Positions 1-64,000 of a stretch of 64,000 nucleotides of DNA are shown here, in pieces (position 1 is the stretch's first letter; each line of letters begins with the position of its first letter). A program made the translations under genes and the position numbers. Origin of the DNA: Gemmatimonadota bacterium (GTDB lineage Bacteria > Gemmatimonadota > Gemmatimonadetes > Longimicrobiales > Gaopeijiaceae); assembly GCA_029262115.1 (NCBI GenBank), contig JAJCZZ010000096.1, positions 1 to 64,000 of the forward strand, given 5' to 3'. The notes under the pieces were generated by a model. That model did not search any database. It had not been told where the DNA came from and saw nothing but the letters and a program-made list of their open reading frames with translations.

Positions 1-101
1 AACGCATCGCGGTAGGCGGCGATGGTATGCGCACTCGCGTGACGTTGGGAGACAAGACGCTCAGTGAAGAACGCCTGGAGTGTCGGTGCGAGCATGCTCA
101 T
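1..101 (-). CDS. Tyrosine recombinase, N-terminal fragment (runs off the window)
   Basis: Only the first 33 residues lie in the window, starting MSMLAPTLQAFFTERL and containing HASAHTIAAYRDA. This is the usual opening of the SAM-like core-binding domain of XerC/D-type integrases. The ATG at 101 overlaps the TGA of the upstream recombinase remnant (ATGA, 98-101), the translational coupling known from RIT elements, in which three tyrosine recombinase genes sit in tandem. Its position after another recombinase suggests it is the third member (RitC-like). Whether it is intact cannot be told from here. The family call rests on a short piece but on a strongly characteristic pattern together with the neighbour. 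Confidence 0.7.
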   Translation of the reverse strand, partial: MSMLAPTLQAFFTERLVSQRHASAHTIAAYRDA

Positions 102-590
102 GCCCGCTCCTCCGATGCGGACTCGAGCCGCTCGGCGGCGAGGCCGAGCAACTCGGGCGCGGCCGACAGATACCAGTACGTGTTCGCCGGGTGGAGGTGG
201 CCCAGATACGTCGAGAGGGATGGCAAACGGGACTCGACGTCCTCAACCGTCCCGATACCACTCGATGAGCGTCGATACGGCCAAGCTGTGCCTCAGGTCG
301 TGCGGCCGGGGACGACACGTCGGCGAGCGCGGTGTCAGACCCGCCCCGCGCACGAGCCCGAGGAAGCCGATATGGACGTTGCCGCAGAGCAGCCGAGTCC
401 CCGCTAAGGAGACGAAGAAGGCTGGCGAACTCGCCCGCGGGCAGAGCTTGTCGCGCCGCCCCACGTAGGCGCGAAGGGCAGCGGTTGTGGTGTCATGCAC
501 GGGGAGTTCGCGGGTCTTCCCGAACTTCGAGTGGCGCACGAGGAGGAGACCACGGGTGAGATCGACGTCCTCGCGGTAGGCCGGCCGAGT
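98..590 (-). pseudogene. Tyrosine recombinase remnant, 5'-truncated and frameshifted
   Basis: This is the catalytic half of an integrase. Reading right to left there is REDVDLTRG, then VRHSKFGKTRELPVH, then a HDLRHSLAVSTL motif (the HxLRH box), followed by WYRDG and a stop at 243-245. The protein resumes in another frame with STYLGHLHPANTYWYLSAAP, which carries the nucleophile-region Tyr, and ends at 98. Removing one T near 245 would restore a continuous reading frame, so a 1-nt insertion is the likely lesion. The N-terminal domain and first catalytic Arg region are missing: upstream of about 585-590 the sequence belongs to the BNR lipoprotein gene. It is probably the middle gene of a RIT-type recombinase trio. 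A sequencing error could explain the frameshift but not the missing 5' half. Confidence 0.75.
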
Positions 591-1632
591 CTACGACATC
601 CGCTACGAGGTGGACGCCTCCGCACGAGTCGATGACGGCCTTAGTGTTATCGACAGCCGCCGGAAGAGAAAAGGGCTCCGCGAACCGCCAAGCGCTGGAC
701 CCTGCGGCCCGCCAGCCGTGATGGAGCGTAGAGGTGCCGAAGAGGCGATCCTCTTCCGTCTCGATCCAAAGGACGTGGAGGTCACCGACCGGGTCCAGTA
801 GTGGCCAGGTGTCTGCCCGTGCACCTCGAGTGCCTTGGTCGACTACCTCCGGATCAGACCACGTCGTACCGGCGTCATGGGAGGAGAGACTCAACACTCG
901 GGTCCTGTCGGAAGCGCGATGCCAATCGACATACGCCACCTCCAGCGAGGCGCCTCTTCCCGTCACGCCTAGATAAATCGGCGAGCCCGCGAGCGCGAGG
1001 GTGTCGAGCGAGAGAAGAGACCCCTCTCGCGCCTTCGCCAGTACAGTTGGGCCAGTACCTGAGCCTCCGATAGGAAAGGTGTCGAACACGATGTTCAACA
1101 CTCCGCTCTCGGGCTCCAGGAACATCCCGCTCCGTTCCCGACTCCAGTACAGGCGTGCTCCATCAAACAGCTTCAGGGGTCGGGACCACGCCCCAGCGTG
1201 ATACGTCGCATGCCACAGTTCCACAAGTGCCGGAAAGGCCGTGTCGAGGCCCGTGCGGAGCGGCTCTTCAGCCTCTGCCCAGACGAGATGCATCCGGTCA
1301 TCCGAATCGAACGCGATGCGGGGATGCAAGAACTGGAAGTCTCCGGCCGGGCGCCCGATGTCCTCCCCGCTCCCGGACCCAAGAAAGAACGGTTCTACAA
1401 GCGGAGTCGAATCGCGTAGCTGAAGGTTGAGTCCTGCCACGAACGGGTGACCCTGGCGGACTGCGAGGTCGGGGGATCGAAGCAACACACCGACCGGGGA
1501 CATGGTCGCGGCAGGACTCCAGTCCTCGACGACACACACCGGGGCATCGGGCTCCAGGCGGGGACCACGAAGCTGGGACGGGATGACGACGCAGCCTATG
1601 GTCATCAGGCACAATGCCATCGCGAGCTTCAA
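493..1632 (-). pseudogene. BNR/sialidase-like lipoprotein, 3' end lost to an integrase junction
   Basis: A TTG start at 1632 follows a good ribosome binding site (AGGAG, 8 nt away) and opens a lipoprotein signal peptide MKLAMALCLMTIGC, with the lipobox cysteine at residue 14. The body has BNR/Asp-box-like pieces such as SSHDAGTTWSDPEVV and a WAEAEE segment, as in secreted sialidase-superfamily propellers. After about residue 345 (VHLVADVVDS) the frame runs into integrase DNA read in the wrong frame and ends in an Arg/Pro-rich tail at 493. The open frame continues upstream to 2070, but that part has no coding character. The protein would be exported and lipid-anchored; its substrate is unknown. 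I infer it is non-functional because propeller blades are missing. Confidence 0.65.
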
Positions 1633-1923
1633 CGCCGCGTCTCCTGTAGGTCGCAAGTGACGGGTAGGCCGAGCCCCACGCGAGGCCATCAAATCGAGGA
1701 GGTGTCCAGCCTTCACTACCAGCAGCCGAGGCACTTCGATCCGAAACGGCCCCGATTCACACTTCCTCCACGCCTCCACCACCAGTCCGCTACCTGACCG
1801 GCACCCCACCACCACCACCGTCGCGCGGCTCCGGGCCATCGTTCCTACGTAGGCCAACCAACGGATGGGGGTGGTGTGATGAGGGGCACGGCGGGATGGG
1901 ATGGGATGGGGGTGGTGGAGGGG
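1633..1923. other. Divergent intergenic region
   Basis: This holds the 5' regions of the BNR lipoprotein remnant (minus) and the DUF5916 gene (plus). I see a perfect 10-bp palindrome CCTACGTAGG at 1844-1853 and a purine-rich run of GGGAT repeats at about 1890-1925. I see no convincing -35/-10 pair and no RNA gene. Confidence 0.4.
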
Positions 1924-4590
1924 ATGAGCCGCAGGTCGGCGCCGCCCCTTTCCGTGGTTGGGCTCGGCGTCACGTTCATGGCGGCAGTCGCGCTCACGGC
2001 TGGACCGGTCGCGGCCCAGTCGTCGGCGGGCGACGGAGGAGCGGAGGGGCGCGGTCCTCTGGTGATGCAAGCTACTCCGGTCACGGGCGACATCGTGATC
2101 GATGGCCGACTCGACGAGTCTGCCTGGTCGTCAGCTCTCGCGGCTCGCGACTTCGTTCAGCTTCAGCCGCTCGAGGGCAGCCCGGCGACCGAACCAACGG
2201 AGGTTCGTATCCTCGTCGACGACGGGGCGATGTACGTGGGCGCACACATGATGGACAGCGATCCGGACGGCATCGTCACACGCCTGGGGCGGCGAGACCA
2301 GGATGTTCAGGCCGATTGGTTCTACATCTACATCGATGGGTACCACGACCGGCGAACCGCCCTCGGCTTCGGCGTCAGCGCCGCCGGTGTCCAACGCGAC
2401 CTCAGGGTCTCCGACGACGTTCAGCGCGACGACGGGTGGGACGCGGTCTGGCAGTCCGAGGTTCGCCGTGTCCCCGATGGGTGGGTTGCCGAGCTGCGCA
2501 TCCCCCTGTCACAGCTTCGGTTCAACCAGGACGGAGCGCCCATGTGGGGCGCCAACTTCGCACGGATCGTGGCTCGGAAGAACGAGCGGAGCCACTGGGC
2601 CCCGATGTCCCAGGGCACGCAGTCGTTCGTGTCACGCTTCGGCGATCTCCTGGGGGTCGACGGCCTCGACCCACGACGACGGGTCGAGATCCTTCCATAC
2701 ACGCTCGCTCGCGTCACCAGCGAGCCGGTCGCGCAGGGCGACCCCTTCAACTCGTCGCAACAGGGAAGCGGCGCTGTAGGAGGGGACCTTCGCGTGGGTC
2801 TCGGGTCCTCGCTCACCCTCTCGGCCACGATCAACCCCGACTTCGGACAGGTCGAGGGAGATCCGGCGGTCCTCAACCTGACCGCCTTCGAGACGTTCCA
2901 GCAGGAGCGCCGACCGTTCTTCCTGGAGGGGGCGGACATCTTCGGCCTCTCGTTTCCGGGCTGGCCGCCCGCGTTCTACTCCCGCCGGATCGGCCGGAGT
3001 CCGCAGGCTCCCAGCCCCTCGGGATCTCTCTATCTCGATCGGCCGACCTCCACGACCATCCTCGGTGCGCTCAAGCTGTCCGGAAAGACGGAGAGCGGGT
3101 GGTCGATCGGTCTCCTCGACGCCCTCACGCCCACCGAGCATACGCGCTATCTCACGACCGACTCGGTCGTGGGCCGAGCCGTTGCCGAGCCCCTGACCCA
3201 CTATGCGGCGGCGAGGGTCGCGCGGGAGTTCCGCGGCGGCCGTTCGTCCGTCGGCCTCCTGGGCACGACGGTGAATCGGGCACTGGCGGACGACCCCGCG
3301 CTGGCCTTCCTGCGAGAGGACGCCTACACCCTGGCGCTCGATGCGCGGCACCGTTTCGCCGGGAGTCGATGGGAGGCCCGGCTCGGCCTCCAGACCAGCA
3401 GCGTGCACGGAGACACCCTGGCCATCCGTCGTGTACAAGCCGCTCCCGGCCACTACTACCAACGTCCGGACGCGGACCATCTGACGCTCGATCCCCTTCG
3501 AACCTCTCTTGGGGGATACCTCGGGGGATTCACCGTCCAGAAGATCGAAGGTACGTGGAAGACCGGAGTGTACACGCAGGCTACATCTCCCGGTTTCGAG
3601 GTGAGCGACCTGGGATTCAACCCCTCGCTCGATCAGGTCAATACCAACGCATGGCTCCGATACGAGGAGTTCACGCCCGGTTCGGTCTTCAGAAGTTGGG
3701 GCCTGGGGTCGTCTTCGATGGTCCAGAGCGACTTCGGCGGGACGCTACAGGAGCTGACCGTCGACGCCGGACTCAACTTCGAGCTTCTGAACTATTGGGG
3801 CGGCAACGTGTGGGTCATGCGTCACCAACCTGCCTGGACGACGGATCACCTGCGCGGCGGGCCGGCGCTGCGGAAGCCCGGCCGATGGATGGGCCAGTTC
3901 GGAGTCAACTCGGATCGGCGAAGCGCGGTGTCCGGGAACGCCTCGGTGTTCTGGGAAGCCGAGGACGAGACCGCCGACCGCTTTGTGAACGTGAGCACCA
4001 CCGTGCGCATCCAGCCATCCGACCGGCTGAACGTCGAGGTGGGTCCCACGGTCAACTTCGGGCGCTCCGACTGGCAATTCGTGGGCGCGTTCGGTGCCCC
4101 GACCGACCGACGCTACCTGGTGGGTGGTCTCGACCGTCGTACGGTGACCCTGACGGGCAGGCTGGACTACGCCGCTTCGAGAACGCTGTCGCTCCAAGTC
4201 TATGCCCGCCCCTTCGTCGGATCGGTGGAGTACGATGCCTTTCGAGAGGTGGACACCCCCTCCGGAGCCTCCTTCTCCGACCGCTTTCGCGATCTGGCAG
4301 TCTCGCCAGAGGAGCGGGACGGCGGTGACGCCCTTTCTCTCGATCGGGACGACGACGGCGTGGCGGACTTCCAATTAGGCGACCCGTCATTCACCACCGC
4401 CGCCGTGCAGGTCAACACCGTTCTGCGCTGGGAGTACCGACCGGGGTCGACGCTGTTCGCCGTTTGGAGTCACGACCGGGACGACTTCGCGCGGGACGAC
4501 TTCGGCCTCGGCCCGAGCGTGGATCGCCTGTGGGCGGCACCGGCCCGGAACGTGTTCATGCTCAAGGTGAGCTACTGGCTGGGGCGCTGA
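1924..4590 (+). CDS. DUF5916 family protein with CBM9-like N-terminal domain
   Basis: A secreted protein of about 888 residues. The N-terminus has a signal peptide (VVGLGVTFMAAVALTAGPVA, then AQS). Residues about 30-220 match the CBM9-like fold typical of this family (IDGRLDESAWSSA, VRILVDDGAMYVGAHM, GWVAELRIPLSQLRF). The remainder is the DUF5916 region, with hallmarks FFLEGADIFGL and FYSRRIGRSP, and its many alternating-hydrophobic strands end in KVSYWLGR as in an outer-membrane beta-barrel. I place the start at 1924 because GGAGG precedes it and the signal peptide follows directly; upstream ATGs at 1876 and 1906 are possible. Family members sit in the outer membrane with unknown substrate, and carbohydrate or peptide handling is only a guess. 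Confidence 0.85.
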   Translation: MSRRSAPPLSVVGLGVTFMAAVALTAGPVAAQSSAGDGGAEGRGPLVMQATPVTGDIVIDGRLDESAWSSALAARDFVQLQPLEGSPATEPTEVRILVDDGAMYVGAHMMDSDPDGIVTRLGRRDQDVQADWFYIYIDGYHDRRTALGFGVSAAGVQRDLRVSDDVQRDDGWDAVWQSEVRRVPDGWVAELRIPLSQLRFNQDGAPMWGANFARIVARKNERSHWAPMSQGTQSFVSRFGDLLGVDGLDPRRRVEILPYTLARVTSEPVAQGDPFNSSQQGSGAVGGDLRVGLGSSLTLSATINPDFGQVEGDPAVLNLTAFETFQQERRPFFLEGADIFGLSFPGWPPAFYSRRIGRSPQAPSPSGSLYLDRPTSTTILGALKLSGKTESGWSIGLLDALTPTEHTRYLTTDSVVGRAVAEPLTHYAAARVAREFRGGRSSVGLLGTTVNRALADDPALAFLREDAYTLALDARHRFAGSRWEARLGLQTSSVHGDTLAIRRVQAAPGHYYQRPDADHLTLDPLRTSLGGYLGGFTVQKIEGTWKTGVYTQATSPGFEVSDLGFNPSLDQVNTNAWLRYEEFTPGSVFRSWGLGSSSMVQSDFGGTLQELTVDAGLNFELLNYWGGNVWVMRHQPAWTTDHLRGGPALRKPGRWMGQFGVNSDRRSAVSGNASVFWEAEDETADRFVNVSTTVRIQPSDRLNVEVGPTVNFGRSDWQFVGAFGAPTDRRYLVGGLDRRTVTLTGRLDYAASRTLSLQVYARPFVGSVEYDAFREVDTPSGASFSDRFRDLAVSPEERDGGDALSLDRDDDGVADFQLGDPSFTTAAVQVNTVLRWEYRPGSTLFAVWSHDRDDFARDDFGLGPSVDRLWAAPARNVFMLKVSYWLGR

Positions 4591-4802
4591 CGACCTCCAC
4601 CACCACCCCACCCCCCGGGTTGGACCACGTAAGCACCTCACTCGGGACGGGTCCATAGCCGAGCGGGCACGGCCAGCCGTGCGCCATCTACTACGGCGAC
4701 GCGAGCGCGTCGAACGCGTCCCCGGCGACGAACCCCACTGTGGTCGTGTCCGCACCGTGACGAGTTGACGGACCGGACGACACTCATGACCTTCTACGGA
4801 CT

Positions 4803-4877
4803 ATGACGATCTCACTCGCTCACCATCACCATCATCACGCGGCCTTTGCGGGCGGCGCGGGCGAGGTGTGCGCGTAG
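4803..4877 (+). CDS. hisL: Histidine operon leader peptide with six consecutive His codons
   Basis: A 24-codon open frame, MTISLA followed by HHHHHH (CAC CAT CAC CAT CAT CAC, 4821-4838), then AAFAGGAGEVCA and TAG at 4875. It lies between the DUF5916 gene and hisG and is followed by a terminator hairpin directly before hisG. This is the architecture of his attenuators in enterobacteria: a ribosome stalls at the His codons when charged tRNA-His is scarce. Mixed use of CAC and CAT argues against a simple-repeat accident. The ribosome binding site is weak (ACGGA only 2 nt from ATG). A TTGACG at 4765-4770 could be a -35, but I find no good -10 partner. Confidence 0.85.
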   Translation: MTISLAHHHHHHAAFAGGAGEVCA

Positions 4878-4917
4878 GACGAACCTTGTCCGACGAGAGC
4901 ATCCGACCGCGGCCCGC
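4848..4917 (+). promoter_or_regulatory. Candidate antiterminator of the his leader
   Basis: GCGGGC at 4848-4853 can pair with GCCCGC at 4912-4917, and CGCGG at 4856-4860 with CCGCG at 4907-4911. Together they give 11 base pairs with a 2-nt bulge. The right half overlaps the 5' arm of the terminator (4906-4915), so the two structures exclude each other. The left half starts 9 nt after the last His codon. A ribosome stalled on the His codons would leave most of it free, while one finishing at the TAG would cover it. A weak 4-bp hairpin GGAC/GTCC (4877-4891) might act as a pause site. Pairings were found by eye, without energy calculation. Confidence 0.55.
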
Positions 4918-4941
4918 TTCAGTGGGCCGCGGTTTTTTTTT
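4906..4941 (+). terminator. Intrinsic terminator (attenuator) upstream of hisG
   Basis: A perfect 10-bp stem ACCGCGGCCC / GGGCCGCGGT (4906-4915 and 4924-4933) with an 8-nt loop is followed by an uninterrupted run of nine Ts (4933-4941). It ends 9 nt before the hisG ATG and directly abuts its GGAG ribosome binding site (4942-4945). A terminator this strong immediately before the first gene of an operon only makes sense if conditional. Confidence 0.9.
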
Positions 4942-4950
4942 GGAGATGAC

Positions 4951-5832
4951 ATGACAGACGAACGACGACCGGTGCGGGTCGCCCTGCCGAACAAGGGGCG
5001 CCTGTCCGAGAAGGCGCTGGCGCTTTTCGAGCAGGCGGGCTTGCGTGCGCAGTTTCGCGCGGACCGGGCGCTCCTGGCGTCCCTCGGACCGCACTTCCAG
5101 GCCATCATGGTGCGCGCGGCCGACATCCCGGAGTTCCTGGCGGACGGGGCGGCGGAGATCGGCGTCACCGGCGCTGACCTCGTGTCCGAGAGCGGGCGCG
5201 ACCTCCATGAAGTCCTGGACCTGGGCTTCGGATCGTGTCGATTGGTCGTGGCGGTCAAGGACGACTCGCCGGTGAGGCGGGCGGCCGATCTCCCGTCGGG
5301 CACCCGGGTCGCAACCTCCTTTCCGGGCATCACCCGGAGATACTTCGCCTCCCTCGGCATCGAGATCGAGGTGGCCACGGTGACCGGCGCAACCGAGATC
5401 GCGCCGCATCTCGGCGTAGCAGACGTCATCGTCGATCTCAGCTCGACCGGCTCCACCCTGCGCGTGAACGGCCTGCGGGAAGTTGACACCGTACTCGAGT
5501 CGTCAGCACGGCTCGTCGCTTCTCCCAGCGCTATGACCGAGCCCACCGTCCGCGCCCGCGTCGACGAACTCGCGACCGCGCTGGAGTCGGTCCTCCGCGC
5601 GCAGGCCAAGCGCTACCTGATGGCCAACGTGCCCCGCGACCGCCTGGAGGACGTGCGGAGGGTGCTCCCGGGCATCAACGGACCGACCATCGTGGATGTC
5701 CTCGACGACGACCGGTGGGTCGCCGCCCATGCCGTGGTGGACGCCGACCGCGTCTACCAGACGATCTCTTCCTTGAAGGATCTGGGCGCCGAAGGCATCC
5801 TGGTGACTCGAATCGAGCGGCTCATGCCATGA
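4951..5832 (+). CDS. hisG: ATP phosphoribosyltransferase, long form
   Basis: Catalyses the first step of histidine synthesis: ATP + PRPP to phosphoribosyl-ATP. At 293 residues it is the long, homohexameric form that needs no HisZ. Visible signatures are RVALPNKGRLSEKAL at the N-terminus, EIGVTGADLV, GFGSCRLVVAV and the PRPP-binding stretch VDLSSTGSTLR. The last 75-80 residues (GPTIVDVL to GAEGILVTRIERL) form the ACT-like regulatory domain that binds histidine. The ATG at 4951 follows GGAG by 5 nt. It is the first structural gene after the attenuator, and its stop overlaps hisD (ATGA). Control is therefore likely double, by attenuation and by feedback inhibition. Confidence 0.97.
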   Translation: MTDERRPVRVALPNKGRLSEKALALFEQAGLRAQFRADRALLASLGPHFQAIMVRAADIPEFLADGAAEIGVTGADLVSESGRDLHEVLDLGFGSCRLVVAVKDDSPVRRAADLPSGTRVATSFPGITRRYFASLGIEIEVATVTGATEIAPHLGVADVIVDLSSTGSTLRVNGLREVDTVLESSARLVASPSAMTEPTVRARVDELATALESVLRAQAKRYLMANVPRDRLEDVRRVLPGINGPTIVDVLDDDRWVAAHAVVDADRVYQTISSLKDLGAEGILVTRIERLMP

Positions 5833-7142
5833 CCATCCATCTGTTCGCCGAAGGGCGGCTGTCCGAACTCTCACCGGACGGTCGGCGGCACCTCCTGGAG
5901 CGCGCCCCCGCTGACGCTCCGGACGTGAGAAATACCGTCGCCGCCCTGATGGAGGATGTGCGCCAGCGCGGAGACGCCGCCCTGCTGGAGATGGCGCATG
6001 ACTTCGACGGCGTCGACCTGGACGTGGTCGAGGTCCCGACGGATCGGTGGCATGCGGCCGCCGCGGAGTTGGATTACGGCTTCGTGTCCGCCCTCACTCG
6101 TGCGGCGGACAACATCCGCACGTTCCACGAGGCGCAGCTCCCCGAAGACGTGGCGGTGGAGGTGGAGCCGGGCGTTCGGATCACCCGGCGCTGGGCTCCT
6201 CTCCAGCGGGTCGGCGTGTACGCGCCGGGGGGCACCGCGGCGTACGCCAGTTCGGTGCTCATGGGGGTCGTGCCGGCCCGGGCGGCCGGAGTGACCGACG
6301 TGATCGTATGTTCGCCGCCGGCCCGCGACACGGGTGAGCCGCCGGTCGAGGTCATGGCGGCGTGCGCTCTAGCCGGAGCAACTCGCCTGTTCGCCGTGGG
6401 TGGGGCTGGCGCGGTGGCGGCGCTCGCCTTTGGCACGCAGTCGATTCCGGCGGTCGACGCGGTCGTCGGCCCAGGCAATCGGTGGGTGACCGAAGCCAAA
6501 CGGCAGGTAGCGGGCCGCGTCGTGATCGATTCGCCCGCGGGGCCGTCGGAGGTCCTGGTCGTTGCCGATGAGTCGGCCAACCCGCGCTTCGTAGCCGCCG
6601 AACTCCTCGCCCAGGCTGAACACGACCCGGAGGCCGCGTGCGTATTGTTGGCTGTGGGCGACGACGTGGGCGACGACGTGGCCGCTCGGGTCAGAGTGGC
6701 TCTCACGGACCTCTTGGCCGACGCGCCCCGCGCGGACATCGCGCGGGAAGCCCTCGCGACCCACGGCGCGATCCTCGTCGCGGCCGATCTGGACGAAGCG
6801 GTCGACTTCGCGGAGGCGTACGCCGCGGAGCATCTGTCGATCATGACCGCCGACGCCGCCGGCGTGGCGGCTCGGATCCCCACGGCCGGCACGACGTTCG
6901 TCGGCCGGTGGGCGTCCGTCGTGTTCGGCGACTACCTGACCGGTGCCAACCATGTCCTTCCCACCGAAGGCAGGGCGCGCAGCTTCTCGGGGCTGAGCAC
7001 GCTCCACTTTCTGCGCAGCTACACCGTCCAGGAGATCGACGAGGTGGGCGCGCGCTCCCTCGCGGCCGACGTTGATCGGCTGGCCCGGGCCGAGGGCCTC
7101 CCGGCGCACGCGTTGGCCGCGCGCCTGCGAGCGCCGGCATGA
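5829..7142 (+). CDS. hisD: Histidinol dehydrogenase
   Basis: NAD-dependent zinc enzyme that oxidises histidinol to histidine in two steps, the last reaction of the pathway. 437 residues, normal for the family. Motifs include GVYAPGGTAAYASSVLMGV, VVGPGNRWVTEAKRQV, the zinc-ligand region LAQAEHDPEAA, and YAAEHLSIMTAD near the C-terminus. The ATG at 5829 overlaps the hisG TGA and the end overlaps hisC (ATGA), so the three are likely translated in a coupled way. An upstream in-frame ATG at 5715 lies inside hisG and is rejected. Confidence 0.97.
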   Translation: MTIHLFAEGRLSELSPDGRRHLLERAPADAPDVRNTVAALMEDVRQRGDAALLEMAHDFDGVDLDVVEVPTDRWHAAAAELDYGFVSALTRAADNIRTFHEAQLPEDVAVEVEPGVRITRRWAPLQRVGVYAPGGTAAYASSVLMGVVPARAAGVTDVIVCSPPARDTGEPPVEVMAACALAGATRLFAVGGAGAVAALAFGTQSIPAVDAVVGPGNRWVTEAKRQVAGRVVIDSPAGPSEVLVVADESANPRFVAAELLAQAEHDPEAACVLLAVGDDVGDDVAARVRVALTDLLADAPRADIAREALATHGAILVAADLDEAVDFAEAYAAEHLSIMTADAAGVAARIPTAGTTFVGRWASVVFGDYLTGANHVLPTEGRARSFSGLSTLHFLRSYTVQEIDEVGARSLAADVDRLARAEGLPAHALAARLRAPA

Positions 7143-8209
7143 GCCCCTTCCCCCGACCGGACTACGAGGCGCTGACGCGCTACACGCCCGACCGGCGCCC
7201 CGTCGGCATCGATCTGAGCGACAATACCAATCTGTGGGGCACGCACCCGGCCGCGTTGGAGCGGATCCGATCCGCCGGTCCCAACGATCTTGCGCGCTAC
7301 CCGGACCTGTATGCGGACAGATTGCGGGAGGCCGTGGCACACCACTTCGGCGTCGCCGTCGACTGCGTGACGACGGGGTGCGGCTCGGACGACGTGCTCG
7401 ACTCGGCCTTTCGAGCCGCGGGTGGTGACAGCGCGACGATCTCCTTCGCCGCTCCCACCTTCTCGATGGTCGAGCCGCTGGCCCGAATGAACGGCATGGA
7501 GGTGCGGCCGACGTCCTGGCCCGACGCCCTCGACGACCCCGGCCTCCTCCTAGCGGGCGCGCCATCCGTCGTCTACGTCTGTCGGCCCAACAACCCGACC
7601 GGTGAGCAAGCTCCCGACGAGTGGCTGGACGAGCTGCTGGCGAGGGTCGGAGGCGACGGTCCCCTCGTCATTCTCGATGAGGCGTATGCGGACTTCGCCG
7701 AGGAGACACGGCTACCCACGGCTCCCGACCACCCCCGGCTTCTCGTCGCGCGAACGGCTTCCAAGGCGTACGGACTTGCCGGCCTGCGGACCGGCTTCGC
7801 GGTCGCGTGCGCAGAGGTCGCCCTCGAGGTCGAGAAGTCGCGCGGGCCCTACAAGGTCACCCGCCTGGGGACGGATGCGGCCGCGGCGGCCGTGCTCGAC
7901 GAGGACGGTTGGATGGCCGGCGTCGTCCGCTCCACCATCGAGAACCGCAGGCGCCTGAGCCGCGAACTGGACGCTCGCGGCTACGCGCCGCTCTCCTCGC
8001 GGAGCAACTTTCTCCTCTTCCGCTCTCTCACCGGCGCAGCTCGGGAGGACGCCCTTCGGTTGCGGGCCCGGGACGTGGCGGTTCGGCCCTTCAGCGGTAT
8101 TCCGGGGATGGGGGACGGGCTCCGCGTGACCGTGGGGCCGTGGTCGATGATGGAGGCGTTCTTGACCGCCCTGGACGAGGAGATCGCAGCGTTGGAGGTC
8201 CGCTCGTGA
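7139..8209 (+). CDS. hisC: Histidinol-phosphate aminotransferase
   Basis: PLP-dependent class I/II aminotransferase converting imidazole-acetol phosphate to histidinol phosphate. 356 residues. The substrate-side motif LSDNTNLWG, the CRPNNPTG motif, LDEAYADFAEE, and the PLP lysine in ARTASKAYGLAGLRTGFA (Lys209) are all visible, as is the C-terminal phosphate-binding Arg context GDGLRVTVG. It overlaps hisD (ATGA) and hisH (GTGA). No histidinol-phosphatase gene is found in the operon, so that step must be encoded elsewhere. Confidence 0.95.
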   Translation: MSPFPRPDYEALTRYTPDRRPVGIDLSDNTNLWGTHPAALERIRSAGPNDLARYPDLYADRLREAVAHHFGVAVDCVTTGCGSDDVLDSAFRAAGGDSATISFAAPTFSMVEPLARMNGMEVRPTSWPDALDDPGLLLAGAPSVVYVCRPNNPTGEQAPDEWLDELLARVGGDGPLVILDEAYADFAEETRLPTAPDHPRLLVARTASKAYGLAGLRTGFAVACAEVALEVEKSRGPYKVTRLGTDAAAAAVLDEDGWMAGVVRSTIENRRRLSRELDARGYAPLSSRSNFLLFRSLTGAAREDALRLRARDVAVRPFSGIPGMGDGLRVTVGPWSMMEAFLTALDEEIAALEVRS

Positions 8210-8919
8210 GGGTCGCCCTGTTCGACTACGGCGCGGGCAACCTGCACTCGCTGGGCAAGGCGATCGAGGCTGAGGGCGTGGACGTCCAGGTCACCGACGA
8301 TTGGGCCGCGGCGCTGGTGATGGACGCCTTGGTGCTGCCGGGTGTCGGGGCATTTGGACAGGCGGCGCGTAGCCTACCCGATGATCGGGCACCGATTCGC
8401 GATGCGCTCGCGGGAGGGCTCCCAGCCATCGGTATCTGTCTGGGCATGCAGCTTCTGTTCGACGGGAGCGACGAGTCTCAGGGAGATGGCATCGGCCTCG
8501 TGCCCGGTCGTGTTCGCAAGCTGGACACCCCGGTGGTGCCCCAGATGGGGTGGAACGATGTCGAGACGCTGGGCGATCCCGTCTTCGCAGGCGTAGACCC
8601 GGCCGTTGCCTATTACGCGAACTCCTACGTGTGCGTACCCGACCACGAGGAGGACGTCATCGCGTGGTCCGAGTACGCCGGCAAGCGCTACGCCGCGGCC
8701 GTGCGGCGACACAACACCTGGGGGCTTCAGTTCCATCCCGAGAAGAGCTCCCATGCGGGGCGGCGGATGCTGGCGAACTGGGTGAGGGCGGCACGGGGCG
8801 TCGTGGTGGCACGGGACGTAGTGGCGGGACGGGAGGTCTTGGCGGCGGGGGACGGTGCGGCGGGACGGGACGGTGACTACCCCAGTCCCGGCGGTCGTCC
8901 CGAAAGCGGTGTGCCATGA
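8206..8919 (+). CDS. hisH: Imidazole glycerol phosphate synthase, glutamine amidotransferase subunit
   Basis: Class I glutaminase that feeds ammonia to HisF. The GTG start at 8206 overlaps the hisC stop. Signatures are VALFDYGAGNLHSL, LPGVGAFGQA, the nucleophile GICLGMQLLF (Cys78), and the catalytic His/Glu in LQFHPEKSS. The core ends near residue 197 (MLANWVRAARG). The frame then adds about 40 residues of low-complexity, Gly/Ala/Arg/Asp-rich sequence encoded by near-repeats of GGCGGGACGGGA before stopping inside the hisA start (ATGA). This tail is unusual for HisH and looks like repeat expansion that moved the stop codon. The HisF partner lies three genes downstream. Confidence 0.95.
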   Translation: MRVALFDYGAGNLHSLGKAIEAEGVDVQVTDDWAAALVMDALVLPGVGAFGQAARSLPDDRAPIRDALAGGLPAIGICLGMQLLFDGSDESQGDGIGLVPGRVRKLDTPVVPQMGWNDVETLGDPVFAGVDPAVAYYANSYVCVPDHEEDVIAWSEYAGKRYAAAVRRHNTWGLQFHPEKSSHAGRRMLANWVRAARGVVVARDVVAGREVLAAGDGAAGRDGDYPSPGGRPESGVP

Positions 8920-9716
8920 GCGGAGCCCTCACGCCCGCCAAGTGCATCGCCGCGCCAGCCGTCGACCTCCGAGGCGGCCGTTGCGTTCAGCTTGTGGGCG
9001 GCCGCCCCGAAGACGAGCGCGTCTCGCTTCCCGACCCCGTCGCCGTGGCGGAGCGGTGGTGGCGTCTGGGCTTCTCCGTCCTGCACGTTGTCGATCTGGA
9101 CGCCGCGCTCGGCACGGGTGACAACCTCGAGGTGATCCGCCAGATCCTTACGGCCACCCCGGCCACGGTCCAGGTCGGCGGCGGCGTCCGTGCGGAGGAA
9201 CGGGCCGACGCGCTGATCGAAGCCGGAGCCGCCCGCGTGGTCGTCGGCACCCGCGCGCTGGACGATGCTGATTGGCTGAGGGCCCTTTCGGTCCGCCATC
9301 CCGGCCGCATCATGGTCGCGGCCGACACCCGCGACGGTGAGGTGCTGCGGAAAGGCTGGACGGAGGGGTCAGGAGTCGCGGCAGGTGACTTCCTCGCCAG
9401 CCTGCGGAGCCTGGATCTGGCCGGCCTGCTGGCCACCGACGTCGGTCGCGAAGGGCGGATGGAGGGCATCGACCGCGGCCAGGTCGCGGCCACGGTGGAG
9501 GCGTCACCGTTTCCCACGTGGATCTCGGGCGGTGTGACCACCCTCGATGAGATGGCATGGTTGGACTCCATCGGTGCGGCAGGAGCCGTGCTCGGCATGG
9601 CGCTGTACGCTGGAGAGTTGGACGCCCCCACCCTCGCCGCGCGGTGGGGCGCAGGTACGAATACGCTGGACCCGACAGAGGCGGTATCCCCCGGAACCGA
9701 GAACACCGATGAGTAA
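8916..9716 (+). CDS. hisA: ProFAR isomerase (phosphoribosylformimino-5-aminoimidazole carboxamide ribotide isomerase)
   Basis: TIM-barrel isomerase performing the Amadori rearrangement of ProFAR to PRFAR. 266 residues. Both phosphate-binding halves are present: PAVDLRGGRCVQL with the first catalytic Asp, LHVVDLDAAL, VQVGGGVRAEE, then the second catalytic region MVAADTRDGEV, TDVGREGRMEGID and WISGGVTTLDE. The last 20 or so residues after LAARWG are a variable tail. It overlaps hisH by 4 nt and hisB by 8 nt. The TDVGREG pattern fits HisA rather than the HisA/TrpF bifunctional PriA, but this is only a motif judgement. Confidence 0.93.
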   Translation: MSGALTPAKCIAAPAVDLRGGRCVQLVGGRPEDERVSLPDPVAVAERWWRLGFSVLHVVDLDAALGTGDNLEVIRQILTATPATVQVGGGVRAEERADALIEAGAARVVVGTRALDDADWLRALSVRHPGRIMVAADTRDGEVLRKGWTEGSGVAAGDFLASLRSLDLAGLLATDVGREGRMEGIDRGQVAATVEASPFPTWISGGVTTLDEMAWLDSIGAAGAVLGMALYAGELDAPTLAARWGAGTNTLDPTEAVSPGTENTDE

Positions 9717-10251
9717 GCTCAAGCGTGAAACCCGTGAGACACAGATCGTCTGTTCCGTGCGTGTGGGAAGCGGCACAGCGACCATCGAGACCGGCGACCG
9801 GTTCCTGACGCACATGCTCGAGACGCTGGCGCGGTACTCCGGACTCGACATCTCGATCGAAGCCACCGGCGACATGCGCCACCACCTGCTCGAGGACGTG
9901 GCCATCGTTCTGGGTCAGGCCCTCCGGGACGAGGTCCCGGCGCACGCGACCCGGTTCGGTTCGTCCCTCGTTCCGATGGACGAGGCCCTGGTCGAGGCCG
10001 CCATCGACGTGGGCGGCCGCCCGTTCTACGTGGGGGAGCTGCCGTCACACCTGTACGAGCACTTCCTGCACTCCTTCGCGACGAATCTCGGCGCCACGCT
10101 ACACGTGCGGGTCGTCCGTGGTCGTGACAAACATCACGTGGTGGAGGCCGCCGTGAAGGCCACGGGCTTGGCGCTGCGTCAGGCGTTGATCGAAGGCGAT
10201 GCGGTGTTCAGCACCAAGGGCGCTGTTCAGATCGAGCGGCTGGACGACTGA
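9709..10251 (+). CDS. hisB: Imidazoleglycerol-phosphate dehydratase, monofunctional and divergent
   Basis: Dehydrates IGP to imidazole-acetol phosphate using two manganese ions. 180 residues; there is no N-terminal phosphatase domain. Metal-ligand motifs are kept: THML, the HHLLED box, LYEHFLHS and the KHHVVEA box, plus the C-terminal STKG. Two commonly conserved positions differ: the usual DHML is THML, and the His of the following ARHG-like stretch is Tyr (LARYSGLD). I still expect an active enzyme because all metal-binding His/Glu positions I can identify are present. The start overlaps the end of hisA by 8 nt; 52 nt separate the gene from hisF. Confidence 0.92.
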   Translation: MSKLKRETRETQIVCSVRVGSGTATIETGDRFLTHMLETLARYSGLDISIEATGDMRHHLLEDVAIVLGQALRDEVPAHATRFGSSLVPMDEALVEAAIDVGGRPFYVGELPSHLYEHFLHSFATNLGATLHVRVVRGRDKHHVVEAAVKATGLALRQALIEGDAVFSTKGAVQIERLDD

Positions 10252-10303
10252 TGACCGCGAGACGGCTGGAAGCGCCCACTGTGGTGACGCCCGGGTGGAC
10301 GCC

Positions 10304-11083
10304 ATGCTGAGACCCCGCGTCATCGTCTGCCTCGACGTGAAGGAGGGACGGGTCGTGAAGGGAACGCGGTTCAAGGGGCTGCGCGACGTCGGCGACCCCG
10401 TCGAGTTGGCGGCGCGCTACGAGGAGGAAGGGGCCGACGAGGTGGTGTTTCTCGACGTGTCCGCCTCCAGGGAGGGGCGAGGCACCCTGCTGGACACGGT
10501 TCGACGAACGGCCGAGCGGCTGTTCATTCCACTGACGGTGGGCGGTGGCGTGCGCACCGTGGAGGACATCGGGCCGATGCTGCGCGCCGGCGCTGATAAG
10601 ATCAGCGTCAACAGCGCGGCCGTCCGCGATCCGTCGATCCTGACCGAGGGCGCGGAGCAGTTCGGATCCCAGTGCATCGTGGCCAGCATCGACGCGGCGC
10701 GAGACAGCGACATGTACCGGTGTTATACACACGGCGGCTCCCAGCCGACCGAACTCGATGCGCTCGAGTGGGCGGCCGAGTGCAAGGACCGGGGTGCCGG
10801 GGAGATTCTCCTGACGTCGATCGACCGCGACGGCGTCCGGACCGGCTACGAGCTCGAGCTCACCCGAGCCGTGGCCGAGCGGGTGCACGTGCCCGTCATC
10901 GCTTCGGGGGGCGCCGGGGCGTCCGAGCACCTGCGTGACGCCTTCGCTCAGGGCCTGGCCTCGGCCGCGCTTGTCGCGGGTATCCTCCACGACGGCGTGA
11001 CCACCGTGAGTGCGCTGAAGCGCGACCTGACCGGATGGGGCGTTCCGGTCCGGATGACTTCTCCCACTTCGGCATCGCCATGA
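10304..11083 (+). CDS. hisF: Imidazole glycerol phosphate synthase, cyclase subunit
   Basis: TIM-barrel subunit that cyclises PRFAR to IGP and AICAR with ammonia from HisH. 259 residues from the ATG at 10304, whose product opens [18 protein letters not shown] with the catalytic Asp; a GTG at 10295 is an alternative. Further signatures: [35 protein letters not shown], the second catalytic Asp in [31 protein letters not shown] and [10 protein letters not shown]. It ends in an ATGA overlap with hisIE. The distance between hisH and hisF is no obstacle, since the subunits assemble after translation. Confidence 0.96.
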
Positions 11084-11724
11084 CAGACCGCGCACTCCGC
11101 ACCGCCGCCGACCTCGATCGACTGGACTGGAACAAGGCGGAGGGGCTCGTTCCGGTGGTGGTTCAGGACGCGGACCGTCGCTCCGTTCTGATGGTTGCCT
11201 GGGCCAACCGAGACGCGTTGAAGGCGACCCTGAGCAGCGGCTGCCTCCACTTCTGGTCGCGGTCGCGCGGCCGCCTGTGGAAGAAGGGTGAGACCAGCGG
11301 CAACACGCTGGACCTCGTCTCTGTGCACGCCGACTGCGACGGAGATACGGTGTTGGCGCTCGCTCGTCCCGCCGGCCCGGCGTGTCACACCGGTGAGGCG
11401 ACCTGCTTCGGCGACCTGGAGGAAGTCGGGGGCGGGGCAACCCGCTCCCTCGGTACGGTTCTGGACGAACTGGATGCCGTCCTCGCGGAGCGGCAGGCCA
11501 CCGGGGGAGAGGGCTCCTACACGGTTCGCCTGCTCGGCGACGAGAATCTCCGCCTGAAGAAGCTCGGCGAGGAGACCGCGGAGCTGGTCACCGCACTAGC
11601 CAAAGCGGAAGGCGATCGCATTCCGGAGGAGGCGGCCGACCTTCTCTATCACATCCTGGCGGCCGTGCGGGGCGCCGGCGTGAGTCTGGACGCGGTGGCC
11701 GAGGTGCTACGGGGGCGGCGCTGA
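11080..11724 (+). CDS. hisI: Bifunctional phosphoribosyl-AMP cyclohydrolase / phosphoribosyl-ATP pyrophosphatase
   Basis: Carries out steps 2 and 3 of the pathway in one chain (HisIE fusion), 214 residues. Residues about 1-115 are the HisI cyclohydrolase with the zinc motif HADCDGDTVL and GPACHTGEATCF. Residues about 120-214 are the HisE pyrophosphohydrolase, an all-alpha MazG-like fold with LKKLGEETAELVTALAK and PEEAADLLYHIL. The ATG at 11080 overlaps the hisF stop. This is the last gene of the operon. Its 3' end overlaps the 3' end of the convergent hydrolase gene by 18 nt, with no room for a separate terminator. Confidence 0.96.
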   Translation: MTDRALRTAADLDRLDWNKAEGLVPVVVQDADRRSVLMVAWANRDALKATLSSGCLHFWSRSRGRLWKKGETSGNTLDLVSVHADCDGDTVLALARPAGPACHTGEATCFGDLEEVGGGATRSLGTVLDELDAVLAERQATGGEGSYTVRLLGDENLRLKKLGEETAELVTALAKAEGDRIPEEAADLLYHILAAVRGAGVSLDAVAEVLRGRR

Positions 11725-12936
11725 CACCCGCGCGCCCCGGAGGTCGAGGCCGCGCCCCGGGCTCTGATACCGGAACCCCGCCGCTCGCCCGTCGGCCATG
11801 TCGAACGTTACCGTCAGCCTGGGGCTCGCCTCCAGCGCGAATCGATGCGCTCCGAGGTGCGTCAGGGCCAGCTCCGACCCCCGCAGGATCAAAACGAGCG
11901 CACTTCCTCTCACGGCGAAGTCGTACGCGCCCAACACGGTGGAGTAGGCGCCTTCGTAGGCGCGGGCAAGCCCGGGATCGAGCGGCACACCAACCCTGTC
12001 CGGTACGTTTGCCACATACCCGTCCGGTCGAAAATCAGCCGGAGCGGTCCCGGCCAGCCACTCCGCCACCATCCGGTCGACCAGGTCGGGCCGGTGCTCG
12101 ACCATCTGATGGAAGGTCTCATACGCCCACACAGTGCGAACGGACGCCGGTAGACGGTCCTCTCTCAACGACTCCTCATACGCCCGACGCGACCCTTCCG
12201 GATCGGAGGAGGTCGGGGCGATCGCCTGCACATCCAGCACCGGTACGTCCAACCCGCGGAGGAGCGGGTTGAGGTCCTTGATCATATTCTCGCGCCAATA
12301 CTGAAATGTGGCGACGCGGCTCGTGCCCATGAACATGCCGTGGTAGAGGAGCCGCCGCTCGGGGTCGAGGATCGTGGGTAGGTTGAACGACCTCCACGCC
12401 GTCGGGTCGGCGTACTGCCGTACGTTCGAGGCGGTGAGTTCGTCCGCGGCCCGCCGCCGCTTCGAGGCATCATCGGGAAACCAGCTTCGATTGCTCGTCA
12501 GCCCGCCGTCGAGATTGACGACGCCCGTGACCACGTCCGGCCGGGCTGCGGCCAACTCGACGGCAATCGTCGACCCGAACGAGTGGCCGAGAACGACGAC
12601 ATCCTGAAGACTCTCCGTATCGATCAACTCGGAGAGTCGGGCCACGGCGTTGTCGTGCCAGGGAGTCCCCTCCGTATCGATCGGCAAGCCAGGGTCCGGC
12701 GTCGCGCCGTACCCCGGGAGGGTGACAGCATACATGCGGTAACGGTCCGCATTGCGCTCCATGAACCCTTCGAACGCCCACCATCCGCACGCCGCGCACG
12801 GAATCAGGATCATGGCTTGGTCGCCCGTGCCTCGCTGCTCGACCTCGGGGAGGGGCGCCGTGAGTACGGACGGCCGAGACTGCACAGGTACGGCCGCTGA
12901 AGAAACCGCGACGATCAAAGCAATCGTGTGCACCAT
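11707..12936 (-). CDS. Secreted alpha/beta hydrolase with a C-terminal DUF3471-like domain
   Basis: 409 residues with an N-terminal signal peptide (TIALIVAVSSAAVPVQS). The alpha/beta hydrolase domain covers about residues 45-300. The nucleophile elbow is VVVLGHSFGS, an oxyanion-side patch is ILIPCAACGWW, and the likely catalytic His lies in YETFHQMVEH. The last 110 residues (AYEGAYSTVLGAYDF onward) resemble the small beta-rich DUF3471 domain often attached to secreted serine hydrolases. I start at 12936 because GGAGG lies 9 nt upstream; the ATG at 12945 sits directly on that site. Substrate unknown. It is convergent with hisIE and overlaps it by 18 nt. Confidence 0.8.
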   Translation of the reverse strand: MVHTIALIVAVSSAAVPVQSRPSVLTAPLPEVEQRGTGDQAMILIPCAACGWWAFEGFMERNADRYRMYAVTLPGYGATPDPGLPIDTEGTPWHDNAVARLSELIDTESLQDVVVLGHSFGSTIAVELAAARPDVVTGVVNLDGGLTSNRSWFPDDASKRRRAADELTASNVRQYADPTAWRSFNLPTILDPERRLLYHGMFMGTSRVATFQYWRENMIKDLNPLLRGLDVPVLDVQAIAPTSSDPEGSRRAYEESLREDRLPASVRTVWAYETFHQMVEHRPDLVDRMVAEWLAGTAPADFRPDGYVANVPDRVGVPLDPGLARAYEGAYSTVLGAYDFAVRGSALVLILRGSELALTHLGAHRFALEASPRLTVTFDMADGRAAGFRYQSPGRGLDLRGARVSAPPP

Positions 12937-13003
12937 GCCACCCATCCTCCCCGCCCTAAGAAGTCACTGGTTAGACCATCACCCCCGGACCTGCCCCGCA
13001 GGT

Positions 13004-15691
13004 CTACTCCGCCTTCAACACCTCCACGGGGTTCGTCCGCCCGGCTCGTCGGGCCGGAAGCCAGCTCGCGATGACCGCTGCCGCGCCCAGGGCCGCGGCC
13101 GCCACGATGACCGTGCCGGGATCCCCAGGAGACACCTCGAACAGGTACGCCTCCAACACGCCGCCCAGGAGGATCGAAGCCACGCCTCCGACCACGACGC
13201 CGAGTCCCGCCATCGCCAACCCCTGGGCCACCACCATCCTCTGAATGCTGGCCCGGCCCGATCCAAGAGCCATGCGGATCCCGAGCTCCTTTCGGCGCAT
13301 CCCCACGGAGTACGACACGACCCCGTAGAGCCCCACGGCCGCCAGGACACCCGCAGCCAGCGAGAACACACCGAGAAGCGACAGGACGAAGCGAGCCGTC
13401 GCGGTTCGGCGGTCAACCAGATCTTTCATCGATGAGTTACGCGCGACGGGTACCGCCGGGTCGATGCTGGCGACCGCCTCGCGGAGCATCGGGACGAGCA
13501 CACCCGCATCCGTCGCGGCACGCACCATGACGTGGACCTCCCAGTCCACCCAGGACCACGCCCGCGCGTCGAAGTAGACGCCTCCCTCCGTTGGCTGCCT
13601 GAGATCGGATTGGCGCACGTCCCCGACGACGCCGATCACCTGGTACTCCTCGAGACCCCTCCCCCATGGATTGGCCGTGACCACTCGTCCGAGGGACGAG
13701 CCATCCGGGAAGGCGCGCTGGGCGGCGCGCTCGCTTAGCACCACCGAGTAGCGGTCGTCGCCCTCCGCGAACAAGCGCCCCGAGACGAGAGGAATGCCCA
13801 TGGTGGGGAAGTACTCCTCGGTGGCCAGGTAGTACGGGACGACCCCGATCGGACGACGGACGCCCGCGCCGGCCTCCATGTCGCCCGACCAACTCCCGCC
13901 GAAGGGCATGGGCCACACGACTCCGGCGGCCGTGACCCCGGGCAACTGCGCGACGCCCTCCTGGACGTCCCGGTAGTACCGGCCCGCCTCCTCGGGCCAG
14001 CCGTATTCGGTTCCCGGAATGGAGACGGCAAACGTGTGTAGATCGTCGACCTCGAAGCCCACGTCGACGTCACTCAGCCGGGCCAGGCTCGTAACCAACA
14101 GTCCCGCTCCAACGAGGAGTACCAGGGAGAGTGCCACCTGAGTGACAACCAGCCCGTTTCGCACCGCGGCCCCACGCGGGGCGCCGGCGCGGGCATTCCC
14201 GAGCGCGGAGGAGGGGTCCGCTCGTGTCGCCAGAGCCGCCGGTGCGACGCCGACCAAAAGCGTGGTCAGAAGTCCCGCGGAGACCGCGAAGAGGGCGGTG
14301 AGCCCATCGACCGAAACGGCGTCGATGCGGGGAAGGTCCGGGGAGGCCATTAGCGGCATGGCCGCCACGAGCCCCGAGGCGATCGTAAGGCCGACGGCCG
14401 AGCCGGCAGCCGCGACGATCATGCTCTCGACCAGGAGAAAGCGCACGACCCGTCCCGCTGACGCACCGATGGCAACCCGCACAGCCAACTCACGCCGGCG
14501 ACCCTGCGCCCGGACCAACAGAAGGTTCGCCACGTTCGCGCAGGCGATAAGCAGAACGAATCCGACCGCGCCCATGAGGAGCAGGAGCGTGGGACGTGAG
14601 TCCGCGGTCAGGCGCTCGTGAAGGTCGTGGATCGCCAGGGTGAAGCCGGCCGCTTCGTATCGCGTATCTTCGGCCGATCGTCCGGCCAGGACCGCGTCGG
14701 CCTGAGCCTGGACGGTCTGCAGGGTCGAGCCGTCCGACAGGGCGCCGACCATCCGAAGCATCCCGAACTCCGGACCGGACTGACCCCACACGTCTCCGTT
14801 CTGCCAGTTGTTATCAGGAACCTTCCAGATGTCCATCTCCGGGAGGCGCGCGCCCCCTCGCTCAGGCAGTTCCAAGCGGAAGGCGGCGGGAAGGACACCG
14901 ACGACCGTGTAGCTATGGCCATCCAGGCTCACCGTGCGGTCGACGACGTCCGGATCGGCCGCCATCTGGTTCGCCCACAGGCTATGTGAAACCACCGCGG
15001 TGCCCGGTGGATCGGACGGGCCAGGGAGTCGCCCGACGGCCGGCGAAACGCGGAGCATGGACAGAAAGCCCGGAGAGACCCAACCGACCTGGACCATGCG
15101 CGGCAGGCCCGCGCCGGTCAGTGTCTGACGAATCGTGCCGATCGCCTCGAGCGCGTTCAAGGCGGGCACACCTTCACGCAGCGCCCGCCAATCGCCACCG
15201 GACACGAGGGCGTCGTCGATTCCCTCACTGGCACGACCGGCCTGCACGTACACCAACCGGCCATCTCCATCGAAGGGCAGCGGCTGAAGAAGAACGCCGT
15301 TCACGACGCTGAACACGGCTGTGCTCAGCCCGATGCCGATGCCCAACGTCAGCACGACGACCCCAGAAAAAGCCGGATTCCGCCGGAGTCCGCGCGCGGC
15401 CAGCCGAAGATCGTTCATCCACCCCATCGTCCACCCCTCCCGTGTTGTTGACGTCGATCGCGATCGCGATCTCCCTCGCATCCGGACGGCCCCTGCTGTC
15501 AGGTCCCACATCAGCCTCAAATCGTCGCGGACCCGAGCCGTGCCCGACGCCCGACGCGCGCGGCTCTCCCGCTGAGATTCCGCAACGAAGTCGCGCACCT
15601 CATTGCCACGCGCCTCTCGAAACTCCCTTGGATACAGCCGAAGCATGGCCCCGACCCACCAGGGTCCGTCTGAGGGCCGATCGGGCGCCAT
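13004..15691 (-). CDS. ABC transporter permease, ADOP type (MacB/FtsX-like, eight membrane segments)
   Basis: 894 residues. An N-terminal permease-prefix domain (LRLYPREFREARGNEV) precedes the first membrane segment (GVVVLTLGIGIGLSTAVFSV). A periplasmic MacB-type domain, a three-helix FtsX block (FVLLIACANVANLLLVRAQG), a second periplasmic domain and a second FtsX block (GLYGVVSYSVGMRRKELGIR) follow. This duplicated layout on one chain defines the acidobacterial duplicated orphan permeases; no ATPase gene adjoins. The start at 15691 lies one base after the padR stop, making a regulator-permease pair. The substrate is unknown. Export of small molecules or membrane-stress release, as for MacB, is family-level inference. 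Confidence 0.88.
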   Translation of the reverse strand: MAPDRPSDGPWWVGAMLRLYPREFREARGNEVRDFVAESQRESRARRASGTARVRDDLRLMWDLTAGAVRMRGRSRSRSTSTTREGWTMGWMNDLRLAARGLRRNPAFSGVVVLTLGIGIGLSTAVFSVVNGVLLQPLPFDGDGRLVYVQAGRASEGIDDALVSGGDWRALREGVPALNALEAIGTIRQTLTGAGLPRMVQVGWVSPGFLSMLRVSPAVGRLPGPSDPPGTAVVSHSLWANQMAADPDVVDRTVSLDGHSYTVVGVLPAAFRLELPERGGARLPEMDIWKVPDNNWQNGDVWGQSGPEFGMLRMVGALSDGSTLQTVQAQADAVLAGRSAEDTRYEAAGFTLAIHDLHERLTADSRPTLLLLMGAVGFVLLIACANVANLLLVRAQGRRRELAVRVAIGASAGRVVRFLLVESMIVAAAGSAVGLTIASGLVAAMPLMASPDLPRIDAVSVDGLTALFAVSAGLLTTLLVGVAPAALATRADPSSALGNARAGAPRGAAVRNGLVVTQVALSLVLLVGAGLLVTSLARLSDVDVGFEVDDLHTFAVSIPGTEYGWPEEAGRYYRDVQEGVAQLPGVTAAGVVWPMPFGGSWSGDMEAGAGVRRPIGVVPYYLATEEYFPTMGIPLVSGRLFAEGDDRYSVVLSERAAQRAFPDGSSLGRVVTANPWGRGLEEYQVIGVVGDVRQSDLRQPTEGGVYFDARAWSWVDWEVHVMVRAATDAGVLVPMLREAVASIDPAVPVARNSSMKDLVDRRTATARFVLSLLGVFSLAAGVLAAVGLYGVVSYSVGMRRKELGIRMALGSGRASIQRMVVAQGLAMAGLGVVVGGVASILLGGVLEAYLFEVSPGDPGTVIVAAAALGAAAVIASWLPARRAGRTNPVEVLKAE

Positions 15692-15692
15692 T

Positions 15693-16034
15693 TCAGACCC
15701 GCCCCTCGAGCAAGTCCGCACTCTCTGCGAACGTCACGATGTCGCGCAGGCGCGCCAGCTCCTCCCGCAGCACCGCCCGCCCGCTGGGCGTCAGCCGGTA
15801 CATGCGGCGCCGCCCGGACGGCTCCAACTCCGCAATCCACCCGTCCTCGTGCATCCGGTGGATGGCCTCGTAGAGCGTGCCGGGGCCCAGCGTCAGCTTT
15901 CCGTCCGTACGCGCCTCGACAGCGCCTTTGATGCCGTAGCCGTGCAGATCCTCCTGGCTCAACGCCAGGAGCATGTGAAGGACGGCCGGGGTCATGAGAT
16001 CCCGGGGATTCCGGACCCGCCGCTTTCCACCCAC
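15693..16034 (-). CDS. PadR family transcriptional regulator
   Basis: 113 residues in the winged-helix PadR fold: LMTPAVLHMLLALSQEDLHGYGIKGAVEAR (read in two helices), then the recognition helix and wing KLTLGPGTLYEAIHRMHEDGWI and RRMYRLTPSGRAVL. The GTG at 16034 is preceded by GGAGGAG with 6-nt spacing, so I prefer it to the in-frame ATG at 16115. PadR proteins usually repress their own operon and a transporter until a toxic ligand binds. One base separates the gene from the ADOP permease, which fits that role. Confidence 0.88.
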   Translation of the reverse strand: MGGKRRVRNPRDLMTPAVLHMLLALSQEDLHGYGIKGAVEARTDGKLTLGPGTLYEAIHRMHEDGWIAELEPSGRRRMYRLTPSGRAVLREELARLRDIVTFAESADLLEGRV

Positions 16035-16054
16035 TCGCTTCTCCTCCGTGTTGC

Positions 16055-16131
16055 TGTGTCGGTCGCCGCTCAGTGTCGATGACCGATTGTGTCGGTCACC
16101 GATAATAGCGACCACGCCTCCGATGTGGCAA
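16055..16131 (-). promoter_or_regulatory. padR promoter with repeated operator half-sites
   Basis: On the minus strand TTGCCA (16131-16126) and TATTAT (16107-16102) are separated by 18 nt and would start transcription near 16095. The start region holds two direct copies of TGTGTCGGTCRCCG (16055-16068 and 16088-16101), 33 nt apart or about three helical turns. An inverted GACCGA/TCGGTC pair (16081-16086, 16092-16097) and a perfect TCGGT-C-ACCGA palindrome (16092-16102) lie in the same stretch. This fits autorepression by the PadR protein. Found by eye. Confidence 0.5.
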
Positions 16132-16166
16132 CCATTTCGCCCGCTGCCGGGCGGCCCGTGGCGATC

Positions 16167-16195
16167 TTGCCCACATATAAGTCACTACTTATGCT
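16167..16195 (+). promoter_or_regulatory. arsR promoter with operator dyad in the spacer; probably leaderless
   Basis: TTGCCC (16167-16172), a 17-nt spacer and TATGCT (16190-16195) predict a transcript starting at or within a base or two of the arsR ATG (16201). No ribosome binding site precedes that ATG. The spacer contains the inverted repeat ATAAGT-CACT-ACTTAT (16177-16192), the A/T-rich dyad style bound by ArsR/SmtB repressors. Repressor binding there would block both promoter boxes. Confidence 0.6.
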
Positions 16196-16200
16196 TTTGC

Positions 16201-16515
16201 ATGAGCAACGATGTCGTACTCGATGCGCTCGGCGATCCGACGCGGCGAACCCTTCTCGGAATGATCCGTGATAACGCGCGGAGCGTGGGCGAGCTCGCGG
16301 CCGCACTTCCGGTCAGCCAGCCTGCCGTGTCGCAGCACCTTCGGATACTTCGGGAGGCTGGGCTCGTCCAATCGGTGCCGGAGGGGCGTCGACGCATCTA
16401 TCACGTGCGCGTAGAGGGATTTGAACCTCTACGGCTTTATCTCGCGTCCTTCTGGGGGCAGGCACTCGGCGCCTTCCAGGCGTCGTTCGATCCGTGGCAA
16501 CAGGGGGGGAAATGA
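16201..16515 (+). CDS. ArsR family transcriptional regulator
   Basis: 104 residues with the winged-helix ArsR fold: VLDALGDPTRRTLLGMI, then VGELAAALPVSQPAVSQHLR as the recognition helix, REAGLVQSVPEGRRRIYHV as the wing, and FEPLRLYLASFW at the end. It has no paired Cys metal site in the recognition helix, so it belongs to the non-metal group that often precedes SRPBCC/AHSA1 genes. ATG at 16201 is chosen because residues upstream are not conserved-looking and the promoter ends there. It overlaps the next gene by ATGA and probably represses this three-gene operon. Confidence 0.9.
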   Translation: MSNDVVLDALGDPTRRTLLGMIRDNARSVGELAAALPVSQPAVSQHLRILREAGLVQSVPEGRRRIYHVRVEGFEPLRLYLASFWGQALGAFQASFDPWQQGGK

Positions 16516-16961
16516 GTATCGAACCGGTGGTGGTGGATGTACGGGTGCCCGCGGACGCGCAGAGTGCCTTCAACCGTTTCACGGAAGAGCTGGACTCGTG
16601 GTGGCCACGTCGCTCCCACTCCGTGAGTCAGGAGGCGTGCGCCTCCGTCGCCATCGAGGGATACGTCGGCGGACGGATCTTCGAGACGACGAAGGACGGC
16701 GTCGAGCACGAATGGGGCAGACTACGATCGTGGGAGCCGGGCCGATCGTTCTCGACGTCGTGGCACCCCGGGCGCGACGCGGCCGAGGCGCAGGTGGTCG
16801 AGGTCGACTTCCTGCCCCAGGACGACGGCACGCTGGTCCGACTCACGCATCGGCTGTGGGAACCGATTGGAGAGGGCGCCGCCGATACGAGGGATCGGTA
16901 TGCGTCCGGTTGGCCCGGCGTCATGGACGCCTATCGGGATTCGCTCGGAGGCAACGACTGA
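16512..16961 (+). CDS. SRPBCC (AHSA1/START-like) domain protein
   Basis: 149 residues forming a single START-like ligand-binding cavity domain. It opens with EPVVVDVRVPADAQSAFNRF, then has WWPRRSHSV, EGYVGGRIFET, GRLRSWEPGRSFSTSWHPG, VEVDFLPQDDGTLVRLTHRLW and a C-terminal helix SGWPGVMDAYRDSL. ArsR-SRPBCC pairs are common in bacteria, and the SRPBCC protein is thought to bind a hydrophobic ligand. It overlaps arsR by 4 nt and the permease gene by 1 nt (TGATG), so the three gene products are probably made together. Confidence 0.85.
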   Translation: MSIEPVVVDVRVPADAQSAFNRFTEELDSWWPRRSHSVSQEACASVAIEGYVGGRIFETTKDGVEHEWGRLRSWEPGRSFSTSWHPGRDAAEAQVVEVDFLPQDDGTLVRLTHRLWEPIGEGAADTRDRYASGWPGVMDAYRDSLGGND

Positions 16962-19408
16962 TGCGCACACTCGAGTTGTCCAAGGCACTCCGGTCGTTGA
17001 CACGCGCTCCGGCGTTCGCGGCCGGCGTGGTCCTCACGCTGGGCCTGGGAATCGGCGTGACGGCCTCCGCCTTCTCGGTCGTCCGCGGCGTGTTGCTCAA
17101 ACCTCTGCCCCACGAGGCCGGCGACCGCCTGATGTATCTCCGGCAGACGGCCGCAGGCGCGGGCATCGAGAACGCGCTCTTTTCCGTGCCGGAAATCGAC
17201 GAGTATCGCCTTGCGGTGTCGTCCTTCGACGGCGTGGCCGAGTTCTCCAGCATGCGCTTCAGCGCGCTCGGACTCGATCGCCCTCGCCAGGTCCAGGTGG
17301 GCATCGTCACCGGCAACTTCTTCCAGGTGATGGGGCTGGGCGCCACCCTGGGCCGCCCGTTGAGCACGGACGACGACCCGGAAGGCTCGGACGCCGTCGC
17401 CGTCCTGACCACGCCGATGTGGCAGACAGTGTTCGGAGGCGATCCGGACGTGGTCGGGACCACCTTCCAGATGAACGGGCGCTCCGTCACGGTGGTCGGC
17501 GTGGCCGAGCCGCACCCGCCCTACCCCGAGCGGACCGACATGTACGTCAACATGGTCACCAGCCCGCACCATCTCAGCGCGTCGATGAACCACGACCGCA
17601 AACACCGAATGACCGAGGTCTTCGCACGGCTGACGCCAGCCGCGTCCGTGGAACGCGCTCGTGCCGAGGCCAGAGCCGTGGCGGAGCGTGGTCGCACGGA
17701 GAACGCGGAGGCGTACGACGCCTCCTACGGGTACAGCGTCGAGTTGACCACGTTGAAGGACCAACTCTCACGACGTGCGCGGACGATCCTGTTCGTACTG
17801 GTCGTGGCCGCTGGACTCGTGCTCCTGGTGGCACTGGCCAACGTGGCAAATCTGGTGCTGACCCGTGCGGCCCGACTGTCCGACGAGCTGTCGATTCGGG
17901 CGTCGCTCGGCGCGACATCGCGCGATCTTCGAGCCCGACTGCTATCGGAAAACGCCGTTCTCGGCCTCGCCGGTGCATTCCTCGGAACGATGATGGCGCT
18001 CAGCGGGATCCCAGTGCTGTCGACCTACCTCTCCCGCTTCTCAGTGCGGGCCGCGGACATCCGCGTGGATCTCGCCGTTTTGGCGGGTACGCTCCTGCTT
18101 GCCATCGCCTCGTCCATCGTCCTCTCCTACCTCCCGCGACTTCCCGCGGACCGTCGTCTCGAGGGCCTCGCACGCTCGGGGCGAAGCGGCACCAGTCGAC
18201 GGTTCCGGCGCACCCAGTCCGCCATGGTGGGCGCTCAGGTCGCGGTCTCCCTCGTGCTCGTATTCGGTGCTGGTCTGTTGGCACAGACGCTCCTCAACCT
18301 TCAGTCGATCGACACGGGTATCGAACTCGACCAGGTGTTGGCGCTCGATGTTCCCGCCGTCGCGAATGGCCGAAGCCGCATGGAAGTACAGGACGACTAC
18401 CTCGCCATGGTATCATCGATCGAGGCACTCCCCGGCGTCCGGCGTGCCGCGCTCACCAACACCGTGCCCATGCGTACGGAAGGCTTCCTGGTGAGCTGGA
18501 TCTCCGACTTCGCCTTGGAGGGGCGCGAACAGGCGCCGGGCGGACCCCCCTTCCGGTCCGATTTCCGAATCGTCTCGGGCGGCTACTTCGATGCGCTCGA
18601 CATGGATCTGCTGAGCGGACGCACTCTGGGCGCGTCGGACGACCCCGGTGCGCCCCTGGTCGCGGTCGTAAACCAGGCCTGGGTGCAGCGCTTCTTCGAC
18701 GGTCGTGACCCGGTAGGCCAACGCTTCATGTGGACGAGCGACTTCACGCGGTTCATGGGGCTGAGCGAGCAGCTCTACACGATCGTCGGCGTTGTCTCGG
18801 ACATCCGGGAGCACTCGGTCGAGCGCGCCCCATCGCCGGCCGCCTTCCTCTCGTACCGGCAGGCCCCGTTCGCCGAGTCGCTCCTGGTGCGCGCGGACGA
18901 GAACGTGAGCGGGCTGTCGGCTCTCGTGTCCGCGGCCGTGCGGGGCGTGGAACCGGACCAGCCGGTGGAGAACGTGGCGACCCTGGCGGCCATCGGTGAG
19001 GAGCGCCTGGGTGAGACGCGGTTGAACGCTCGCTTGGTCGGGATGCTCGCCGGACTCTCGCTCCTGATTGCCGCCGTCGGGATCTTCGCGGCGCTCGCGT
19101 TCTCCGTGAGTCAGCGCACCCGAGAGATGGGACTCCGGATGGCGCTGGGCGCCGATCAGGCACGGGTCGTCCGGAAGGTGATGCGGGAAGGAATGGGCAT
19201 GGTCGGCGTCGGGATCCTCGTGGGGATCGCCGGCTCGTACGCCTCGTCCAGCTTCCTGTCGGGCATGGTGTACGGCGTGCCTGCGACCGATCCGTGGACG
19301 CTCGTGGCCGGATCGATTACGCTGCTGCTGGTCGCAGCCGTGGCGACCGCCCTACCGGCGCTCCGCGCCGCGCGGGTGCATCCAGCTCGCGTTCTCAGCG
19401 GAGAGTAG
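16961..19408 (+). CDS. ABC transporter permease, ADOP type, without prefix domain
   Basis: 815 residues. The first membrane segment (GVVLTLGLGIGVTASAFSVV) comes directly after a short cytoplasmic start, so there is no permease-prefix domain. Two MacB-type periplasmic domains alternate with FtsX blocks (LVLLVALANVANLVLTRAAR and GIFAALAFSVSQRTREMGLR). No ATPase adjoins. The ATG at 16961 overlaps the SRPBCC stop; a longer open frame upstream is a read-through of other genes. Placement in an arsR operon suggests inducible efflux, with the SRPBCC protein perhaps binding or modifying the same compound. That link is inference. Confidence 0.88.
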   Translation: MRTLELSKALRSLTRAPAFAAGVVLTLGLGIGVTASAFSVVRGVLLKPLPHEAGDRLMYLRQTAAGAGIENALFSVPEIDEYRLAVSSFDGVAEFSSMRFSALGLDRPRQVQVGIVTGNFFQVMGLGATLGRPLSTDDDPEGSDAVAVLTTPMWQTVFGGDPDVVGTTFQMNGRSVTVVGVAEPHPPYPERTDMYVNMVTSPHHLSASMNHDRKHRMTEVFARLTPAASVERARAEARAVAERGRTENAEAYDASYGYSVELTTLKDQLSRRARTILFVLVVAAGLVLLVALANVANLVLTRAARLSDELSIRASLGATSRDLRARLLSENAVLGLAGAFLGTMMALSGIPVLSTYLSRFSVRAADIRVDLAVLAGTLLLAIASSIVLSYLPRLPADRRLEGLARSGRSGTSRRFRRTQSAMVGAQVAVSLVLVFGAGLLAQTLLNLQSIDTGIELDQVLALDVPAVANGRSRMEVQDDYLAMVSSIEALPGVRRAALTNTVPMRTEGFLVSWISDFALEGREQAPGGPPFRSDFRIVSGGYFDALDMDLLSGRTLGASDDPGAPLVAVVNQAWVQRFFDGRDPVGQRFMWTSDFTRFMGLSEQLYTIVGVVSDIREHSVERAPSPAAFLSYRQAPFAESLLVRADENVSGLSALVSAAVRGVEPDQPVENVATLAAIGEERLGETRLNARLVGMLAGLSLLIAAVGIFAALAFSVSQRTREMGLRMALGADQARVVRKVMREGMGMVGVGILVGIAGSYASSSFLSGMVYGVPATDPWTLVAGSITLLLVAAVATALPALRAARVHPARVLSGE

Positions 19409-19501
19409 GCAGCGCCGAGCAGGAAGAGTCGGCCCGGAACCGGCCTCCGCGACCGCGGGTACCGGGCCGGCTCTCCATCCCACGAATCAGATCGGCCTGC
19501 C

Positions 19502-21301
19502 ATGGCGCCACCGGCGGCGTTCCACGAAGAAGAGGCCCTCGGCAAGGCGTACGACGCCCGGCTGATGAAGCGACTGCTCCGGTATCTGGTCCCGTACCGG
19601 CTGCAAGTGGTGGTGGCCATCCTGTTCCTGATGGCCGCGTCCGCCCTCGAAGTGGTCGGCCCGCTGATCACCCAGCAGGTCATCGACCGCGCCATCCCCA
19701 CCGGCGATACGTCGCTGTTGCTACGCCTCACCGGGTTCTACGCCGCCGCGGTGCTCGGGACCTTCGCCCTGCAGTATCTCCAGGGGATCCTCACCACGTG
19801 GCTTGGACAGTCCGTGATGTACGACCTCCGCACGGAGATCTTCCGGCGATTCCAGCGGCTCGACCTGCGCTTCTTCGACAAGAACCCGGTCGGTCGTCTG
19901 ATGACCCGGATCACGAACGACGTCGAGACCCTGAACGAGCTCTTCAGCTCGGGCGTCGTGTCCGTATTCGGAGACGTATTCACGCTGGTCTTCATTGTGG
20001 CGGCCATGCTGCAGATGAACTGGCGACTGGCGCTGGTCACCTTCAGCGTGCTCCCCCTGGTCTTCTACGCGGTCTTCCTCTTCCGGTCACGGATCCGCAC
20101 CGCGTATCGAGATGTTCGCGTGCGACTCGCGCGAGTGAACGCATTCCTCCACGAGCGCATCACCGGGGTCCGGACGGTCCAACTCTTCAACCGGGAGGAG
20201 CACGACCACCGTGAGCACCGGCAGTTGAACGACGATTACCTCGAAGCCCACCTCCGCAGCATCACATACTACGCGCTGTTCTTTCCGGTCATTGAGATCT
20301 TCACCGCCATCGCGATTGCCTTGATCGTCTGGTACGGTGGATTCCAGATCATGGACGGCGCGGTGTCCGTCGGTGTAGTCGCGGCATTCCTGCAGTACGC
20401 CCGCCGCTTCTTCCGTCCGATTCAGGACCTGTCGGAGAAGTACAACCTGCTTCAGGGCGCCATGGCCTCCTCCGAGCGGATCTTCAAGCTGCTCGACCGG
20501 AGCGTCGACGTCACGGACCCCGAGGAGCCACGCCCTCTCCCCTCACCCACGCTCGGGGACATCGAGTTCGACGGTGTCTGGTTCGCCTACGGCGATGACG
20601 AGAACGGCGAGCCAGACTGGGTGCTGCGCGATGTGAGCTTCAAGGTCGGAGCCGGCGAGAAGGTGGCCATCGTCGGCCACACCGGTGCGGGTAAGACGAC
20701 GCTGATCAACCTCCTGATGCGCTTCTACGACGTCCAACGCGGTCGGATCCTCCTGGACGGGGTTCCGATCCGTGACGTCGCGCTGGCCGACCTGCGCTCG
20801 CGCATTGGTCTCGTTCTGCAGGACGTCTTCCTCTTCAGTGAGGACGTGGCGTACAACATCCGTCTCGGATCGTCCGAACTCTCGGAGGAGACGGTCCGCG
20901 CAGCGGCCGAGCGGGTCGGTGCCGGCCCGTTCATCGACCGCCTCGGGGGCGGCTACGAGCAGATGGTGGGTGAACGGGGCGTGTCCCTCTCGGTCGGTGA
21001 GCGCCAGCTCGTCAGCTTCGCGCGCGCTCTGGCCTTCGACCCGGAGATCCTCGTGCTGGACGAAGCCACCAGCTCCGTGGATTCCGAACTGGAAGAGCAG
21101 ATCGAGCGGGCAACGGACGAGGTGCTGGCCGGACGGACCTCCCTGATCATCGCCCATCGCCTCTCAACCGTGCAGCACGCCGACCGGATCCTGGTCTTCC
21201 ATCACGGCGAGCGACGGGAGGAAGGAACGCACACCGAACTGTTGGCCGAGGGTGGTCTGTACGCACGGCTGCACGAACTGCAGTTCGCTCCGGCAAGATG
21301 A
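19502..21301 (+). CDS. ABC exporter (MsbA/MDR-type half transporter)
   Basis: 599 residues, a membrane domain fused to an ATPase domain. Six membrane helices span about residues 30-300, with the coupling region FFDKNPVGRLMTRITNDVETL. The nucleotide-binding domain has Walker A GHTGAGKTT (392-400), Q-loop VLQDVFLF, a signature LSVGE (496-500) in place of the usual LSGGQ, Walker B ILVLDEATSS (516 onward) and a switch His in IIAHRLSTV. Such half transporters dimerise to export lipids or drugs across the inner membrane. It is plus-strand and 93 nt after the ADOP gene, so it may be co-transcribed with the arsR operon, though an 8-bp hairpin lies between. Confidence 0.92.
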   Translation: MAPPAAFHEEEALGKAYDARLMKRLLRYLVPYRLQVVVAILFLMAASALEVVGPLITQQVIDRAIPTGDTSLLLRLTGFYAAAVLGTFALQYLQGILTTWLGQSVMYDLRTEIFRRFQRLDLRFFDKNPVGRLMTRITNDVETLNELFSSGVVSVFGDVFTLVFIVAAMLQMNWRLALVTFSVLPLVFYAVFLFRSRIRTAYRDVRVRLARVNAFLHERITGVRTVQLFNREEHDHREHRQLNDDYLEAHLRSITYYALFFPVIEIFTAIAIALIVWYGGFQIMDGAVSVGVVAAFLQYARRFFRPIQDLSEKYNLLQGAMASSERIFKLLDRSVDVTDPEEPRPLPSPTLGDIEFDGVWFAYGDDENGEPDWVLRDVSFKVGAGEKVAIVGHTGAGKTTLINLLMRFYDVQRGRILLDGVPIRDVALADLRSRIGLVLQDVFLFSEDVAYNIRLGSSELSEETVRAAAERVGAGPFIDRLGGGYEQMVGERGVSLSVGERQLVSFARALAFDPEILVLDEATSSVDSELEEQIERATDEVLAGRTSLIIAHRLSTVQHADRILVFHHGERREEGTHTELLAEGGLYARLHELQFAPAR

Positions 21302-21378
21302 GGCGGGCGGCGGGATGAGGCCGGCGGCGTGAGCCACCCCAGAGTGGGACGACCGCGTGGTTCCGACGTCCCGCCGCG

Positions 21379-22611
21379 CTACGAACCCGTTTCGTACGTG
21401 TAGAGCTGCACGAACTCGACGCCGAGTTCATCATACCGTACGCCGAGAATCCAACCCGGCCCGGCATCGAAAACGCGGAAGCTGGGTGGGAGGGCGGCCA
21501 CCCCGAGGTACCGCCCGTCCCGGTCGAACAGCAACGCGTCGCCGCCCGTAGCTAGATCGAGGGCCGTCGACACGATGACCGTTCCGTCCGCTCCGACGGC
21601 GACCGACCCGTAATACGGCTTCCTTTCCGGGACATCCATGACGGCCCAGCCCCGCTCCAGTTCGGGAAGGCGACTCTGAGCCCAGTCCGCTCCCCGCTGC
21701 CGCTCCTTCCAGACTTGGACCTCCGCTTCCGTGACCTCCTCGGGCTCGGCCGTCCAGCGGATGATGAGTTCCGAACCATCGGGTGAAAAACGGCGAACCC
21801 GCGGGTGAGCATTGTCTCCGATCACGATGCTTCCGTCGGCGGCCCCGAGCTCGAAAGAGGTATTGGTCGGGAACGGCGGGACGGTCGCACTCGGCCGGGG
21901 ACCGCCGACATCGACGTACTGCTGCAGTATGCCGCCGAACTCCCCCAGCGTGTGCACCGTGGCCAGGTCCGCGGACGCGCGGATCAGCAGCATCCTCGGT
22001 CGGTACAGAGGGCCGGCCACGGGCGGGTCCCCGCTTCCCATATAGACGGGGGCGAAGAACGAGCCATCGGCCAGCCACTGCCCCCCCTCGGACATACCCC
22101 CGACCCGCTCCGCCATGGACGCGACCGATCCGCGGTCGACGGACTCCCGGCGGATGAAGTCTCCGGAGGTCGTGAAAAACACCCGATCCAGAAAGTCCTG
22201 CACCTGGATCGTGTCTCCGGCGCGGAGCGTGAGCGCGCGCGGATACCGGAACTCGCTCGGCCCATCTCCGGCACCACCGGCGGAGGCCCTCACGGTGCCG
22301 TCCGCGTTGTAGATCCGGAGCTCACGGCTGCCCCCGTTCGCGACGGCCACGCCGCCGTCCGCGAGTCGCTTGACGTCGGTCACGCCGAAGAGCTGCAGGT
22401 CGGGCGCGCCGTCCACCACGCCGATCTGAAGCGCCGGTTCCGGCGAGACTTCGAGCCGGAGGTCAGGGTCGAGCGCGCCGTACGACACGATCGTGACCCC
22501 TGCGCTGTCACGGACCTCGACCTGGGCTCCCCGCTCGCCGGCGTCGCCGCCGCAGGCCGCGGCCCACAGGAGCGAAACGGTCAGTACGGCGTTCCAGTCT
22601 CGGCGCACCAT
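21379..22611 (-). CDS. 6-bladed beta-propeller lipoprotein
   Basis: 410 residues. The signal peptide ends in a lipobox-like WAAAC (Cys20), so the product is probably lipid-anchored. The body shows propeller strands of the 6-bladed (NHL/BF3334-like) type: FGVTDVKRLADGGVAVANGG, ELRIYNADGTVRASAGG, VQDFLDRVFFTTSGDFIR, GSIVIGDNAHPRVRRFSPDG, VAVGADGTVIVSTALD. ATG at 22611 has GGAGG 4 nt upstream. Family members are common in the cell envelope of Bacteroidota and Gemmatimonadota, and their ligands are mostly unknown. The next minus-strand gene begins 39 nt or more away. Confidence 0.75.
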   Translation of the reverse strand: MVRRDWNAVLTVSLLWAAACGGDAGERGAQVEVRDSAGVTIVSYGALDPDLRLEVSPEPALQIGVVDGAPDLQLFGVTDVKRLADGGVAVANGGSRELRIYNADGTVRASAGGAGDGPSEFRYPRALTLRAGDTIQVQDFLDRVFFTTSGDFIRRESVDRGSVASMAERVGGMSEGGQWLADGSFFAPVYMGSGDPPVAGPLYRPRMLLIRASADLATVHTLGEFGGILQQYVDVGGPRPSATVPPFPTNTSFELGAADGSIVIGDNAHPRVRRFSPDGSELIIRWTAEPEEVTEAEVQVWKERQRGADWAQSRLPELERGWAVMDVPERKPYYGSVAVGADGTVIVSTALDLATGGDALLFDRDGRYLGVAALPPSFRVFDAGPGWILGVRYDELGVEFVQLYTYETGS

Positions 22612-22649
22612 CAGCCCTCCACGCTGACCTCCAGGTATCCCCCTCCCGT

Positions 22650-23390
22650 TTACCGTAAGGCCAAGCCCGCCACGTTCGCCACTACCACCTCTCGACGGGC
22701 CGCCGTCAGGGCCGCCAGAGCCCGGTGGGTGCGCAGGAACTCGACGTAGTCCTGGTATTCTGCCAGGGAGTCGACGCCGACGAAGCGGAGGTAGTCCCAG
22801 CCGTCCGCGATCAGGAGGCGCCCGGTGCTTACGTGGACACCACGCTCGCGCTCCATGCGCGCCGTCTGGGCAAGCGCGAGCTCGAACGCTGCGTGCTCGC
22901 CCGGCGGGACCCGGTACCAGATCAACACGGTGAGTCGGGCGGACGCCGGATCGCCCGAGCCGAGCGCGGGCAGCATCTCGACGAACTGGTCGGTATGCGA
23001 CCGGGTCAGCGCTCCGATCTCACGGTAGAGGGCACCGATACCCGTCCCGTCTGGGGTCGTGATCCGACGGAGCGCTTCGTTGGACGCATCCATCCCGGCC
23101 ATTCCCCTGAACCCACGAACGATGATCAGGTCCAGCGGAATCGAACTCTCCACCTCGCGGAACGCCCGAAAGGCGAGCATCGCCTTGTCCTGGCGATACA
23201 AGGGGAGCGCTCGCTCGCGATAGATACCCACCGCGTCGGCCGCGCGACCCGGCAGAAAGGCGAACGTCACCAACTGGCGGACCTCCCCTTCCTCCGGCAC
23301 CTGGGCGTTCAGCGCGGCGGCAGGTGGGATGGAGCCCATCGACATAAGGGCGAAGAGAGCCGGCATTCGGGCGGTGCTACTCGGGATCAT
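22650..23390 (-). CDS. Secreted protein of unknown function
   Basis: About 246 residues from the ATG at 23390. A hydrophobic stretch FALMSMGSIPPAAALNAQ looks like a signal peptide. The mature part may hold two similar alpha/beta halves, beginning VRQLVTFAFLPGRAADA and ARLTVLIWYRVPPGEHAAFE, each a strand, helix, strand pattern as in dimeric ferredoxin-like barrels. This is a shape judgement, not a family match. No catalytic motif is visible. The start is uncertain: ATG at 23366 is equally good and no ribosome binding site stands out. It may be transcribed with the propeller lipoprotein downstream. Confidence 0.5.
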   Translation of the reverse strand: MIPSSTARMPALFALMSMGSIPPAAALNAQVPEEGEVRQLVTFAFLPGRAADAVGIYRERALPLYRQDKAMLAFRAFREVESSIPLDLIIVRGFRGMAGMDASNEALRRITTPDGTGIGALYREIGALTRSHTDQFVEMLPALGSGDPASARLTVLIWYRVPPGEHAAFELALAQTARMERERGVHVSTGRLLIADGWDYLRFVGVDSLAEYQDYVEFLRTHRALAALTAARREVVVANVAGLALR

Positions 23391-23525
23391 CGGGGTCACG
23401 GTTGAAGAGGGGATGGGGGAAAGCGGCGGCCGGGAGGAGGGAAGCGACGACCGGGCGTAGGAGAGCGGCGACCCGAGCGACCACAATCCGACCCGGTAGC
23501 CCGTCAGTCGACTGCAGAGCGACCG

Positions 23526-24296
23526 TTACTCGCAGAAGATCACGGGATCAAGCCGCACGCGCCCCTCTTCGACCATCCGCATGTAGTGCTCGGTGTAGAC
23601 GCGGAGTTGTCTGCATTCGGGGAGAAATTCGACCGCCCACAGGTTGTGCGGATCGTGCGCCCAGAGGCCACTCGTGCCCGCGGCGCCGATCTGCTTGATA
23701 TCGTCCACGAAGAGGGTCAACCGAGCCAGGCGCCCTCGAAGCATGAAGCAGTTGGGGAGCTCCACCGCCGACCACTCACCGCCGCATGGGACGAAGACGG
23801 CGGCACCGCTCTTCTTGACGAAGGCGCCCACATCGGCGCTGATGGCTTCGTTGAGCGCCACGTTGTCCCACGCGACCACACGAGAGGGCGTCGCCATCCG
23901 CCGCCGAACCAGCCGCTGCACGACCGAGACATACAGCCCTTCGAGCTCGATTGGAGCCGTTTCCAACCGGATCAGGAGGGCGCTGTTCTCCGTGATGTGG
24001 GATGCCTCGACGTTCGTGACGTAGCCGAAACCCGACGCTTCGAAGGTCCATTCACCGACGGGAACGCTGTCGAAGGCGAAGAAGCCGTTCCGGTCGGTCA
24101 CCCGGATCTCACCCAACTCGACGAGCTTGACGGCGATGCCGAGAATCGGCTGCTCCGTCGTGAAGTCGCGCGCTTCGCCGATGAGGCGCAAAAGGATGGT
24201 GTCCTGCGCCGCAGCGGCGGGCGCGAGGACCATTGTCCCAGCCAGGATTGTCGAGACAGCGAGTCTCGTGGGTAAAGCGAGTCTCATCGGTGACAT
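23526..24296 (-). CDS. Secreted carboxypeptidase-regulatory-like domain protein
   Basis: About 256 residues. The N-terminus is a signal peptide (LAVSTILAGTMVLAPAAAAQ). Residues about 35-105 have the Ig-like carboxypeptidase-D regulatory fold (LIGEARDFTTEQPILGIAVK, TDRNGFFAFDSVPVGEWTFE), the module that starts many TonB-dependent receptors. The rest resembles the plug-like C-terminal portion of short receptor relatives, with SGLWAHDPHNLWAVEFLP and cysteines at VPCGGEW, LPNCFML, PECRQ and the last FCE. There is no barrel, so it is not itself a receptor. The start is ambiguous (24296 or 24287), with repeated GTCGTGGGTGTCATG-like sequence upstream. Role unknown. Confidence 0.6.
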   Translation of the reverse strand: MSPMRLALPTRLAVSTILAGTMVLAPAAAAQDTILLRLIGEARDFTTEQPILGIAVKLVELGEIRVTDRNGFFAFDSVPVGEWTFEASGFGYVTNVEASHITENSALLIRLETAPIELEGLYVSVVQRLVRRRMATPSRVVAWDNVALNEAISADVGAFVKKSGAAVFVPCGGEWSAVELPNCFMLRGRLARLTLFVDDIKQIGAAGTSGLWAHDPHNLWAVEFLPECRQLRVYTEHYMRMVEEGRVRLDPVIFCE

Positions 24297-24390
24297 GATC
24301 GTCGTGGGTGTCATGTTCGTCGTGGACGTTGTCTCTTCAACGCCTACGTCTCCGGGCGTATCCCGTGTCTCCTCCTCCAACGGTGTGCTC

Positions 24391-25065
24391 ATGCCTCCTC
24401 CGCTATCCATCGTCATGCTCGGAGCCACCGGAGCGGTCGGCCGCGAAGTCGTTCGCGCGCTCCAAGCTGGCGGCACCTTCGCATCCCTCACGCTACTCGG
24501 CCGCCGCTCCGCGGACCATCTGAAGGGCGATCGCACCACGCAGGAGGTCGTGGACGTTTTCGATATTTCTTCCTACCGAGAGCAACTGGCAGGGCGGAAT
24601 GCGGCGGTGTGCACATTCGGGGTCGGACAACCCTCCAAGATGTCGCGGGAGGAGTTTCTACGGATCGACAAGGCGCCTGTTCTGTCGTTCGCCCGGGCGT
24701 GCAAGGAAGCCGGGGTGGAGCACTTCGAGCTGCTGGGCTCGGTCGGTTCCTCCTCCGGCTCGCGATCATTCTACCTCCGCACGAAGGGAGAGTTGGAGGA
24801 CGAACTGGTGGCGCTGGGCTTCCGGCGGCTCAGCATCTTCCGCCCGTCGATGATACTGACACCCGAAAATCGGTACGGACTCTCGCAGGCGTTGACCCTC
24901 GCGGTATGGCCACGCCTGAAGCCAATTCTGGCCGGTCCGCTCCGTAAGTATCGGGGCGTTCGTGTGGAGCGGCTTGGGGCGGCGATCGCCCACAACCTGA
25001 CGACTCCGGGGGATGGTGTGGAGAGGCTCCACTGGGACCAGATCGAGCGGCTGGCGGATGGGTAG
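24391..25065 (+). CDS. NAD(P)-binding oxidoreductase of the atypical SDR (HTATIP2/NmrA-like) group
   Basis: 224 residues in a Rossmann fold. The dinucleotide-binding loop is IVMLGATGAVGREVVRAL, followed by the basic LLGRRSADHL that usually selects NADP. Later come VCTFGVGQPSKMSREEF, ACKEAGVEHFELLGSVGSSS and the YLRTKGELEDEL motif, which keeps the YxxxK pair. IFRPSMILTPENR ends the substrate side. This layout is closest to TIP30/HTATIP2-like proteins. The substrate is unknown. The gene is divergent from the secreted protein above. ATG at 24391 is chosen, with GTG at 24382 or ATG at 24415 possible; none has a clear ribosome binding site. Confidence 0.78.
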   Translation: MPPPLSIVMLGATGAVGREVVRALQAGGTFASLTLLGRRSADHLKGDRTTQEVVDVFDISSYREQLAGRNAAVCTFGVGQPSKMSREEFLRIDKAPVLSFARACKEAGVEHFELLGSVGSSSGSRSFYLRTKGELEDELVALGFRRLSIFRPSMILTPENRYGLSQALTLAVWPRLKPILAGPLRKYRGVRVERLGAAIAHNLTTPGDGVERLHWDQIERLADG

Positions 25066-25151
25066 GGTGGCGACTCTTGACCGACGATGTGCGTGAACTA
25101 CGCGAACTGGGATCGCTAGCCGAGGACTCAGCGCGCGGACGTAGAGACACC

Positions 25152-26117
25152 TCACCGTCCAACCCAACCGGCGACCTCGTCCAGGTAGCGCCGATACCCG
25201 GTACTGCCTGCCTGGGAGTCGCCCCCCCACCCCCGGAAGCGTGCGTCGGTCCAGATGCACTCCGACTCACGGAAAGGTATCCACGGCACTTCGAAGGCCG
25301 AGACGCACGCCGGATCGTCCCGATGCCAGGGGAACGGCTGGGCCGAGGATCCGATGTTCTGAGCGTGCCCCTCGATCGGGAAGTGAACCCCCTTCTGGTT
25401 CCGGTCGCATGTGTCGAAGTGCCAGTGCCCCCGGTCGCACGATGCGCGACTGGCGTAGTTGGCGTTCTTGCCCTCGGCGACCCAGATGAGTGGAGATGTA
25501 CCGATCCAGGTGAGCTCGCTCGGATCGTACCAGCGGCAGTCGTCGCCGCTTCCGAAACAGTGAGCGGAAAGGAAGACGCGCGTCGGCGTCCATCCGGCGA
25601 CGTCCGCTTTCCACGCCACATCGATCGCGATGAACTCGGAGTCGCCGCGGTGGGGGTCGCAGCCGCCCCGAAGTCTCAACAGGCACTTCGGGCCTTGCCA
25701 GCCGCAGTCGTCGACGTAGGCAGGCAGGTAGGCGACGCGGACGCCCCCTTCGTACGGCTGCGCGCCGAAGAGGTAGCCACCGGTAAGGCGGCCCTCTGCG
25801 TGATCCCAGTTGCAGGCCCGGTCGGACACGACAAAGGCGGGGGCAAACTGCTTGGCCAGGGCGATCTCGCACGGGTCGGACAGACCGTCTCGGTCGAGGT
25901 CGGGCGTGAGGTCGGCGCCGAGGGCCACGGCGTGATCGCATAGGGGCTCGCCCACTACAGGGATGAAGCGCTCCGTGGCGGCGTGCCCGAGGGCGACGGA
26001 TTGAAGGAGCGCGAGGACCACGATGGAAACCCCGGTCCACGCCACCAACCTCTGGCGGCGCCGAGCGCCCAAACCTCCGCCCAAACCTCCGCCTAAACCT
26101 CTGCCCGACCGGCTCAT
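25152..26117 (-). CDS. Secreted protein resembling the VPS62/DUF946 group
   Basis: About 321 residues. After a Gly-rich start (three GGGLG repeats encoded by tandem 12-mers) comes a membrane or signal segment VSIVVLALLQSVALGHAA. An EF-hand-like loop LTPDLDRDGLSDPCE follows. The central part has YGGVRVAYLPAYVDDCGW-like strands, FIAIDVAW, VFLSAHCFGSGDDCRWYD and PLIWVAEGKNANYAS, which recall the histidine- and tryptophan-rich VPS62-like fold of eukaryotes and some bacteria. At least nine Cys suggest disulfides. I start at ATG 26117; ATG 26162 is possible but sits beside the divergent padR promoter. Function unknown and the family link is tentative. Confidence 0.55.
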   Translation of the reverse strand: MSRSGRGLGGGLGGGLGARRRQRLVAWTGVSIVVLALLQSVALGHAATERFIPVVGEPLCDHAVALGADLTPDLDRDGLSDPCEIALAKQFAPAFVVSDRACNWDHAEGRLTGGYLFGAQPYEGGVRVAYLPAYVDDCGWQGPKCLLRLRGGCDPHRGDSEFIAIDVAWKADVAGWTPTRVFLSAHCFGSGDDCRWYDPSELTWIGTSPLIWVAEGKNANYASRASCDRGHWHFDTCDRNQKGVHFPIEGHAQNIGSSAQPFPWHRDDPACVSAFEVPWIPFRESECIWTDARFRGWGGDSQAGSTGYRRYLDEVAGWVGR

Positions 26118-26164
26118 CGGCGCCCACGAAATCGGATCGCTGCGCGGTGGCGGACATAACACCC

Positions 26165-26193
26165 TTGATCTTTAACCACACTGTAGTTTAACA
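26165..26193 (+). promoter_or_regulatory. padR promoter with a 21-bp imperfect palindrome
   Basis: TTGATC (26165-26170), a 17-nt spacer and TTAACA (26188-26193) form a plausible promoter for the padR gene at 26236. The spacer is almost filled by a dyad, TTtAACcACA-c-TGTaGTTtAA (26171-26191), with 8 of 10 pairs matching. The inner ACA/TGT half-sites fit the dyads known for PadR proteins. The site also lies near the start of the divergent secreted-protein gene and could control both. Confidence 0.5.
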
Positions 26194-26235
26194 TGGCGTC
26201 GACCACAGCAATCTCCCTACTCCACGGGCACGGAC

Positions 26236-26571
26236 GTGACAGGCTACCTCGGCGAGTTCGAGCAGTTGATCCTCTTTTCCGTCCTCCATCTCCGAGAGGA
26301 AGCGTACGGCGTCGCCATCCGCGAGACCATTGAAGAACGAACCGGCCGCACCGTGTCCGCCGGAGCCATTTACACCGCGCTCGGGCGGATGGAAGATCGC
26401 GGTCTGGTCCGTTCCTACGTGGAGAGACCGCAGGAAGGTCGCACCGGGCGCCCCCGGAAATTCTACGCGCTCCGGCGGGATGGCGCCGGAGCGCTCCGGG
26501 ACTCCTACTCCACGATTCAGGCGATGGCGGGTGGGTTGATCCCGGCCCTCACCGAGTTGGCGGACGGCTGA
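26236..26571 (+). CDS. PadR family transcriptional regulator
   Basis: 111 residues, GTG start at 26236. The winged helix is clear: LGEFEQLILFSVLHLREEAYGVAIRE (two helices), RTVSAGAIYTALGRMEDRGLV for the recognition helix and wing, and GRPRKFYALRRDGAGAL. The wing contains the RPRKFY pattern usual for PadR proteins next to ADOP permeases. No strong ribosome binding site is seen before the GTG. The stop is 5 nt before the permease ATG, so the pair is an operon and probably self-repressed through the palindrome at 26171-26191. Confidence 0.88.
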   Translation: MTGYLGEFEQLILFSVLHLREEAYGVAIRETIEERTGRTVSAGAIYTALGRMEDRGLVRSYVERPQEGRTGRPRKFYALRRDGAGALRDSYSTIQAMAGGLIPALTELADG

Positions 26572-26576
26572 CGCAT

Positions 26577-29312
26577 ATGAGCACGGGCCCCCATCGTCCG
26601 CCCCGGTTCTGGGCCCTCGTCGCTGGGTGGCTCATCCGCGGAGAGGACGCGCCCTTCATCCGCGACGACCTGGTGGACTCCTTCCACCTCGATCTGGAGC
26701 ACGGCCTCTCTCCGCGCCGGGCCCGGTCGCGATACGCCATGAACGTCATCGGCTCGATCGTAAGCCTCATGATGGGATGGCTGTCTCGCGCGCTCGGTCG
26801 GGGCGCCGGGCTCGACGTGCGGCTGGGCATTCGGATGCTGGGAAAACAGCCGCTCCTCACCGGCGTGGCCATGCTCGCCCTGGGGCTGGGCATTCCGTCG
26901 TCGCTGTCGATGCACCACCTCGTGAACGTGCTCCTCACGCCTCTGCCGGTCCCGGAAGGAGAGAGGGTCCTCGGTATCCGGAACTGGGACCGGGAGAGCT
27001 CCGACCCAGTCCAGTCGACGCTGGACGAGCTTCAGAACTGGCAGGAGTCCCTGTCGAGCTTCCAGTCGATCGGCGCGACGCGGTCGTACATGGTCAACGT
27101 GCACAACGGAGACGCCGGAGCGCCCCCGGTCCGGGCCGCTGAGGTCACGGCGTCGACCTTCCCGCTGCTCCGGAGCATCCCGCTCCTCGGCCGCACGCTC
27201 CTCTCCGTTGACGAGACCCCCGGCGCGCCCTACGTCGCGGTCATCTCGGAGGATCTGTGGCGTTCACGCTTCGCCGCCGATCCCGACATCGTGGGGCGCC
27301 AGGTGACCATCGGGCGCAAGACGCACACCGTTGTCGGCGTCATGCCGTCGACCTTCCGCTTCCCGATGGATGACCGTGTCTGGCTGCCGCTGCGACCCCG
27401 CTGGACGGGCCCCGACGGCCCGGGTGGTGTGCGGGTGTGGGTCTTCGGCCGCCTCGCGGACGGTGCCGGCGAAGCGGACGCTCGAACGGAAGTGTCCGGC
27501 GTCACCAGACGATGGGCCGTGGAGGACCCGGAAAGCTATGACCGGCTGATCGGTGAGGCCGTACCGATGCCCCTCCTTCTTCTGGGAGAGGACGACTTCA
27601 CTCACAGTGGGCCCGCGGGGCTGGCAGACGAGGAGGTCCTTCTCGGGCAGGCGATTCTCACGCTCATGCTGCTGCTCGTGTGCGGGAACGTCGGGACTCT
27701 GATCCTGGCGCGGACCGCGACCCGTTCGGGCGAGATCGCCATTCGCACTGCGCTCGGCGCGAGCAGAAGCCGGATCGTCTTCCAACTGTTCGTCGAAGCG
27801 ACGGTCCTGGCCGTGGTGGCCACCGGCCTCGGTCTGATCGTGGCCGAGGCCACCGCGCGTTGGCTGACGAGTCTGCTCGGTCCCTTCGTGGGCTTCCCGT
27901 CCTGGCTGGACATCACTCTCAATCTGGAGATCGTGGCGACGGCGATGGCCTTCGCGGTGGTGTCGGCCGGTGTTGCCGGGGTGATCCCGGCGTTGAAGGC
28001 GACCTCTCGCGGCGTGCAGGGAAATCTCCAGCGGACCGCCGCCGGCAACTCGTCCATCCGTTTCGGGGCCGGCTCGACCGTCCTGATCGTCAGCGAGGTA
28101 GTGCTGGCCGTGGGATTCCTCGCGCTGGGCGGCGCGTTGTCGCGTAGTCTGTTCCGGGATACCGAGGGCCAACTCGGCTTCGACCCGGAGCAGTACCTCG
28201 AGGCCACCGTGCGAGTCCCGGACCCGGCACTGACCGCTGACACCGAGCCGCTGGAATCTGATACGGTGTCGGCCGTCCGGCTCCGCGAGATCCAGACCGA
28301 CGTGCTGCGGCGGCTCCAGGAAGAGCCGGGCGTCGTGGCCGCGTCGATGGGCCCGGAAGTGCCGGGCGCGTCCCTGCGGGGGAGCCCGATCATTCTCGAG
28401 ACCACCGACACCGTCAGGCGGATGGGGCCCACCGGGCTCGAGCGCGCGGCCGAAGCGCGCGTCGACGTGGGCTTCTTCTCGGCACTCGGTCGCCCGATCC
28501 TGGTCGGGCGGAACTTCTCCGAGGCCGATCTGGATGCGAACGAACGAGGCCATCGATCGGCCGTGATCGTGAACACGACCTTTGTCGACCATATCCTTGA
28601 CGGCCGTCAGCCCGTCGGGCAGCGCTTCCGGCCCTTCCGCTACTCGGACGCCGACTCCGTCGTGGTGGATTGGTACGAGATCATCGGGGTCGTCGGGCCC
28701 TTCGGCATGAACGTGCACAATCCAGCGAAGGACGCGGGCGTCTACTACCCGGTGGCGCCCGGGGAGGCGAATCCGACGCGGTACCTGATCGAGGCGGCCG
28801 GGTCGCCCGAGGCGTTTTCGTCCCGCCTCCGCGAGATCGTCGCCGCGGTCGATCCGGAAGCCCTCGTCGTCCGTTCCGTATCGGCAGCGGAGTTGATCCG
28901 AGCGGAGGGCAACCTCTTCCGTTGGGCCGCGCTCATGCAGGTCGCCCTGGCCGGCGTCGCCTTTTTGCTCTCGGTGACCGGCCTGTACGCGTTGATGGCG
29001 TTCACGGTGACGCAGCGGACGCGCGAGATCGGGATCCGAACCGCGCTGGGTGCCCGACCCTGGACCATCATCTCGACCATCGCGAAGCGTGCGGCACTTC
29101 AACTGGGAATCGGGCTCTCGCTGGGGGCGGTCTGGGGCTGGATGCTCCTCCGCGGGATGGGCGGCGACGACGCCATGATGGTGGATCTGGACATCCCGGT
29201 GACCATCGCCGTAACCGTTACGATTGGCGGTGTGGTCGGCGTGCTCGCGTGCGCGGCTCCGACCCTGCGTGGGCTGCGGATCCAACCGTCGGAGGCGTTG
29301 CGGGAGAGCTGA
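26577..29312 (+). CDS. ABC transporter permease, ADOP type, with prefix domain
   Basis: 911 residues. The cytoplasmic prefix (residues about 10-75, FWALVAGWLIRGEDAPFIRD with an Arg-rich helix) is of the kind found on ADOPs paired with PadR genes. It is followed by TM1 (VAMLALGLGIPSSLSMHHLV), a MacB-like periplasmic domain, the FtsX block LMLLLVCGNVGTLILARTAT, a second periplasmic domain and a final block (GLYALMAFTVTQRTREIGIR). TM1 carries PSSLSMHH where most relatives have a T/NAAIFS-like stretch, a local divergence. No ATPase gene is linked. The transported compound is unknown. Confidence 0.88.
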   Translation: MSTGPHRPPRFWALVAGWLIRGEDAPFIRDDLVDSFHLDLEHGLSPRRARSRYAMNVIGSIVSLMMGWLSRALGRGAGLDVRLGIRMLGKQPLLTGVAMLALGLGIPSSLSMHHLVNVLLTPLPVPEGERVLGIRNWDRESSDPVQSTLDELQNWQESLSSFQSIGATRSYMVNVHNGDAGAPPVRAAEVTASTFPLLRSIPLLGRTLLSVDETPGAPYVAVISEDLWRSRFAADPDIVGRQVTIGRKTHTVVGVMPSTFRFPMDDRVWLPLRPRWTGPDGPGGVRVWVFGRLADGAGEADARTEVSGVTRRWAVEDPESYDRLIGEAVPMPLLLLGEDDFTHSGPAGLADEEVLLGQAILTLMLLLVCGNVGTLILARTATRSGEIAIRTALGASRSRIVFQLFVEATVLAVVATGLGLIVAEATARWLTSLLGPFVGFPSWLDITLNLEIVATAMAFAVVSAGVAGVIPALKATSRGVQGNLQRTAAGNSSIRFGAGSTVLIVSEVVLAVGFLALGGALSRSLFRDTEGQLGFDPEQYLEATVRVPDPALTADTEPLESDTVSAVRLREIQTDVLRRLQEEPGVVAASMGPEVPGASLRGSPIILETTDTVRRMGPTGLERAAEARVDVGFFSALGRPILVGRNFSEADLDANERGHRSAVIVNTTFVDHILDGRQPVGQRFRPFRYSDADSVVVDWYEIIGVVGPFGMNVHNPAKDAGVYYPVAPGEANPTRYLIEAAGSPEAFSSRLREIVAAVDPEALVVRSVSAAELIRAEGNLFRWAALMQVALAGVAFLLSVTGLYALMAFTVTQRTREIGIRTALGARPWTIISTIAKRAALQLGIGLSLGAVWGWMLLRGMGGDDAMMVDLDIPVTIAVTVTIGGVVGVLACAAPTLRGLRIQPSEALRES

Positions 29313-29345
29313 GAGGATGACGGTCGCCGGCACACCAAAGCTTGA

Positions 29346-29387
29346 CCTAAAATCCTTAGGCCATCACCTTAACCTAAGTTCTTTAGG
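29346..29387 (+). promoter_or_regulatory. Twin operator: two copies of CCTAA-N5-TTAGG
   Basis: Two identical-arm dyads, 29346-29360 and 29373-29387, have 5-bp perfect arms and 5-nt centres, and start 27 nt apart. They lie 59-100 nt upstream of the padR ATG at 29446. A TTGACC (29342-29347) overlaps the first copy and could be a -35 box, although no good -10 is at the right distance. The repeated dyad is the likely binding site of the adjacent PadR protein. Confidence 0.6.
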
Positions 29388-29445
29388 CCAGGACCGCCGC
29401 GCGACGGTGTTTCCGAACCCCCTCAGCCTCCCGCTCTCACCAACC

Positions 29446-29793
29446 ATGCCCGACGACTCCCTCGCCGTGCTCAAGGGCACGCTCGAGTTCCTTGCGCTCC
29501 GGACGCTCGCGTCCGGGACCGAGATGCACGGCTTCGAGATCCTCGACTTCGTCCACAGGTCGACCGAGGACGAGCTGCAGTTGGAGGAAGGGGCGCTCTA
29601 TCCGGCCTTGCACCGGATGGAGAAGCGGGGGTGGCTGGCCGCGCGGTGGGGCGTGTCTGAAAAGGGGCGGAGGGCGAAGTATTACCGTCTCACGACGGAC
29701 GGACAGACGGCCCTCCGCTCTGAAGAGGAGCGCTGGTCACGGTACGTCACGGCAGTCGGGCGCTTGGCCCCGGATGCGGGAGCGCGGCCGTGA
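29446..29793 (+). CDS. PadR family transcriptional regulator
   Basis: 115 residues: DSLAVLKGTLEFLALRTLAS, MHGFEILDFVHRST, the recognition segment LQLEEGALYPALHRMEKRGW, and the wing SEKGRRAKYYRLTTDGQTAL. The opening (VLKGTLEFLALRTL) is the standard start of PadR proteins paired with ADOPs, so ATG 29446 is preferred over the longer open frame from 29224, which overlaps the previous gene. The stop overlaps the permease GTG (GTGA). This is the third regulator-permease pair in the window, and its operators differ from the other two. Confidence 0.9.
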   Translation: MPDDSLAVLKGTLEFLALRTLASGTEMHGFEILDFVHRSTEDELQLEEGALYPALHRMEKRGWLAARWGVSEKGRRAKYYRLTTDGQTALRSEEERWSRYVTAVGRLAPDAGARP

Positions 29794-32372
29794 CCGATCC
29801 ACGCATCGACGAGGAGCTCCGCCACCATATCCAGGAGCGCACGGACCGTCTCGTGCGGGAGGGAATGGACCCGGACGAGGCCCGGCGGGCGGCCGAGCAC
29901 GCGTTCGGCGACCTCGATCAACTGCGCGAAGAGGTCGCGCGCATCGATCACCCCCGCCGCACGGCACCAGGCCGCCTCCTCGACGCACTCGTGTCCGACG
30001 CCCGCTTCGCGGTCCGACAACTTCGGCGCAATCCGGGCTACGCCGCTGTCGCCGTCCTCACGCTCGGTCTCGGCATCGGCGCGTCGGCCGCGATCTTCGG
30101 GCTGGTGAAGGCGGTCGTACTCGACCCCCTGCCCTACCCGGAGTCGGAACGGCTGGTCAGCCTGAACGAGCGCGCCCCCGACGGGATCCCGTTCTCGGTG
30201 TCGGGCCCGAACTACACGGACTTCCGCGACCAGGTAGGCTCACTCGAGCATCTGACGGCAGTCACCTATGTGGAGCACACGACCCATGTCGAGGGTCGGC
30301 CCCTGCAGGTGCTCGCCGAAGTGGTCACGGGTGACTTCTTCCGACTCTTCGGTGCCGCCGCCGCCCTGGGACGGACGTTCCGCCCCGGAGCCCCCGGCTC
30401 CGTCGAGGACGGTGTGGTCGTCCTGAGCCATGCATTCTGGCGTGATCACTCGGGCTCGGACCCCGAGGTTCTGGGGTCCGGCCTGCTCCTGGACGGCAGA
30501 CCGTACGAGGTCATCGGGGTGATGCCGGAAGGGTGGGGTCCCACCCCAGACGTCGACGTCTGGCATGCGCTGAGTCCGCTGCCGGCCTCGCGGAACAACC
30601 ACGATCTCTCGGTGGTGGGGCGGGTCGCGGGTGGCACGTCGCTCGCAGCGGCACAGGCCGAACTGGAAGCGGCGGCTGCGGCTCTCGGTGAGCGCTACCC
30701 CGCTTCGAACGGGGGGTGGGGAGCCAAGCTGACGCCGTTGAAGGAAGCCGTCGTGGGGAAGGAGCGCATCCGTGCGGGGTGGGTCCTGCTCGGGGCGGTC
30801 GGGCTTCTGGTGCTGATGGCGTGCGCGTCGGTCTCCAATCTTCTACTCGCTCGGGCGTCGGGCCGCGGGCACGAGATCGGGCTGAGGGCGGCGCTCGGTG
30901 CGGGTCGCGGGCGCCTGGTGCGGCAACTGCTCACCGAAAGTTCCGTGCTCGCTCTCGGCGGCGTGGCGCTCGGACTGCTGCTGGCGTGGTTCTTCCTCCC
31001 CATCCTTCAGACCCTGAGTCCGTCGGACACGCCGCGGCTCGGCGACGCGAGCGCGAACGGCCCGGTCGTGCTCTTCGCCGCCGCCGTCGGGGCGCTCAGC
31101 ACGCTGCTCTTCGGGCTAGCGCCGATCGCGCACCTGGCAGGCAGTCGACCCAGTCTGGGCGGAGGCAGGACCGTGGCGGGGGGTGGGCGCGCACAGACGC
31201 TCCGATACGCCCTGGTGGCGGGACAGGTGGCGCTCTCGCTCACGCTGCTCTCCGGAGCGGGTGCGCTGGCCAGGAGCTATCTCGCACTCCAGTCCACCGA
31301 TCCCGGACTCCCCATCGACCGAGGAGTCGTCGTGCCACTGGTCCTGGGCAGCGACCGTTACGATTCGGAGGACGAGCGTGGCCTCGTCCGCACACGGATC
31401 GAAGACGCCCTCCAGACCCTGCCGGGCGTCGTGGCGGTCGGGAGCAGCAACGTGCTGCCGTTCTCGGGCATGAACACCGTGGTCGGCGTCAACGTCGAGG
31501 GGCAGCCGACGACGGCGGACCAGGCGCCCTTCGTCCGATGGCGCGCGGTCTCTCGTGGCTGGCTGCGTGCCGCCGACCTGAAGCCGCGCGCAGGTCGGAC
31601 ATTCGAGGTCGTGGACTTCGATCGGAACGCCGAAGACGTGGTCGTGCTCACCACTTCCCTGGCGCACATGCTCTTCGGCGGCGATGACCAGGCCGTCGGG
31701 AAGCGGATCGCGATGGGGTGGGACGGCCGCAACTACCGCCGGGTGGTCGGGGTCGTCGATGACATGCAAGATCGGGCCATGACGGGGGGTCCCGCGCCCC
31801 TCTTCTTCTTTCCCGAGCCCGGGGCGTTGCCCTGGGTGAATCTCCTCGTGCGTTTCGAGGGCGACGTCCCGCTCGCGAGCGCCTCCGCGGTCCGTGAAGC
31901 GATCTGGTCGGTCGATGCCGGCCTACCGGTCCCCTCTGTCGAGCGGCTCGACCAGCGGTACGCGGATTCGGTCGCGGACCACGGCTTCAATCTTCTGGTC
32001 ATCGCGGTCTTCGCCGGCGTGGCGCTTACGCTGTCGCTCCTCGGCATCTACGGGCTGGTGCTCTTCACCGTGGAACGGCGCACCCGGGAGATCGGGGTGC
32101 GGATCGCCCTCGGGGCCCATCCGAGAAGGGTCGTGCGCCTCCTGCTGGCCGGCGGAATCCGCCCCGCGCTCCTCGGCGTAGTCGCGGGCGTCGTCCTGAG
32201 CCGTGTGCTCACCCGGTCGCTCGACGGACTCCTCTTCCAGACGGACGCCAGCGCGCCCGCGCACGTCCTGGTGCCGGCGCTGCTGATGGCGCTGGCTTCC
32301 CTGGCAGCCGTTTGGATCCCCGCCCAACGCGCGACCCGGGTGGAGCCGAGGGAGTCGCTTCGGGCGGAGTAG
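29790..32372 (+). CDS. ABC transporter permease, ADOP type, with prefix domain
   Basis: 860 residues from a GTG that overlaps the padR stop. The prefix domain (residues 1-50: IDEELRHHIQERTDRLVREG, then DEARRAAEHAFGDLDQ) is the classic ADOP type 1 prefix. TM1 is VAVLTLGLGIGASAAIFGLV; the first FtsX block has LVLMACASVSNLLLARASGR, and the second GIYGLVLFTVERRTREIGVR. Two MacB-like periplasmic domains lie between. It probably works with an ATPase encoded elsewhere, or is an orphan permease as the family name says. Regulation by the adjacent PadR is inferred from overlap. Confidence 0.9.
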   Translation: MTDPRIDEELRHHIQERTDRLVREGMDPDEARRAAEHAFGDLDQLREEVARIDHPRRTAPGRLLDALVSDARFAVRQLRRNPGYAAVAVLTLGLGIGASAAIFGLVKAVVLDPLPYPESERLVSLNERAPDGIPFSVSGPNYTDFRDQVGSLEHLTAVTYVEHTTHVEGRPLQVLAEVVTGDFFRLFGAAAALGRTFRPGAPGSVEDGVVVLSHAFWRDHSGSDPEVLGSGLLLDGRPYEVIGVMPEGWGPTPDVDVWHALSPLPASRNNHDLSVVGRVAGGTSLAAAQAELEAAAAALGERYPASNGGWGAKLTPLKEAVVGKERIRAGWVLLGAVGLLVLMACASVSNLLLARASGRGHEIGLRAALGAGRGRLVRQLLTESSVLALGGVALGLLLAWFFLPILQTLSPSDTPRLGDASANGPVVLFAAAVGALSTLLFGLAPIAHLAGSRPSLGGGRTVAGGGRAQTLRYALVAGQVALSLTLLSGAGALARSYLALQSTDPGLPIDRGVVVPLVLGSDRYDSEDERGLVRTRIEDALQTLPGVVAVGSSNVLPFSGMNTVVGVNVEGQPTTADQAPFVRWRAVSRGWLRAADLKPRAGRTFEVVDFDRNAEDVVVLTTSLAHMLFGGDDQAVGKRIAMGWDGRNYRRVVGVVDDMQDRAMTGGPAPLFFFPEPGALPWVNLLVRFEGDVPLASASAVREAIWSVDAGLPVPSVERLDQRYADSVADHGFNLLVIAVFAGVALTLSLLGIYGLVLFTVERRTREIGVRIALGAHPRRVVRLLLAGGIRPALLGVVAGVVLSRVLTRSLDGLLFQTDASAPAHVLVPALLMALASLAAVWIPAQRATRVEPRESLRAE

Positions 32373-32452
32373 GGAGTGGCAGGAAGGGAGCTGGGCGCGC
32401 CCGTCACTACGAGGTCGACCCACCTACAAGGTCGGCCCACATTCCCGGAAAC

Positions 32453-33058
32453 TCAGCGGCCTCCTGCTTTCACCACCTCCAGCGTATACGGCAACCCGCA
32501 CTCGCCGTCTAGGTCGACCCGGGCTTCCAGCGACACCCGCGCGCCGTCGCGGACGATGTCGCGTGGTCCGCCCGCGACGGCGTACTCGATGCCGTCGACA
32601 TCGGTGAGGCGGAGACAGCCGCCGACGACCCGGTCGACCCGTCCCTCACGGTAGACCAGCCCTTCCGCATTCGTCACGTGGAACAGCTCGGACAGGGCGA
32701 TCGGCGCGAAGTAGATGTCGAACACCACGAATCGGTGGACCCGATCCCACTGCGCCCAGCCTGGCAGGTCGACCGTGACGTCGAACTCGCCGTCCATATT
32801 CGTGAGGACGTCCGTCAGCGACTCGAAGCCGCTGCGCATGCCGCCGAGGCCGACGCGAATCGGCGTGATGGATGGCATTTCACCGCTCGCCACACGCACC
32901 CGCGTTCCGGGCGGACCCGACACCGGGACGATGAGGTCGACCCGGCGTTCGATTTCGCCGGTACCGGCCGGAGACACGGCCTGGGCGGACAGGGGCGCGG
33001 CGGCCGACAGGGCGGCCGCCGTCATGACGAGAACCGAACAAGCAGCAGAACGTTTCAT
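32453..33058 (-). CDS. Secreted protein of unknown function
   Basis: 201 residues starting MKRSAACSVLVMTAAALSAA, a clear signal peptide ending near LSAQA. The mature part looks like an all-beta protein with a possible Ig-like first half (VDLIVPVSGPPGTRVRVASG, FDVTVDLPGWAQWDRVHRFV) and a second beta-rich half ending with GECGLPYTLEVVKAGG. No known motif is recognised. The start is 4 nt after the stop of the DUF4015 glycosidase, so it is very likely the last gene of the waaA operon. A longer frame upstream overlaps that gene and is rejected. Confidence 0.65.
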   Translation of the reverse strand: MKRSAACSVLVMTAAALSAAAPLSAQAVSPAGTGEIERRVDLIVPVSGPPGTRVRVASGEMPSITPIRVGLGGMRSGFESLTDVLTNMDGEFDVTVDLPGWAQWDRVHRFVVFDIYFAPIALSELFHVTNAEGLVYREGRVDRVVGGCLRLTDVDGIEYAVAGGPRDIVRDGARVSLEARVDLDGECGLPYTLEVVKAGGR

Positions 33059-33062
33059 TCTT

Positions 33063-34811
33063 CTATTCTTGGCGGTGGACCGAGGTCGCGCCAGCCGTCG
33101 GGCGGGCGAAGGCGCCGGCACCCACCCCGAGGCCAGGAGTCGAGCGCACCGTGTCCGGGCGAATCGTGTCGACGGGTATCGAGTCGGGAAGCGGCACCAT
33201 GATCGGCAGATCGACCGACACACTGTCGGACAGGACCCGCGGGTCGACCATCAAGCTGTCCCACACGACGGGCGGCGGATTCCTCCGGACTGAGTCGGCG
33301 AACGCTGCGAGCGAGTCTGCCACCACGGCCGCCCGAGCGATCGAGTCCATGACGGCGAACCGGCGGTCCACCCTGACGACCATGTCGGCCAGGCGCATCA
33401 TCGGGGGCGACTGCCACCCACCGACGGGCCTCAGAGCTTCCTCGGTGTATCGACTGGAGGGGCTCCACAGGATCCACTCATCGATTCCCACGTCGTATGT
33501 CGCCTCGATCTGAGCGCGTACCTCGGGGGCCCCGTACGCCGGCTTGCCGAGCGTGAAGTCCTGAAGCCACGGACGGATCTTCCCGGCGCCATCCACTCCC
33601 TCGGAGCGCCGGACGCCCCAACCGAGTGCCGCCCTGATGATCTCGTACGGGTGCGCGTTCGGCCTCTGGATCCCGAAGCTTCCTCGCCAGTAGTGGGACG
33701 GGTAGACCATCGGCAGGGCCACGTCGACCTGATCGATGAACGTCTCCCACAGCTGGCCGATGCCGACATCGTTACCGGCGGACGTGGTCACGCCGAACAC
33801 GTCCGCGGTCACCTCCACGCGCAGCGGCTCGAGCGCATCTCTCGTGTAGCGGAGGAAGCCCCGGATCGCATCCGTCCGGTTCTGGCCATTCCGCCCCGGG
33901 TAGGCAGCACGGGCGATCTCGGAGCCGGGAGCGTCCGGAAAGCGGACGTAGTCCCACTGGATCTCGGGAAAGCCCAGCGACGCCATCTCCTTGGCAAGGT
34001 CGAGGTGATAGTCCCAGACGCGCTTGTCGAACGGGTTCAGCCACACGAAGTCCTTGCCGTCGACCCAGACGCCGCCTGCCGTGTCCTGGATGGCCCAATC
34101 GGGTCGGTGGGCGATAAGGAGTGGGTCCTTCACGATGACGATGCGAGCAATCGGGTAGATGCCAGCGTCGTGAAGCCGCTGGAGGAGGCCCGGAAGATCT
34201 CGAATCCGGATCTGATCCGTGGCGCCGATCTCGCGGGCCAGAGGCACCCGGCTGCGGTGGCTCACGTACCCGGTCGCATCCTTGACGTCGATGACGAAGG
34301 CGTTCACTTCGGTCCGATTGGCCAGCTCGATCAGGCTCGCGGTACGTCGGCTGGAGCCGGACGTCCATGCGTTCAGATAGATCCCGCGGACGTGCTCGGG
34401 GCGCTCGAACCGAAGCGGGGGATCGCCCTCGGGCGGACTCCACGGCTCGTACTCGGCGCCGATCTTGGCGTTGGGTGCTGGCTCGCCCGGTCGTAGCTTC
34501 GCCGCCTCCCGAACGGGCGCTCCAGGCGGCGTGCCCGCGGTGGCCATCGGCCGAGACCTTGCCGCGGTGCCGCCGGCCGACCGTGGCGGGCGAGTCGACG
34601 GTCCGCCATCGCCCTCCATGTCCTCGGCCAGCGGGGCAGGATCCGACGGGCGTCCCGCCGCGTCCAGGGAATCGACGGCGGCCGAATCAGCGGTCTCCGG
34701 GGCAGCCGCGGGCGGGTCCATCGAGACCGAGCCCTCCCGGGGCCTGGAATCGCCCCCACACGCGACAGCCGCCGCGAGGAGAGCGATGACGCAAGCGTTC
34801 AGTGTCTTCAC
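33063..34811 (-). CDS. Lipoprotein with DUF4015 putative glycoside hydrolase domain
   Basis: 582 residues from GTG 34811. The signal peptide (LNACVIALLAAAVACGGD) has a lipobox Cys, so the enzyme is exported and anchored. A Pro/Ala-rich linker covers about residues 20-130. The DUF4015 TIM-barrel spans about 135-455: VRGIYLNAWTSGSSRR, VNAFVIDVKDATGYV, YPIARIVIVKDPLL, WLNPFDKRVWDYHLDLAKE, IQWDYVRFPDAPGS, VALPMVYPSHYW and WLQDFTLG. Acidic residues at strand ends (IDVKD, WDYVRFPD) are likely catalytic. The C-terminal 80 residues are a Val/Asp/Pro-rich tail. Family members are related to GH13-like barrels with unproven substrate. It lies in the waaA operon, which hints at an envelope polysaccharide. 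Confidence 0.85.
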   Translation of the reverse strand: MKTLNACVIALLAAAVACGGDSRPREGSVSMDPPAAAPETADSAAVDSLDAAGRPSDPAPLAEDMEGDGGPSTRPPRSAGGTAARSRPMATAGTPPGAPVREAAKLRPGEPAPNAKIGAEYEPWSPPEGDPPLRFERPEHVRGIYLNAWTSGSSRRTASLIELANRTEVNAFVIDVKDATGYVSHRSRVPLAREIGATDQIRIRDLPGLLQRLHDAGIYPIARIVIVKDPLLIAHRPDWAIQDTAGGVWVDGKDFVWLNPFDKRVWDYHLDLAKEMASLGFPEIQWDYVRFPDAPGSEIARAAYPGRNGQNRTDAIRGFLRYTRDALEPLRVEVTADVFGVTTSAGNDVGIGQLWETFIDQVDVALPMVYPSHYWRGSFGIQRPNAHPYEIIRAALGWGVRRSEGVDGAGKIRPWLQDFTLGKPAYGAPEVRAQIEATYDVGIDEWILWSPSSRYTEEALRPVGGWQSPPMMRLADMVVRVDRRFAVMDSIARAAVVADSLAAFADSVRRNPPPVVWDSLMVDPRVLSDSVSVDLPIMVPLPDSIPVDTIRPDTVRSTPGLGVGAGAFARPTAGATSVHRQE

Positions 34812-34831
34812 AATTCGGCTGGTGCGGGACG

Positions 34832-35173
34832 TCAGTATGCGTCGAGAGACGGATCCACTTCCTCGCGCCACGCGAGCACGCCGCCCTTGAGGTTCAGGAC
34901 GTTCTTGAAGCCTCGGTCCACCAGAATCCGCGCAGCCCAGGCGCTCCGCCCACCGGAGCGACAGTACACGACGAGCTCGGACTCCGGATCCAACTCGTTC
35001 ATCCGCATCAGGATCTCGCCGGTCGGAATCCTGGCCTGCCCCACCTCGGGCAAGTCTGCGATCCGCTGCTCGAACGGCTCCCGCACGTCCAGAAGAGCCG
35101 GTGCGTCGCCGCCATCCATTCGCGCGGTGAGTTCGGTCGGCGTGATTTCGGGCGCGTCCAGCGGCTGATTCAT
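34832..35173 (-). CDS. Single-domain rhodanese (sulfurtransferase)
   Basis: 113 residues forming one rhodanese domain: ITPTELTARMDGGDAPALLD, VREPFEQRIADLPE, IPTGEILMRMNELDP, the active-site loop VVYCRSGGRSAWAA with the sulfur-carrying Cys, and FKNVLNLKGGVLAWREEVDP. It is of the GlpE/MoeB-C-terminal type that moves sulfane sulfur to an acceptor. No signal peptide, so cytoplasmic. Its ATG overlaps the waaA stop (ATGA), meaning the two are co-translated; a functional link to LPS synthesis is not obvious. Confidence 0.93.
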   Translation of the reverse strand: MNQPLDAPEITPTELTARMDGGDAPALLDVREPFEQRIADLPEVGQARIPTGEILMRMNELDPESELVVYCRSGGRSAWAARILVDRGFKNVLNLKGGVLAWREEVDPSLDAY

Positions 35174-36486
35174 GTGCGGGGCGACGGGGGTCCGGAGGTC
35201 AAAAGAGTGTCCAGGAGCCGCGCGGTCCTGTGCGCGGCACCCAGGTGGGTGTCAATATAGCCAGCGGCCCGTGCGGCTACGAAGTCACGGCGTGGCGAAT
35301 CCGTCAGCCAGCGCATCAAGATTCGCGCCAGCCCTTGTGCGTCAGGGGCTTCCTCAGCACCGCCCGCGTGGAGAAGCCCGGAGGCCGCCGCGGAGTTGGT
35401 GTGCCGGGGGCCGAAGCAGACAGGGGAGCCGGCCGCGGCCGGCTCGAGGACCGAGTGCAGCCCCTTGTCGTGAAAGCCCCCTCCGACGAAGGAGGCCGAT
35501 GCCACGGAGTAGAGCTCCGCCAGAACACCGACGCGGTCGACGATGACCGCGTCCACGCCGGCCGCGCCATCGGACTCCGTCTGGCCGAGGGTTCGCACGT
35601 TCCAACCCCCCGCGGTGAGGCGCTCGGTCACGTCTCGGGTGTGCCGTTCGTCCGGCTCATGCGCAGCAAGGATGAGTCGCACAGACGGGACGGCCGCGCG
35701 CATTTGATCGAGCGCAGGTAGCAGTTCGGCCTCGTCGGCAGGCCAGGTCGAGCCCGCCACTACCGTGGGCCTGGGATCGTCGAGAAACGGCGCGATCCAG
35801 GGCGATGCCGCGTCGATGCGCTCCGCACGGCTCAGCGCCGAGTCGATACCCGGATCGCCCGTGGCGTGGACGGCACGGGGCGGGACGCCGAGCGTGACGA
35901 AGCGCGCCGCATGGTCGTCGTCGATCGCGGCCAGGAGGTCGACGCTTCCCCAGGCGGTCCGGAGCAGTCGCCTCGCCAGCGGGTGCGATCGGCCCGCGTC
36001 CGCCGGTAGGGTCGCGCCGACCATCGCGATCCGCACCCCCCGAGAGACCGCCTCGGCCGTCAGGGTGGGCCAGATCTCCGTCTTGGTGAACACCAGGACA
36101 TCGGGCGCGACGCCGTGGAGGGCGGTGGACACCGTGTCCGGAAGGTCCCACGGGAGGTAGGCATGCGTGTCCGCGCCCATCTGTCCGGCCAATGTCTCTG
36201 CAGAAGGCGAAAAGTGGGTGAAGACCGTCTGGAGCTCCGGTCGAAGCCCGACCCAGCCGTCGAGGACGGCGCGGGCCTGCAATCCTTCCCCGACCGAGGG
36301 GGCGTGGAACCACGCGAGGGGTCGGGCGTGATCCCGGGCGCTCCGGCCCCACGCCGCGAGGATCTCGTGGGAGTCCCGCCGACCCGCGAAGCCACGTCCC
36401 ACCTTCCCAGACGTCCGTCCGATCAGCGGCGTGAGGCGCCGGGCCATCCGTAACAGACCGTGGTATGCCGAAAGGGTCGGGTGCAT
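35170..36486 (-). CDS. waaA: 3-deoxy-D-manno-octulosonic acid (Kdo) transferase
   Basis: 438 residues, the GT30 enzyme that adds Kdo to lipid A precursor at the inner membrane. The N-terminal half holds LAWFHAPSVGEGLQARAVLD, with the catalytic Glu of the SVGE motif, TVFTHFSPSAETL, YLPWDLPDTV and VLVFTKTEIWPTLTAEA. The C-terminal GT-B half has PTVVAGSTWPADEAELLPAL, AELYSVASASFVGGGF, the donor-binding HDKGLHSVLEPAAAGSPVCF and GPRHTNS. ATG 36486 is chosen because residues upstream run into the divergent promoter and are not family-like. Together with the DUF5916 and barrel genes it shows a diderm LPS-bearing cell. First gene of a four-gene operon. Confidence 0.93.
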   Translation of the reverse strand: MHPTLSAYHGLLRMARRLTPLIGRTSGKVGRGFAGRRDSHEILAAWGRSARDHARPLAWFHAPSVGEGLQARAVLDGWVGLRPELQTVFTHFSPSAETLAGQMGADTHAYLPWDLPDTVSTALHGVAPDVLVFTKTEIWPTLTAEAVSRGVRIAMVGATLPADAGRSHPLARRLLRTAWGSVDLLAAIDDDHAARFVTLGVPPRAVHATGDPGIDSALSRAERIDAASPWIAPFLDDPRPTVVAGSTWPADEAELLPALDQMRAAVPSVRLILAAHEPDERHTRDVTERLTAGGWNVRTLGQTESDGAAGVDAVIVDRVGVLAELYSVASASFVGGGFHDKGLHSVLEPAAAGSPVCFGPRHTNSAAASGLLHAGGAEEAPDAQGLARILMRWLTDSPRRDFVAARAAGYIDTHLGAAHRTARLLDTLLTSGPPSPRT

Positions 36487-36665
36487 GACGGGACGATAGC
36501 CCCTCCCGAGGCAGGGCGCCCACCCGAGAAGCCGGTAGAGCAACCATCCGACCACGGACCAACCGACTGGGGACCGCTGCCGGACTGCCCGAAGGCGGCT
36601 CCCGAGCGGACTCTCGGTGTACCGCACGGACCGCCCGCCGACCCAACACTCCTGACGGCGCATCA

Positions 36666-36866
36666 ATGGCTTTCCAGATCACCGTTCGCTTCGGCCCCAC
36701 CGGACATCGCTACCACACGATGCAGGTGCAGTGCGACGATGTCCGCCAGGCGCTTCGCCAGGTCGCCGACGAGATCCCGGAGAGTGTCGCCGCCCACGCC
36801 GACCTGGTCGAACTGCGGCCGTTCGTCGACCCGGACGCTCGCACCTATCTCGGAGAGGACGAGTGA
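36666..36866 (+). CDS. Small conserved hypothetical protein
   Basis: 66 residues, AFQITVRFGPTGHRYHTMQV then a helix DVRQALRQVADEIPESVA and the acidic end DARTYLGEDE. No membrane segment or signal peptide. The beta-alpha-beta pattern could be a ferredoxin-like half, but I recognise no family. The ATG at 36666 lies 179 nt from the divergent waaA start, and the stop overlaps the aminopeptidase GTG (GTGA), so translation is coupled. Confidence 0.7.
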   Translation: MAFQITVRFGPTGHRYHTMQVQCDDVRQALRQVADEIPESVAAHADLVELRPFVDPDARTYLGEDE

Positions 36867-38017
36867 GGGGCCGGGCGGCCCGGCGCTCCGTTCGTTGGTA
36901 TGCGGTCCGCGGGACGCTCCTTCTGGCGGGCGCCGCGATGGTGGTCGGGGCGTGGGCATGCTCGCCCATCTACGTAATCAAGGCCGGCATTGCCGAGGCG
37001 AAGATCCTGGCCGCGCGCCGCCCGATACCGGAGGTGGTCGCGGACAGCACGACGGACGACGACACGCGGAACAAACTGGCCTACGTGCTCGAGGCCCGGC
37101 GGTTCGCGCGAGATGAGCTCGGGATCGAGGTCGGCGACTCCTACACGATGTACACGCGGCTCGACAGCGACACGCTCGCGATGGTGCTGTCGGCAGCGGA
37201 GAAGGACCGGCTGATACCGAAGACGTGGTGGTTCCCGATTGTCGGACACGTGCCGTACAAGGGCTACTTCGGGCTGGACGACGCGGTGGAGGCCCAGCAG
37301 AAGCTGGAGGAGGACGGGCTGGACACCTTCCTGCGCCCGACCGCCGCCTTCAGCACGCTGGGATGGTTCAACGATCCCATCCTGTCCACCGTCCTCCGAA
37401 CCGATGACGTCGAGGTGGTCGAGACCGTGCTCCACGAACTCTCCCATCAATTCCTGTTCGTGCCGGGCCAGATTCGCTTCAACGAGAGCTTCGCGACGTT
37501 CGTGGGACGAGCCGGCGCGGCCCGCTTCTTCTGTACTCGGGACGGAGGGGGGCAGGATACGGTCAAGTGCGAGCGGGCACGGACACGCTGGCGCGACTAC
37601 CAGCGCTTCGGGGTTTTCGTCGACGCGTTGGTGGCTGAACTGGAGGCGATCTACTCCGATCCGTCCCTCTCCCGCGACATAAAGCTCGAGCGCAGGGAGG
37701 CCGTGTTCGCCGTAGCGCTCCGGCGATTCGATGCGGAGGTCCAACCCACCATGGAAGGCCTCACCTTTGGTGGCTTTCGCTCCACTCCGTTGAACAACGC
37801 GACGCTGCTGGCCCGTCTCCGGTACTACCATCGCCTTCCCGACTTCCAGGCCATGCTCGACACCCACGGTGACCTCGTCGACGTGTTGGCCACGCTGAAG
37901 TCCGGGCTCGAAACGACAGAGGACCCCTTCGATCTCCTTCCGAAAGGCTCACCACCTCCCCGAAGCGAGGCCACGATGCGCGAGGTCGGACCGAACCCGC
38001 GCGCAGAGCGTCCCTGA
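36863..38017 (+). CDS. Putative aminopeptidase lipoprotein (COG4324-like)
   Basis: 384 residues. The N-terminal signal GTLLLAGAAMVVGAWACS ends in a lipobox Cys. The sequence follows the Aminopep (COG4324) family: YVIKAGIAEAKILAARRPIP, LAYVLEARRFARDELGIE, WWFPIVGHVPYKGYFGLDDA, RPTAAFSTLGWFNDPILST, then the metal site VETVLHELSHQFLF (HExxH) with the downstream Glu in FNESFATFVG. These are zinc-dependent enzymes by motif, periplasmic by signal. GTG at 36863 is inside the previous stop. A 56-nt gap and a strong promoter separate it from the next gene. Confidence 0.85.
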   Translation: MRGRAARRSVRWYAVRGTLLLAGAAMVVGAWACSPIYVIKAGIAEAKILAARRPIPEVVADSTTDDDTRNKLAYVLEARRFARDELGIEVGDSYTMYTRLDSDTLAMVLSAAEKDRLIPKTWWFPIVGHVPYKGYFGLDDAVEAQQKLEEDGLDTFLRPTAAFSTLGWFNDPILSTVLRTDDVEVVETVLHELSHQFLFVPGQIRFNESFATFVGRAGAARFFCTRDGGGQDTVKCERARTRWRDYQRFGVFVDALVAELEAIYSDPSLSRDIKLERREAVFAVALRRFDAEVQPTMEGLTFGGFRSTPLNNATLLARLRYYHRLPDFQAMLDTHGDLVDVLATLKSGLETTEDPFDLLPKGSPPPRSEATMREVGPNPRAERP

Positions 38018-38066
38018 GCGACGCCTTGGTGGCTCGCGAACTCTCGAACACCACACTACCACACGA

Positions 38067-38095
38067 TTGACCGATACTCACATTGTGAGTATATA
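38067..38095 (+). promoter_or_regulatory. Strong promoter with a perfect 19-bp palindrome in the spacer
   Basis: TTGACC (38067-38072), exactly 17 nt, then TATATA (38090-38095). The spacer holds ATACTCACATTGTGAGTAT (38074-38092), a perfect inverted repeat of 9-bp arms around one T. Occupied, it would block RNA polymerase fully. It is 75-100 nt before the small secreted protein gene at 38169. No regulator gene adjoins; PadR, GntR or TetR types are all possible. Confidence 0.75.
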
Positions 38096-38168
38096 TGCTC
38101 TGGAAGTTCGACTATAGGCAGACCGCCGACGGTTCTTGGCCAAGGGAATAGTGATGAAGGGGATAGCG

Positions 38169-38579
38169 ATGAAGACAATGACGACGCGAAGGTGGCTCCT
38201 GGTGCTGGCAGTCGTCGCCGCCACCACGGCCGGGCTGACCGGCGGGCCGGAAGGGCGGTGGGCGGGCACCACGGACATGGCGCACGGGAAGCTGGCGCTC
38301 CGGTTCGAACTGACTCCGGTCGGCCAGGGGTGGAGCGCGCGGGCCATCGTCGGCGCGACGGACCTCGACGCCGACGGCGTCCCCGTGGACAGCCTGCGCG
38401 TGTACGGCGACAGCATCCGGTTCTCATTCGAGCTCACCAGCGACATGGGTGTCGCGCGGGTCGGAATCGCGGGGCGCCTGGGGGCGGAGCGGGCGGATGG
38501 CTCGATCACACTCGCGTCGGGCGGGATCGTCGTGGACCGAGGAACGTGGACGGCGGGCCGGGTGAGTGGTGTTCCCTGA
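38169..38579 (+). CDS. Small secreted protein of unknown function
   Basis: 136 residues. It starts with a basic segment and hydrophobic stretch RRWLLVLAVVAATTAGL, a signal peptide, then GGPEGRWAGTTDMAHGKLAL and an all-beta body (FELTPVGQGWSARAIVG, DSIRFSFELTSDMGVARVGI, SITLASGGIVVDRGTW). The pattern GRWxG...LxLxFEL...GxWxA resembles short lipocalin-like or DUF-type secreted proteins that follow induced promoters. A 15-bp tandem duplication (38142-38156 and 38157-38171, two mismatches) gives two ribosome binding sites and two in-frame ATGs, 38154 and 38169. I use the second. It is the only gene directly behind the 19-bp palindrome promoter. Confidence 0.65.
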   Translation: MKTMTTRRWLLVLAVVAATTAGLTGGPEGRWAGTTDMAHGKLALRFELTPVGQGWSARAIVGATDLDADGVPVDSLRVYGDSIRFSFELTSDMGVARVGIAGRLGAERADGSITLASGGIVVDRGTWTAGRVSGVP

Positions 38580-38635
38580 GTTCTCGCGGCCGGTTACCGT
38601 GAGCGCCTCCCGCGCCCACCTGCACCGGCTCCACC

Positions 38636-39745
38636 ATGATCCGATCCGCCGCGCTGACCCTTACCGCGTTCCTGTCGGCCGTACTCACGGGGTGTGACCC
38701 GGGAACCGAGGGTCGGTCGTCCGACTCCGCAGCGTCCGAGCCCAGCCAGCCCGTGTGGGAGGTCGTTCACTCCGACTCCGCCCACCTGATCATCGCCTTG
38801 AGCATCGTCGACGCGTCGACGGTCTGGGCGGTCGGCTCGCGGGGACTGGTCGGGCGGAGCCTCGACAGCGGTGACAGCTGGACCTTCCCGACCCTCCCCG
38901 GCGGCGATTCCCTCGGCTTCCGTGACGTGCACGCCTTCTCGGCCGACGACGCGTTCGTGCTATCCATCGGAGCGGGTGCCGCGTCTCGCATCTACCGTAC
39001 GACAGATGGCGGCGCGTCCTGGGACCTCTCGTTCATGAACGAGGATCCCGACGCGTTCTTCGATTGCTTCTCGTTCTGGGACCCTGATCGCGGCATCGCC
39101 TTCAGCGACAGTCACGATGGCAAGTTCACACTAATTCGGACCCTCGATGGCGGCCGGACGTGGCCTCGGCTGGATCCATCGACAGTGCCGGACGCACGCC
39201 CAGGAGAGGGTGCGTTTGCCTCCTCCGGGGCGTGCGTGGTAACCCGCCCGGGCGGCCTGGGATGGTTCGTGACCGGCGCGTCCGGAGTGGACTCACGCGT
39301 GATCCGCACCACCGACTATGGTGCGTCCTGGGAGGACGTCATCACGCCCATCCGGAGCGCGACGGAGACGGCCGGCATCTTTGCTCTTTCGATGCGCGAC
39401 GACTCGATGGGCGTGATCGTGGGCGGGGACCTCGCTCCGTCGGACTCGGTCCACATCACCGTGGCCGTCACCACCGACGGCGGCGCGACGTGGACGGCGG
39501 GCTCCCACCACGGCCTGGATGGGCCTGCGTATGGCGTGACTTGGGTCGACGATGGGTCGGCCACCGGCTCGATCGTAGCGGTGGGGCCGAGCGGTTCGGC
39601 CGTGTCTGTGGACGGCGGTCGTTCGTGGACCCGTCTGGACCGAGGGGACTTCTGGACCGTGAACGCAGGTCCGACGGGAAGCGTCTGGGGAGGAGGCAGA
39701 GGGCATATCAGCCGTCTCGTATGGGCGTCCCCGCCAGAACGCTGA
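38636..39745 (+). CDS. Ycf48-like BNR beta-propeller lipoprotein
   Basis: 369 residues. The signal peptide AALTLTAFLSAVLTGCDPG has a lipobox Cys19. Repeated propeller blades each carry an Asp-box-like SxDxGxxW element: SLDSGDSWTF, TTDGGASWDL, TLDGGRTWPR, TTDYGASWED, TTDGGATWTA and SVDGGRSWTR, at least six blades. This matches the Ycf48/photosystem-assembly-like family, widely used outside phototrophs as secreted propellers of unknown ligand. It begins 56 nt after the small secreted gene and may be co-expressed with it. Nothing suggests phototrophy here. Confidence 0.82.
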   Translation: MIRSAALTLTAFLSAVLTGCDPGTEGRSSDSAASEPSQPVWEVVHSDSAHLIIALSIVDASTVWAVGSRGLVGRSLDSGDSWTFPTLPGGDSLGFRDVHAFSADDAFVLSIGAGAASRIYRTTDGGASWDLSFMNEDPDAFFDCFSFWDPDRGIAFSDSHDGKFTLIRTLDGGRTWPRLDPSTVPDARPGEGAFASSGACVVTRPGGLGWFVTGASGVDSRVIRTTDYGASWEDVITPIRSATETAGIFALSMRDDSMGVIVGGDLAPSDSVHITVAVTTDGGATWTAGSHHGLDGPAYGVTWVDDGSATGSIVAVGPSGSAVSVDGGRSWTRLDRGDFWTVNAGPTGSVWGGGRGHISRLVWASPPER

Positions 39746-39844
39746 AGGTATTGTGTTTCCCTGGGAGCAGGTGGGTGCCATCTTCCATGGAGAGACCTAC
39801 GTTTCTCGCGGACTCGTGTTCTGCGTCCCTCTGCGGGGACCTTT

Positions 39845-42091
39845 TTGGACCTTCCACAAGGCAGCTACGGCGACCTGATCGAGCATGCGCCGCAAGCGGT
39901 GGCCGTGTACTCGCTCGAAGGGCAGTTGCTGTTCCTCAACAAGGTCGGACGTGAGAACGCCGGTACCGGTGAGCAGGACGATCCACGATCGGGCCCAGAG
40001 AACCGGTGGCTGGGCGCGGACCCCAAGGTCGCCGCGAGCCGCTTCGACGACTTCTTCCGCCACCTACGGGACGCCGAGACCGGCACAACCATCGCGTCGC
40101 CTCCGCCCGAGCCCGGACTGGAGCCGACCGTCAGGGGAGTCCGGCTGCCTGACTGTATTGCATTGTATGCTGCCGACGCTACCGCCATCGCGTCGGCATG
40201 GGACGCCGTGGACGAGGCCTGGACGGCTGCGGAGAAAATTCGCGGTGAGTATACTGCGTTGGTCGATCGATACCCCTTCGGAATGCTTGCGGCCTTCGAC
40301 CCCGACCTCCGCTTCACCGCGGCGGGCGGAACGAATTGGGCCGAGGCGAATCCGGAGGTCGACCTCGCCGCATTGCTGGATGAAGGCACCCCCGGAGAAG
40401 GTGCCGCTCGTGAACTGAGACGTCTGGCACGGCGAGCCCTCGACGGGCTGACGTCACGGTCCCGCATTGTCGTGGCGGGGTGCACGCTTGACGTCTGGAC
40501 CGGCCCCCTTCCTCCAGACGAGCACGGTGCACCCCGGGGCATGCTGGTCAGCCGAGACCTCACCCACGAGCTGGCCCTTCGCGACCGGGTCGACCTTCTC
40601 GAGCGCGCCACGGACGCTACAAACGTCGGCATCACCCTGGTCGATATCCTCGCGCCCGACCAGCCCATAATCTACGCGAGTAGCGGATTCGCTCGCATGA
40701 CCGGATATACGCGAGACGAGGTCATCGGACGAAACTGCCGCTTCCTCCAGGGCGAAGGGACGGACCCGGTCACGGCGGACTCGATCCGGGAAGCGATTGA
40801 GGACGGCCGCGGCTTCATCGGAACCATCCAGAACTACAGGAAGGACGGGTCCCGCTTCTGGAATCGACTCTCGTTGACCCCATTCGAGGCCTCCGAGGCC
40901 TCGGAGCCCCACTATTACATCGGAATCCAGGAAGATGTCACCCAGCTCCTCGAGAGTCGGCTCGAGCACGAGCACGCACGCCGTTTGGCGGAGCTCGGGA
41001 CGCTGGCCGGCAGCGTCGCGCACGACTTCAACCATGTCTTGATGGAGATCGTCGCTCGAGTCGACCTGTGCGACGACGTTCCCGAAGGCAATGCGGTGGC
41101 CACGGAGTTGGACGGCATCGGGCACGCCGCGCGGCGCGGCGCCACCCTCGTCCAACAACTCCTGACCTACGCCCGCCGGCAGACGAGCCCGCCCGCCTCG
41201 AGCGAAGGGGGTTGTCTGATCCGGTCGCTTCTACCGGGTGCGGCCCGACTCCTTCCGAGCCGCGTACGGCTTCGCGTCGAAGAGTCGGGCGGCCCGACGG
41301 TGGTTGCCGTCGACCCATTCAAGATGGAACAGCTCCTTCTCAACTTGTTCAAGAATGCCGCCGACGCGATGCGAGACGGCGGCGAGCTGCTCGTACGAAT
41401 CGTGACGACGGGCGATGGAAAGTGGGTCCAACTCGAAGTGGTGGACGAGGGTGGCGGCATTCCCGAAGAGATCCGTGATCGGATCTTCGACGCGTTTTTC
41501 ACGACCAAGGGCGCGGACGGCACGGGGCTCGGCCTGAGCTCCGTGGCCAGGATCGTGGACGCAGCGGGTGGAACCGTTTCCGTGAAGTCGGAGGCCGGAC
41601 GGGGCAGCACGTTCAGCGTGCGGCTGCCGACCGTAAACCGGACGGACGAAGTCCAGGATGCCGTCACGCCACGCGTGCATCCCCCCGTCAATTCCCTCGT
41701 GGGCCTGTGCGTCCTGATTGCCGAAGACCAGCCAGGCCTTCGGGACGTCCTTCGCCGCCTGCTCACGCGCCGAGGGCTCACGGTGACGTCCGCGAGCGAT
41801 GGTCGGGAAGCCCTGGAAATCCTCGAGCGGTCGCCGTCCGGCACGTTCGATCTGATCCTCACCGACCTCGAGATGCCGCGAATGAACGGTGCCGATCTGC
41901 TGCGCCAGGCCGCCGCGATGCTTCCTGTGGGGGAGGAACTGCCGTGGATGGTTCTGATGTCGGGCGACCTCGGCGGGGACGTCGACGTGCCGCCGCACAC
42001 GGCCTTCCTGGAGAAACCCTTCGAGATCAACGAGCTGCTGTCAATGATCGAACGGACCGTAACGGGCGACGAGGCGATCACCGGAACGTGA
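39845..42091 (+). CDS. Hybrid histidine kinase with LOV blue-light domain (PAS-PAS-LOV-HK-REC)
   Basis: 748 residues, TTG start at 39845 after GGGGA. Two N-terminal PAS-like domains (IEHAPQAVAVYSLEGQLLFL and YPFGMLAAFDPDLRFTA) precede a LOV domain at about 255-370. The photoactive motif GRNCRFLQGEGTDP puts the flavin-adduct Cys at residue 298. The other FMN contacts are present too: NYRKDGSRFWNRLSL (two Asn) and YIGIQEDVT (Gln). The kinase part has the phosphoacceptor His393 in VAHDFNHVL, N-box NLFKNAADAM, DEGGGIPEE and GTGLGLSSV. A C-terminal receiver (VLIAEDQPGLRD, LILTDLEMP with Asp674, LEKPF) completes it. No transmembrane segment: cytoplasmic light sensor. The output partner is not encoded nearby. 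Confidence 0.93.
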   Translation: MDLPQGSYGDLIEHAPQAVAVYSLEGQLLFLNKVGRENAGTGEQDDPRSGPENRWLGADPKVAASRFDDFFRHLRDAETGTTIASPPPEPGLEPTVRGVRLPDCIALYAADATAIASAWDAVDEAWTAAEKIRGEYTALVDRYPFGMLAAFDPDLRFTAAGGTNWAEANPEVDLAALLDEGTPGEGAARELRRLARRALDGLTSRSRIVVAGCTLDVWTGPLPPDEHGAPRGMLVSRDLTHELALRDRVDLLERATDATNVGITLVDILAPDQPIIYASSGFARMTGYTRDEVIGRNCRFLQGEGTDPVTADSIREAIEDGRGFIGTIQNYRKDGSRFWNRLSLTPFEASEASEPHYYIGIQEDVTQLLESRLEHEHARRLAELGTLAGSVAHDFNHVLMEIVARVDLCDDVPEGNAVATELDGIGHAARRGATLVQQLLTYARRQTSPPASSEGGCLIRSLLPGAARLLPSRVRLRVEESGGPTVVAVDPFKMEQLLLNLFKNAADAMRDGGELLVRIVTTGDGKWVQLEVVDEGGGIPEEIRDRIFDAFFTTKGADGTGLGLSSVARIVDAAGGTVSVKSEAGRGSTFSVRLPTVNRTDEVQDAVTPRVHPPVNSLVGLCVLIAEDQPGLRDVLRRLLTRRGLTVTSASDGREALEILERSPSGTFDLILTDLEMPRMNGADLLRQAAAMLPVGEELPWMVLMSGDLGGDVDVPPHTAFLEKPFEINELLSMIERTVTGDEAITGT

Positions 42092-42114
42092 GCCTTCCCG
42101 GAGCTCGCCACTGG

Positions 42115-44619
42115 CTATTCGTACCGTAGCGCGACCATCGGATCGACGCGCGACGCTCTGCGCGCCGGCAGGTACCCCGCCAGGAAGGACACCGCACCGA
42201 TGGTGGCGGCTACGAGCACGACCACGACCGGGTCCGAGCCGTCGAGGCCGAACAGGAGCGACTCGGCCCACCGTCCCAGCGCCAGCGCCGCCACGATTCC
42301 CAGGATCCCCCCGACGATCGTCATCCGGGTGACCTGAGCCAGGATCATCGCTCGGACACGACCGCCCCCAGCTCCCAGCGCCATCCGCAAGCCGATCTCA
42401 CGGGTACGCTGCGCCACCGTATACGTGAGCACGCCGTACAGCCCGACCGCGGCGAGTAAGGTCGCAAGAATGGCGAACGCGGCGGACAGCGTGCTGATGA
42501 GCCGGTCGATCACGATGTTCTCGTCGATCTGGCCTTCGAGCGTCTTGATGTCCTCGACCGGCAGGTTGGCGTCCAACTCCCGGACCACGGGGTTGATCGC
42601 GCGCATGATCTCGGAAGGATCGAGACCCGTCCGGACGTAGAAGTGCATGGACGTGAGATCGTCCGCTTGCCGGTACGGCAGCGTGTAGACGGCGGGCACT
42701 TCGTCTTTGACTGCCGAGTACCGTGCGTTCTCCACGACGCCCACGATCTCGGTATCGAGCTCGACATCGTTGCCCGACCGGGTCGCCATGAACTTGCCGA
42801 CCGCGGTGCGTGGGTCGAGACCGAAGCGCTCCGCGAAGGCTTCGTTGATGACGGCGACCTTGGCCGCTCCCTCCACATCGGAGGGGGTGAACTCCCGCCC
42901 GGCCAACAGAGGGATCTGCAAGGCGGAATAGTAGCCGGGGCCGACCTGAGAGTACCTCGAGTTCGCGTTGACGTCGGGCGTCCATTCAAAGCCCTCGACC
43001 GACACGCTATTGCCCCAACTGTTTCCCGCCAGAACAGGGACACGTGAGGCCGTGACGGCCGTCGCCCCCGGCAGCCCGGCCAGGCGCTCCTCGATGCGGA
43101 TGAAGAGATTTCGGGCTTCCAACGGCGTGTACCCGTTCAACGTGGGGGAGAGGGAGAACGTCACCACGTTCGTGGGGTTCAGACCGAGGTCGATCGCGCT
43201 CACGTTCATCAGGCTCCGCACGAACAGCCCCGCTCCGACGAGCAGCGTCATGGACAGTGCGATCTGCGCGGTGACCAGGCCGGACCGGAAGCGTGCCGCC
43301 GCCCGCGCTCCCGACGGCTGCCCGGACGATTTGAGTCCGACGATCAGGTCGGTGCGGGTGGCGTGGAGCGCCGGATACATCCCGAACAGGAAGCCGGTGC
43401 CGATCGAGACGAGCGCCGCGAACGCCACCACCCCGGGGCTGAGGGCCACCGTGATGGTCTCCAGAGCGTCGGGGGGCAAGATGGAAGGCAGGAGTCCGAG
43501 CGTCCAATCCGCCACCACCAGACTCGCCACGCCGCCGGCCGCCGCCAGCACAAGCGATTCCACCAGGAGCTGCGTCAGAAGCTGCCGGCGGCTGGCGCCC
43601 ATCGCGCCGCGGATGGCCATCTCCTGCGCCCGGGCCGCCCCACGCGCCAGGAGCAGATTCGCGATGTTCGCACACGCGATCAGAAGAACCATCCCCGTGA
43701 TCAAAAAGAGGAGGCGTAGCGGCGTGGTCACCTCCCCGTGAAGGGTGCTCTGACCACGGTGCCCGGGGGCCATGACCAGCTCTTTTGCCAGAAAGCGCTC
43801 CATGGTCGACTCGCTCATCGCCGACTGGAGCGGTGCCTCCACATCGCGGATCAGCGACGAATAGCGGGCGTTCATTTCGGCGTGGGCCTCCTCGATCGAC
43901 ACTCCGGGAGCCAGCCTCCCGAATGCATACGCCCAGTACCAACGCCGATTCTCGAAGCCGTCGAACCAGGGCAGCATGACCGAACGCATCGTCATCGGCA
44001 CGAAGACGTCCGGAGATGCCCCCAACGTGGTCCCGGTGAATCCGGCCTGGGCCACGCCGACCACCGTCATCGGCTCGCCGTTGATGATCAAAGTCCGATT
44101 GAGCACCGTCGGATCCGCGCCCAGATCGTTCGCCCAGTACTCGTGGCTGAGGACGGTCACGTAGTGGCCACCGATGTCCCGGTCGTCGTCGGGGCCGAGC
44201 AACCGACCCAATGCGGGGCGGGCACCGAGGACGGGGAAGTAGCTGCCCGTCACCTGAAGCCCAGTGCCGTTCGTCGTTGTCCCGTCGAACGACAGGTTGA
44301 CCCCGAACAGCACGTGGCCGGCCACCCCGGACATCGTGCTGCTCTCGTGGTCGATGAGGTCTCGCAGCATCGGGTAGCTCAGGACCTCGTCACATCCCCC
44401 CGCCGATCCGCAGGAGTTGGAGCCGGGCTGCGGGCCGGGCACCGCGAAGTTGACGAGCCGCTCCGGCTCCTGTACGGGGAGCCGCTGGAGAAGGAGTTGG
44501 TCGAAGAGCGAGAAGATGGCCGCGTTCGCCCCGATCCCCAGGGCGAGCGACAGGATCGCAACCGCGGTCACGAAGGGCGTCTTCCGGAGCGTCCGTACCG
44601 CCATTCTCAACGTCTTCAT
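42115..44619 (-). CDS. ABC transporter permease, ADOP type, without prefix domain
   Basis: 834 residues from ATG 44619, which has GGGAG about 6 nt upstream. TM1 is FVTAVAILSLALGIGANAAI, followed by two MacB-like periplasmic domains and two FtsX blocks (VLLIACANIANLLLARGAAR and GLYGVLTYTVAQRTREIGLR). The first periplasmic domain contains a Cys pair, NSCGSAGGCDEV, not seen in the other four ADOPs of the window. No regulator or ATPase gene adjoins. Its 3' end is 24 nt from the convergent LOV kinase gene. The longer open frame to 44739 is not family-like. Confidence 0.88.
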   Translation of the reverse strand: MKTLRMAVRTLRKTPFVTAVAILSLALGIGANAAIFSLFDQLLLQRLPVQEPERLVNFAVPGPQPGSNSCGSAGGCDEVLSYPMLRDLIDHESSTMSGVAGHVLFGVNLSFDGTTTNGTGLQVTGSYFPVLGARPALGRLLGPDDDRDIGGHYVTVLSHEYWANDLGADPTVLNRTLIINGEPMTVVGVAQAGFTGTTLGASPDVFVPMTMRSVMLPWFDGFENRRWYWAYAFGRLAPGVSIEEAHAEMNARYSSLIRDVEAPLQSAMSESTMERFLAKELVMAPGHRGQSTLHGEVTTPLRLLFLITGMVLLIACANIANLLLARGAARAQEMAIRGAMGASRRQLLTQLLVESLVLAAAGGVASLVVADWTLGLLPSILPPDALETITVALSPGVVAFAALVSIGTGFLFGMYPALHATRTDLIVGLKSSGQPSGARAAARFRSGLVTAQIALSMTLLVGAGLFVRSLMNVSAIDLGLNPTNVVTFSLSPTLNGYTPLEARNLFIRIEERLAGLPGATAVTASRVPVLAGNSWGNSVSVEGFEWTPDVNANSRYSQVGPGYYSALQIPLLAGREFTPSDVEGAAKVAVINEAFAERFGLDPRTAVGKFMATRSGNDVELDTEIVGVVENARYSAVKDEVPAVYTLPYRQADDLTSMHFYVRTGLDPSEIMRAINPVVRELDANLPVEDIKTLEGQIDENIVIDRLISTLSAAFAILATLLAAVGLYGVLTYTVAQRTREIGLRMALGAGGGRVRAMILAQVTRMTIVGGILGIVAALALGRWAESLLFGLDGSDPVVVVLVAATIGAVSFLAGYLPARRASRVDPMVALRYE

Positions 44620-44934
44620 CGTTCTCTCCCGACCCTGCCCGGTATACTGGGTCGAGCCGCCCCCGAAGTCTCGCGGCCGGCTCGTTGTCGATGGGTGAGA
44701 CGCCGTCAACGGTGGAACCGTTGTGAGCGCCAGTCGCATCTACTGATCAGGCGGCCTTATCCGAAGGCGACCCACCATTGGGTCCACTCTTCACGGAAGG
44801 CCTCCGATCAGGATGAACCGCCCTTGGGTCCCCTTCCTATGGCATGTAGGTTGGGAACCTCCGGTGGCGCCCGAGCAGCAGGCCGCCGCCCTCAAAAACG
44901 TTATCGAAGGATCCGGTCAGAAGCCGGGAACGAC
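44620..44934. other. Divergent intergenic region upstream of leuS
   Basis: 315 nt between an ADOP gene (minus) and leuS (plus). Two compact inverted repeats stand out: AACGGT-GGA-ACCGTT (44708-44722) and GACCCA-CCAT-TGGGTC (44769-44784). They may be operators or leader hairpins. GGTGGAACCG resembles the core of a T-box but the rest of a T-box is absent. I see no RNA gene and no credible small ORF. Confidence 0.4.
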
Positions 44935-47385
44935 ATGGACAACGACACCGCCGGGTACGACCCGTCTGAAGTCGAGGCGAAGTGGCAGCGCCTGTGGCAG
45001 GAACGCGGCACCAACACGTTCGCCTGCGAGGCGCTCGCGGCCGCGGACCGCCCGTACTACAACCTCCTCATGTTCCCCTACCCCTCCGCGGAGGGACTCC
45101 ACGTCGGCAACATCTACGCGTTCACGGGGGCCGATGTCCATGCGCGCTTCCAACGCTTGACCGGGAAGCAAGTCTTCGAGCCCATCGGGTTCGACGCGTT
45201 CGGAATCCACTCGGAGAACTTCGCGTTGAAGCGGGGCGTTCACCCCATGGATCTGATTCCCTCCAACGTCGAGAACTTCACACGGCAGTTGAAGCGGACG
45301 GGCGGGATGTTCGATTGGGAGCATGCGGTCGATACCACGGACCCGGCCTACTACAAGTGGACGCAGTGGGTTTTCCTTCAACTGTTCAAAGCCGGCCTGG
45401 CCGAGCGGAAGGAGGCCCCGGTCAACTGGTGTCCGTCCTGCATGACCGTGTTGGCCAACGAGCAGGTCGTCGGGGGTGAGTGCGAGCGTTGCGGGACGCC
45501 GGTGGAGCAGCGCCGTATTGCGCAGTGGTTCTTCAAGATCACGAAGTACGCCCAGCGCCTCCTGGACAATCTGGAGACGCTGGACTGGTCGGATACGACC
45601 CGGAAGGCGCAGAGCAACTGGATCGGACGGAGCACCGGAGCCGAGCTGCACTTCCCGGTTCTGGGAGATGCCGGAGAGCCGACCGGGGCCACCCTGGACG
45701 TCTTCACCACCCGACCGGACACCGTCTTCGGCGCGACCTACATGGTCGTGGCTCCCGAGCACCCGTTGGTGGAGTCTCTGACCACGCCCGGCGAGGAGGA
45801 CGCCGTCGCGACGTACGTCCGGGAAGCCACGCATCAGGATCTCGTCGCCCGCCAGAAGACGGACAAGACCAAGACGGGCGTGTTCACGGGCGGCTTCTGC
45901 CGGAATCCTGCCACGGGAGAGCGGATTCCCGTCTGGGTGGCCGACTACGTCCTGATGAACTATGGCACGGGCGCCATCATGGCCGTGCCGGGGCACGACG
46001 AACGTGACTTCGAGTTCGCAAGCGCCTTCGGTCTGCCGATCGTGCGGGTGGTGGCGGGCCCGGACGACAGCGCGGCCTCTCCGCTGGGTGAAGCCTACGT
46101 CGGTCCCGGCTCCCTGGTGAACTCCGGTGCGTTCGATGGCACCGACGTCTCGGACTCCGTGGAAGCCGTGACGGCGTGGGCCGAAAAGGCCGGATGGGGC
46201 ACCGGGCGAGTGAATTATCGCCTGCACGATTGGTGCATCTCCCGGCAGCGGTACTGGGGCCCGCCGATCCCGATCATCCACTGCGACGCGTGCGGGGCCG
46301 TGGCCGTTCCCGAAGAAGACCTCCCCGTGGTGCTCCCGCGCGTGGAGGACTTCAAGCCCGATGACAGCGGCATCAGCCCGCTCGCCCGGGTTGAGTCGTG
46401 GTACCGGACAACGTGCCCGGAATGCGGTGCGGACGCCCGCCGCGAGACGGACGTGTCCGACACCTTCCTCGATTCGGGGTGGTACTTCCTCCGCTACCCA
46501 TCGACCGACTTCGACGATCGCGCTTTCGACCCCGCCATCACCAGGAAATGGCTCCCGGTCGACACCTACATCGGCGGCAACGAGCACGCGGTCCTGCACC
46601 TGATGTACGCGCGCTTCCTGACCATGGTGCTGCACGACCTGGGGCATCTGGACTTCGAGGAGCCGTTCACGCGATTTCGCGCGCACGGGCTCATCACGAA
46701 GGACGGGGCCAAGATGTCGAAGAGCCGCGGCAACGTGGTCGTTCCGGATCCGATCATCGACCAGGTCGGGGCGGACACGTTCCGCACGTACCTGATGTTC
46801 CTGGGTCCCTACGGCGAAGGCGGAGACTACAACGATCAGGGTATCCAGGGACCACACGGCTTCCTGCACCGCCTTTGGTCCACCGCTCTGGCGTCCACCG
46901 ATCACACGCCCGACCCGGACGTCGAGCGGAAGGTGCACCAGACCACCAAGCAGTGCAGTGAGCAGCTACCCGAACTCGGCTATAACACGTCGATCGCCGC
47001 TCTGATGGAGTGCCTCAACACCATCCGCTCCGGGGGACGGACGGCTGCGCGGGCCGAAATCGAGCCGCTCGTGGTCATGGTCGCTCCATTCGCCCCTCAC
47101 CTCGCCGAAGAGCTGTGGGAGCGGATGGGGGGTGAGGGGTCGATCTTCGACGGTGCTCGCTGGCCGACGTGGAACGACAACAAACTCGTGGAGGATTCCC
47201 TGGAGATGGCCGTGCAGGTCAATGGTCGGCTTCGCGGAACCGTGCACGTGTCCAAGGAGGCCACCGATGACGCCGTCATCGCCGCGGCTCGCGCGGACGA
47301 CAACGTGGCTCGCTTCCTGGCAGAAGGGACCGAACGCAAGGTGATCGTAGTGAAGGAACGACTCGTCAACTTCGTGGTGACCTGA
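44935..47385 (+). CDS. leuS: Leucyl-tRNA synthetase
   Basis: 816 residues, class I synthetase charging tRNA-Leu. The HIGH-type motif is in [18 protein letters not shown], the zinc-knuckle-like [18 protein letters not shown] with ECERCG follows, and the CP1 editing domain runs about residues 220-400 ([35 protein letters not shown]). The catalytic half resumes at [20 protein letters not shown], and the KMSKS loop is [12 protein letters not shown]. The anticodon-binding and C-terminal domains are complete. Start ATG 44935; a much longer open frame upstream is antisense to the ADOP gene. The TGA overlaps the tkt ATG (TGATG). Confidence 0.97.
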
Positions 47386-49418
47386 TGGAATCCAATGCCT
47401 TGAATGACCTTCAGCGTCTTTCAATCGATGCGATTCGCGTTCTCTCCATGGACGCTGTCCAGCGAGCGAATTCCGGCCACCCCGGCACGCCCATGGCGCT
47501 CGCCCCCGTGGGCTACGCGCTGTTCACTCGCCATGTGCGCCACAATCCGGGGAATCCGGGCTGGCTGGACCGCGATCGGTTCGTCCTGTCGGTCGGACAC
47601 GCCTCGATGCTCCTGTACTCCATGCTCCATCTGAGCGGATACGAAGTGTCGGAAGCGGATATCCGGAACTTCAGACAGTGGGGATCGCCGACTGCAGGCC
47701 ACCCGGAGTACGGGCACGTCCCCGGCGCGGAGACCACGACCGGCCCCCTCGGACAGGGCGCCGCCAACTCCGTGGGTATGGCGTTGGCCGAGCGGTGGCT
47801 GGCGGCCCGCTTCAACCGCCCCGGTCACCAGATCGTTGACCACCGGACGTGGGCCCTGTGCTCCGATGGCGACCTCATGGAGGGGATTTCCCACGAGGCC
47901 GCTGAACTCGCTGGACACCAACGACTGGGTAAGCTGACGTGGATCTGGGACGACAACCGGATCACGATCGAGGGCGATACCAACCTGTCGACGTCCACGG
48001 ATCAGGCTGCACGCTTCGAGGCGTACGGTTGGCACGTGGTGGAGGTCGACGATGGGAACGACCTCGACGCGATCGACGCGGCTCTGGCGGCCGCACGGGC
48101 CGAGACGGAGCGGCCGACCTTCGTGGTCTTGCGCACGATCATCGGCTACGGAAGCCCCAACAAGGCTGGGAGCGAGTCGAGTCACGGCGCCCCGTTGGGT
48201 GAGGACGAGGTAGAGGCCACGAAGCGCAACCTGGGATATCCATCTCCTGAGCCATTCTGGGTCGACCCGACTGCCCGCCAGCATTGGGCCGAGTGTCGAG
48301 ACCGCGGCGCCACCTGGGAGAAGGAGTGGACCGCCCGCTTCGACGCCTACCGCGCCGCGCATCCGGACCTTGCCGCTTCACTCGAGGCTTCCACGGCCGG
48401 CCGACTACCCGACGGGTGGGACGAATCCATTCCGGATCTCTCGGCCGTCGACGAGGCGGACGCGACGCGCAACTGGTCGGGGAAGGTCCTCCAGGGCGTC
48501 GCCGCCGGAGTGCCTCAGCTCGTCGGCGGCTCCGCCGATCTGGGGGGTTCCAACAAGACCGACATCTCCGGGGCGGAGGGCCTGCTTCCGGACTCCCCAG
48601 GGGGCCGGCTGGTCCACTTCGGGGTGCGCGAGCACGCCATGGCCTCCGTCATGAACGGAATGGCGCTTCACGGCGGGGTTCGCCCGTTCGGCGGGACGTT
48701 CCTGATCTTCTCGGATTACATGCGGCCCGCCATCCGACTTGCCGCACTGATGGGTCAGCCGGTGATCTACGTATTCACGCACGACTCGATCGGTCTCGGA
48801 GAGGATGGTCCGACCCACCAGCCGGTGGAGCAGCTCGCCGCCTTGCGGGCCATCCCCAACCTGTGCGACATGCGCCCGTGCGACGCCGCCGAGACCGAGG
48901 TGGCGTGGAAGGTGGCTGTCGAACGGGCCGATGGTCCCGTGTTCCTGTCGCTGACCCGACAGAAGGTGGCCGTTCTCACGCGCGGCGACGGCCCGGCCTC
49001 CACGGATGGGCTGGCCTCCGCCGACGGGCTCAGACGTGGTGGATATGTCCTCGCCGAGGCGTCGAACGGCGGCCCGGACGTGATTCTGATCGGGAGCGGA
49101 AGCGAGGTCGCCGTGGCGCTCGAAGCTCGGGACCTTCTCGAGGGGGAAGGGGTGCCCACGCGGGTCGTCAGCATGCCGAGCTGGTACCTCTTCCGGAAAC
49201 AAGGCGCCGTGTATCGGGACGCAGTGCTCCCCCGTGCCGTGCCCGTGCGCGTTTCGGTGGAAGCGGCTTCGACCTTCGGTTGGTCGGAGTGGGTGGGCGC
49301 CGAGGGGGCGTCCGTGGGAATCGACCACTTCGGTGCTTCGGCGCCTGCGGACGTACTGTACGCCCAGTTCGGCATCACCCCCGAGGCCGTGGCGGCGGCG
49401 GCGCGCGAGCGGCTCTAA
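47385..49418 (+). CDS. tkt: Transketolase
   Basis: 677 residues, thiamine-diphosphate enzyme of the pentose phosphate pathway. Motifs in order: [40 protein letters not shown], the ThDP-binding [20 protein letters not shown] ending in [11 protein letters not shown], the pyrimidine-domain [54 protein letters not shown] and the C-terminal VSMPSWYLF. It overlaps leuS by one base, an uncommon partnership that suggests co-transcription. The gene ends before a hairpin at 49438-49457. Confidence 0.97.
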
Positions 49419-49437
49419 GCCTGATCGGGCGATCCCA

Positions 49438-49457
49438 TACGCGGCCGCTGCCGCGTA
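49438..49457 (+). terminator. Hairpin after tkt, possible terminator
   Basis: A perfect 7-bp stem TACGCGG/CCGCGTA with a 6-nt loop lies 20 nt after the tkt stop. There is no T run after it, so it could be an atypical terminator or just an mRNA 3'-end structure. Confidence 0.35.
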
Positions 49458-49596
49458 CGAAGCTCGCGAACACTTTCCTTACATCTCCGCCACCACTCCA
49501 CCACCCCCGTGCAGCGCTCGAACGGCAGGTTCATTGGAGGCTGTCGCACGAATCGGGGTGGGCCCGGGTCGGCGCAGCCGCACGCCGAGGTGACCG

Positions 49597-50307
49597 ATGC
49601 GAACGAGCGCGCTGTTGTGCGCCATTCTGACCACCCTGTCTCCCGGACTGGCGGACGCCCAAAGTGACGACGGGCCGAGGACTCGTGAGGCCGAGGAAGC
49701 AGTGGCCGCGGCCCGCGCCGGCGGGACGATCCTGCTCTGCCGGCACGCCCTTACATCGCGCTTCAGCGAGCGGGAGCCCATCGACTACTCGGACGTGGCC
49801 AGCCAGCGCCGACTCTCACCGGCCGGCGAGGAGCAGAGTCGGCAAATCGGACGGGCGCTTCGGGACCAGGGTATTCTGATCCAGGAAGTCGTCTCAAGTC
49901 CGATGGACCGGGCCATTCGGACGGCCGCGCTCATGGTCGGCGCACCGCGCATCGACAGCATCTGGCACACGAACGACGGCAACTACGACGGTCCTGCACG
50001 GGAACATCGACGACGTGCTCTATCCGTCTCCGTGCCGGCCGGCAACCGACTCATCGTGTCTCACATCTCGACCATGAAGTCGGTGGTTCCCGAAGTCGAC
50101 GGTCGTGTGAGTGAAGGCGACTGTGTGGTACTACGCCCCGAGGGCGAGGGGCACGACGTCATCGGTATCGTACCGGCACAGGCATGGTCGCGGGAGGCAT
50201 CGGGGTACCACCGTCCCGGGCCGAGCATGGCAGAGATCATCGCGTCGTTGGCCTCGGCTGGTCAGCGGTGGCGAGGAGCCCCGGTGGTAGAGGTGGCACC
50301 CGGGTAG
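49597..50307 (+). CDS. Secreted histidine phosphatase superfamily protein
   Basis: 236 residues. A signal peptide (ALLCAILTTLSPGLADAQ) leads into a histidine-phosphatase fold: GGTILLCRHALTSRF with the phospho-acceptor His, RLSPAGEEQSRQIGRAL, VVSSPMDRAIRTAALMVG with the second Arg, and LIVSHISTMK with the second catalytic His. The acceptor motif reads RHA instead of the usual RHG. It is not the operon's missing histidinol-phosphatase, since it is exported and of another superfamily. The last 24 codons overlap the 3' end of the convergent protease gene by 71 nt. Confidence 0.8.
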   Translation: MRTSALLCAILTTLSPGLADAQSDDGPRTREAEEAVAAARAGGTILLCRHALTSRFSEREPIDYSDVASQRRLSPAGEEQSRQIGRALRDQGILIQEVVSSPMDRAIRTAALMVGAPRIDSIWHTNDGNYDGPAREHRRRALSVSVPAGNRLIVSHISTMKSVVPEVDGRVSEGDCVVLRPEGEGHDVIGIVPAQAWSREASGYHRPGPSMAEIIASLASAGQRWRGAPVVEVAPG

Positions 50308-51088
50308 TGGGCTCCTCGGCCCGGCGCCGGCGTACGAACGGGCGGTCGTAACGGGTCTCGACCCGGCACCCCGCAAAGCGCGCCCATGCCCGCCAGGTAG
50401 TACCGTGCCCGACGACGCCGTCAAACAGGTAATCCGCTACGTGCGCCATCTCGTGGATGAGGGTGTCGAACCGTACCGCTCCATTCCCCGCCAGCATCAG
50501 GTCCGCGTTGAGCGCGATCTCGGCGACGAACCGTCCTCGCTGGCGATCGTAGCCGGGAAGCATGTGCCCGAGCGAGGACCGCATTCGGCGGCTCAGTCGG
50601 ACCGGGGCACCGTCGGGAAGGAGGCCGCCGAAACGGGTGCGGTTCACGTAAAGGTACAGCATTTGCAGATAAGCACGCTGCTGAGGCGTCGCGCAACAAT
50701 GGGTCGATGCGGCGCCCGATCCACGCCCCGCGTCATCCCGAGTCGGGCCAGGCGCCGGCGTACGAACCTGGTCGAGCGCGTGGACCAACCCCGGCCACGC
50801 CCGCACCACCGCGGACGCCTGCCGAACCGCGGCCGTGCGTCGCCCCCTCCCGTGCGCGATCACTGCGAGAGCGTCCACAATGTCAGGCGGCGCAACACGA
50901 TACGCTTCATGAAGGTTGAAGACCGTCATGTTCTGGGTGAGCGACCAGATCGTGCTCCGGTTGGCCCTGAACGCCACCCGCACCAGACGACGCGCCCCTC
51001 TGAGGTGGAGCTCCCGCAAACATACGGCCGCGCTCATGGGTCTGGTGAATCGCCCCGCTGGACTTTCCAGGACCGCAACGTTCGACAC
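50237..51088 (-). CDS. SprT-like zinc metalloprotease domain protein
   Basis: 283 residues. The C-terminal part carries the SprT-like site: FDTLIHEMAHVADYLFDG (HExxH) followed by the third-ligand context HGTTWRAWARFAGCRVE. Ahead of it are YVNRTRFGGLLPDGAPVRLS and RFVAEIALNADLM, the usual SprT substrate strand region. The N-terminal 90 residues are not recognised. There is no signal peptide, so it is likely cytoplasmic; relatives cleave DNA-protein crosslinks, though that role is proven only for eukaryotic Spartan. The start is uncertain (GTG 51088 or ATG 51037). The opposite 5' region carries the split repeat at 51177-51222. Confidence 0.75.
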   Translation of the reverse strand: MSNVAVLESPAGRFTRPMSAAVCLRELHLRGARRLVRVAFRANRSTIWSLTQNMTVFNLHEAYRVAPPDIVDALAVIAHGRGRRTAAVRQASAVVRAWPGLVHALDQVRTPAPGPTRDDAGRGSGAASTHCCATPQQRAYLQMLYLYVNRTRFGGLLPDGAPVRLSRRMRSSLGHMLPGYDRQRGRFVAEIALNADLMLAGNGAVRFDTLIHEMAHVADYLFDGVVGHGTTWRAWARFAGCRVETRYDRPFVRRRRAEEPTTRVPPLPPGLLATADQPRPTTR

Positions 51089-51176
51089 TGTCTTTTCGCC
51101 TGTTTTCGCAGTTTAAGCACAGCCACGTGATTCGCTGGGCCGGACAATCGGCCATCTACGGCAGCCGCCGTGACCA

Positions 51177-51222
51177 TACTGTATATCGTAGTCCCGGCAA
51201 GCCATTACCCCGATATACAGTA
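51177..51222. promoter_or_regulatory. Perfect 12-bp inverted repeat, LexA-like half-sites 22 nt apart
   Basis: TACTGTATATCG (51177-51188) and its exact reverse complement CGATATACAGTA (51211-51222) flank 22 nt. Each arm contains the CTGTATAT or ATATACAG half of the enterobacterial SOS box, but the halves are 26 nt too far apart. The repeat lies between the SprT-like gene (minus) and the H1-like gene (plus), so it could regulate both or fold as a long hairpin. Confidence 0.55.
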
Positions 51223-51243
51223 GGGCGCACCGCTCCATCACTA

Positions 51244-51271
51244 TTGCGTCCGACAGGGCGATCCTGCTAAT
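51244..51271 (+). promoter_or_regulatory. Possible promoter of the H1-like gene
   Basis: TTGCGT (51244-51249), a 16-nt spacer and GCTAAT (51266-51271) give 4 of 6 matches at -10. A start near 51278 would leave a 46-nt leader before the ATG at 51324. Found by eye, with modest support. Confidence 0.35.
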
Positions 51272-51323
51272 TGTGGACTGTTCGGACACCGTTCCCGCAG
51301 TACCAGCTTCCCGGAGGTCTCCC

Positions 51324-51965
51324 ATGGCGACCAAGAAGAAGAGCGCGAAGAAACCCGCAGCCAAGAAGCCGGCGGCGAAAAAGGCCGCAAAGAAGACGGC
51401 CTCCAAGCGCGCTGGCCCGAAGAAGGCAGCGGCCAAGAAGAAGGCCGCACCGAAGAAAAAGGCAGCAGCTAAGAAGGCTGCGCCCAAGAAGAAGGCCGCC
51501 GCCAGGAAGGCCGCCCCGAAAAAGGCGGCCCGGAAGTCGGCGGGCGCACCCAAGAAGGGTGCGGCCAAGCCCAAGGCCAAGAAGCGGAAGGCTGCCAGGA
51601 AGAGCGGGCCCAAGGCCGCCGGAGCCAGGAAGCGGCCTTCGCTGAAGGGCGCGAAGCCGAGCAAGAAGAAGGCAGCCGCGAAGAAGGCCGCGCCGAAGAA
51701 AAAGGCGGCCGCGAAGAAGTCTTCACCCAAGAAGAAGGCAGCCGCGAAGAAGGCCGCTCCGAAGAAAAAGGCAGCCGCGAAGAAGGCCGCTCCGAAGAAA
51801 AAGGCAGCCGCGAAGAAGGCCGCTCCGAAGAAAAAGGCAGCCGCGAAGAAGTCTTCACCCAAGAAGAAGGCGGCTCCCAAGAAGAAGGCCGCTGCAAGGA
51901 AAGCCGCGCCGAAGAAGAAGGCAGCCGCGAAGAAGTCTGCGGGCAAACGCGCTCGGAAGAAGTAG
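51324..51965 (+). CDS. Histone H1-like Lys/Ala-rich DNA-binding protein
   Basis: 213 residues, made almost entirely of Lys, Ala, Pro and Arg in AAKKAAPKKK-type repeats, as in bacterial HC1/HC2, AlgP and other H1-tail-like nucleoid proteins. The ATG at 51324 follows GGAGG by 6 nt. There is no folded domain; such tails bind DNA by charge and compact it. Six tandem 33-bp units lie at 51663-51860, so its length probably varies among strains by repeat slippage. The complementary strand has a long Phe/Ala open frame that is an artefact. A strong terminator follows at 51987-52025. Confidence 0.92.
   Translation: MATKKKSAKKPAAKKPAAKKAAKKTASKRAGPKKAAAKKKAAPKKKAAAKKAAPKKKAAARKAAPKKAARKSAGAPKKGAAKPKAKKRKAARKSGPKAAGARKRPSLKGAKPSKKKAAAKKAAPKKKAAAKKSSPKKKAAAKKAAPKKKAAAKKAAPKKKAAAKKAAPKKKAAAKKSSPKKKAAPKKKAAARKAAPKKKAAAKKSAGKRARKK
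51663..51860 (+). repeat. Six tandem 33-bp coding repeats
   Basis: Six 33-bp units (51663, 51696, 51729, 51762, 51795, 51828), each coding for an 11-residue block such as KKKAAAKKAAP. Units at 51762 and 51795 are identical, and the third differs by one base; units two and six end in KSSP instead of KAAP. Such near-identity at the DNA level implies recent duplication or gene conversion. Confidence 0.9.
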
Positions 51966-51986
51966 CGCTCCGCAGCATGGTCAGAC

Positions 51987-52025
51987 CTGAACGCGCCGGG
52001 ACCCTGACGGTTCCGGCGCGTTCGG
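51987..52025 (+). terminator. Stem-loop terminator after the H1-like gene
   Basis: GAACGCGCCGG (51989-51999) pairs exactly with CCGGCGCGTTC (52013-52023) over a 13-nt loop, extended by one G-U and one C-G pair. It lies 21 nt after the stop codon. The T run is short and broken (TTCGGTTATC), so termination efficiency is uncertain. Confidence 0.55.
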
Positions 52026-52122
52026 TTATCCGGGCGACATCAGGCGGCTGTGGAAACCCGTTCGCCTCCGAACGTGTACTTTGGAAGGCGCGAGTACTCG
52101 GAATGGCATCGCTCGGGAGATC

Positions 52123-54093
52123 ATGGTACGTCAACTCACAGCCATCATGTTCACGGACATGGTGGGCTACACGGCGCTCATGCAGGAGGATGAGCGGCTG
52201 GCGAAGCTCTGTCGAGATCGCCACCGCGAGGTCCTGCGACGCCTCGTGCCCGAGTTCGACGGCGACACCCTCCAGTTCTACGGGGACGGGACCCTGTCGG
52301 TGTTCGACAGTGCCATTCAGGCGGTCCGGTGCGGCGTCGCCATCCAGGGCCAGTTCCGGACGTCCAAGCCCCCGGTAGCGGTACGGATCGGCATTCACTC
52401 AGGGGATGTCGTTCACGATGAAGAGGGCGTCTTCGGGGACGGGGTCAACGTGGCCGCGCGGATCCAGGGGTTGTCCGTTCCCGGCGGGTTGCTGATCTCC
52501 GACAAGGTCTACGACGAGGTCAAGAATCAGGACGACCTCCCGACGATTTCGCTCGGCGAGTTCGACCTGAAGCACGTGAAGCGCTCCACCGGTGTGTACG
52601 CCGTGACAGCACCGGGGCTGATGGTGCCCGAGGACGATCAGCTCGCTGAAGCGAGGATCAGCCACAAGCGGAGCGTGGCGGTGCTGCCCTTCGTGAACAT
52701 GAGCCCCGATCCGGAGAACGAGTTCTTCAGTGACGGGATCACGGAGGAACTGATCAACGCACTCACCCGTGTGAACGGGTTGCAGGTGACGGCACGTACG
52801 TCGTCGTTCGCGTTCAAGAACCGTAGCGAAGACGTGCGCGACATCGCCGAGCGGCTGGGAGTCACCCACCTCGTCGAGGGCAGCGTCCGCCGAGCCGGGA
52901 GCCGGGTCCGTGTCTCCGCGCAGCTCATCTCGGCAGCCGACGGATATCACCTGTTCTCAGAGGTCTTCGAAGAGGACATGGAGGATATCTTTGCGGTTCA
53001 GGACCAGATCACCCGCGCGATCGTCGCTGAGCTCTCGACCTACCTCGGGCCGGACCGCCCCTCCACGATCTTACCGGAAGGCCGTGACTCCCTGATCCAC
53101 ACCCACTCGCACGACCTGGGCGCGCATACCGAGTATCTGCGAGGACGGTTCGAATGGGGCAAGTGGACGCCGGACGGGGCGAGACGAGCGATCGCACACT
53201 ACAAGCGCGCCATCGAGATGGACCCGGATTGCGCCCTCCCATACTCTGGAATGGCGACCGCATTCGTGTTCCTCGCGAGCACGGGGCACGCCCCTCCGCA
53301 AGAGGCGTTCCCGAAGGCCGAGGCGGCGGCCCAGAAGGCTTTGGAGTTGGAGCCTCAGGCGGGAGCGTCTCATCTGGCTCTCGCGGCGGTACGGCTCTTC
53401 CACGACTGGAACTGGGAGGAGTCCTATCACTGTTTCCAGAAGGCTCTGTCGCTGATCCCGGGATCGAGCGAGGCCCATCAGATGTACGCGGTATATCTGC
53501 AGACGACCGGAGAGTACGACGAGGCTGTGGACTCGGCACGTATCGCGGTGGAACTCGACCCTCTATCGCTTCCGGCGAACCACACCCTGGCTCAGGCCCT
53601 CCTCTTTGCAGACCGCCTCGAGGAAGCTGAGGAGCAAGCTCAGTTGTGCCTCGTCATGGATCCGACGTTCCGGTCCGCGACGGAAACACTCGGGTTCATC
53701 CGGCTTGCCCAGGGTCGTTTCGAGGACGCCCTCGAATACTTCGAGCAGCTCCCGACCAAAGCCGGGAACCCGGGTGCCGCCGCGGCTCCGCGCGGTTACA
53801 CGTACGGCAAACTCGGTCGCACCGGAGACGCACGCCGGATGCTGCAGCTTCTGGAGAGTCGCCGTCAGTCTGAGCCTGCGGTTAGCCTGAGCGCCGACTT
53901 TGCCGTCGTGCACATGGGTTTGGAGGAGTACGACGAGGCGCTCCAATACCTGCAGGAAGCGATGGAACTCAGGCTCGGATTTCTCGTGTTCGTGAAGCAC
54001 AGTCCGATCTGGCGGTATGCACCGATCACGGAGGACCCTCGCTTCGTGGAACTCATGTCCGCAATCGGCGCGCCGGAGCCCGCGACGATTTGA
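52123..54093 (+). CDS. Class III nucleotidyl cyclase-like protein with TolB-like and TPR domains
   Basis: 656 residues. Residues 1-165 form a class III cyclase catalytic domain with metal Asp12 in FTDMVGYTAL, Asp55 in YGDGTLSVF, and the transition-state Asn/Arg in FGDGVNVAARIQ. The position of the adenine-specifying Lys is Gln51 (QFYGDG), so substrate choice is uncertain. Residues about 190-330 are the TolB-like N-terminal domain (RSVAVLPFVNMSPDPENEFF, FSDGITEELINALTRV, VTHLVEGSVRRAGSRVRVSA). From about 345 to the end come TPR repeats. The ATG at 52123 has GGGAG just upstream. Cytoplasmic, likely a signalling scaffold. It overlaps the barrel gene by 4 nt. Confidence 0.85.
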   Translation: MVRQLTAIMFTDMVGYTALMQEDERLAKLCRDRHREVLRRLVPEFDGDTLQFYGDGTLSVFDSAIQAVRCGVAIQGQFRTSKPPVAVRIGIHSGDVVHDEEGVFGDGVNVAARIQGLSVPGGLLISDKVYDEVKNQDDLPTISLGEFDLKHVKRSTGVYAVTAPGLMVPEDDQLAEARISHKRSVAVLPFVNMSPDPENEFFSDGITEELINALTRVNGLQVTARTSSFAFKNRSEDVRDIAERLGVTHLVEGSVRRAGSRVRVSAQLISAADGYHLFSEVFEEDMEDIFAVQDQITRAIVAELSTYLGPDRPSTILPEGRDSLIHTHSHDLGAHTEYLRGRFEWGKWTPDGARRAIAHYKRAIEMDPDCALPYSGMATAFVFLASTGHAPPQEAFPKAEAAAQKALELEPQAGASHLALAAVRLFHDWNWEESYHCFQKALSLIPGSSEAHQMYAVYLQTTGEYDEAVDSARIAVELDPLSLPANHTLAQALLFADRLEEAEEQAQLCLVMDPTFRSATETLGFIRLAQGRFEDALEYFEQLPTKAGNPGAAAAPRGYTYGKLGRTGDARRMLQLLESRRQSEPAVSLSADFAVVHMGLEEYDEALQYLQEAMELRLGFLVFVKHSPIWRYAPITEDPRFVELMSAIGAPEPATI

Positions 54094-56699
54094 TCGGCGT
54101 CGATCGCCTCCTCCCCCGGCGCAGGTCCAGCGAACGCGCCCTGCGCCGCCTCACGCCGTTCATCCTCGCGGCTGTCGGTTTCGCGCCGCTATCCGGCCAG
54201 CTCGTCCGGGTCGAGGGGCGCCTGGTGCCAGGAGATACCGTCATCGCAGTTGCTTCACGGGCGTACGAGGCCGGCCCTCTCCATCGGTTCGTGCTTGGCG
54301 GCGGGCATCGGGATGTCTGGTCCCTGCCGGTCCCGGCGGAAGTGCTCGATCTCGATCGGTTTGCGGGCGGCCTCTCGGTCGAGGGCCTTGGTGGTGGCAA
54401 CCAGACGCGATCCTTGCGCTTCACTGGGGCCGACGGGAGACAGTACAACTTCCGATCCATCGACAAGGACGCGTCGCGGACGCTCGAGCCAGAGCTTCGG
54501 AGGTCCGCGGCGGCGTGGATTCTACAGGACCAGATTTCCTCGTTGTTTCCGCTGAGCGCGATGGTGGTCGAACCCTTGCTCGATGCGGTGGACGTACTCC
54601 ATCCCACCCCACTGCTTCGCGTCATGCCCGACGACCCGCGGCTCGGTGAGTTCCGCCCCGACTTCCGGGGACTTCTGGGGTGGATCGAAGAGCGCCCCAA
54701 CGAGAACGCGGACGGGGGACCGGGCTTCGCCGGCTCCTCGCGAGTCGTCGGGACAGAACGGCTGTTCGAACTGATCGAGGAGTCACCGCGGCACAGGGTG
54801 TCCGTGGAGTCGTTGCTGAAGGCTCGCCTGATCGACGCCCTGGTCGGCGACTGGGATCGACACCCTGGGCAGTGGCGGTGGGCGCGCTTCGACGACGGCG
54901 CGGCCTATCGCTACGAGCCGGTACCCCGGGACCGTGACTGGTCGTTCGCCGACATCGACGGTGCCATCACCTGGTTCACGTGGATACCGTGGCCCCAATA
55001 CATGGGCTTCAGCGAGTCGATGGGATCCGCCTTTCGGCGCACGTACAGCGGTCAGGTGCTCGACCGGATGTTCCTCAGCCACCTACCGCGAGGGGAGTGG
55101 GACCGGGTGACGGCCGAGGTGGTCGAGGGCCTTTCCGACGAGGTCATCACGGACGCCGTGGCTCGCCTCCCGGAGAGCTACGGTCAGGTGAGACCGGATC
55201 TGGAGAGCGCGCTGAAGCGCCGTCGAAACGAACTTCCGGCCTTCTCCCGTGCTTTCTACGAGTTGCTGGCCGACTACGTCGATGTCCATACGACCGACGA
55301 AGACGAAGTCGCCCTGGTGGTCGGGGAGAAAGAGGGAGTGCGAGTCTCGGTCTACCTTCTGGACGACGGCCGGCGAGCGGTTGAGCCGCACTTCGAGCGG
55401 CTGTTCGTCGACGATGAGACCCGGGAGGTCCGCTTGGACCTCCACGGGGGGGACGACCGGGTCGAGGTGTCGGGACCGCCCTGGAGCGGCGTCCTCGTTC
55501 GTGTTCTCGGGGGCGGCGGAGACGACCGGTTCGAAGACCGATCGGAAGGATCGAGGGTGCGGTTCTACGACACCGGTAAGGAGACGGTGGTGGTCGGGGG
55601 CACCCCTGTCGATCCGACCGACTGGGACAAACCGTACGACCCTGAAGACCGCACCGACTGGATTCCAGCCCGGGACTGGGGTCACCGTTCGCTTCCGGTT
55701 CCGGTCGTCGGATACGAGCCCGACTGGGGGGTGGTGGTCGGCCTCGGCGTCAGACGCGAGTGGTACGGGTTCCGCTCGTGGCCGTACAAAGCAGCCATGG
55801 AGGGGGGGCTCGGGATCGCAACCGAGACGGGACGACCTACCGGACACGCGGAGATCGACCTCCCGTTGTCCCGCCATGCGCGTGTGCGGCTTCGTGGCGA
55901 CCTGCAAGGTGCGGAAATCCGTCGCTTCTACGGCTTCGGAAACGACACGGACGCGCCGGGCGACGACGACCTCTACGAGGCGCAGCGACGAGAGCTCCGG
56001 GCCGCAGCTTCCGTGGTGCACTCCCTGGGTGAAGGTATGGCCCTGTCCACCGGACTCGTGTATCGCCACCTGGAGGATTTGGGCAACCCGGGGACGCGCA
56101 TCAACGCCCGTCGCCCATACGGATTCCCGGACTTTCAACAGGTTGGACTGACCGCCGGCCTCGGCTGGGCGGGCCTCGACCCCGAGGGGCTCATGAGCAC
56201 GCCCAACGAGCTCGGCTTCCGGTTCTCCTTCTTTCCGTCCACTCTGGATGTATCGGAAAGCTTCTTCGCACTGGAAGCGAGTGGCGCCGCATCGCTTTCG
56301 CTCGCGCCGGACCTGTCCGTTGATCCGGTCCTCGCGGGGCGGTTGGGGGGGAGGAAGGTGTGGGGCCGATTCCCCTACCACGAAGCCGCCACGCTCGGCG
56401 GAAGCGCCGACCTGCGGGGCTACCCCAACCAACGCTTCAGCGGACACGCCAGCGCATTTTTCAACGCCGAGCTTCGATTCGCGATCGGGAGTGTGTTCTT
56501 GCTCCTCCCGGGCGATGTCGGGGTGTTCGGACTGTTCGACGGCGGCAGGGTGTTCTGGGACGAGTCGGAGTCCGGCAAGTGGCACACCGCGTTCGGTGGA
56601 GGGCTATGGCTTTCGTTCCTGGACGCCTACTCCGCCCGACTCACCGTGGCCGATGGTAGCGAGACAGCCATGTACCTGTCGGTGGGCTTCCCCTTCTGA
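54090..56699 (+). CDS. Outer-membrane Omp85-like barrel with an N-terminal kinase-like domain
   Basis: 869 residues; TTG start at 54090 overlaps the cyclase stop. A signal-like segment LTPFILAAVGFAPLSGQ is followed by about 350 residues of mixed fold, then periplasmic beta sandwiches, and a C-terminal surface-antigen barrel ending AMYLSVGFPF with the final Phe typical of outer-membrane proteins. The N-terminal region has GLGGGNQT, the FRSIDKD stretch (Lys126), LLKARLIDALVGDWDRH (254-258) and PRDRD (280-283). The spacing of Gly loop, Lys, DxDRH and DRD recalls FAM20/CotH/HipA-type atypical kinases. That part is inference; the barrel is secure. Ligand or substrate unknown. Confidence 0.75.
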   Translation: MIGVDRLLPRRRSSERALRRLTPFILAAVGFAPLSGQLVRVEGRLVPGDTVIAVASRAYEAGPLHRFVLGGGHRDVWSLPVPAEVLDLDRFAGGLSVEGLGGGNQTRSLRFTGADGRQYNFRSIDKDASRTLEPELRRSAAAWILQDQISSLFPLSAMVVEPLLDAVDVLHPTPLLRVMPDDPRLGEFRPDFRGLLGWIEERPNENADGGPGFAGSSRVVGTERLFELIEESPRHRVSVESLLKARLIDALVGDWDRHPGQWRWARFDDGAAYRYEPVPRDRDWSFADIDGAITWFTWIPWPQYMGFSESMGSAFRRTYSGQVLDRMFLSHLPRGEWDRVTAEVVEGLSDEVITDAVARLPESYGQVRPDLESALKRRRNELPAFSRAFYELLADYVDVHTTDEDEVALVVGEKEGVRVSVYLLDDGRRAVEPHFERLFVDDETREVRLDLHGGDDRVEVSGPPWSGVLVRVLGGGGDDRFEDRSEGSRVRFYDTGKETVVVGGTPVDPTDWDKPYDPEDRTDWIPARDWGHRSLPVPVVGYEPDWGVVVGLGVRREWYGFRSWPYKAAMEGGLGIATETGRPTGHAEIDLPLSRHARVRLRGDLQGAEIRRFYGFGNDTDAPGDDDLYEAQRRELRAAASVVHSLGEGMALSTGLVYRHLEDLGNPGTRINARRPYGFPDFQQVGLTAGLGWAGLDPEGLMSTPNELGFRFSFFPSTLDVSESFFALEASGAASLSLAPDLSVDPVLAGRLGGRKVWGRFPYHEAATLGGSADLRGYPNQRFSGHASAFFNAELRFAIGSVFLLLPGDVGVFGLFDGGRVFWDESESGKWHTAFGGGLWLSFLDAYSARLTVADGSETAMYLSVGFPF

Positions 56700-56721
56700 G
56701 AGCCAATCCCTACCGTGGGGC

Positions 56722-58800
56722 ATGACTGAACCGATGCAGCTTCCCCCATTCCGCGACCGCGAACTGAGCTGGCTGTCTTTCAACGAGAGAGTCCTCCAGG
56801 AGGCGGAAGATCCATCTGTTCCGCTTCTGGAGCGCCTCTTCTTTTGCGGCATATTTTCGTCCAATCTCGACGAGTATTTCCGCGTGCGTGTTGCGAGCCT
56901 TCGTAGCCTCCTGAGGGTCGCGCCAGACGAGCGCAAAAGCCTCGGGATCAACCCTCACCGACTGTTGCACGAGATCCACCGGGCGGTACTCGAGCAGCAG
57001 GATCGGTACGGGGGGATTCTATCGGGGCTGTTCGATGCGCTCGGCAAGGAGGGCATCCACTTGGCCGGGCTGTCCCGGCTGTCTCCCACGCACTCGGATT
57101 GGCTGCGGGAGTACTTCGACGAGCAGGTGGCCGGGCACGTCGAAGTTCAGTGGCTCCAGGATGCCGATGACGGGACGCCGTTTCTCGAGAACCGCCGGGT
57201 GTACCTCGTCGTTGAGGTGTGGCCCGAGGACGAGAGTGGCGTCACGAGTTGGCGGCCGAACTACGCCCTGGTCGCCCTCCCGAGCCCGCCGCTCGACCGC
57301 TGGGTGGTGCTCCCGGGGGAGCCGAAGAAGGTCATGTATCTGGACGATGTCATTCGAGCCAACCTCGACCGTGTTTTCCCCGGCCGGAGCATCGGTCGGG
57401 CCTATGCGGTGAAGCTGTCCCGCGACGCGGATCTTCATGTCGAGGAAGAGTTCGAGGGCGAACTGGTCGACGCCATTCGAGCTTCTCTTTCCCAGCGAGA
57501 GACCGGGGTTCCCAGCAGGTTCCTGTATGATATGCGCGCACCGTACGTGCTCGTCCACACGCTTCAGCACCATCTGGGGCTGAGCGACGAGGACCTCGTC
57601 GTCGGCGGTCGGTACCACAATCTGAACGACCTGATGGGCTTCCCGCGCTTCGGCCGCGAAGACCTCTCCTATCCGGTGTGGGACCCCGTCCCACATCCAC
57701 GGCTGGACGCCGCTTCGTCGATCCTGGCTGCAGTGCGCGAAGGTGACGCCGTCGTCCACACGCCGTACCAATCGTTCCACTACACGATCCGGTTCCTCGA
57801 TGAAGCCGCCGCCGACCCGGACGTGGAGGAAGTCTGGCTGACCGTCTACCGCGTGGCTGACGATTCCGCCGTTCTGACGGCTCTCCTGGACGCTGCCGCG
57901 TCAGGTAAGAAGGTGACGGTCTTTCTTGAGGTACAGGCTCGCTTCGATGAGAAGTCGAACCTCGGGTGGGGACGCAAACTCGAGGCTGCCGGCGTCCGGA
58001 CCATCTACTCGATGCAGGGCCTCAAGGTCCACGCGAAGATTGCGCTCGTCGTTCGACGAGAGGAAGGAGAGCGCATGAAATACGCATATATCGGAACGGG
58101 TAACTTCAACGAAGAGACGGCCTCCACGTACACCGACCACGCAGTCATGACCGCGGATCCGCGAATCTGTCACGACATCGAGCAGGTGTTTCTGTATCTG
58201 GCTGACGAAGTCGAGGAGCCCGACGTCCACCACCTTCTGGTGGCACCGTTCAACATGCGGGAGGGCTTCACAGCCCTCCTCGAGGCCGAGGCCGAGGCCG
58301 CACGCGCCGGCCGGCCGAGCGGAGTCACCCTCAAGCTGAACGCGCTGCAGGACAAGAAGATGGTCCGAAAGTTGTACGACGCCTCTCGAGCGGGGGTGCC
58401 GATCAGGATTATCGTGCGCGGCGTCTGCACTCTGTGCCCTGGCATCGACGGGTGGAGCGAGAACATCGAGGCTCGGAGCATTCTGGACCGCTACCTCGAG
58501 CACAGCCGCATCTATCGGTTCCACGCCGGGGGCGAGGAGAAGCTGTACATGGCGTCGGCGGACTGGATGACTCGCAACCTCAGCCGCCGCGTCGAGGTCG
58601 CTCTGCCCATATACGACGCGGACGTTCGGAGGCACCTCGAAAAAGTCCTGGAGATTCAACTTCTTGACGATACACGCGCGAGAATGTTCCAGGCGAACGG
58701 CTCGAACCGCTACGTCATGGGGACCGTGGGAATCCGATCGCAGCCGGAGTTCAGAAAGTTCTTGGAGGAGCTTGCCGCGGAAGTGGCTACGGGATCGTAG
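56722..58800 (+). CDS. ppk1: Polyphosphate kinase 1
   Basis: 692 residues, reversible transfer of ATP phosphate to polyphosphate chains. The four PPK1 domains are present: N-terminal helical part (RELSWLSFNERVLQEA, FSSNLDEYFRVRVASL), the head domain, then two phospholipase-D-like catalytic domains. The autophosphorylated His is His437 in LKVHAKIALVV; YAYIGTGNFNEETASTYTDH, VRGVCTLCPG and MASADWMTRNLSRRVEV follow. ATG at 56722 has GTGGGG before it; the long frame upstream is out-of-phase barrel sequence. It is on the same strand as the barrel gene with a 22-nt gap. The 3' end overlaps the receiver-Hpt gene by 14 nt. Confidence 0.96.
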   Translation: MTEPMQLPPFRDRELSWLSFNERVLQEAEDPSVPLLERLFFCGIFSSNLDEYFRVRVASLRSLLRVAPDERKSLGINPHRLLHEIHRAVLEQQDRYGGILSGLFDALGKEGIHLAGLSRLSPTHSDWLREYFDEQVAGHVEVQWLQDADDGTPFLENRRVYLVVEVWPEDESGVTSWRPNYALVALPSPPLDRWVVLPGEPKKVMYLDDVIRANLDRVFPGRSIGRAYAVKLSRDADLHVEEEFEGELVDAIRASLSQRETGVPSRFLYDMRAPYVLVHTLQHHLGLSDEDLVVGGRYHNLNDLMGFPRFGREDLSYPVWDPVPHPRLDAASSILAAVREGDAVVHTPYQSFHYTIRFLDEAAADPDVEEVWLTVYRVADDSAVLTALLDAAASGKKVTVFLEVQARFDEKSNLGWGRKLEAAGVRTIYSMQGLKVHAKIALVVRREEGERMKYAYIGTGNFNEETASTYTDHAVMTADPRICHDIEQVFLYLADEVEEPDVHHLLVAPFNMREGFTALLEAEAEAARAGRPSGVTLKLNALQDKKMVRKLYDASRAGVPIRIIVRGVCTLCPGIDGWSENIEARSILDRYLEHSRIYRFHAGGEEKLYMASADWMTRNLSRRVEVALPIYDADVRRHLEKVLEIQLLDDTRARMFQANGSNRYVMGTVGIRSQPEFRKFLEELAAEVATGS

Positions 58801-59593
58801 TTACCGAGCGAAGGTAGCTCATCACGGCGTCGAATTCGGTCCGCGCCGCTGGAAGGAGCTCCCGCACTCGATCGGCCTCGCCAGCGGCTGCGGCCTGCTC
58901 GAGCCTCTTCATGTGTTGCGCGAGATCTCCCGCTCGGATGTTTCCGGACGACGACCTCAGGCTATGGGCGCGAGAGCGCACGTCGGCGGTCCGTCCGTCC
59001 TCCGCCGCGGAGCTCAAGGCATTGAAGATCTCGGGTGCCTCTTCCAGGTAGATGCCGACGGTCGTGTCGACGACGTGCTCGACACCCGCCTCGCGCATGA
59101 TCGCTCGGAACCGATCGAGGTCCACGGGCGGGCGGTCCGGGCGGTGGGTCATCGGTTTCTCCTCCGTGTTGGGGTTCCGTTCCGCACCAGTCCCTGCCTC
59201 TCCCGTCCACCGGTCCACCAGCCGGAACAAGTCCTCCGGCTTGAACGGCTTGGCCAGGAAGTCGTTCATTCCCGCGTCGCGGCAGCGCTGACGCTCCGCG
59301 GCGAAGGCATGCGCCGTCAGAGCCACGATAGGTAGGTCGGCGAAGTCCGGGACTGTCCGGATCGCCCGGGTGGCCTCCAGTCCATCCATCTCCGGCATCT
59401 GGATGTCCATCAGGACGATATCGAATGCCTCACGTCTGACGGCCTCGACCGCTTGTAGGCCGTCGGTGACCGGAACAACCTGGTAACCACGCTTCGACAA
59501 CAAGGCGACAGCGACTTGCTGATTGACCGCGTTGTCCTCCGCCAGCAGAACACGCACCTTGCTCCGGTCCCGAAGGAGGGTCTCCTTCGTCAC
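58787..59593 (-). CDS. Receiver-Hpt protein of a phosphorelay
   Basis: 268 residues. Residues 10-130 are a receiver domain: VRVLLAEDNAVNQQVA, phospho-acceptor Asp63 in IVLMDIQMPEMDG, TALTA-type switch (VALTAH), and Lys115 in FLAKPF. A linker leads to an Hpt domain (about 155-265) with the phospho-His210 in RSRAHSLRSSSGNIRAGDL. There is no DNA-binding output. GTG at 59593 overlaps the hybrid kinase stop, so the two are co-translated. It probably takes phosphate from the kinase's receiver and passes it to an unlinked regulator. Its 3' end overlaps ppk1 by 14 nt. Confidence 0.92.
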   Translation of the reverse strand: MTKETLLRDRSKVRVLLAEDNAVNQQVAVALLSKRGYQVVPVTDGLQAVEAVRREAFDIVLMDIQMPEMDGLEATRAIRTVPDFADLPIVALTAHAFAAERQRCRDAGMNDFLAKPFKPEDLFRLVDRWTGEAGTGAERNPNTEEKPMTHRPDRPPVDLDRFRAIMREAGVEHVVDTTVGIYLEEAPEIFNALSSAAEDGRTADVRSRAHSLRSSSGNIRAGDLAQHMKRLEQAAAAGEADRVRELLPAARTEFDAVMSYLRSVTTIP

Positions 59594-61815
59594 GAGGCGC
59601 CGCTCCGGGCGTCCCTCACAGGCCGCTGGTACCCGAGCAACTGCTGCAGCGCCTGGTACAAGTCCTCCCGCCCCACGGGTTTGGACAGGTATCCCCCGAT
59701 GCCCGCTTGGCGCGCCTCCGCATCCGAAACGACGTCCCCGGCCGACGTCAACAGCAGGATAGCGGAGGTCGCGTCCGGCGAGATCCCCTCAACCGCGCGT
59801 GCGAAGTCGAAGCCGTCTCTGCCGGGCATCATGTGATCCAGGATGACCGCATCGAACGGATCACCACAGACCGCCAGGGCCGCCAGCCCCTCGTCGACGT
59901 TGGTAGCCTCGACCACGTCGCCGGCCCGCACGAGGGTCAGCGCTTCCCGCACGATCCTGCGCGCCGTGGCGTTGTCGTCGACCACGAGAAAGCGCCGGCC
60001 CGCCATGTCCACGTCGGAGGCGCGGCGCCCCTCGTTTCTCGGCTCCCTGGAGTCCAACTCCAGCGTGAACGAGAACTCGGCCCCCTGCCCTGGTGCGGAA
60101 ACCACGGTCAGTTGCCCGCCCATCAACTCGACCAGCCGCTTGCTGATGGTCAGGCCCAGACCCGTCCCCCCGTGCGTTCGGGTGGTCGACCGATCGGCCT
60201 GCTCGAACTCTTCGAAGATCAGCGCCTGCTTCTCGAAGGGAATTCCCAAACCTGTGTCCCGCACGGCAAAGCGCAGGTTCACTCTTTCCGTGGAGCTGGG
60301 CACCGGTCGTACCGAAACGACGACCTCACCATGGTCCGTGAACTTGACCGCGTTCGAGATCAGATTTGTCAGGACCTGACGGATGCGAATCGGGTCTCCG
60401 TGGACCCACATGGGAAGGTCTGAATCGATGTCCACCAGCAGCTCGATCCCTCGGGTGTTCGCGGCCGCAGAGAATACGCGGACCGCTTCACCCACGGTTT
60501 CAGACAGCGGGAAGTCGATGCTCTCGAGATCGAGCTGTCCAGCCTCGATCTTGGACACGTCGAGCACATCATTGAGAATGTGCAGAAGGACCTGCCCGGA
60601 GGAGCGGACGACGCCCGCCGCCGCTCGTTGTTCGCTCGACAGATCCGTACCCAACAGCACTTCGATCATGCCCAGGACGCCGTTGAGCGGAGTACGGATT
60701 TCGTGGCTCATGCTGGCCAGGAACACGCTCTTGGCGCGCGCTCCCTCCTCTGCCTCGACGCGGGCTCGCTCCTGCGTCTCACGCGCGGCCACCTGAGCCG
60801 TAACATCTTCGCCGACCAGGATTACTGTCCCCTCCGCCATCCCGGTTGCGGCCGTCCCCGAGACCCGAATCCACACCGGATGTCCGTCCCGGTGACTGAG
60901 GCGGAACTCGGCCACCTCGCGCGTCCCGGACAAAACGGAGCGGAAGAAGTCCTTGAGCGGCCCCCGATTGTCCCCGATCGCCACCAGATCGGCGAGGGAT
61001 TCCCCTTCGACCGACTCCAGGTCGTGCCCCAGAACACGTTCGAACGCCGGGTTCGCCCGGACGACTCGACCCTCGGCGTCCGTCACCACGATCGGGCTCG
61101 GAGCAGACGAGACCAGCGCGTTGAGGAAGTCCCGGCGGCGGGCCATTCCCTCCTCGCTGATACGGAGCCGGACGGCGGCCGTGATCTGGTCCGTGAGGAG
61201 CCTGTGCGTGCGGCCGTGGACAGTAAGCATGAACAGCGCGTACAGGACGATCACGGAAAGGAGTACCAGGTGGCCTCGATCGAAGCCGCTCAGGCACACC
61301 GAGATCCCCAACGGAATCACGAGAACGGCCATGAAGCCCTTGAACGCCGGGCCGTCGGCCATGAGGGTCGACGTCGACGCAGCGACGAGCCCGGCCACGA
61401 TCACCATCATGATGGCCAGATGGACGATGCTGGTACCGGTGACCAGCAACGCCCACCCACCCCACAACGCCGCGGACAGCCAGACGTCCCGGCGTACGAA
61501 CAGGCGGCGGTCGGACCCCTCGGTGTCTTCGAGGGCGCGACGGTTCAGCGTCCTAAGCGCGGCCGTGACGATGACGAGACCCAACCAGGTCAGGCACATC
61601 CACGCCGGCATGGCGTCCCAGAAGGCCACCACGGTGAAGATGGCCACACCGATCTGGCCCGCGTCGGCGGTCGGGCGCCCGGACGCGAGATGCTCGGTGA
61701 GGGCCGCCTCGAGTTCCAAGGCGACCCTGAGTTCCGCATCGTCCCCCCCGTCTTCGACATCGCCGAGGGGGCGCGGTGGGCCCCGGGGCTCCGGTGTGGA
61801 AACGGACGCGTCCAC
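59590..61815 (-). CDS. Membrane hybrid histidine kinase (MASE-like TM, PAS, HK, REC)
   Basis: 741 residues from GTG 61815, which shares one base with the upstream stop (TAGTG). Residues about 50-200 contain several membrane helices (VAIFTVVAFWDAMPAWMCL, VWLSAALWGGWALLVTGTSI, LLSVIVLYALFMLTV), an integral sensing module. A PAS domain (APSPIVVTDAEGRVVRANPA) follows, then the H-box SMSHEIRTPLNGVLGM with His371, N-box NLISNAVKFT, DTGLGIPFEKQALIFEEF and GGTGLGLTISKRLVEL, and a receiver with VLVVDDNATAR-like start (FLVVDDNATARRIV), LDHMMPGRDG and LSKPVG. Signal unknown. Translational coupling to both neighbours links it to the receiver-Hpt protein and to the VPS10-like gene. Confidence 0.93.
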   Translation of the reverse strand: MDASVSTPEPRGPPRPLGDVEDGGDDAELRVALELEAALTEHLASGRPTADAGQIGVAIFTVVAFWDAMPAWMCLTWLGLVIVTAALRTLNRRALEDTEGSDRRLFVRRDVWLSAALWGGWALLVTGTSIVHLAIMMVIVAGLVAASTSTLMADGPAFKGFMAVLVIPLGISVCLSGFDRGHLVLLSVIVLYALFMLTVHGRTHRLLTDQITAAVRLRISEEGMARRRDFLNALVSSAPSPIVVTDAEGRVVRANPAFERVLGHDLESVEGESLADLVAIGDNRGPLKDFFRSVLSGTREVAEFRLSHRDGHPVWIRVSGTAATGMAEGTVILVGEDVTAQVAARETQERARVEAEEGARAKSVFLASMSHEIRTPLNGVLGMIEVLLGTDLSSEQRAAAGVVRSSGQVLLHILNDVLDVSKIEAGQLDLESIDFPLSETVGEAVRVFSAAANTRGIELLVDIDSDLPMWVHGDPIRIRQVLTNLISNAVKFTDHGEVVVSVRPVPSSTERVNLRFAVRDTGLGIPFEKQALIFEEFEQADRSTTRTHGGTGLGLTISKRLVELMGGQLTVVSAPGQGAEFSFTLELDSREPRNEGRRASDVDMAGRRFLVVDDNATARRIVREALTLVRAGDVVEATNVDEGLAALAVCGDPFDAVILDHMMPGRDGFDFARAVEGISPDATSAILLLTSAGDVVSDAEARQAGIGGYLSKPVGREDLYQALQQLLGYQRPVRDARSGAS

Positions 61816-64000
61816 TACGAGATGATCCTTCGACGCTCGGGAAGCACGACGGCCGGTAGCCCCAACTGTTCCACGAGCGCGTTGAACCGGCGCAGTTCGT
61901 TCTGGAGAATGTCCTGTACCTGAACTCGGATCACGCTCCAATCCTGGTTGAGATCACCCATGCGCTCGTATGCCGACGGATTCGGCCTCCCTTCCGCGCC
62001 TCCCGCAATATATCCGTCGGGCCCCGTGACGTAGTTGTAGAGCTCGATCAACTGATTGTCGAGTTGGGGCGGGAACCGGATCGGATCCTGGCCACTCTTG
62101 TTGCGAGTCTGCTGCAGTTCCTCGTGGAGCTCGGTGGCGCGGGTCGTCAGCGTATCGGCGAGCGGAGCCAGAGGCTCTGACTGCCCCGCCGACTCCGCAC
62201 GGTCCATCGTGGCTTCGACCTGCTCGCGGATGGCGGACAGGGTCTCGATGGCGTGGGTCACGGCACTGATCGAGTCCCGGACCTGAAGCGCCACTTCGAA
62301 CTGCTCGACGTAATCCGCGGTGATGACCTCGGAAATGCGTGGATCGGGCAGCAATTCCAAAGACTCCTGCATCGACTCCCCACCAACGGTCAGGCGAATC
62401 GTGTACCTCCCGGGCGGTGCTTTCACGCCTCCGGTGTAGCCCCAAACCACCGCCGACTCCGGAATGCGGGGCCCTGGATACGTCAGGTCCCAGGTCACGC
62501 GGTGGAGACCCTCCTCGTCCGGAAGCTCCTGCCCGCGCATCTCCGAGCGCACCGTGGAGTCGTTGGAAAAGGTCGCCGCGACGCGTCCTGACCCGTCCAG
62601 CACCTCCAGCCGGGCTTCCCCGCCCGGAGCCGTGCCGAGGTGATAGTACAGCGTCGCTCCCGAAGGGGCCGGCGGCGGCGTGAGTTCGGCAAGACCACCT
62701 CCGCCACCCTTGGCGACGCGATAGGCCTCACGAGGGGCGAAGAAGTATGCGTCCGCGTCCGCGACGGCGCGGCTCATCTCCCGGAGAGGGCTGATGTCGT
62801 CCAGGATCCAGAACGAACGACCCTGCGTGGACACGATCAGGTCGTCGTGCGCGACCTGCATGCCCGTGACCGGGGTGATCGGAAGGTTCTGCTGGAAGCT
62901 CTGCCACCGACCGCCACCGTCCATAGACACGAAGACGCCCCATTCCGTGCCGGCAAACAGCAGATCCTCACGCTCCGGATCTTCTCGCACGGTGCGTACC
63001 GGGTGGTCCCCCGGTATCCCATCGGTGATCAGGCGCCACGACCGGCCCCAGTCATCCGTGCGGAAGACGTAAGGCGTGAAGTCGTCGAGACGATACGCGT
63101 GGACCGCAATGAACGCGCGTCCCGGAGCATGCACGGACAACTCGATCTCGTCGACCGTACCCAACCGTGGCATCTCCGGGGGTGTGATGTCCGTCCAGGA
63201 ACCGCCCCCGTCCCGGGTCACGTGAACGCGGCCGTCGTCACTTCCTGCCCAGATCTCGTCCGCCGAAGTGGGCGACTCGGCGAGAGCGAACACGACCCCG
63301 AAGATTTCGACGCCGGTCACGTCCGCGTTGAGAGGGCCGCCGGATTGGGCCTGATGCGCCGGGTCGTTCGTGGTCAGATCCGGGCTGATACTCTCCCACG
63401 TGACGCCCTCGTCCCGTGAGCGATTGACGAACTGGGAGCCATGGTAGACGGTGCGCCGATCGAACTTCGACACCAGCATCGGGCTCACCCACTGAAAGCG
63501 GTGCCGTAGATCTCTCGTCGCGCTGCCCAGCTGGAGTTGCGGATAGAGGTTCATATTCCGCACCTGATCCGTGTCGAGATCGTACCGATCGATCACCCCC
63601 CCGTAGCAGCCCGCGTACACGATGCTCGGGAAGTCCGGGTGGAGCGCCACCGGGCCGGTCTCACAGCCACCGATGTTGTCCCAATGCTCTTTGGGGTAAA
63701 TCGTGTTCACGCTCATCCACGACGGGACGGAAATCGTCGTGTTGTCCTGCTGGGCGCCGTAGAGCCTGTACGGGAAGCCGTTGTCCACCACGACATCGTA
63801 GAGTTCCGCGGTCGGCTGGTTGAAGTAGGTCGACCACGTCTTCCCGCCGTTCACGGTGACCTGGGCGCCTCCGTCGTCGGCCACGATCATCCGATCCGGG
63901 TCGTCGGGGTGGATCCAGAGGTCGTGGACGTCACCGTGTGGCACCGGGATGACCGTGAACGTGACGCCGGCGTCGACGGACCGGTATAGGCTGGTATTCA
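61815..64000 (-). CDS. Secreted VPS10/sortilin-like BNR propeller protein (5' part outside the window)
   Basis: The visible 728 residues lack the N-terminus. Blades carry WSTYFNQPTAELYDVVVDNG, YRLYGAQQDNTTISVP, RSRDEGVTWESISPDLT, VTRDGGGSWTDITPP, RTDDWGRSWRLITDGI and SMDGGGRWQSFQQNL, i.e. BNR/Asp-box repeats of the large exported VPS10-like family. After the propeller comes a C-terminal beta domain with the usual TLYYHLG and GYTGGVKAPPGRYTIRLTV, then a helical end (VRDSISAVTHAIETLSAIRE). These proteins are common in Gemmatimonadota and Acidobacteriota; their targets are unknown. The stop overlaps the hybrid kinase GTG by one base, an unusual coupling of an exported propeller to a sensor. Confidence 0.85.
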   Translation of the reverse strand, partial: NTSLYRSVDAGVTFTVIPVPHGDVHDLWIHPDDPDRMIVADDGGAQVTVNGGKTWSTYFNQPTAELYDVVVDNGFPYRLYGAQQDNTTISVPSWMSVNTIYPKEHWDNIGGCETGPVALHPDFPSIVYAGCYGGVIDRYDLDTDQVRNMNLYPQLQLGSATRDLRHRFQWVSPMLVSKFDRRTVYHGSQFVNRSRDEGVTWESISPDLTTNDPAHQAQSGGPLNADVTGVEIFGVVFALAESPTSADEIWAGSDDGRVHVTRDGGGSWTDITPPEMPRLGTVDEIELSVHAPGRAFIAVHAYRLDDFTPYVFRTDDWGRSWRLITDGIPGDHPVRTVREDPEREDLLFAGTEWGVFVSMDGGGRWQSFQQNLPITPVTGMQVAHDDLIVSTQGRSFWILDDISPLREMSRAVADADAYFFAPREAYRVAKGGGGGLAELTPPPAPSGATLYYHLGTAPGGEARLEVLDGSGRVAATFSNDSTVRSEMRGQELPDEEGLHRVTWDLTYPGPRIPESAVVWGYTGGVKAPPGRYTIRLTVGGESMQESLELLPDPRISEVITADYVEQFEVALQVRDSISAVTHAIETLSAIREQVEATMDRAESAGQSEPLAPLADTLTTRATELHEELQQTRNKSGQDPIRFPPQLDNQLIELYNYVTGPDGYIAGGAEGRPNPSAYERMGDLNQDWSVIRVQVQDILQNELRRFNALVEQLGLPAVVLPERRRIIS

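Follow-up and report, generated by a model that had tools for sequence, protein, structure and literature searches.

The enterobacterial his leader (hisL) has an ordinary 5′ UTR with a Shine-Dalgarno sequence and a longer series of alternative stems than the element reported here, and in trpL of E. coli the Trp codons lie within arm 1 of the alternative structures, with arm 2 beyond the stop codon. Leaderless leader peptides have been documented in Streptomyces, where none of the eight described is for histidine (PMC8079986), and in the trpL of Sinorhizobium (PMC7298713), and mycobacterial polycysteine attenuators are cited in PMC13236596. Attenuators with His leaders have been proposed in several Firmicutes (PMC9413887; for hisS/hisZ in PMC2965389), and no such attenuators were found for the his operons of Actinobacteria (PMC1262725). 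Whether attenuators travel or originate anew is a question left by PMC2965389. The literature that we searched, mostly papers free of subscription, held no report of attenuation in Gemmatimonadota or Myxococcus, and within that literature the statement of a preliminary description of our locus, that no example from Gemmatimonadota had been described, holds. A comparative study by the Lyubetsky group, from about 2010, may include some of these groups.

In the 64-kb stretch of Gemmatimonadota DNA analysed here (the window), we identified an element before hisG that is very likely a ribosome-mediated transcription attenuator of the his operon. Its ORF, His run, arms, terminator, promoter position and conservation come from the sequence and its comparison with relatives. 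The features of the locus are as follows.

4765..4770, + strand: predicted -35 element TTGACG (TTGAC conserved in relatives)
4788..4793, + strand: predicted -10 element GACCTT, a weak match (same place and spacing in relatives)
4803..4877, + strand: his leader peptide ORF, 24 codons, MTISLAHHHHHHAAFAGGAGEVCA (ATG at 4803, TAG to 4877)
4821..4838, + strand: six successive His codons, the putative sensing element (read from the sequence)
4837..4845, + strand: arm 1 (GCGGCC region), adjoining the His run on its 3′ side (fold; covarying hairpin in relatives)
4848..4860, + strand: arm 2 (GCGGGCGGCGCGG), antiterminator 5′ arm within the leader ORF (folds, covariation)
4905..4934, + strand: intrinsic terminator hairpin, 13 pairs, loop UUCA (pattern scan, covariation in relatives)
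4907..4917, + strand: arm 3, terminator 5′ arm, with arm 2 (antiterminator) or arm 4 (terminator) as partner
4933..4941, + strand: terminator U run, nine T (read from the sequence)
4942..4945, + strand: Shine-Dalgarno GGAG of hisG (read from the sequence)
4951..5832, + strand: hisG, ATP phosphoribosyltransferase, long form with C-terminal domain (PF01634, 180.7 bits; PF08029, 86.5 bits)
5832..7142, + strand: hisD, histidinol dehydrogenase, approximate start (PF00815)
7139..8209, + strand: hisC-like aminotransferase (PF00155)
8206..8919, + strand: hisH, glutamine amidotransferase, approximate start (PF00117)
8916..9716, + strand: hisA (PF00977)
9700..10251, + strand: hisB, IGP dehydratase, approximate start (PF00475)
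10298..11083, + strand: hisF, approximate start (PF00977, 271.5 bits)
11080..11724, + strand: hisIE, approximate start (PF01502 and PF01503)

The leader ORF reads ATG ACG ATC TCA CTC GCT (CAY)6 GCG GCC TTT GCG GGC GGC GCG GGC GAG GTG TGC GCG TAG, and the 24-codon leader with six successive His codons of the preliminary description is indeed present at 4803-4877, with the His run at 4821-4838. A short ORF thus carries successive codons for the operon's own amino acid, and (CAY)6 occurred only here when both strands of the 64 kb were scanned and in none of 100 shuffles. A six-codon ORF (MTFYGL and a stop, window positions 4786-4806), the stop of which overlaps the leader start codon (ATGA), is probably due to chance and would sit upstream of the predicted transcription start. 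After the leader, the operon has the order hisGDCHABF(IE), all on the + strand, and the long form of HisG recognised earlier was confirmed by PF01634 together with PF08029. In the same genome, a search for comparable attenuators near leuA, ilvB and trpE showed no terminator within about 1.5 kb upstream. Homoserine dehydrogenase (PF00742) was not found in the assembly, which is 96% complete; threonine/methionine synthesis in this genome may be missing or unusual.

A terminator pattern scan of 4000-6000 returned a single terminator-like site, 4905-4934, which lies between the leader ORF and the first structural gene. Its stem has 13 pairs, including the end A-U and G-U, and not the 10 bp first described, while the nine Ts (4933-4941) and the position just before hisG (U run to 4941, hisG start at 4951) stand. 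When the RNA was cut at 4920, where the 5′ arm of the terminator exists and its 3′ arm does not, folding of 4848-4920 or 4798-4920 placed 4848-4853 and 4856-4860 on 4907-4917 with a 2-nt bulge, at -44.5 to -45.3 kcal/mol for the folds with this pairing (2:3), which recovered exactly the coordinates previously proposed for an antiterminator (4848-4860 with 4907-4917) that shares an arm with the terminator. The fold to 4941 consisted of a leader hairpin (including 4836-4858) and the terminator, with a terminator probability of 0.997, and the full transcript (-66.5 kcal/mol, z of -3.2 against shuffles) likewise formed the terminator and a leader hairpin upstream of it; 4836-4860 alone folded at -12.2 kcal/mol. 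The fold therefore switched from 2:3 at 4920 to 1:2 plus 3:4 at 4941. Arm 1 pairs with arm 2 and is nearly identical in sequence to arm 3. Since arms 2 and 4 are likewise similar, both being the complement of that sequence, two global states result, 1:2 plus 3:4 versus 2:3. Pairing 1:4 is also possible once all four arms are made, and at equilibrium the fragment 4848-4941 favoured the terminator. Hairpin 1:2 adjoins the sensing codons, as a protector hairpin does, and a stalled ribosome could block it in the geometry considered below.

No promoter was found by a generic sigma-70 scan, and one emerged only on aligning the relatives by the leader AUG. Of 98 leaders, 80 had TTGAC at -33 to -41 from that AUG, compared with a mean of 0.46 and a maximum of 3 in shuffles, and the hexamer 17 nt beyond it was TAnnTT-like in most; at the site of the window's GACCTT, close relatives had CAACTT, GAGCTT and CACCTT. 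The predicted promoter upstream of the leader ORF in the window has a 17-nt spacer and a -10 box ending 9 nt before the leader AUG, a distance that was 5-10 nt in 78 of the 88 leaders scored. As a start site usually lies 6-8 nt beyond the -10 box, transcription is expected to begin at about 4800-4803, no more than about 3 nt from the leader AUG. Shine-Dalgarno-like 4-mers preceded the leader in 11 of the 98 cases, versus 33 before hisG. Since the -10 box is close to the AUG and a Shine-Dalgarno sequence is absent, the leader mRNA is probably leaderless, a prediction made from promoter position only. As the predicted promoter lies upstream of both leader and terminator, the terminator would lie inside the his transcript.

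For comparison, regions upstream of hisG were taken from the same family, order, class and phylum and from named GTDB relatives, which gave 139 distinct regions, a few of them from outside Gemmatimonadota (Archangium, Jiangellales, an archaeon). The label Gemmatimonadota borne by named relatives places the host in that phylum. Leaders were counted in the 135 regions with at least 150 nt, as short ORFs with at least 4 His within 8 codons. Such a His-rich ORF was detected in 98 of these 135, and a hairpin with a U run before hisG in 87 of the 98; for each of the eight other amino acids with two codons (Gln, Asn, Asp, Glu, Tyr, Cys, Phe and Lys), the same ORF search returned 0-2. About a quarter of the phylum's hisG regions had no such leader. 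The lack of a conserved His run or terminator in relatives had been named at the outset as the outcome that would speak against attenuation; we looked for it, and it did not occur. Most leaders were 22-31 codons long and 94 of the 98 started with ATG. Their CAN codons comprised 605 for His (CAT/CAC) versus 35 for Gln, so that the third position varies almost only synonymously, which amounts to coding conservation.

These figures bear on a first alternative, in which the hairpin simply ends transcription of the upstream gene, or damps his expression constitutively, and the His run senses nothing. The upstream gene, encoding a DUF5916 protein, is on the same strand and ends at 4590, about 315 nt before the hairpin, which speaks for this explanation, but the conserved promoter sits in the interval from that gene to the terminator, the His codons show codon-level conservation across the phylum, and the spacing of His run and terminator hardly varies among relatives. 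We therefore consider it very unlikely. Attenuation by a translating ribosome, as originally suggested, is supported by the recurrence of the His ORF, terminator and antiterminator before hisG, with covariation, and is favoured because cognate codons precede the cognate operon.

The peptides of the relatives had the form HHHH...GPTGRG or HHHH...TGRV. Read as RNA, the TGR codons ACG GGC CGC form the reverse complement of GCGGCCCGT, the 5′ arm of the terminator, so the TGR motif is the antiterminator arm, and arm 2 of the window is the counterpart of these conserved codons; the codons preceding TGR form a small hairpin with the TGR arm. A coding signature as real as that of the His codons over Gln could also be expected if the ORF made a functional His-rich peptide, for example for metal binding, while the terminator controlled something else. 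Yet what is conserved outside the His run, TGR, is accounted for by its pairing with the terminator, the N-terminal residues of the leader are not conserved, and the ORF is seen directly before hisG, with one strong copy in the genome, which together make a functional peptide a highly improbable explanation, even less likely than a plain terminator.

Covariation was assessed in an alignment of 85 sequences (A1), the window among them. For the terminator, 9 of 12 pairs change on both sides, and 85.6% of cells were paired versus at most 48% when the arms were slid; for the antiterminator, the values were 78.9% versus at most 49%, with a covariation score above all shuffles. In 29 close relatives, the antiterminator was paired in 82.1% of cells, with marginal covariation, and hairpin 1:2 in 87.9%, one of its pairs being seen as GC, CG, GU, UA, UG and AU. 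The signal of hairpin 1:2 was blurred when all sequences were placed in one register, and it appeared in the subset with its own register. Duplexes of leader to arm 3 averaged -20.0 kcal/mol versus -17.1 for shuffles. The antiterminator paired modestly better with a genome's own arm than with arms of other genomes (median rank 0.41), where swapping is uninformative because the arms are too conserved. Much of the antiterminator arm is invariant in sequence, and support for the antiterminator is weaker than that for the other helices, but it is present. As shuffle controls ignore relatedness, we gave more weight to the slid controls and to pairs changed on both sides. Judging from these comparisons, the attenuator is real, conserved and very probably functional.

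Some genomes departed from this pattern. In genus g12 (L080-L084), where HisG is about 69% identical to that of the window over the aligned part, no His leader was found and hisG seems to lie close behind another gene's ORF, a possible loss of attenuation. A divergent HisG, with about 31-37% identity over the aligned part, was seen in L086, L162, L163, L166, L226 and L227. These genomes also have a His leader and a hairpin, mostly with other arms (of the GCCGGC type), which means that the switch occurs with more than one HisG lineage. HisG was not found in 68 of the 249 genomes of the phylum sample, most of them more than 90% complete, which suggests histidine auxotrophs, assembly gaps or an unrecognised route.

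No Rfam family reached its threshold in the 64 kb, relaxed thresholds brought up no valid hit either, and the His_leader family RF00514 scored 18.3 bits on the window against a cut-off of 49. The element works like hisL and, by the cut-off of the covariance model, is not a member of RF00514. The Rfam result also bears on the idea that a T-box, riboswitch or RNA-binding protein acts on the same terminator in place of a translating ribosome. In other phyla, his genes are under the control of T-boxes and of the repressor HisR (PMC9413887), but no T-box was matched here even at a relaxed threshold, and the run of cognate codons is conserved, with its synonymous variation; we give this idea as little credence as the functional peptide.

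From this arrangement we infer that the leader is translated, that stalling occurs, that transcription starts where predicted and that the operon responds to histidine. A ribosome would load on an essentially leaderless message. With ample His-tRNA, it would clear the His codons, and hairpin 1:2 would re-form behind it, or the ribosome at the stop codon would disturb arm 2; 3:4 would then form and transcription would be terminated before hisG. Arm 2 lies 5′ of the leader stop codon, and a ribosome waiting at the stop covers only its 3′ edge, so termination under plenty would rely on 1:2 re-forming. With scarce His-tRNA, the ribosome would stall within the His run. A ribosome's leading edge reaches some 13-14 nt beyond the first nucleotide of the A-site codon, so that stalling at His 3-5 would hide arm 1 and leave arm 2 free; arm 2 could then form 2:3 before arm 4 is made, and transcription would go on. 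Since equilibrium no longer favours 2:3 when arm 4 has been made, the decision to antiterminate would have to be kinetic, as is usual for attenuators.

A covariance model built from A1 (R1) scored 75 bits on the window, the next best site in the genome reaching 22.7; the scores of the window and of three Archangium loci are partly by construction, as all are in A1. Among 193 sampled Myxococcota genomes, 68 matched at 60 bits or more. All 30 such loci that we inspected were before hisG with a His-rich ORF, and nearly all had a TTGACG promoter at a similar place. Loci L226-L228 (39.5-42.5 bits) also carried His leaders before hisG. The element is essentially absent from Actinomycetota, where 3 of 199 genomes matched weakly; one of these (G297, Jiangellales) was an HHH leader before hisG, and another (L216) was rejected on inspection as an ordinary gene-end terminator. 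Weak matches in Myxococcota and Actinomycetota (about 34-41 bits) that were gene-end terminators or Thr leaders were not counted. The Thr leaders, in Myxococcota (L217, L218, L219 and L222), have a short ORF in which 8-10 or more Thr codons follow one another almost without a break (for example VLTTVLTTTTTTTTTTPRRARVV, then a stop), followed by a terminator and aspartokinase, fused with homoserine dehydrogenase in L219; they represent a probable threonine attenuator.

In the HisG tree, for which no root was inferred, Myxococcota formed one clade (100/98) beside Gemmatimonadaceae with weak support (82/77), a topology that fits transfer of the his operon with its switch and gives no direction. 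One assembly labelled Planctomycetota (L033) had a HisG nested among Gemmatimonadota and is probably mislabelled. Taking these results together, we think it likely that the leaderless three-hairpin his attenuator is an undescribed RNA family, found throughout Gemmatimonadota and homologous in Myxococcota, with a probable transfer of operon plus switch, and that TGR is dictated by RNA pairing and not by protein function.

The principle is textbook; the phyla, the RNA family and the layout appear undescribed in the searchable literature. A textbook control circuit is hereby extended to a phylum without a case in that literature. The promoter, the start site and three alternative helices are now predicted in specific terms, and R1 would allow annotation of his operons in two phyla. 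The leaderless promoter arrangement, the hairpin directly after the His codons and the meaning of the TGR codons go beyond the preliminary description. Finding the same arms in distant phyla offers a way into the question whether an attenuator moves with its operon or originates afresh. This variant combines a compact layout of three hairpins, a probable leaderless start and conservation across the phylum, and it is shared with Myxococcota.

Like the His leaders proposed in separate lineages of Firmicutes, the element has, by description, a predicted His-rich leader and an alternative terminator outside Proteobacteria. The earlier view that it lies outside the classical groups has to be qualified by those Firmicutes leaders (PMC2965389, PMC9413887) and by the same element in Myxococcota. 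As in the leaderless attenuators of Actinobacteria and Sinorhizobium, the transcript is predicted to begin at the leader start codon, although those serve other amino acids and phyla; the locus suggests that leaderless messages can support attenuation beyond Actinobacteria and alpha-proteobacteria. With trp-type attenuators (1:2, 2:3, 3:4) it has the logic and the number of hairpins in common, whereas, unlike in trpL, its arm 1 begins directly after the His codons and its arm 2 is still inside the ORF. It resembles enterobacterial hisL (RF00514) in the His run within a short leader ORF and in the mutually exclusive terminator and antiterminator before hisG, and differs from it in having three alternative hairpins and, as predicted, probably no 5′ UTR.
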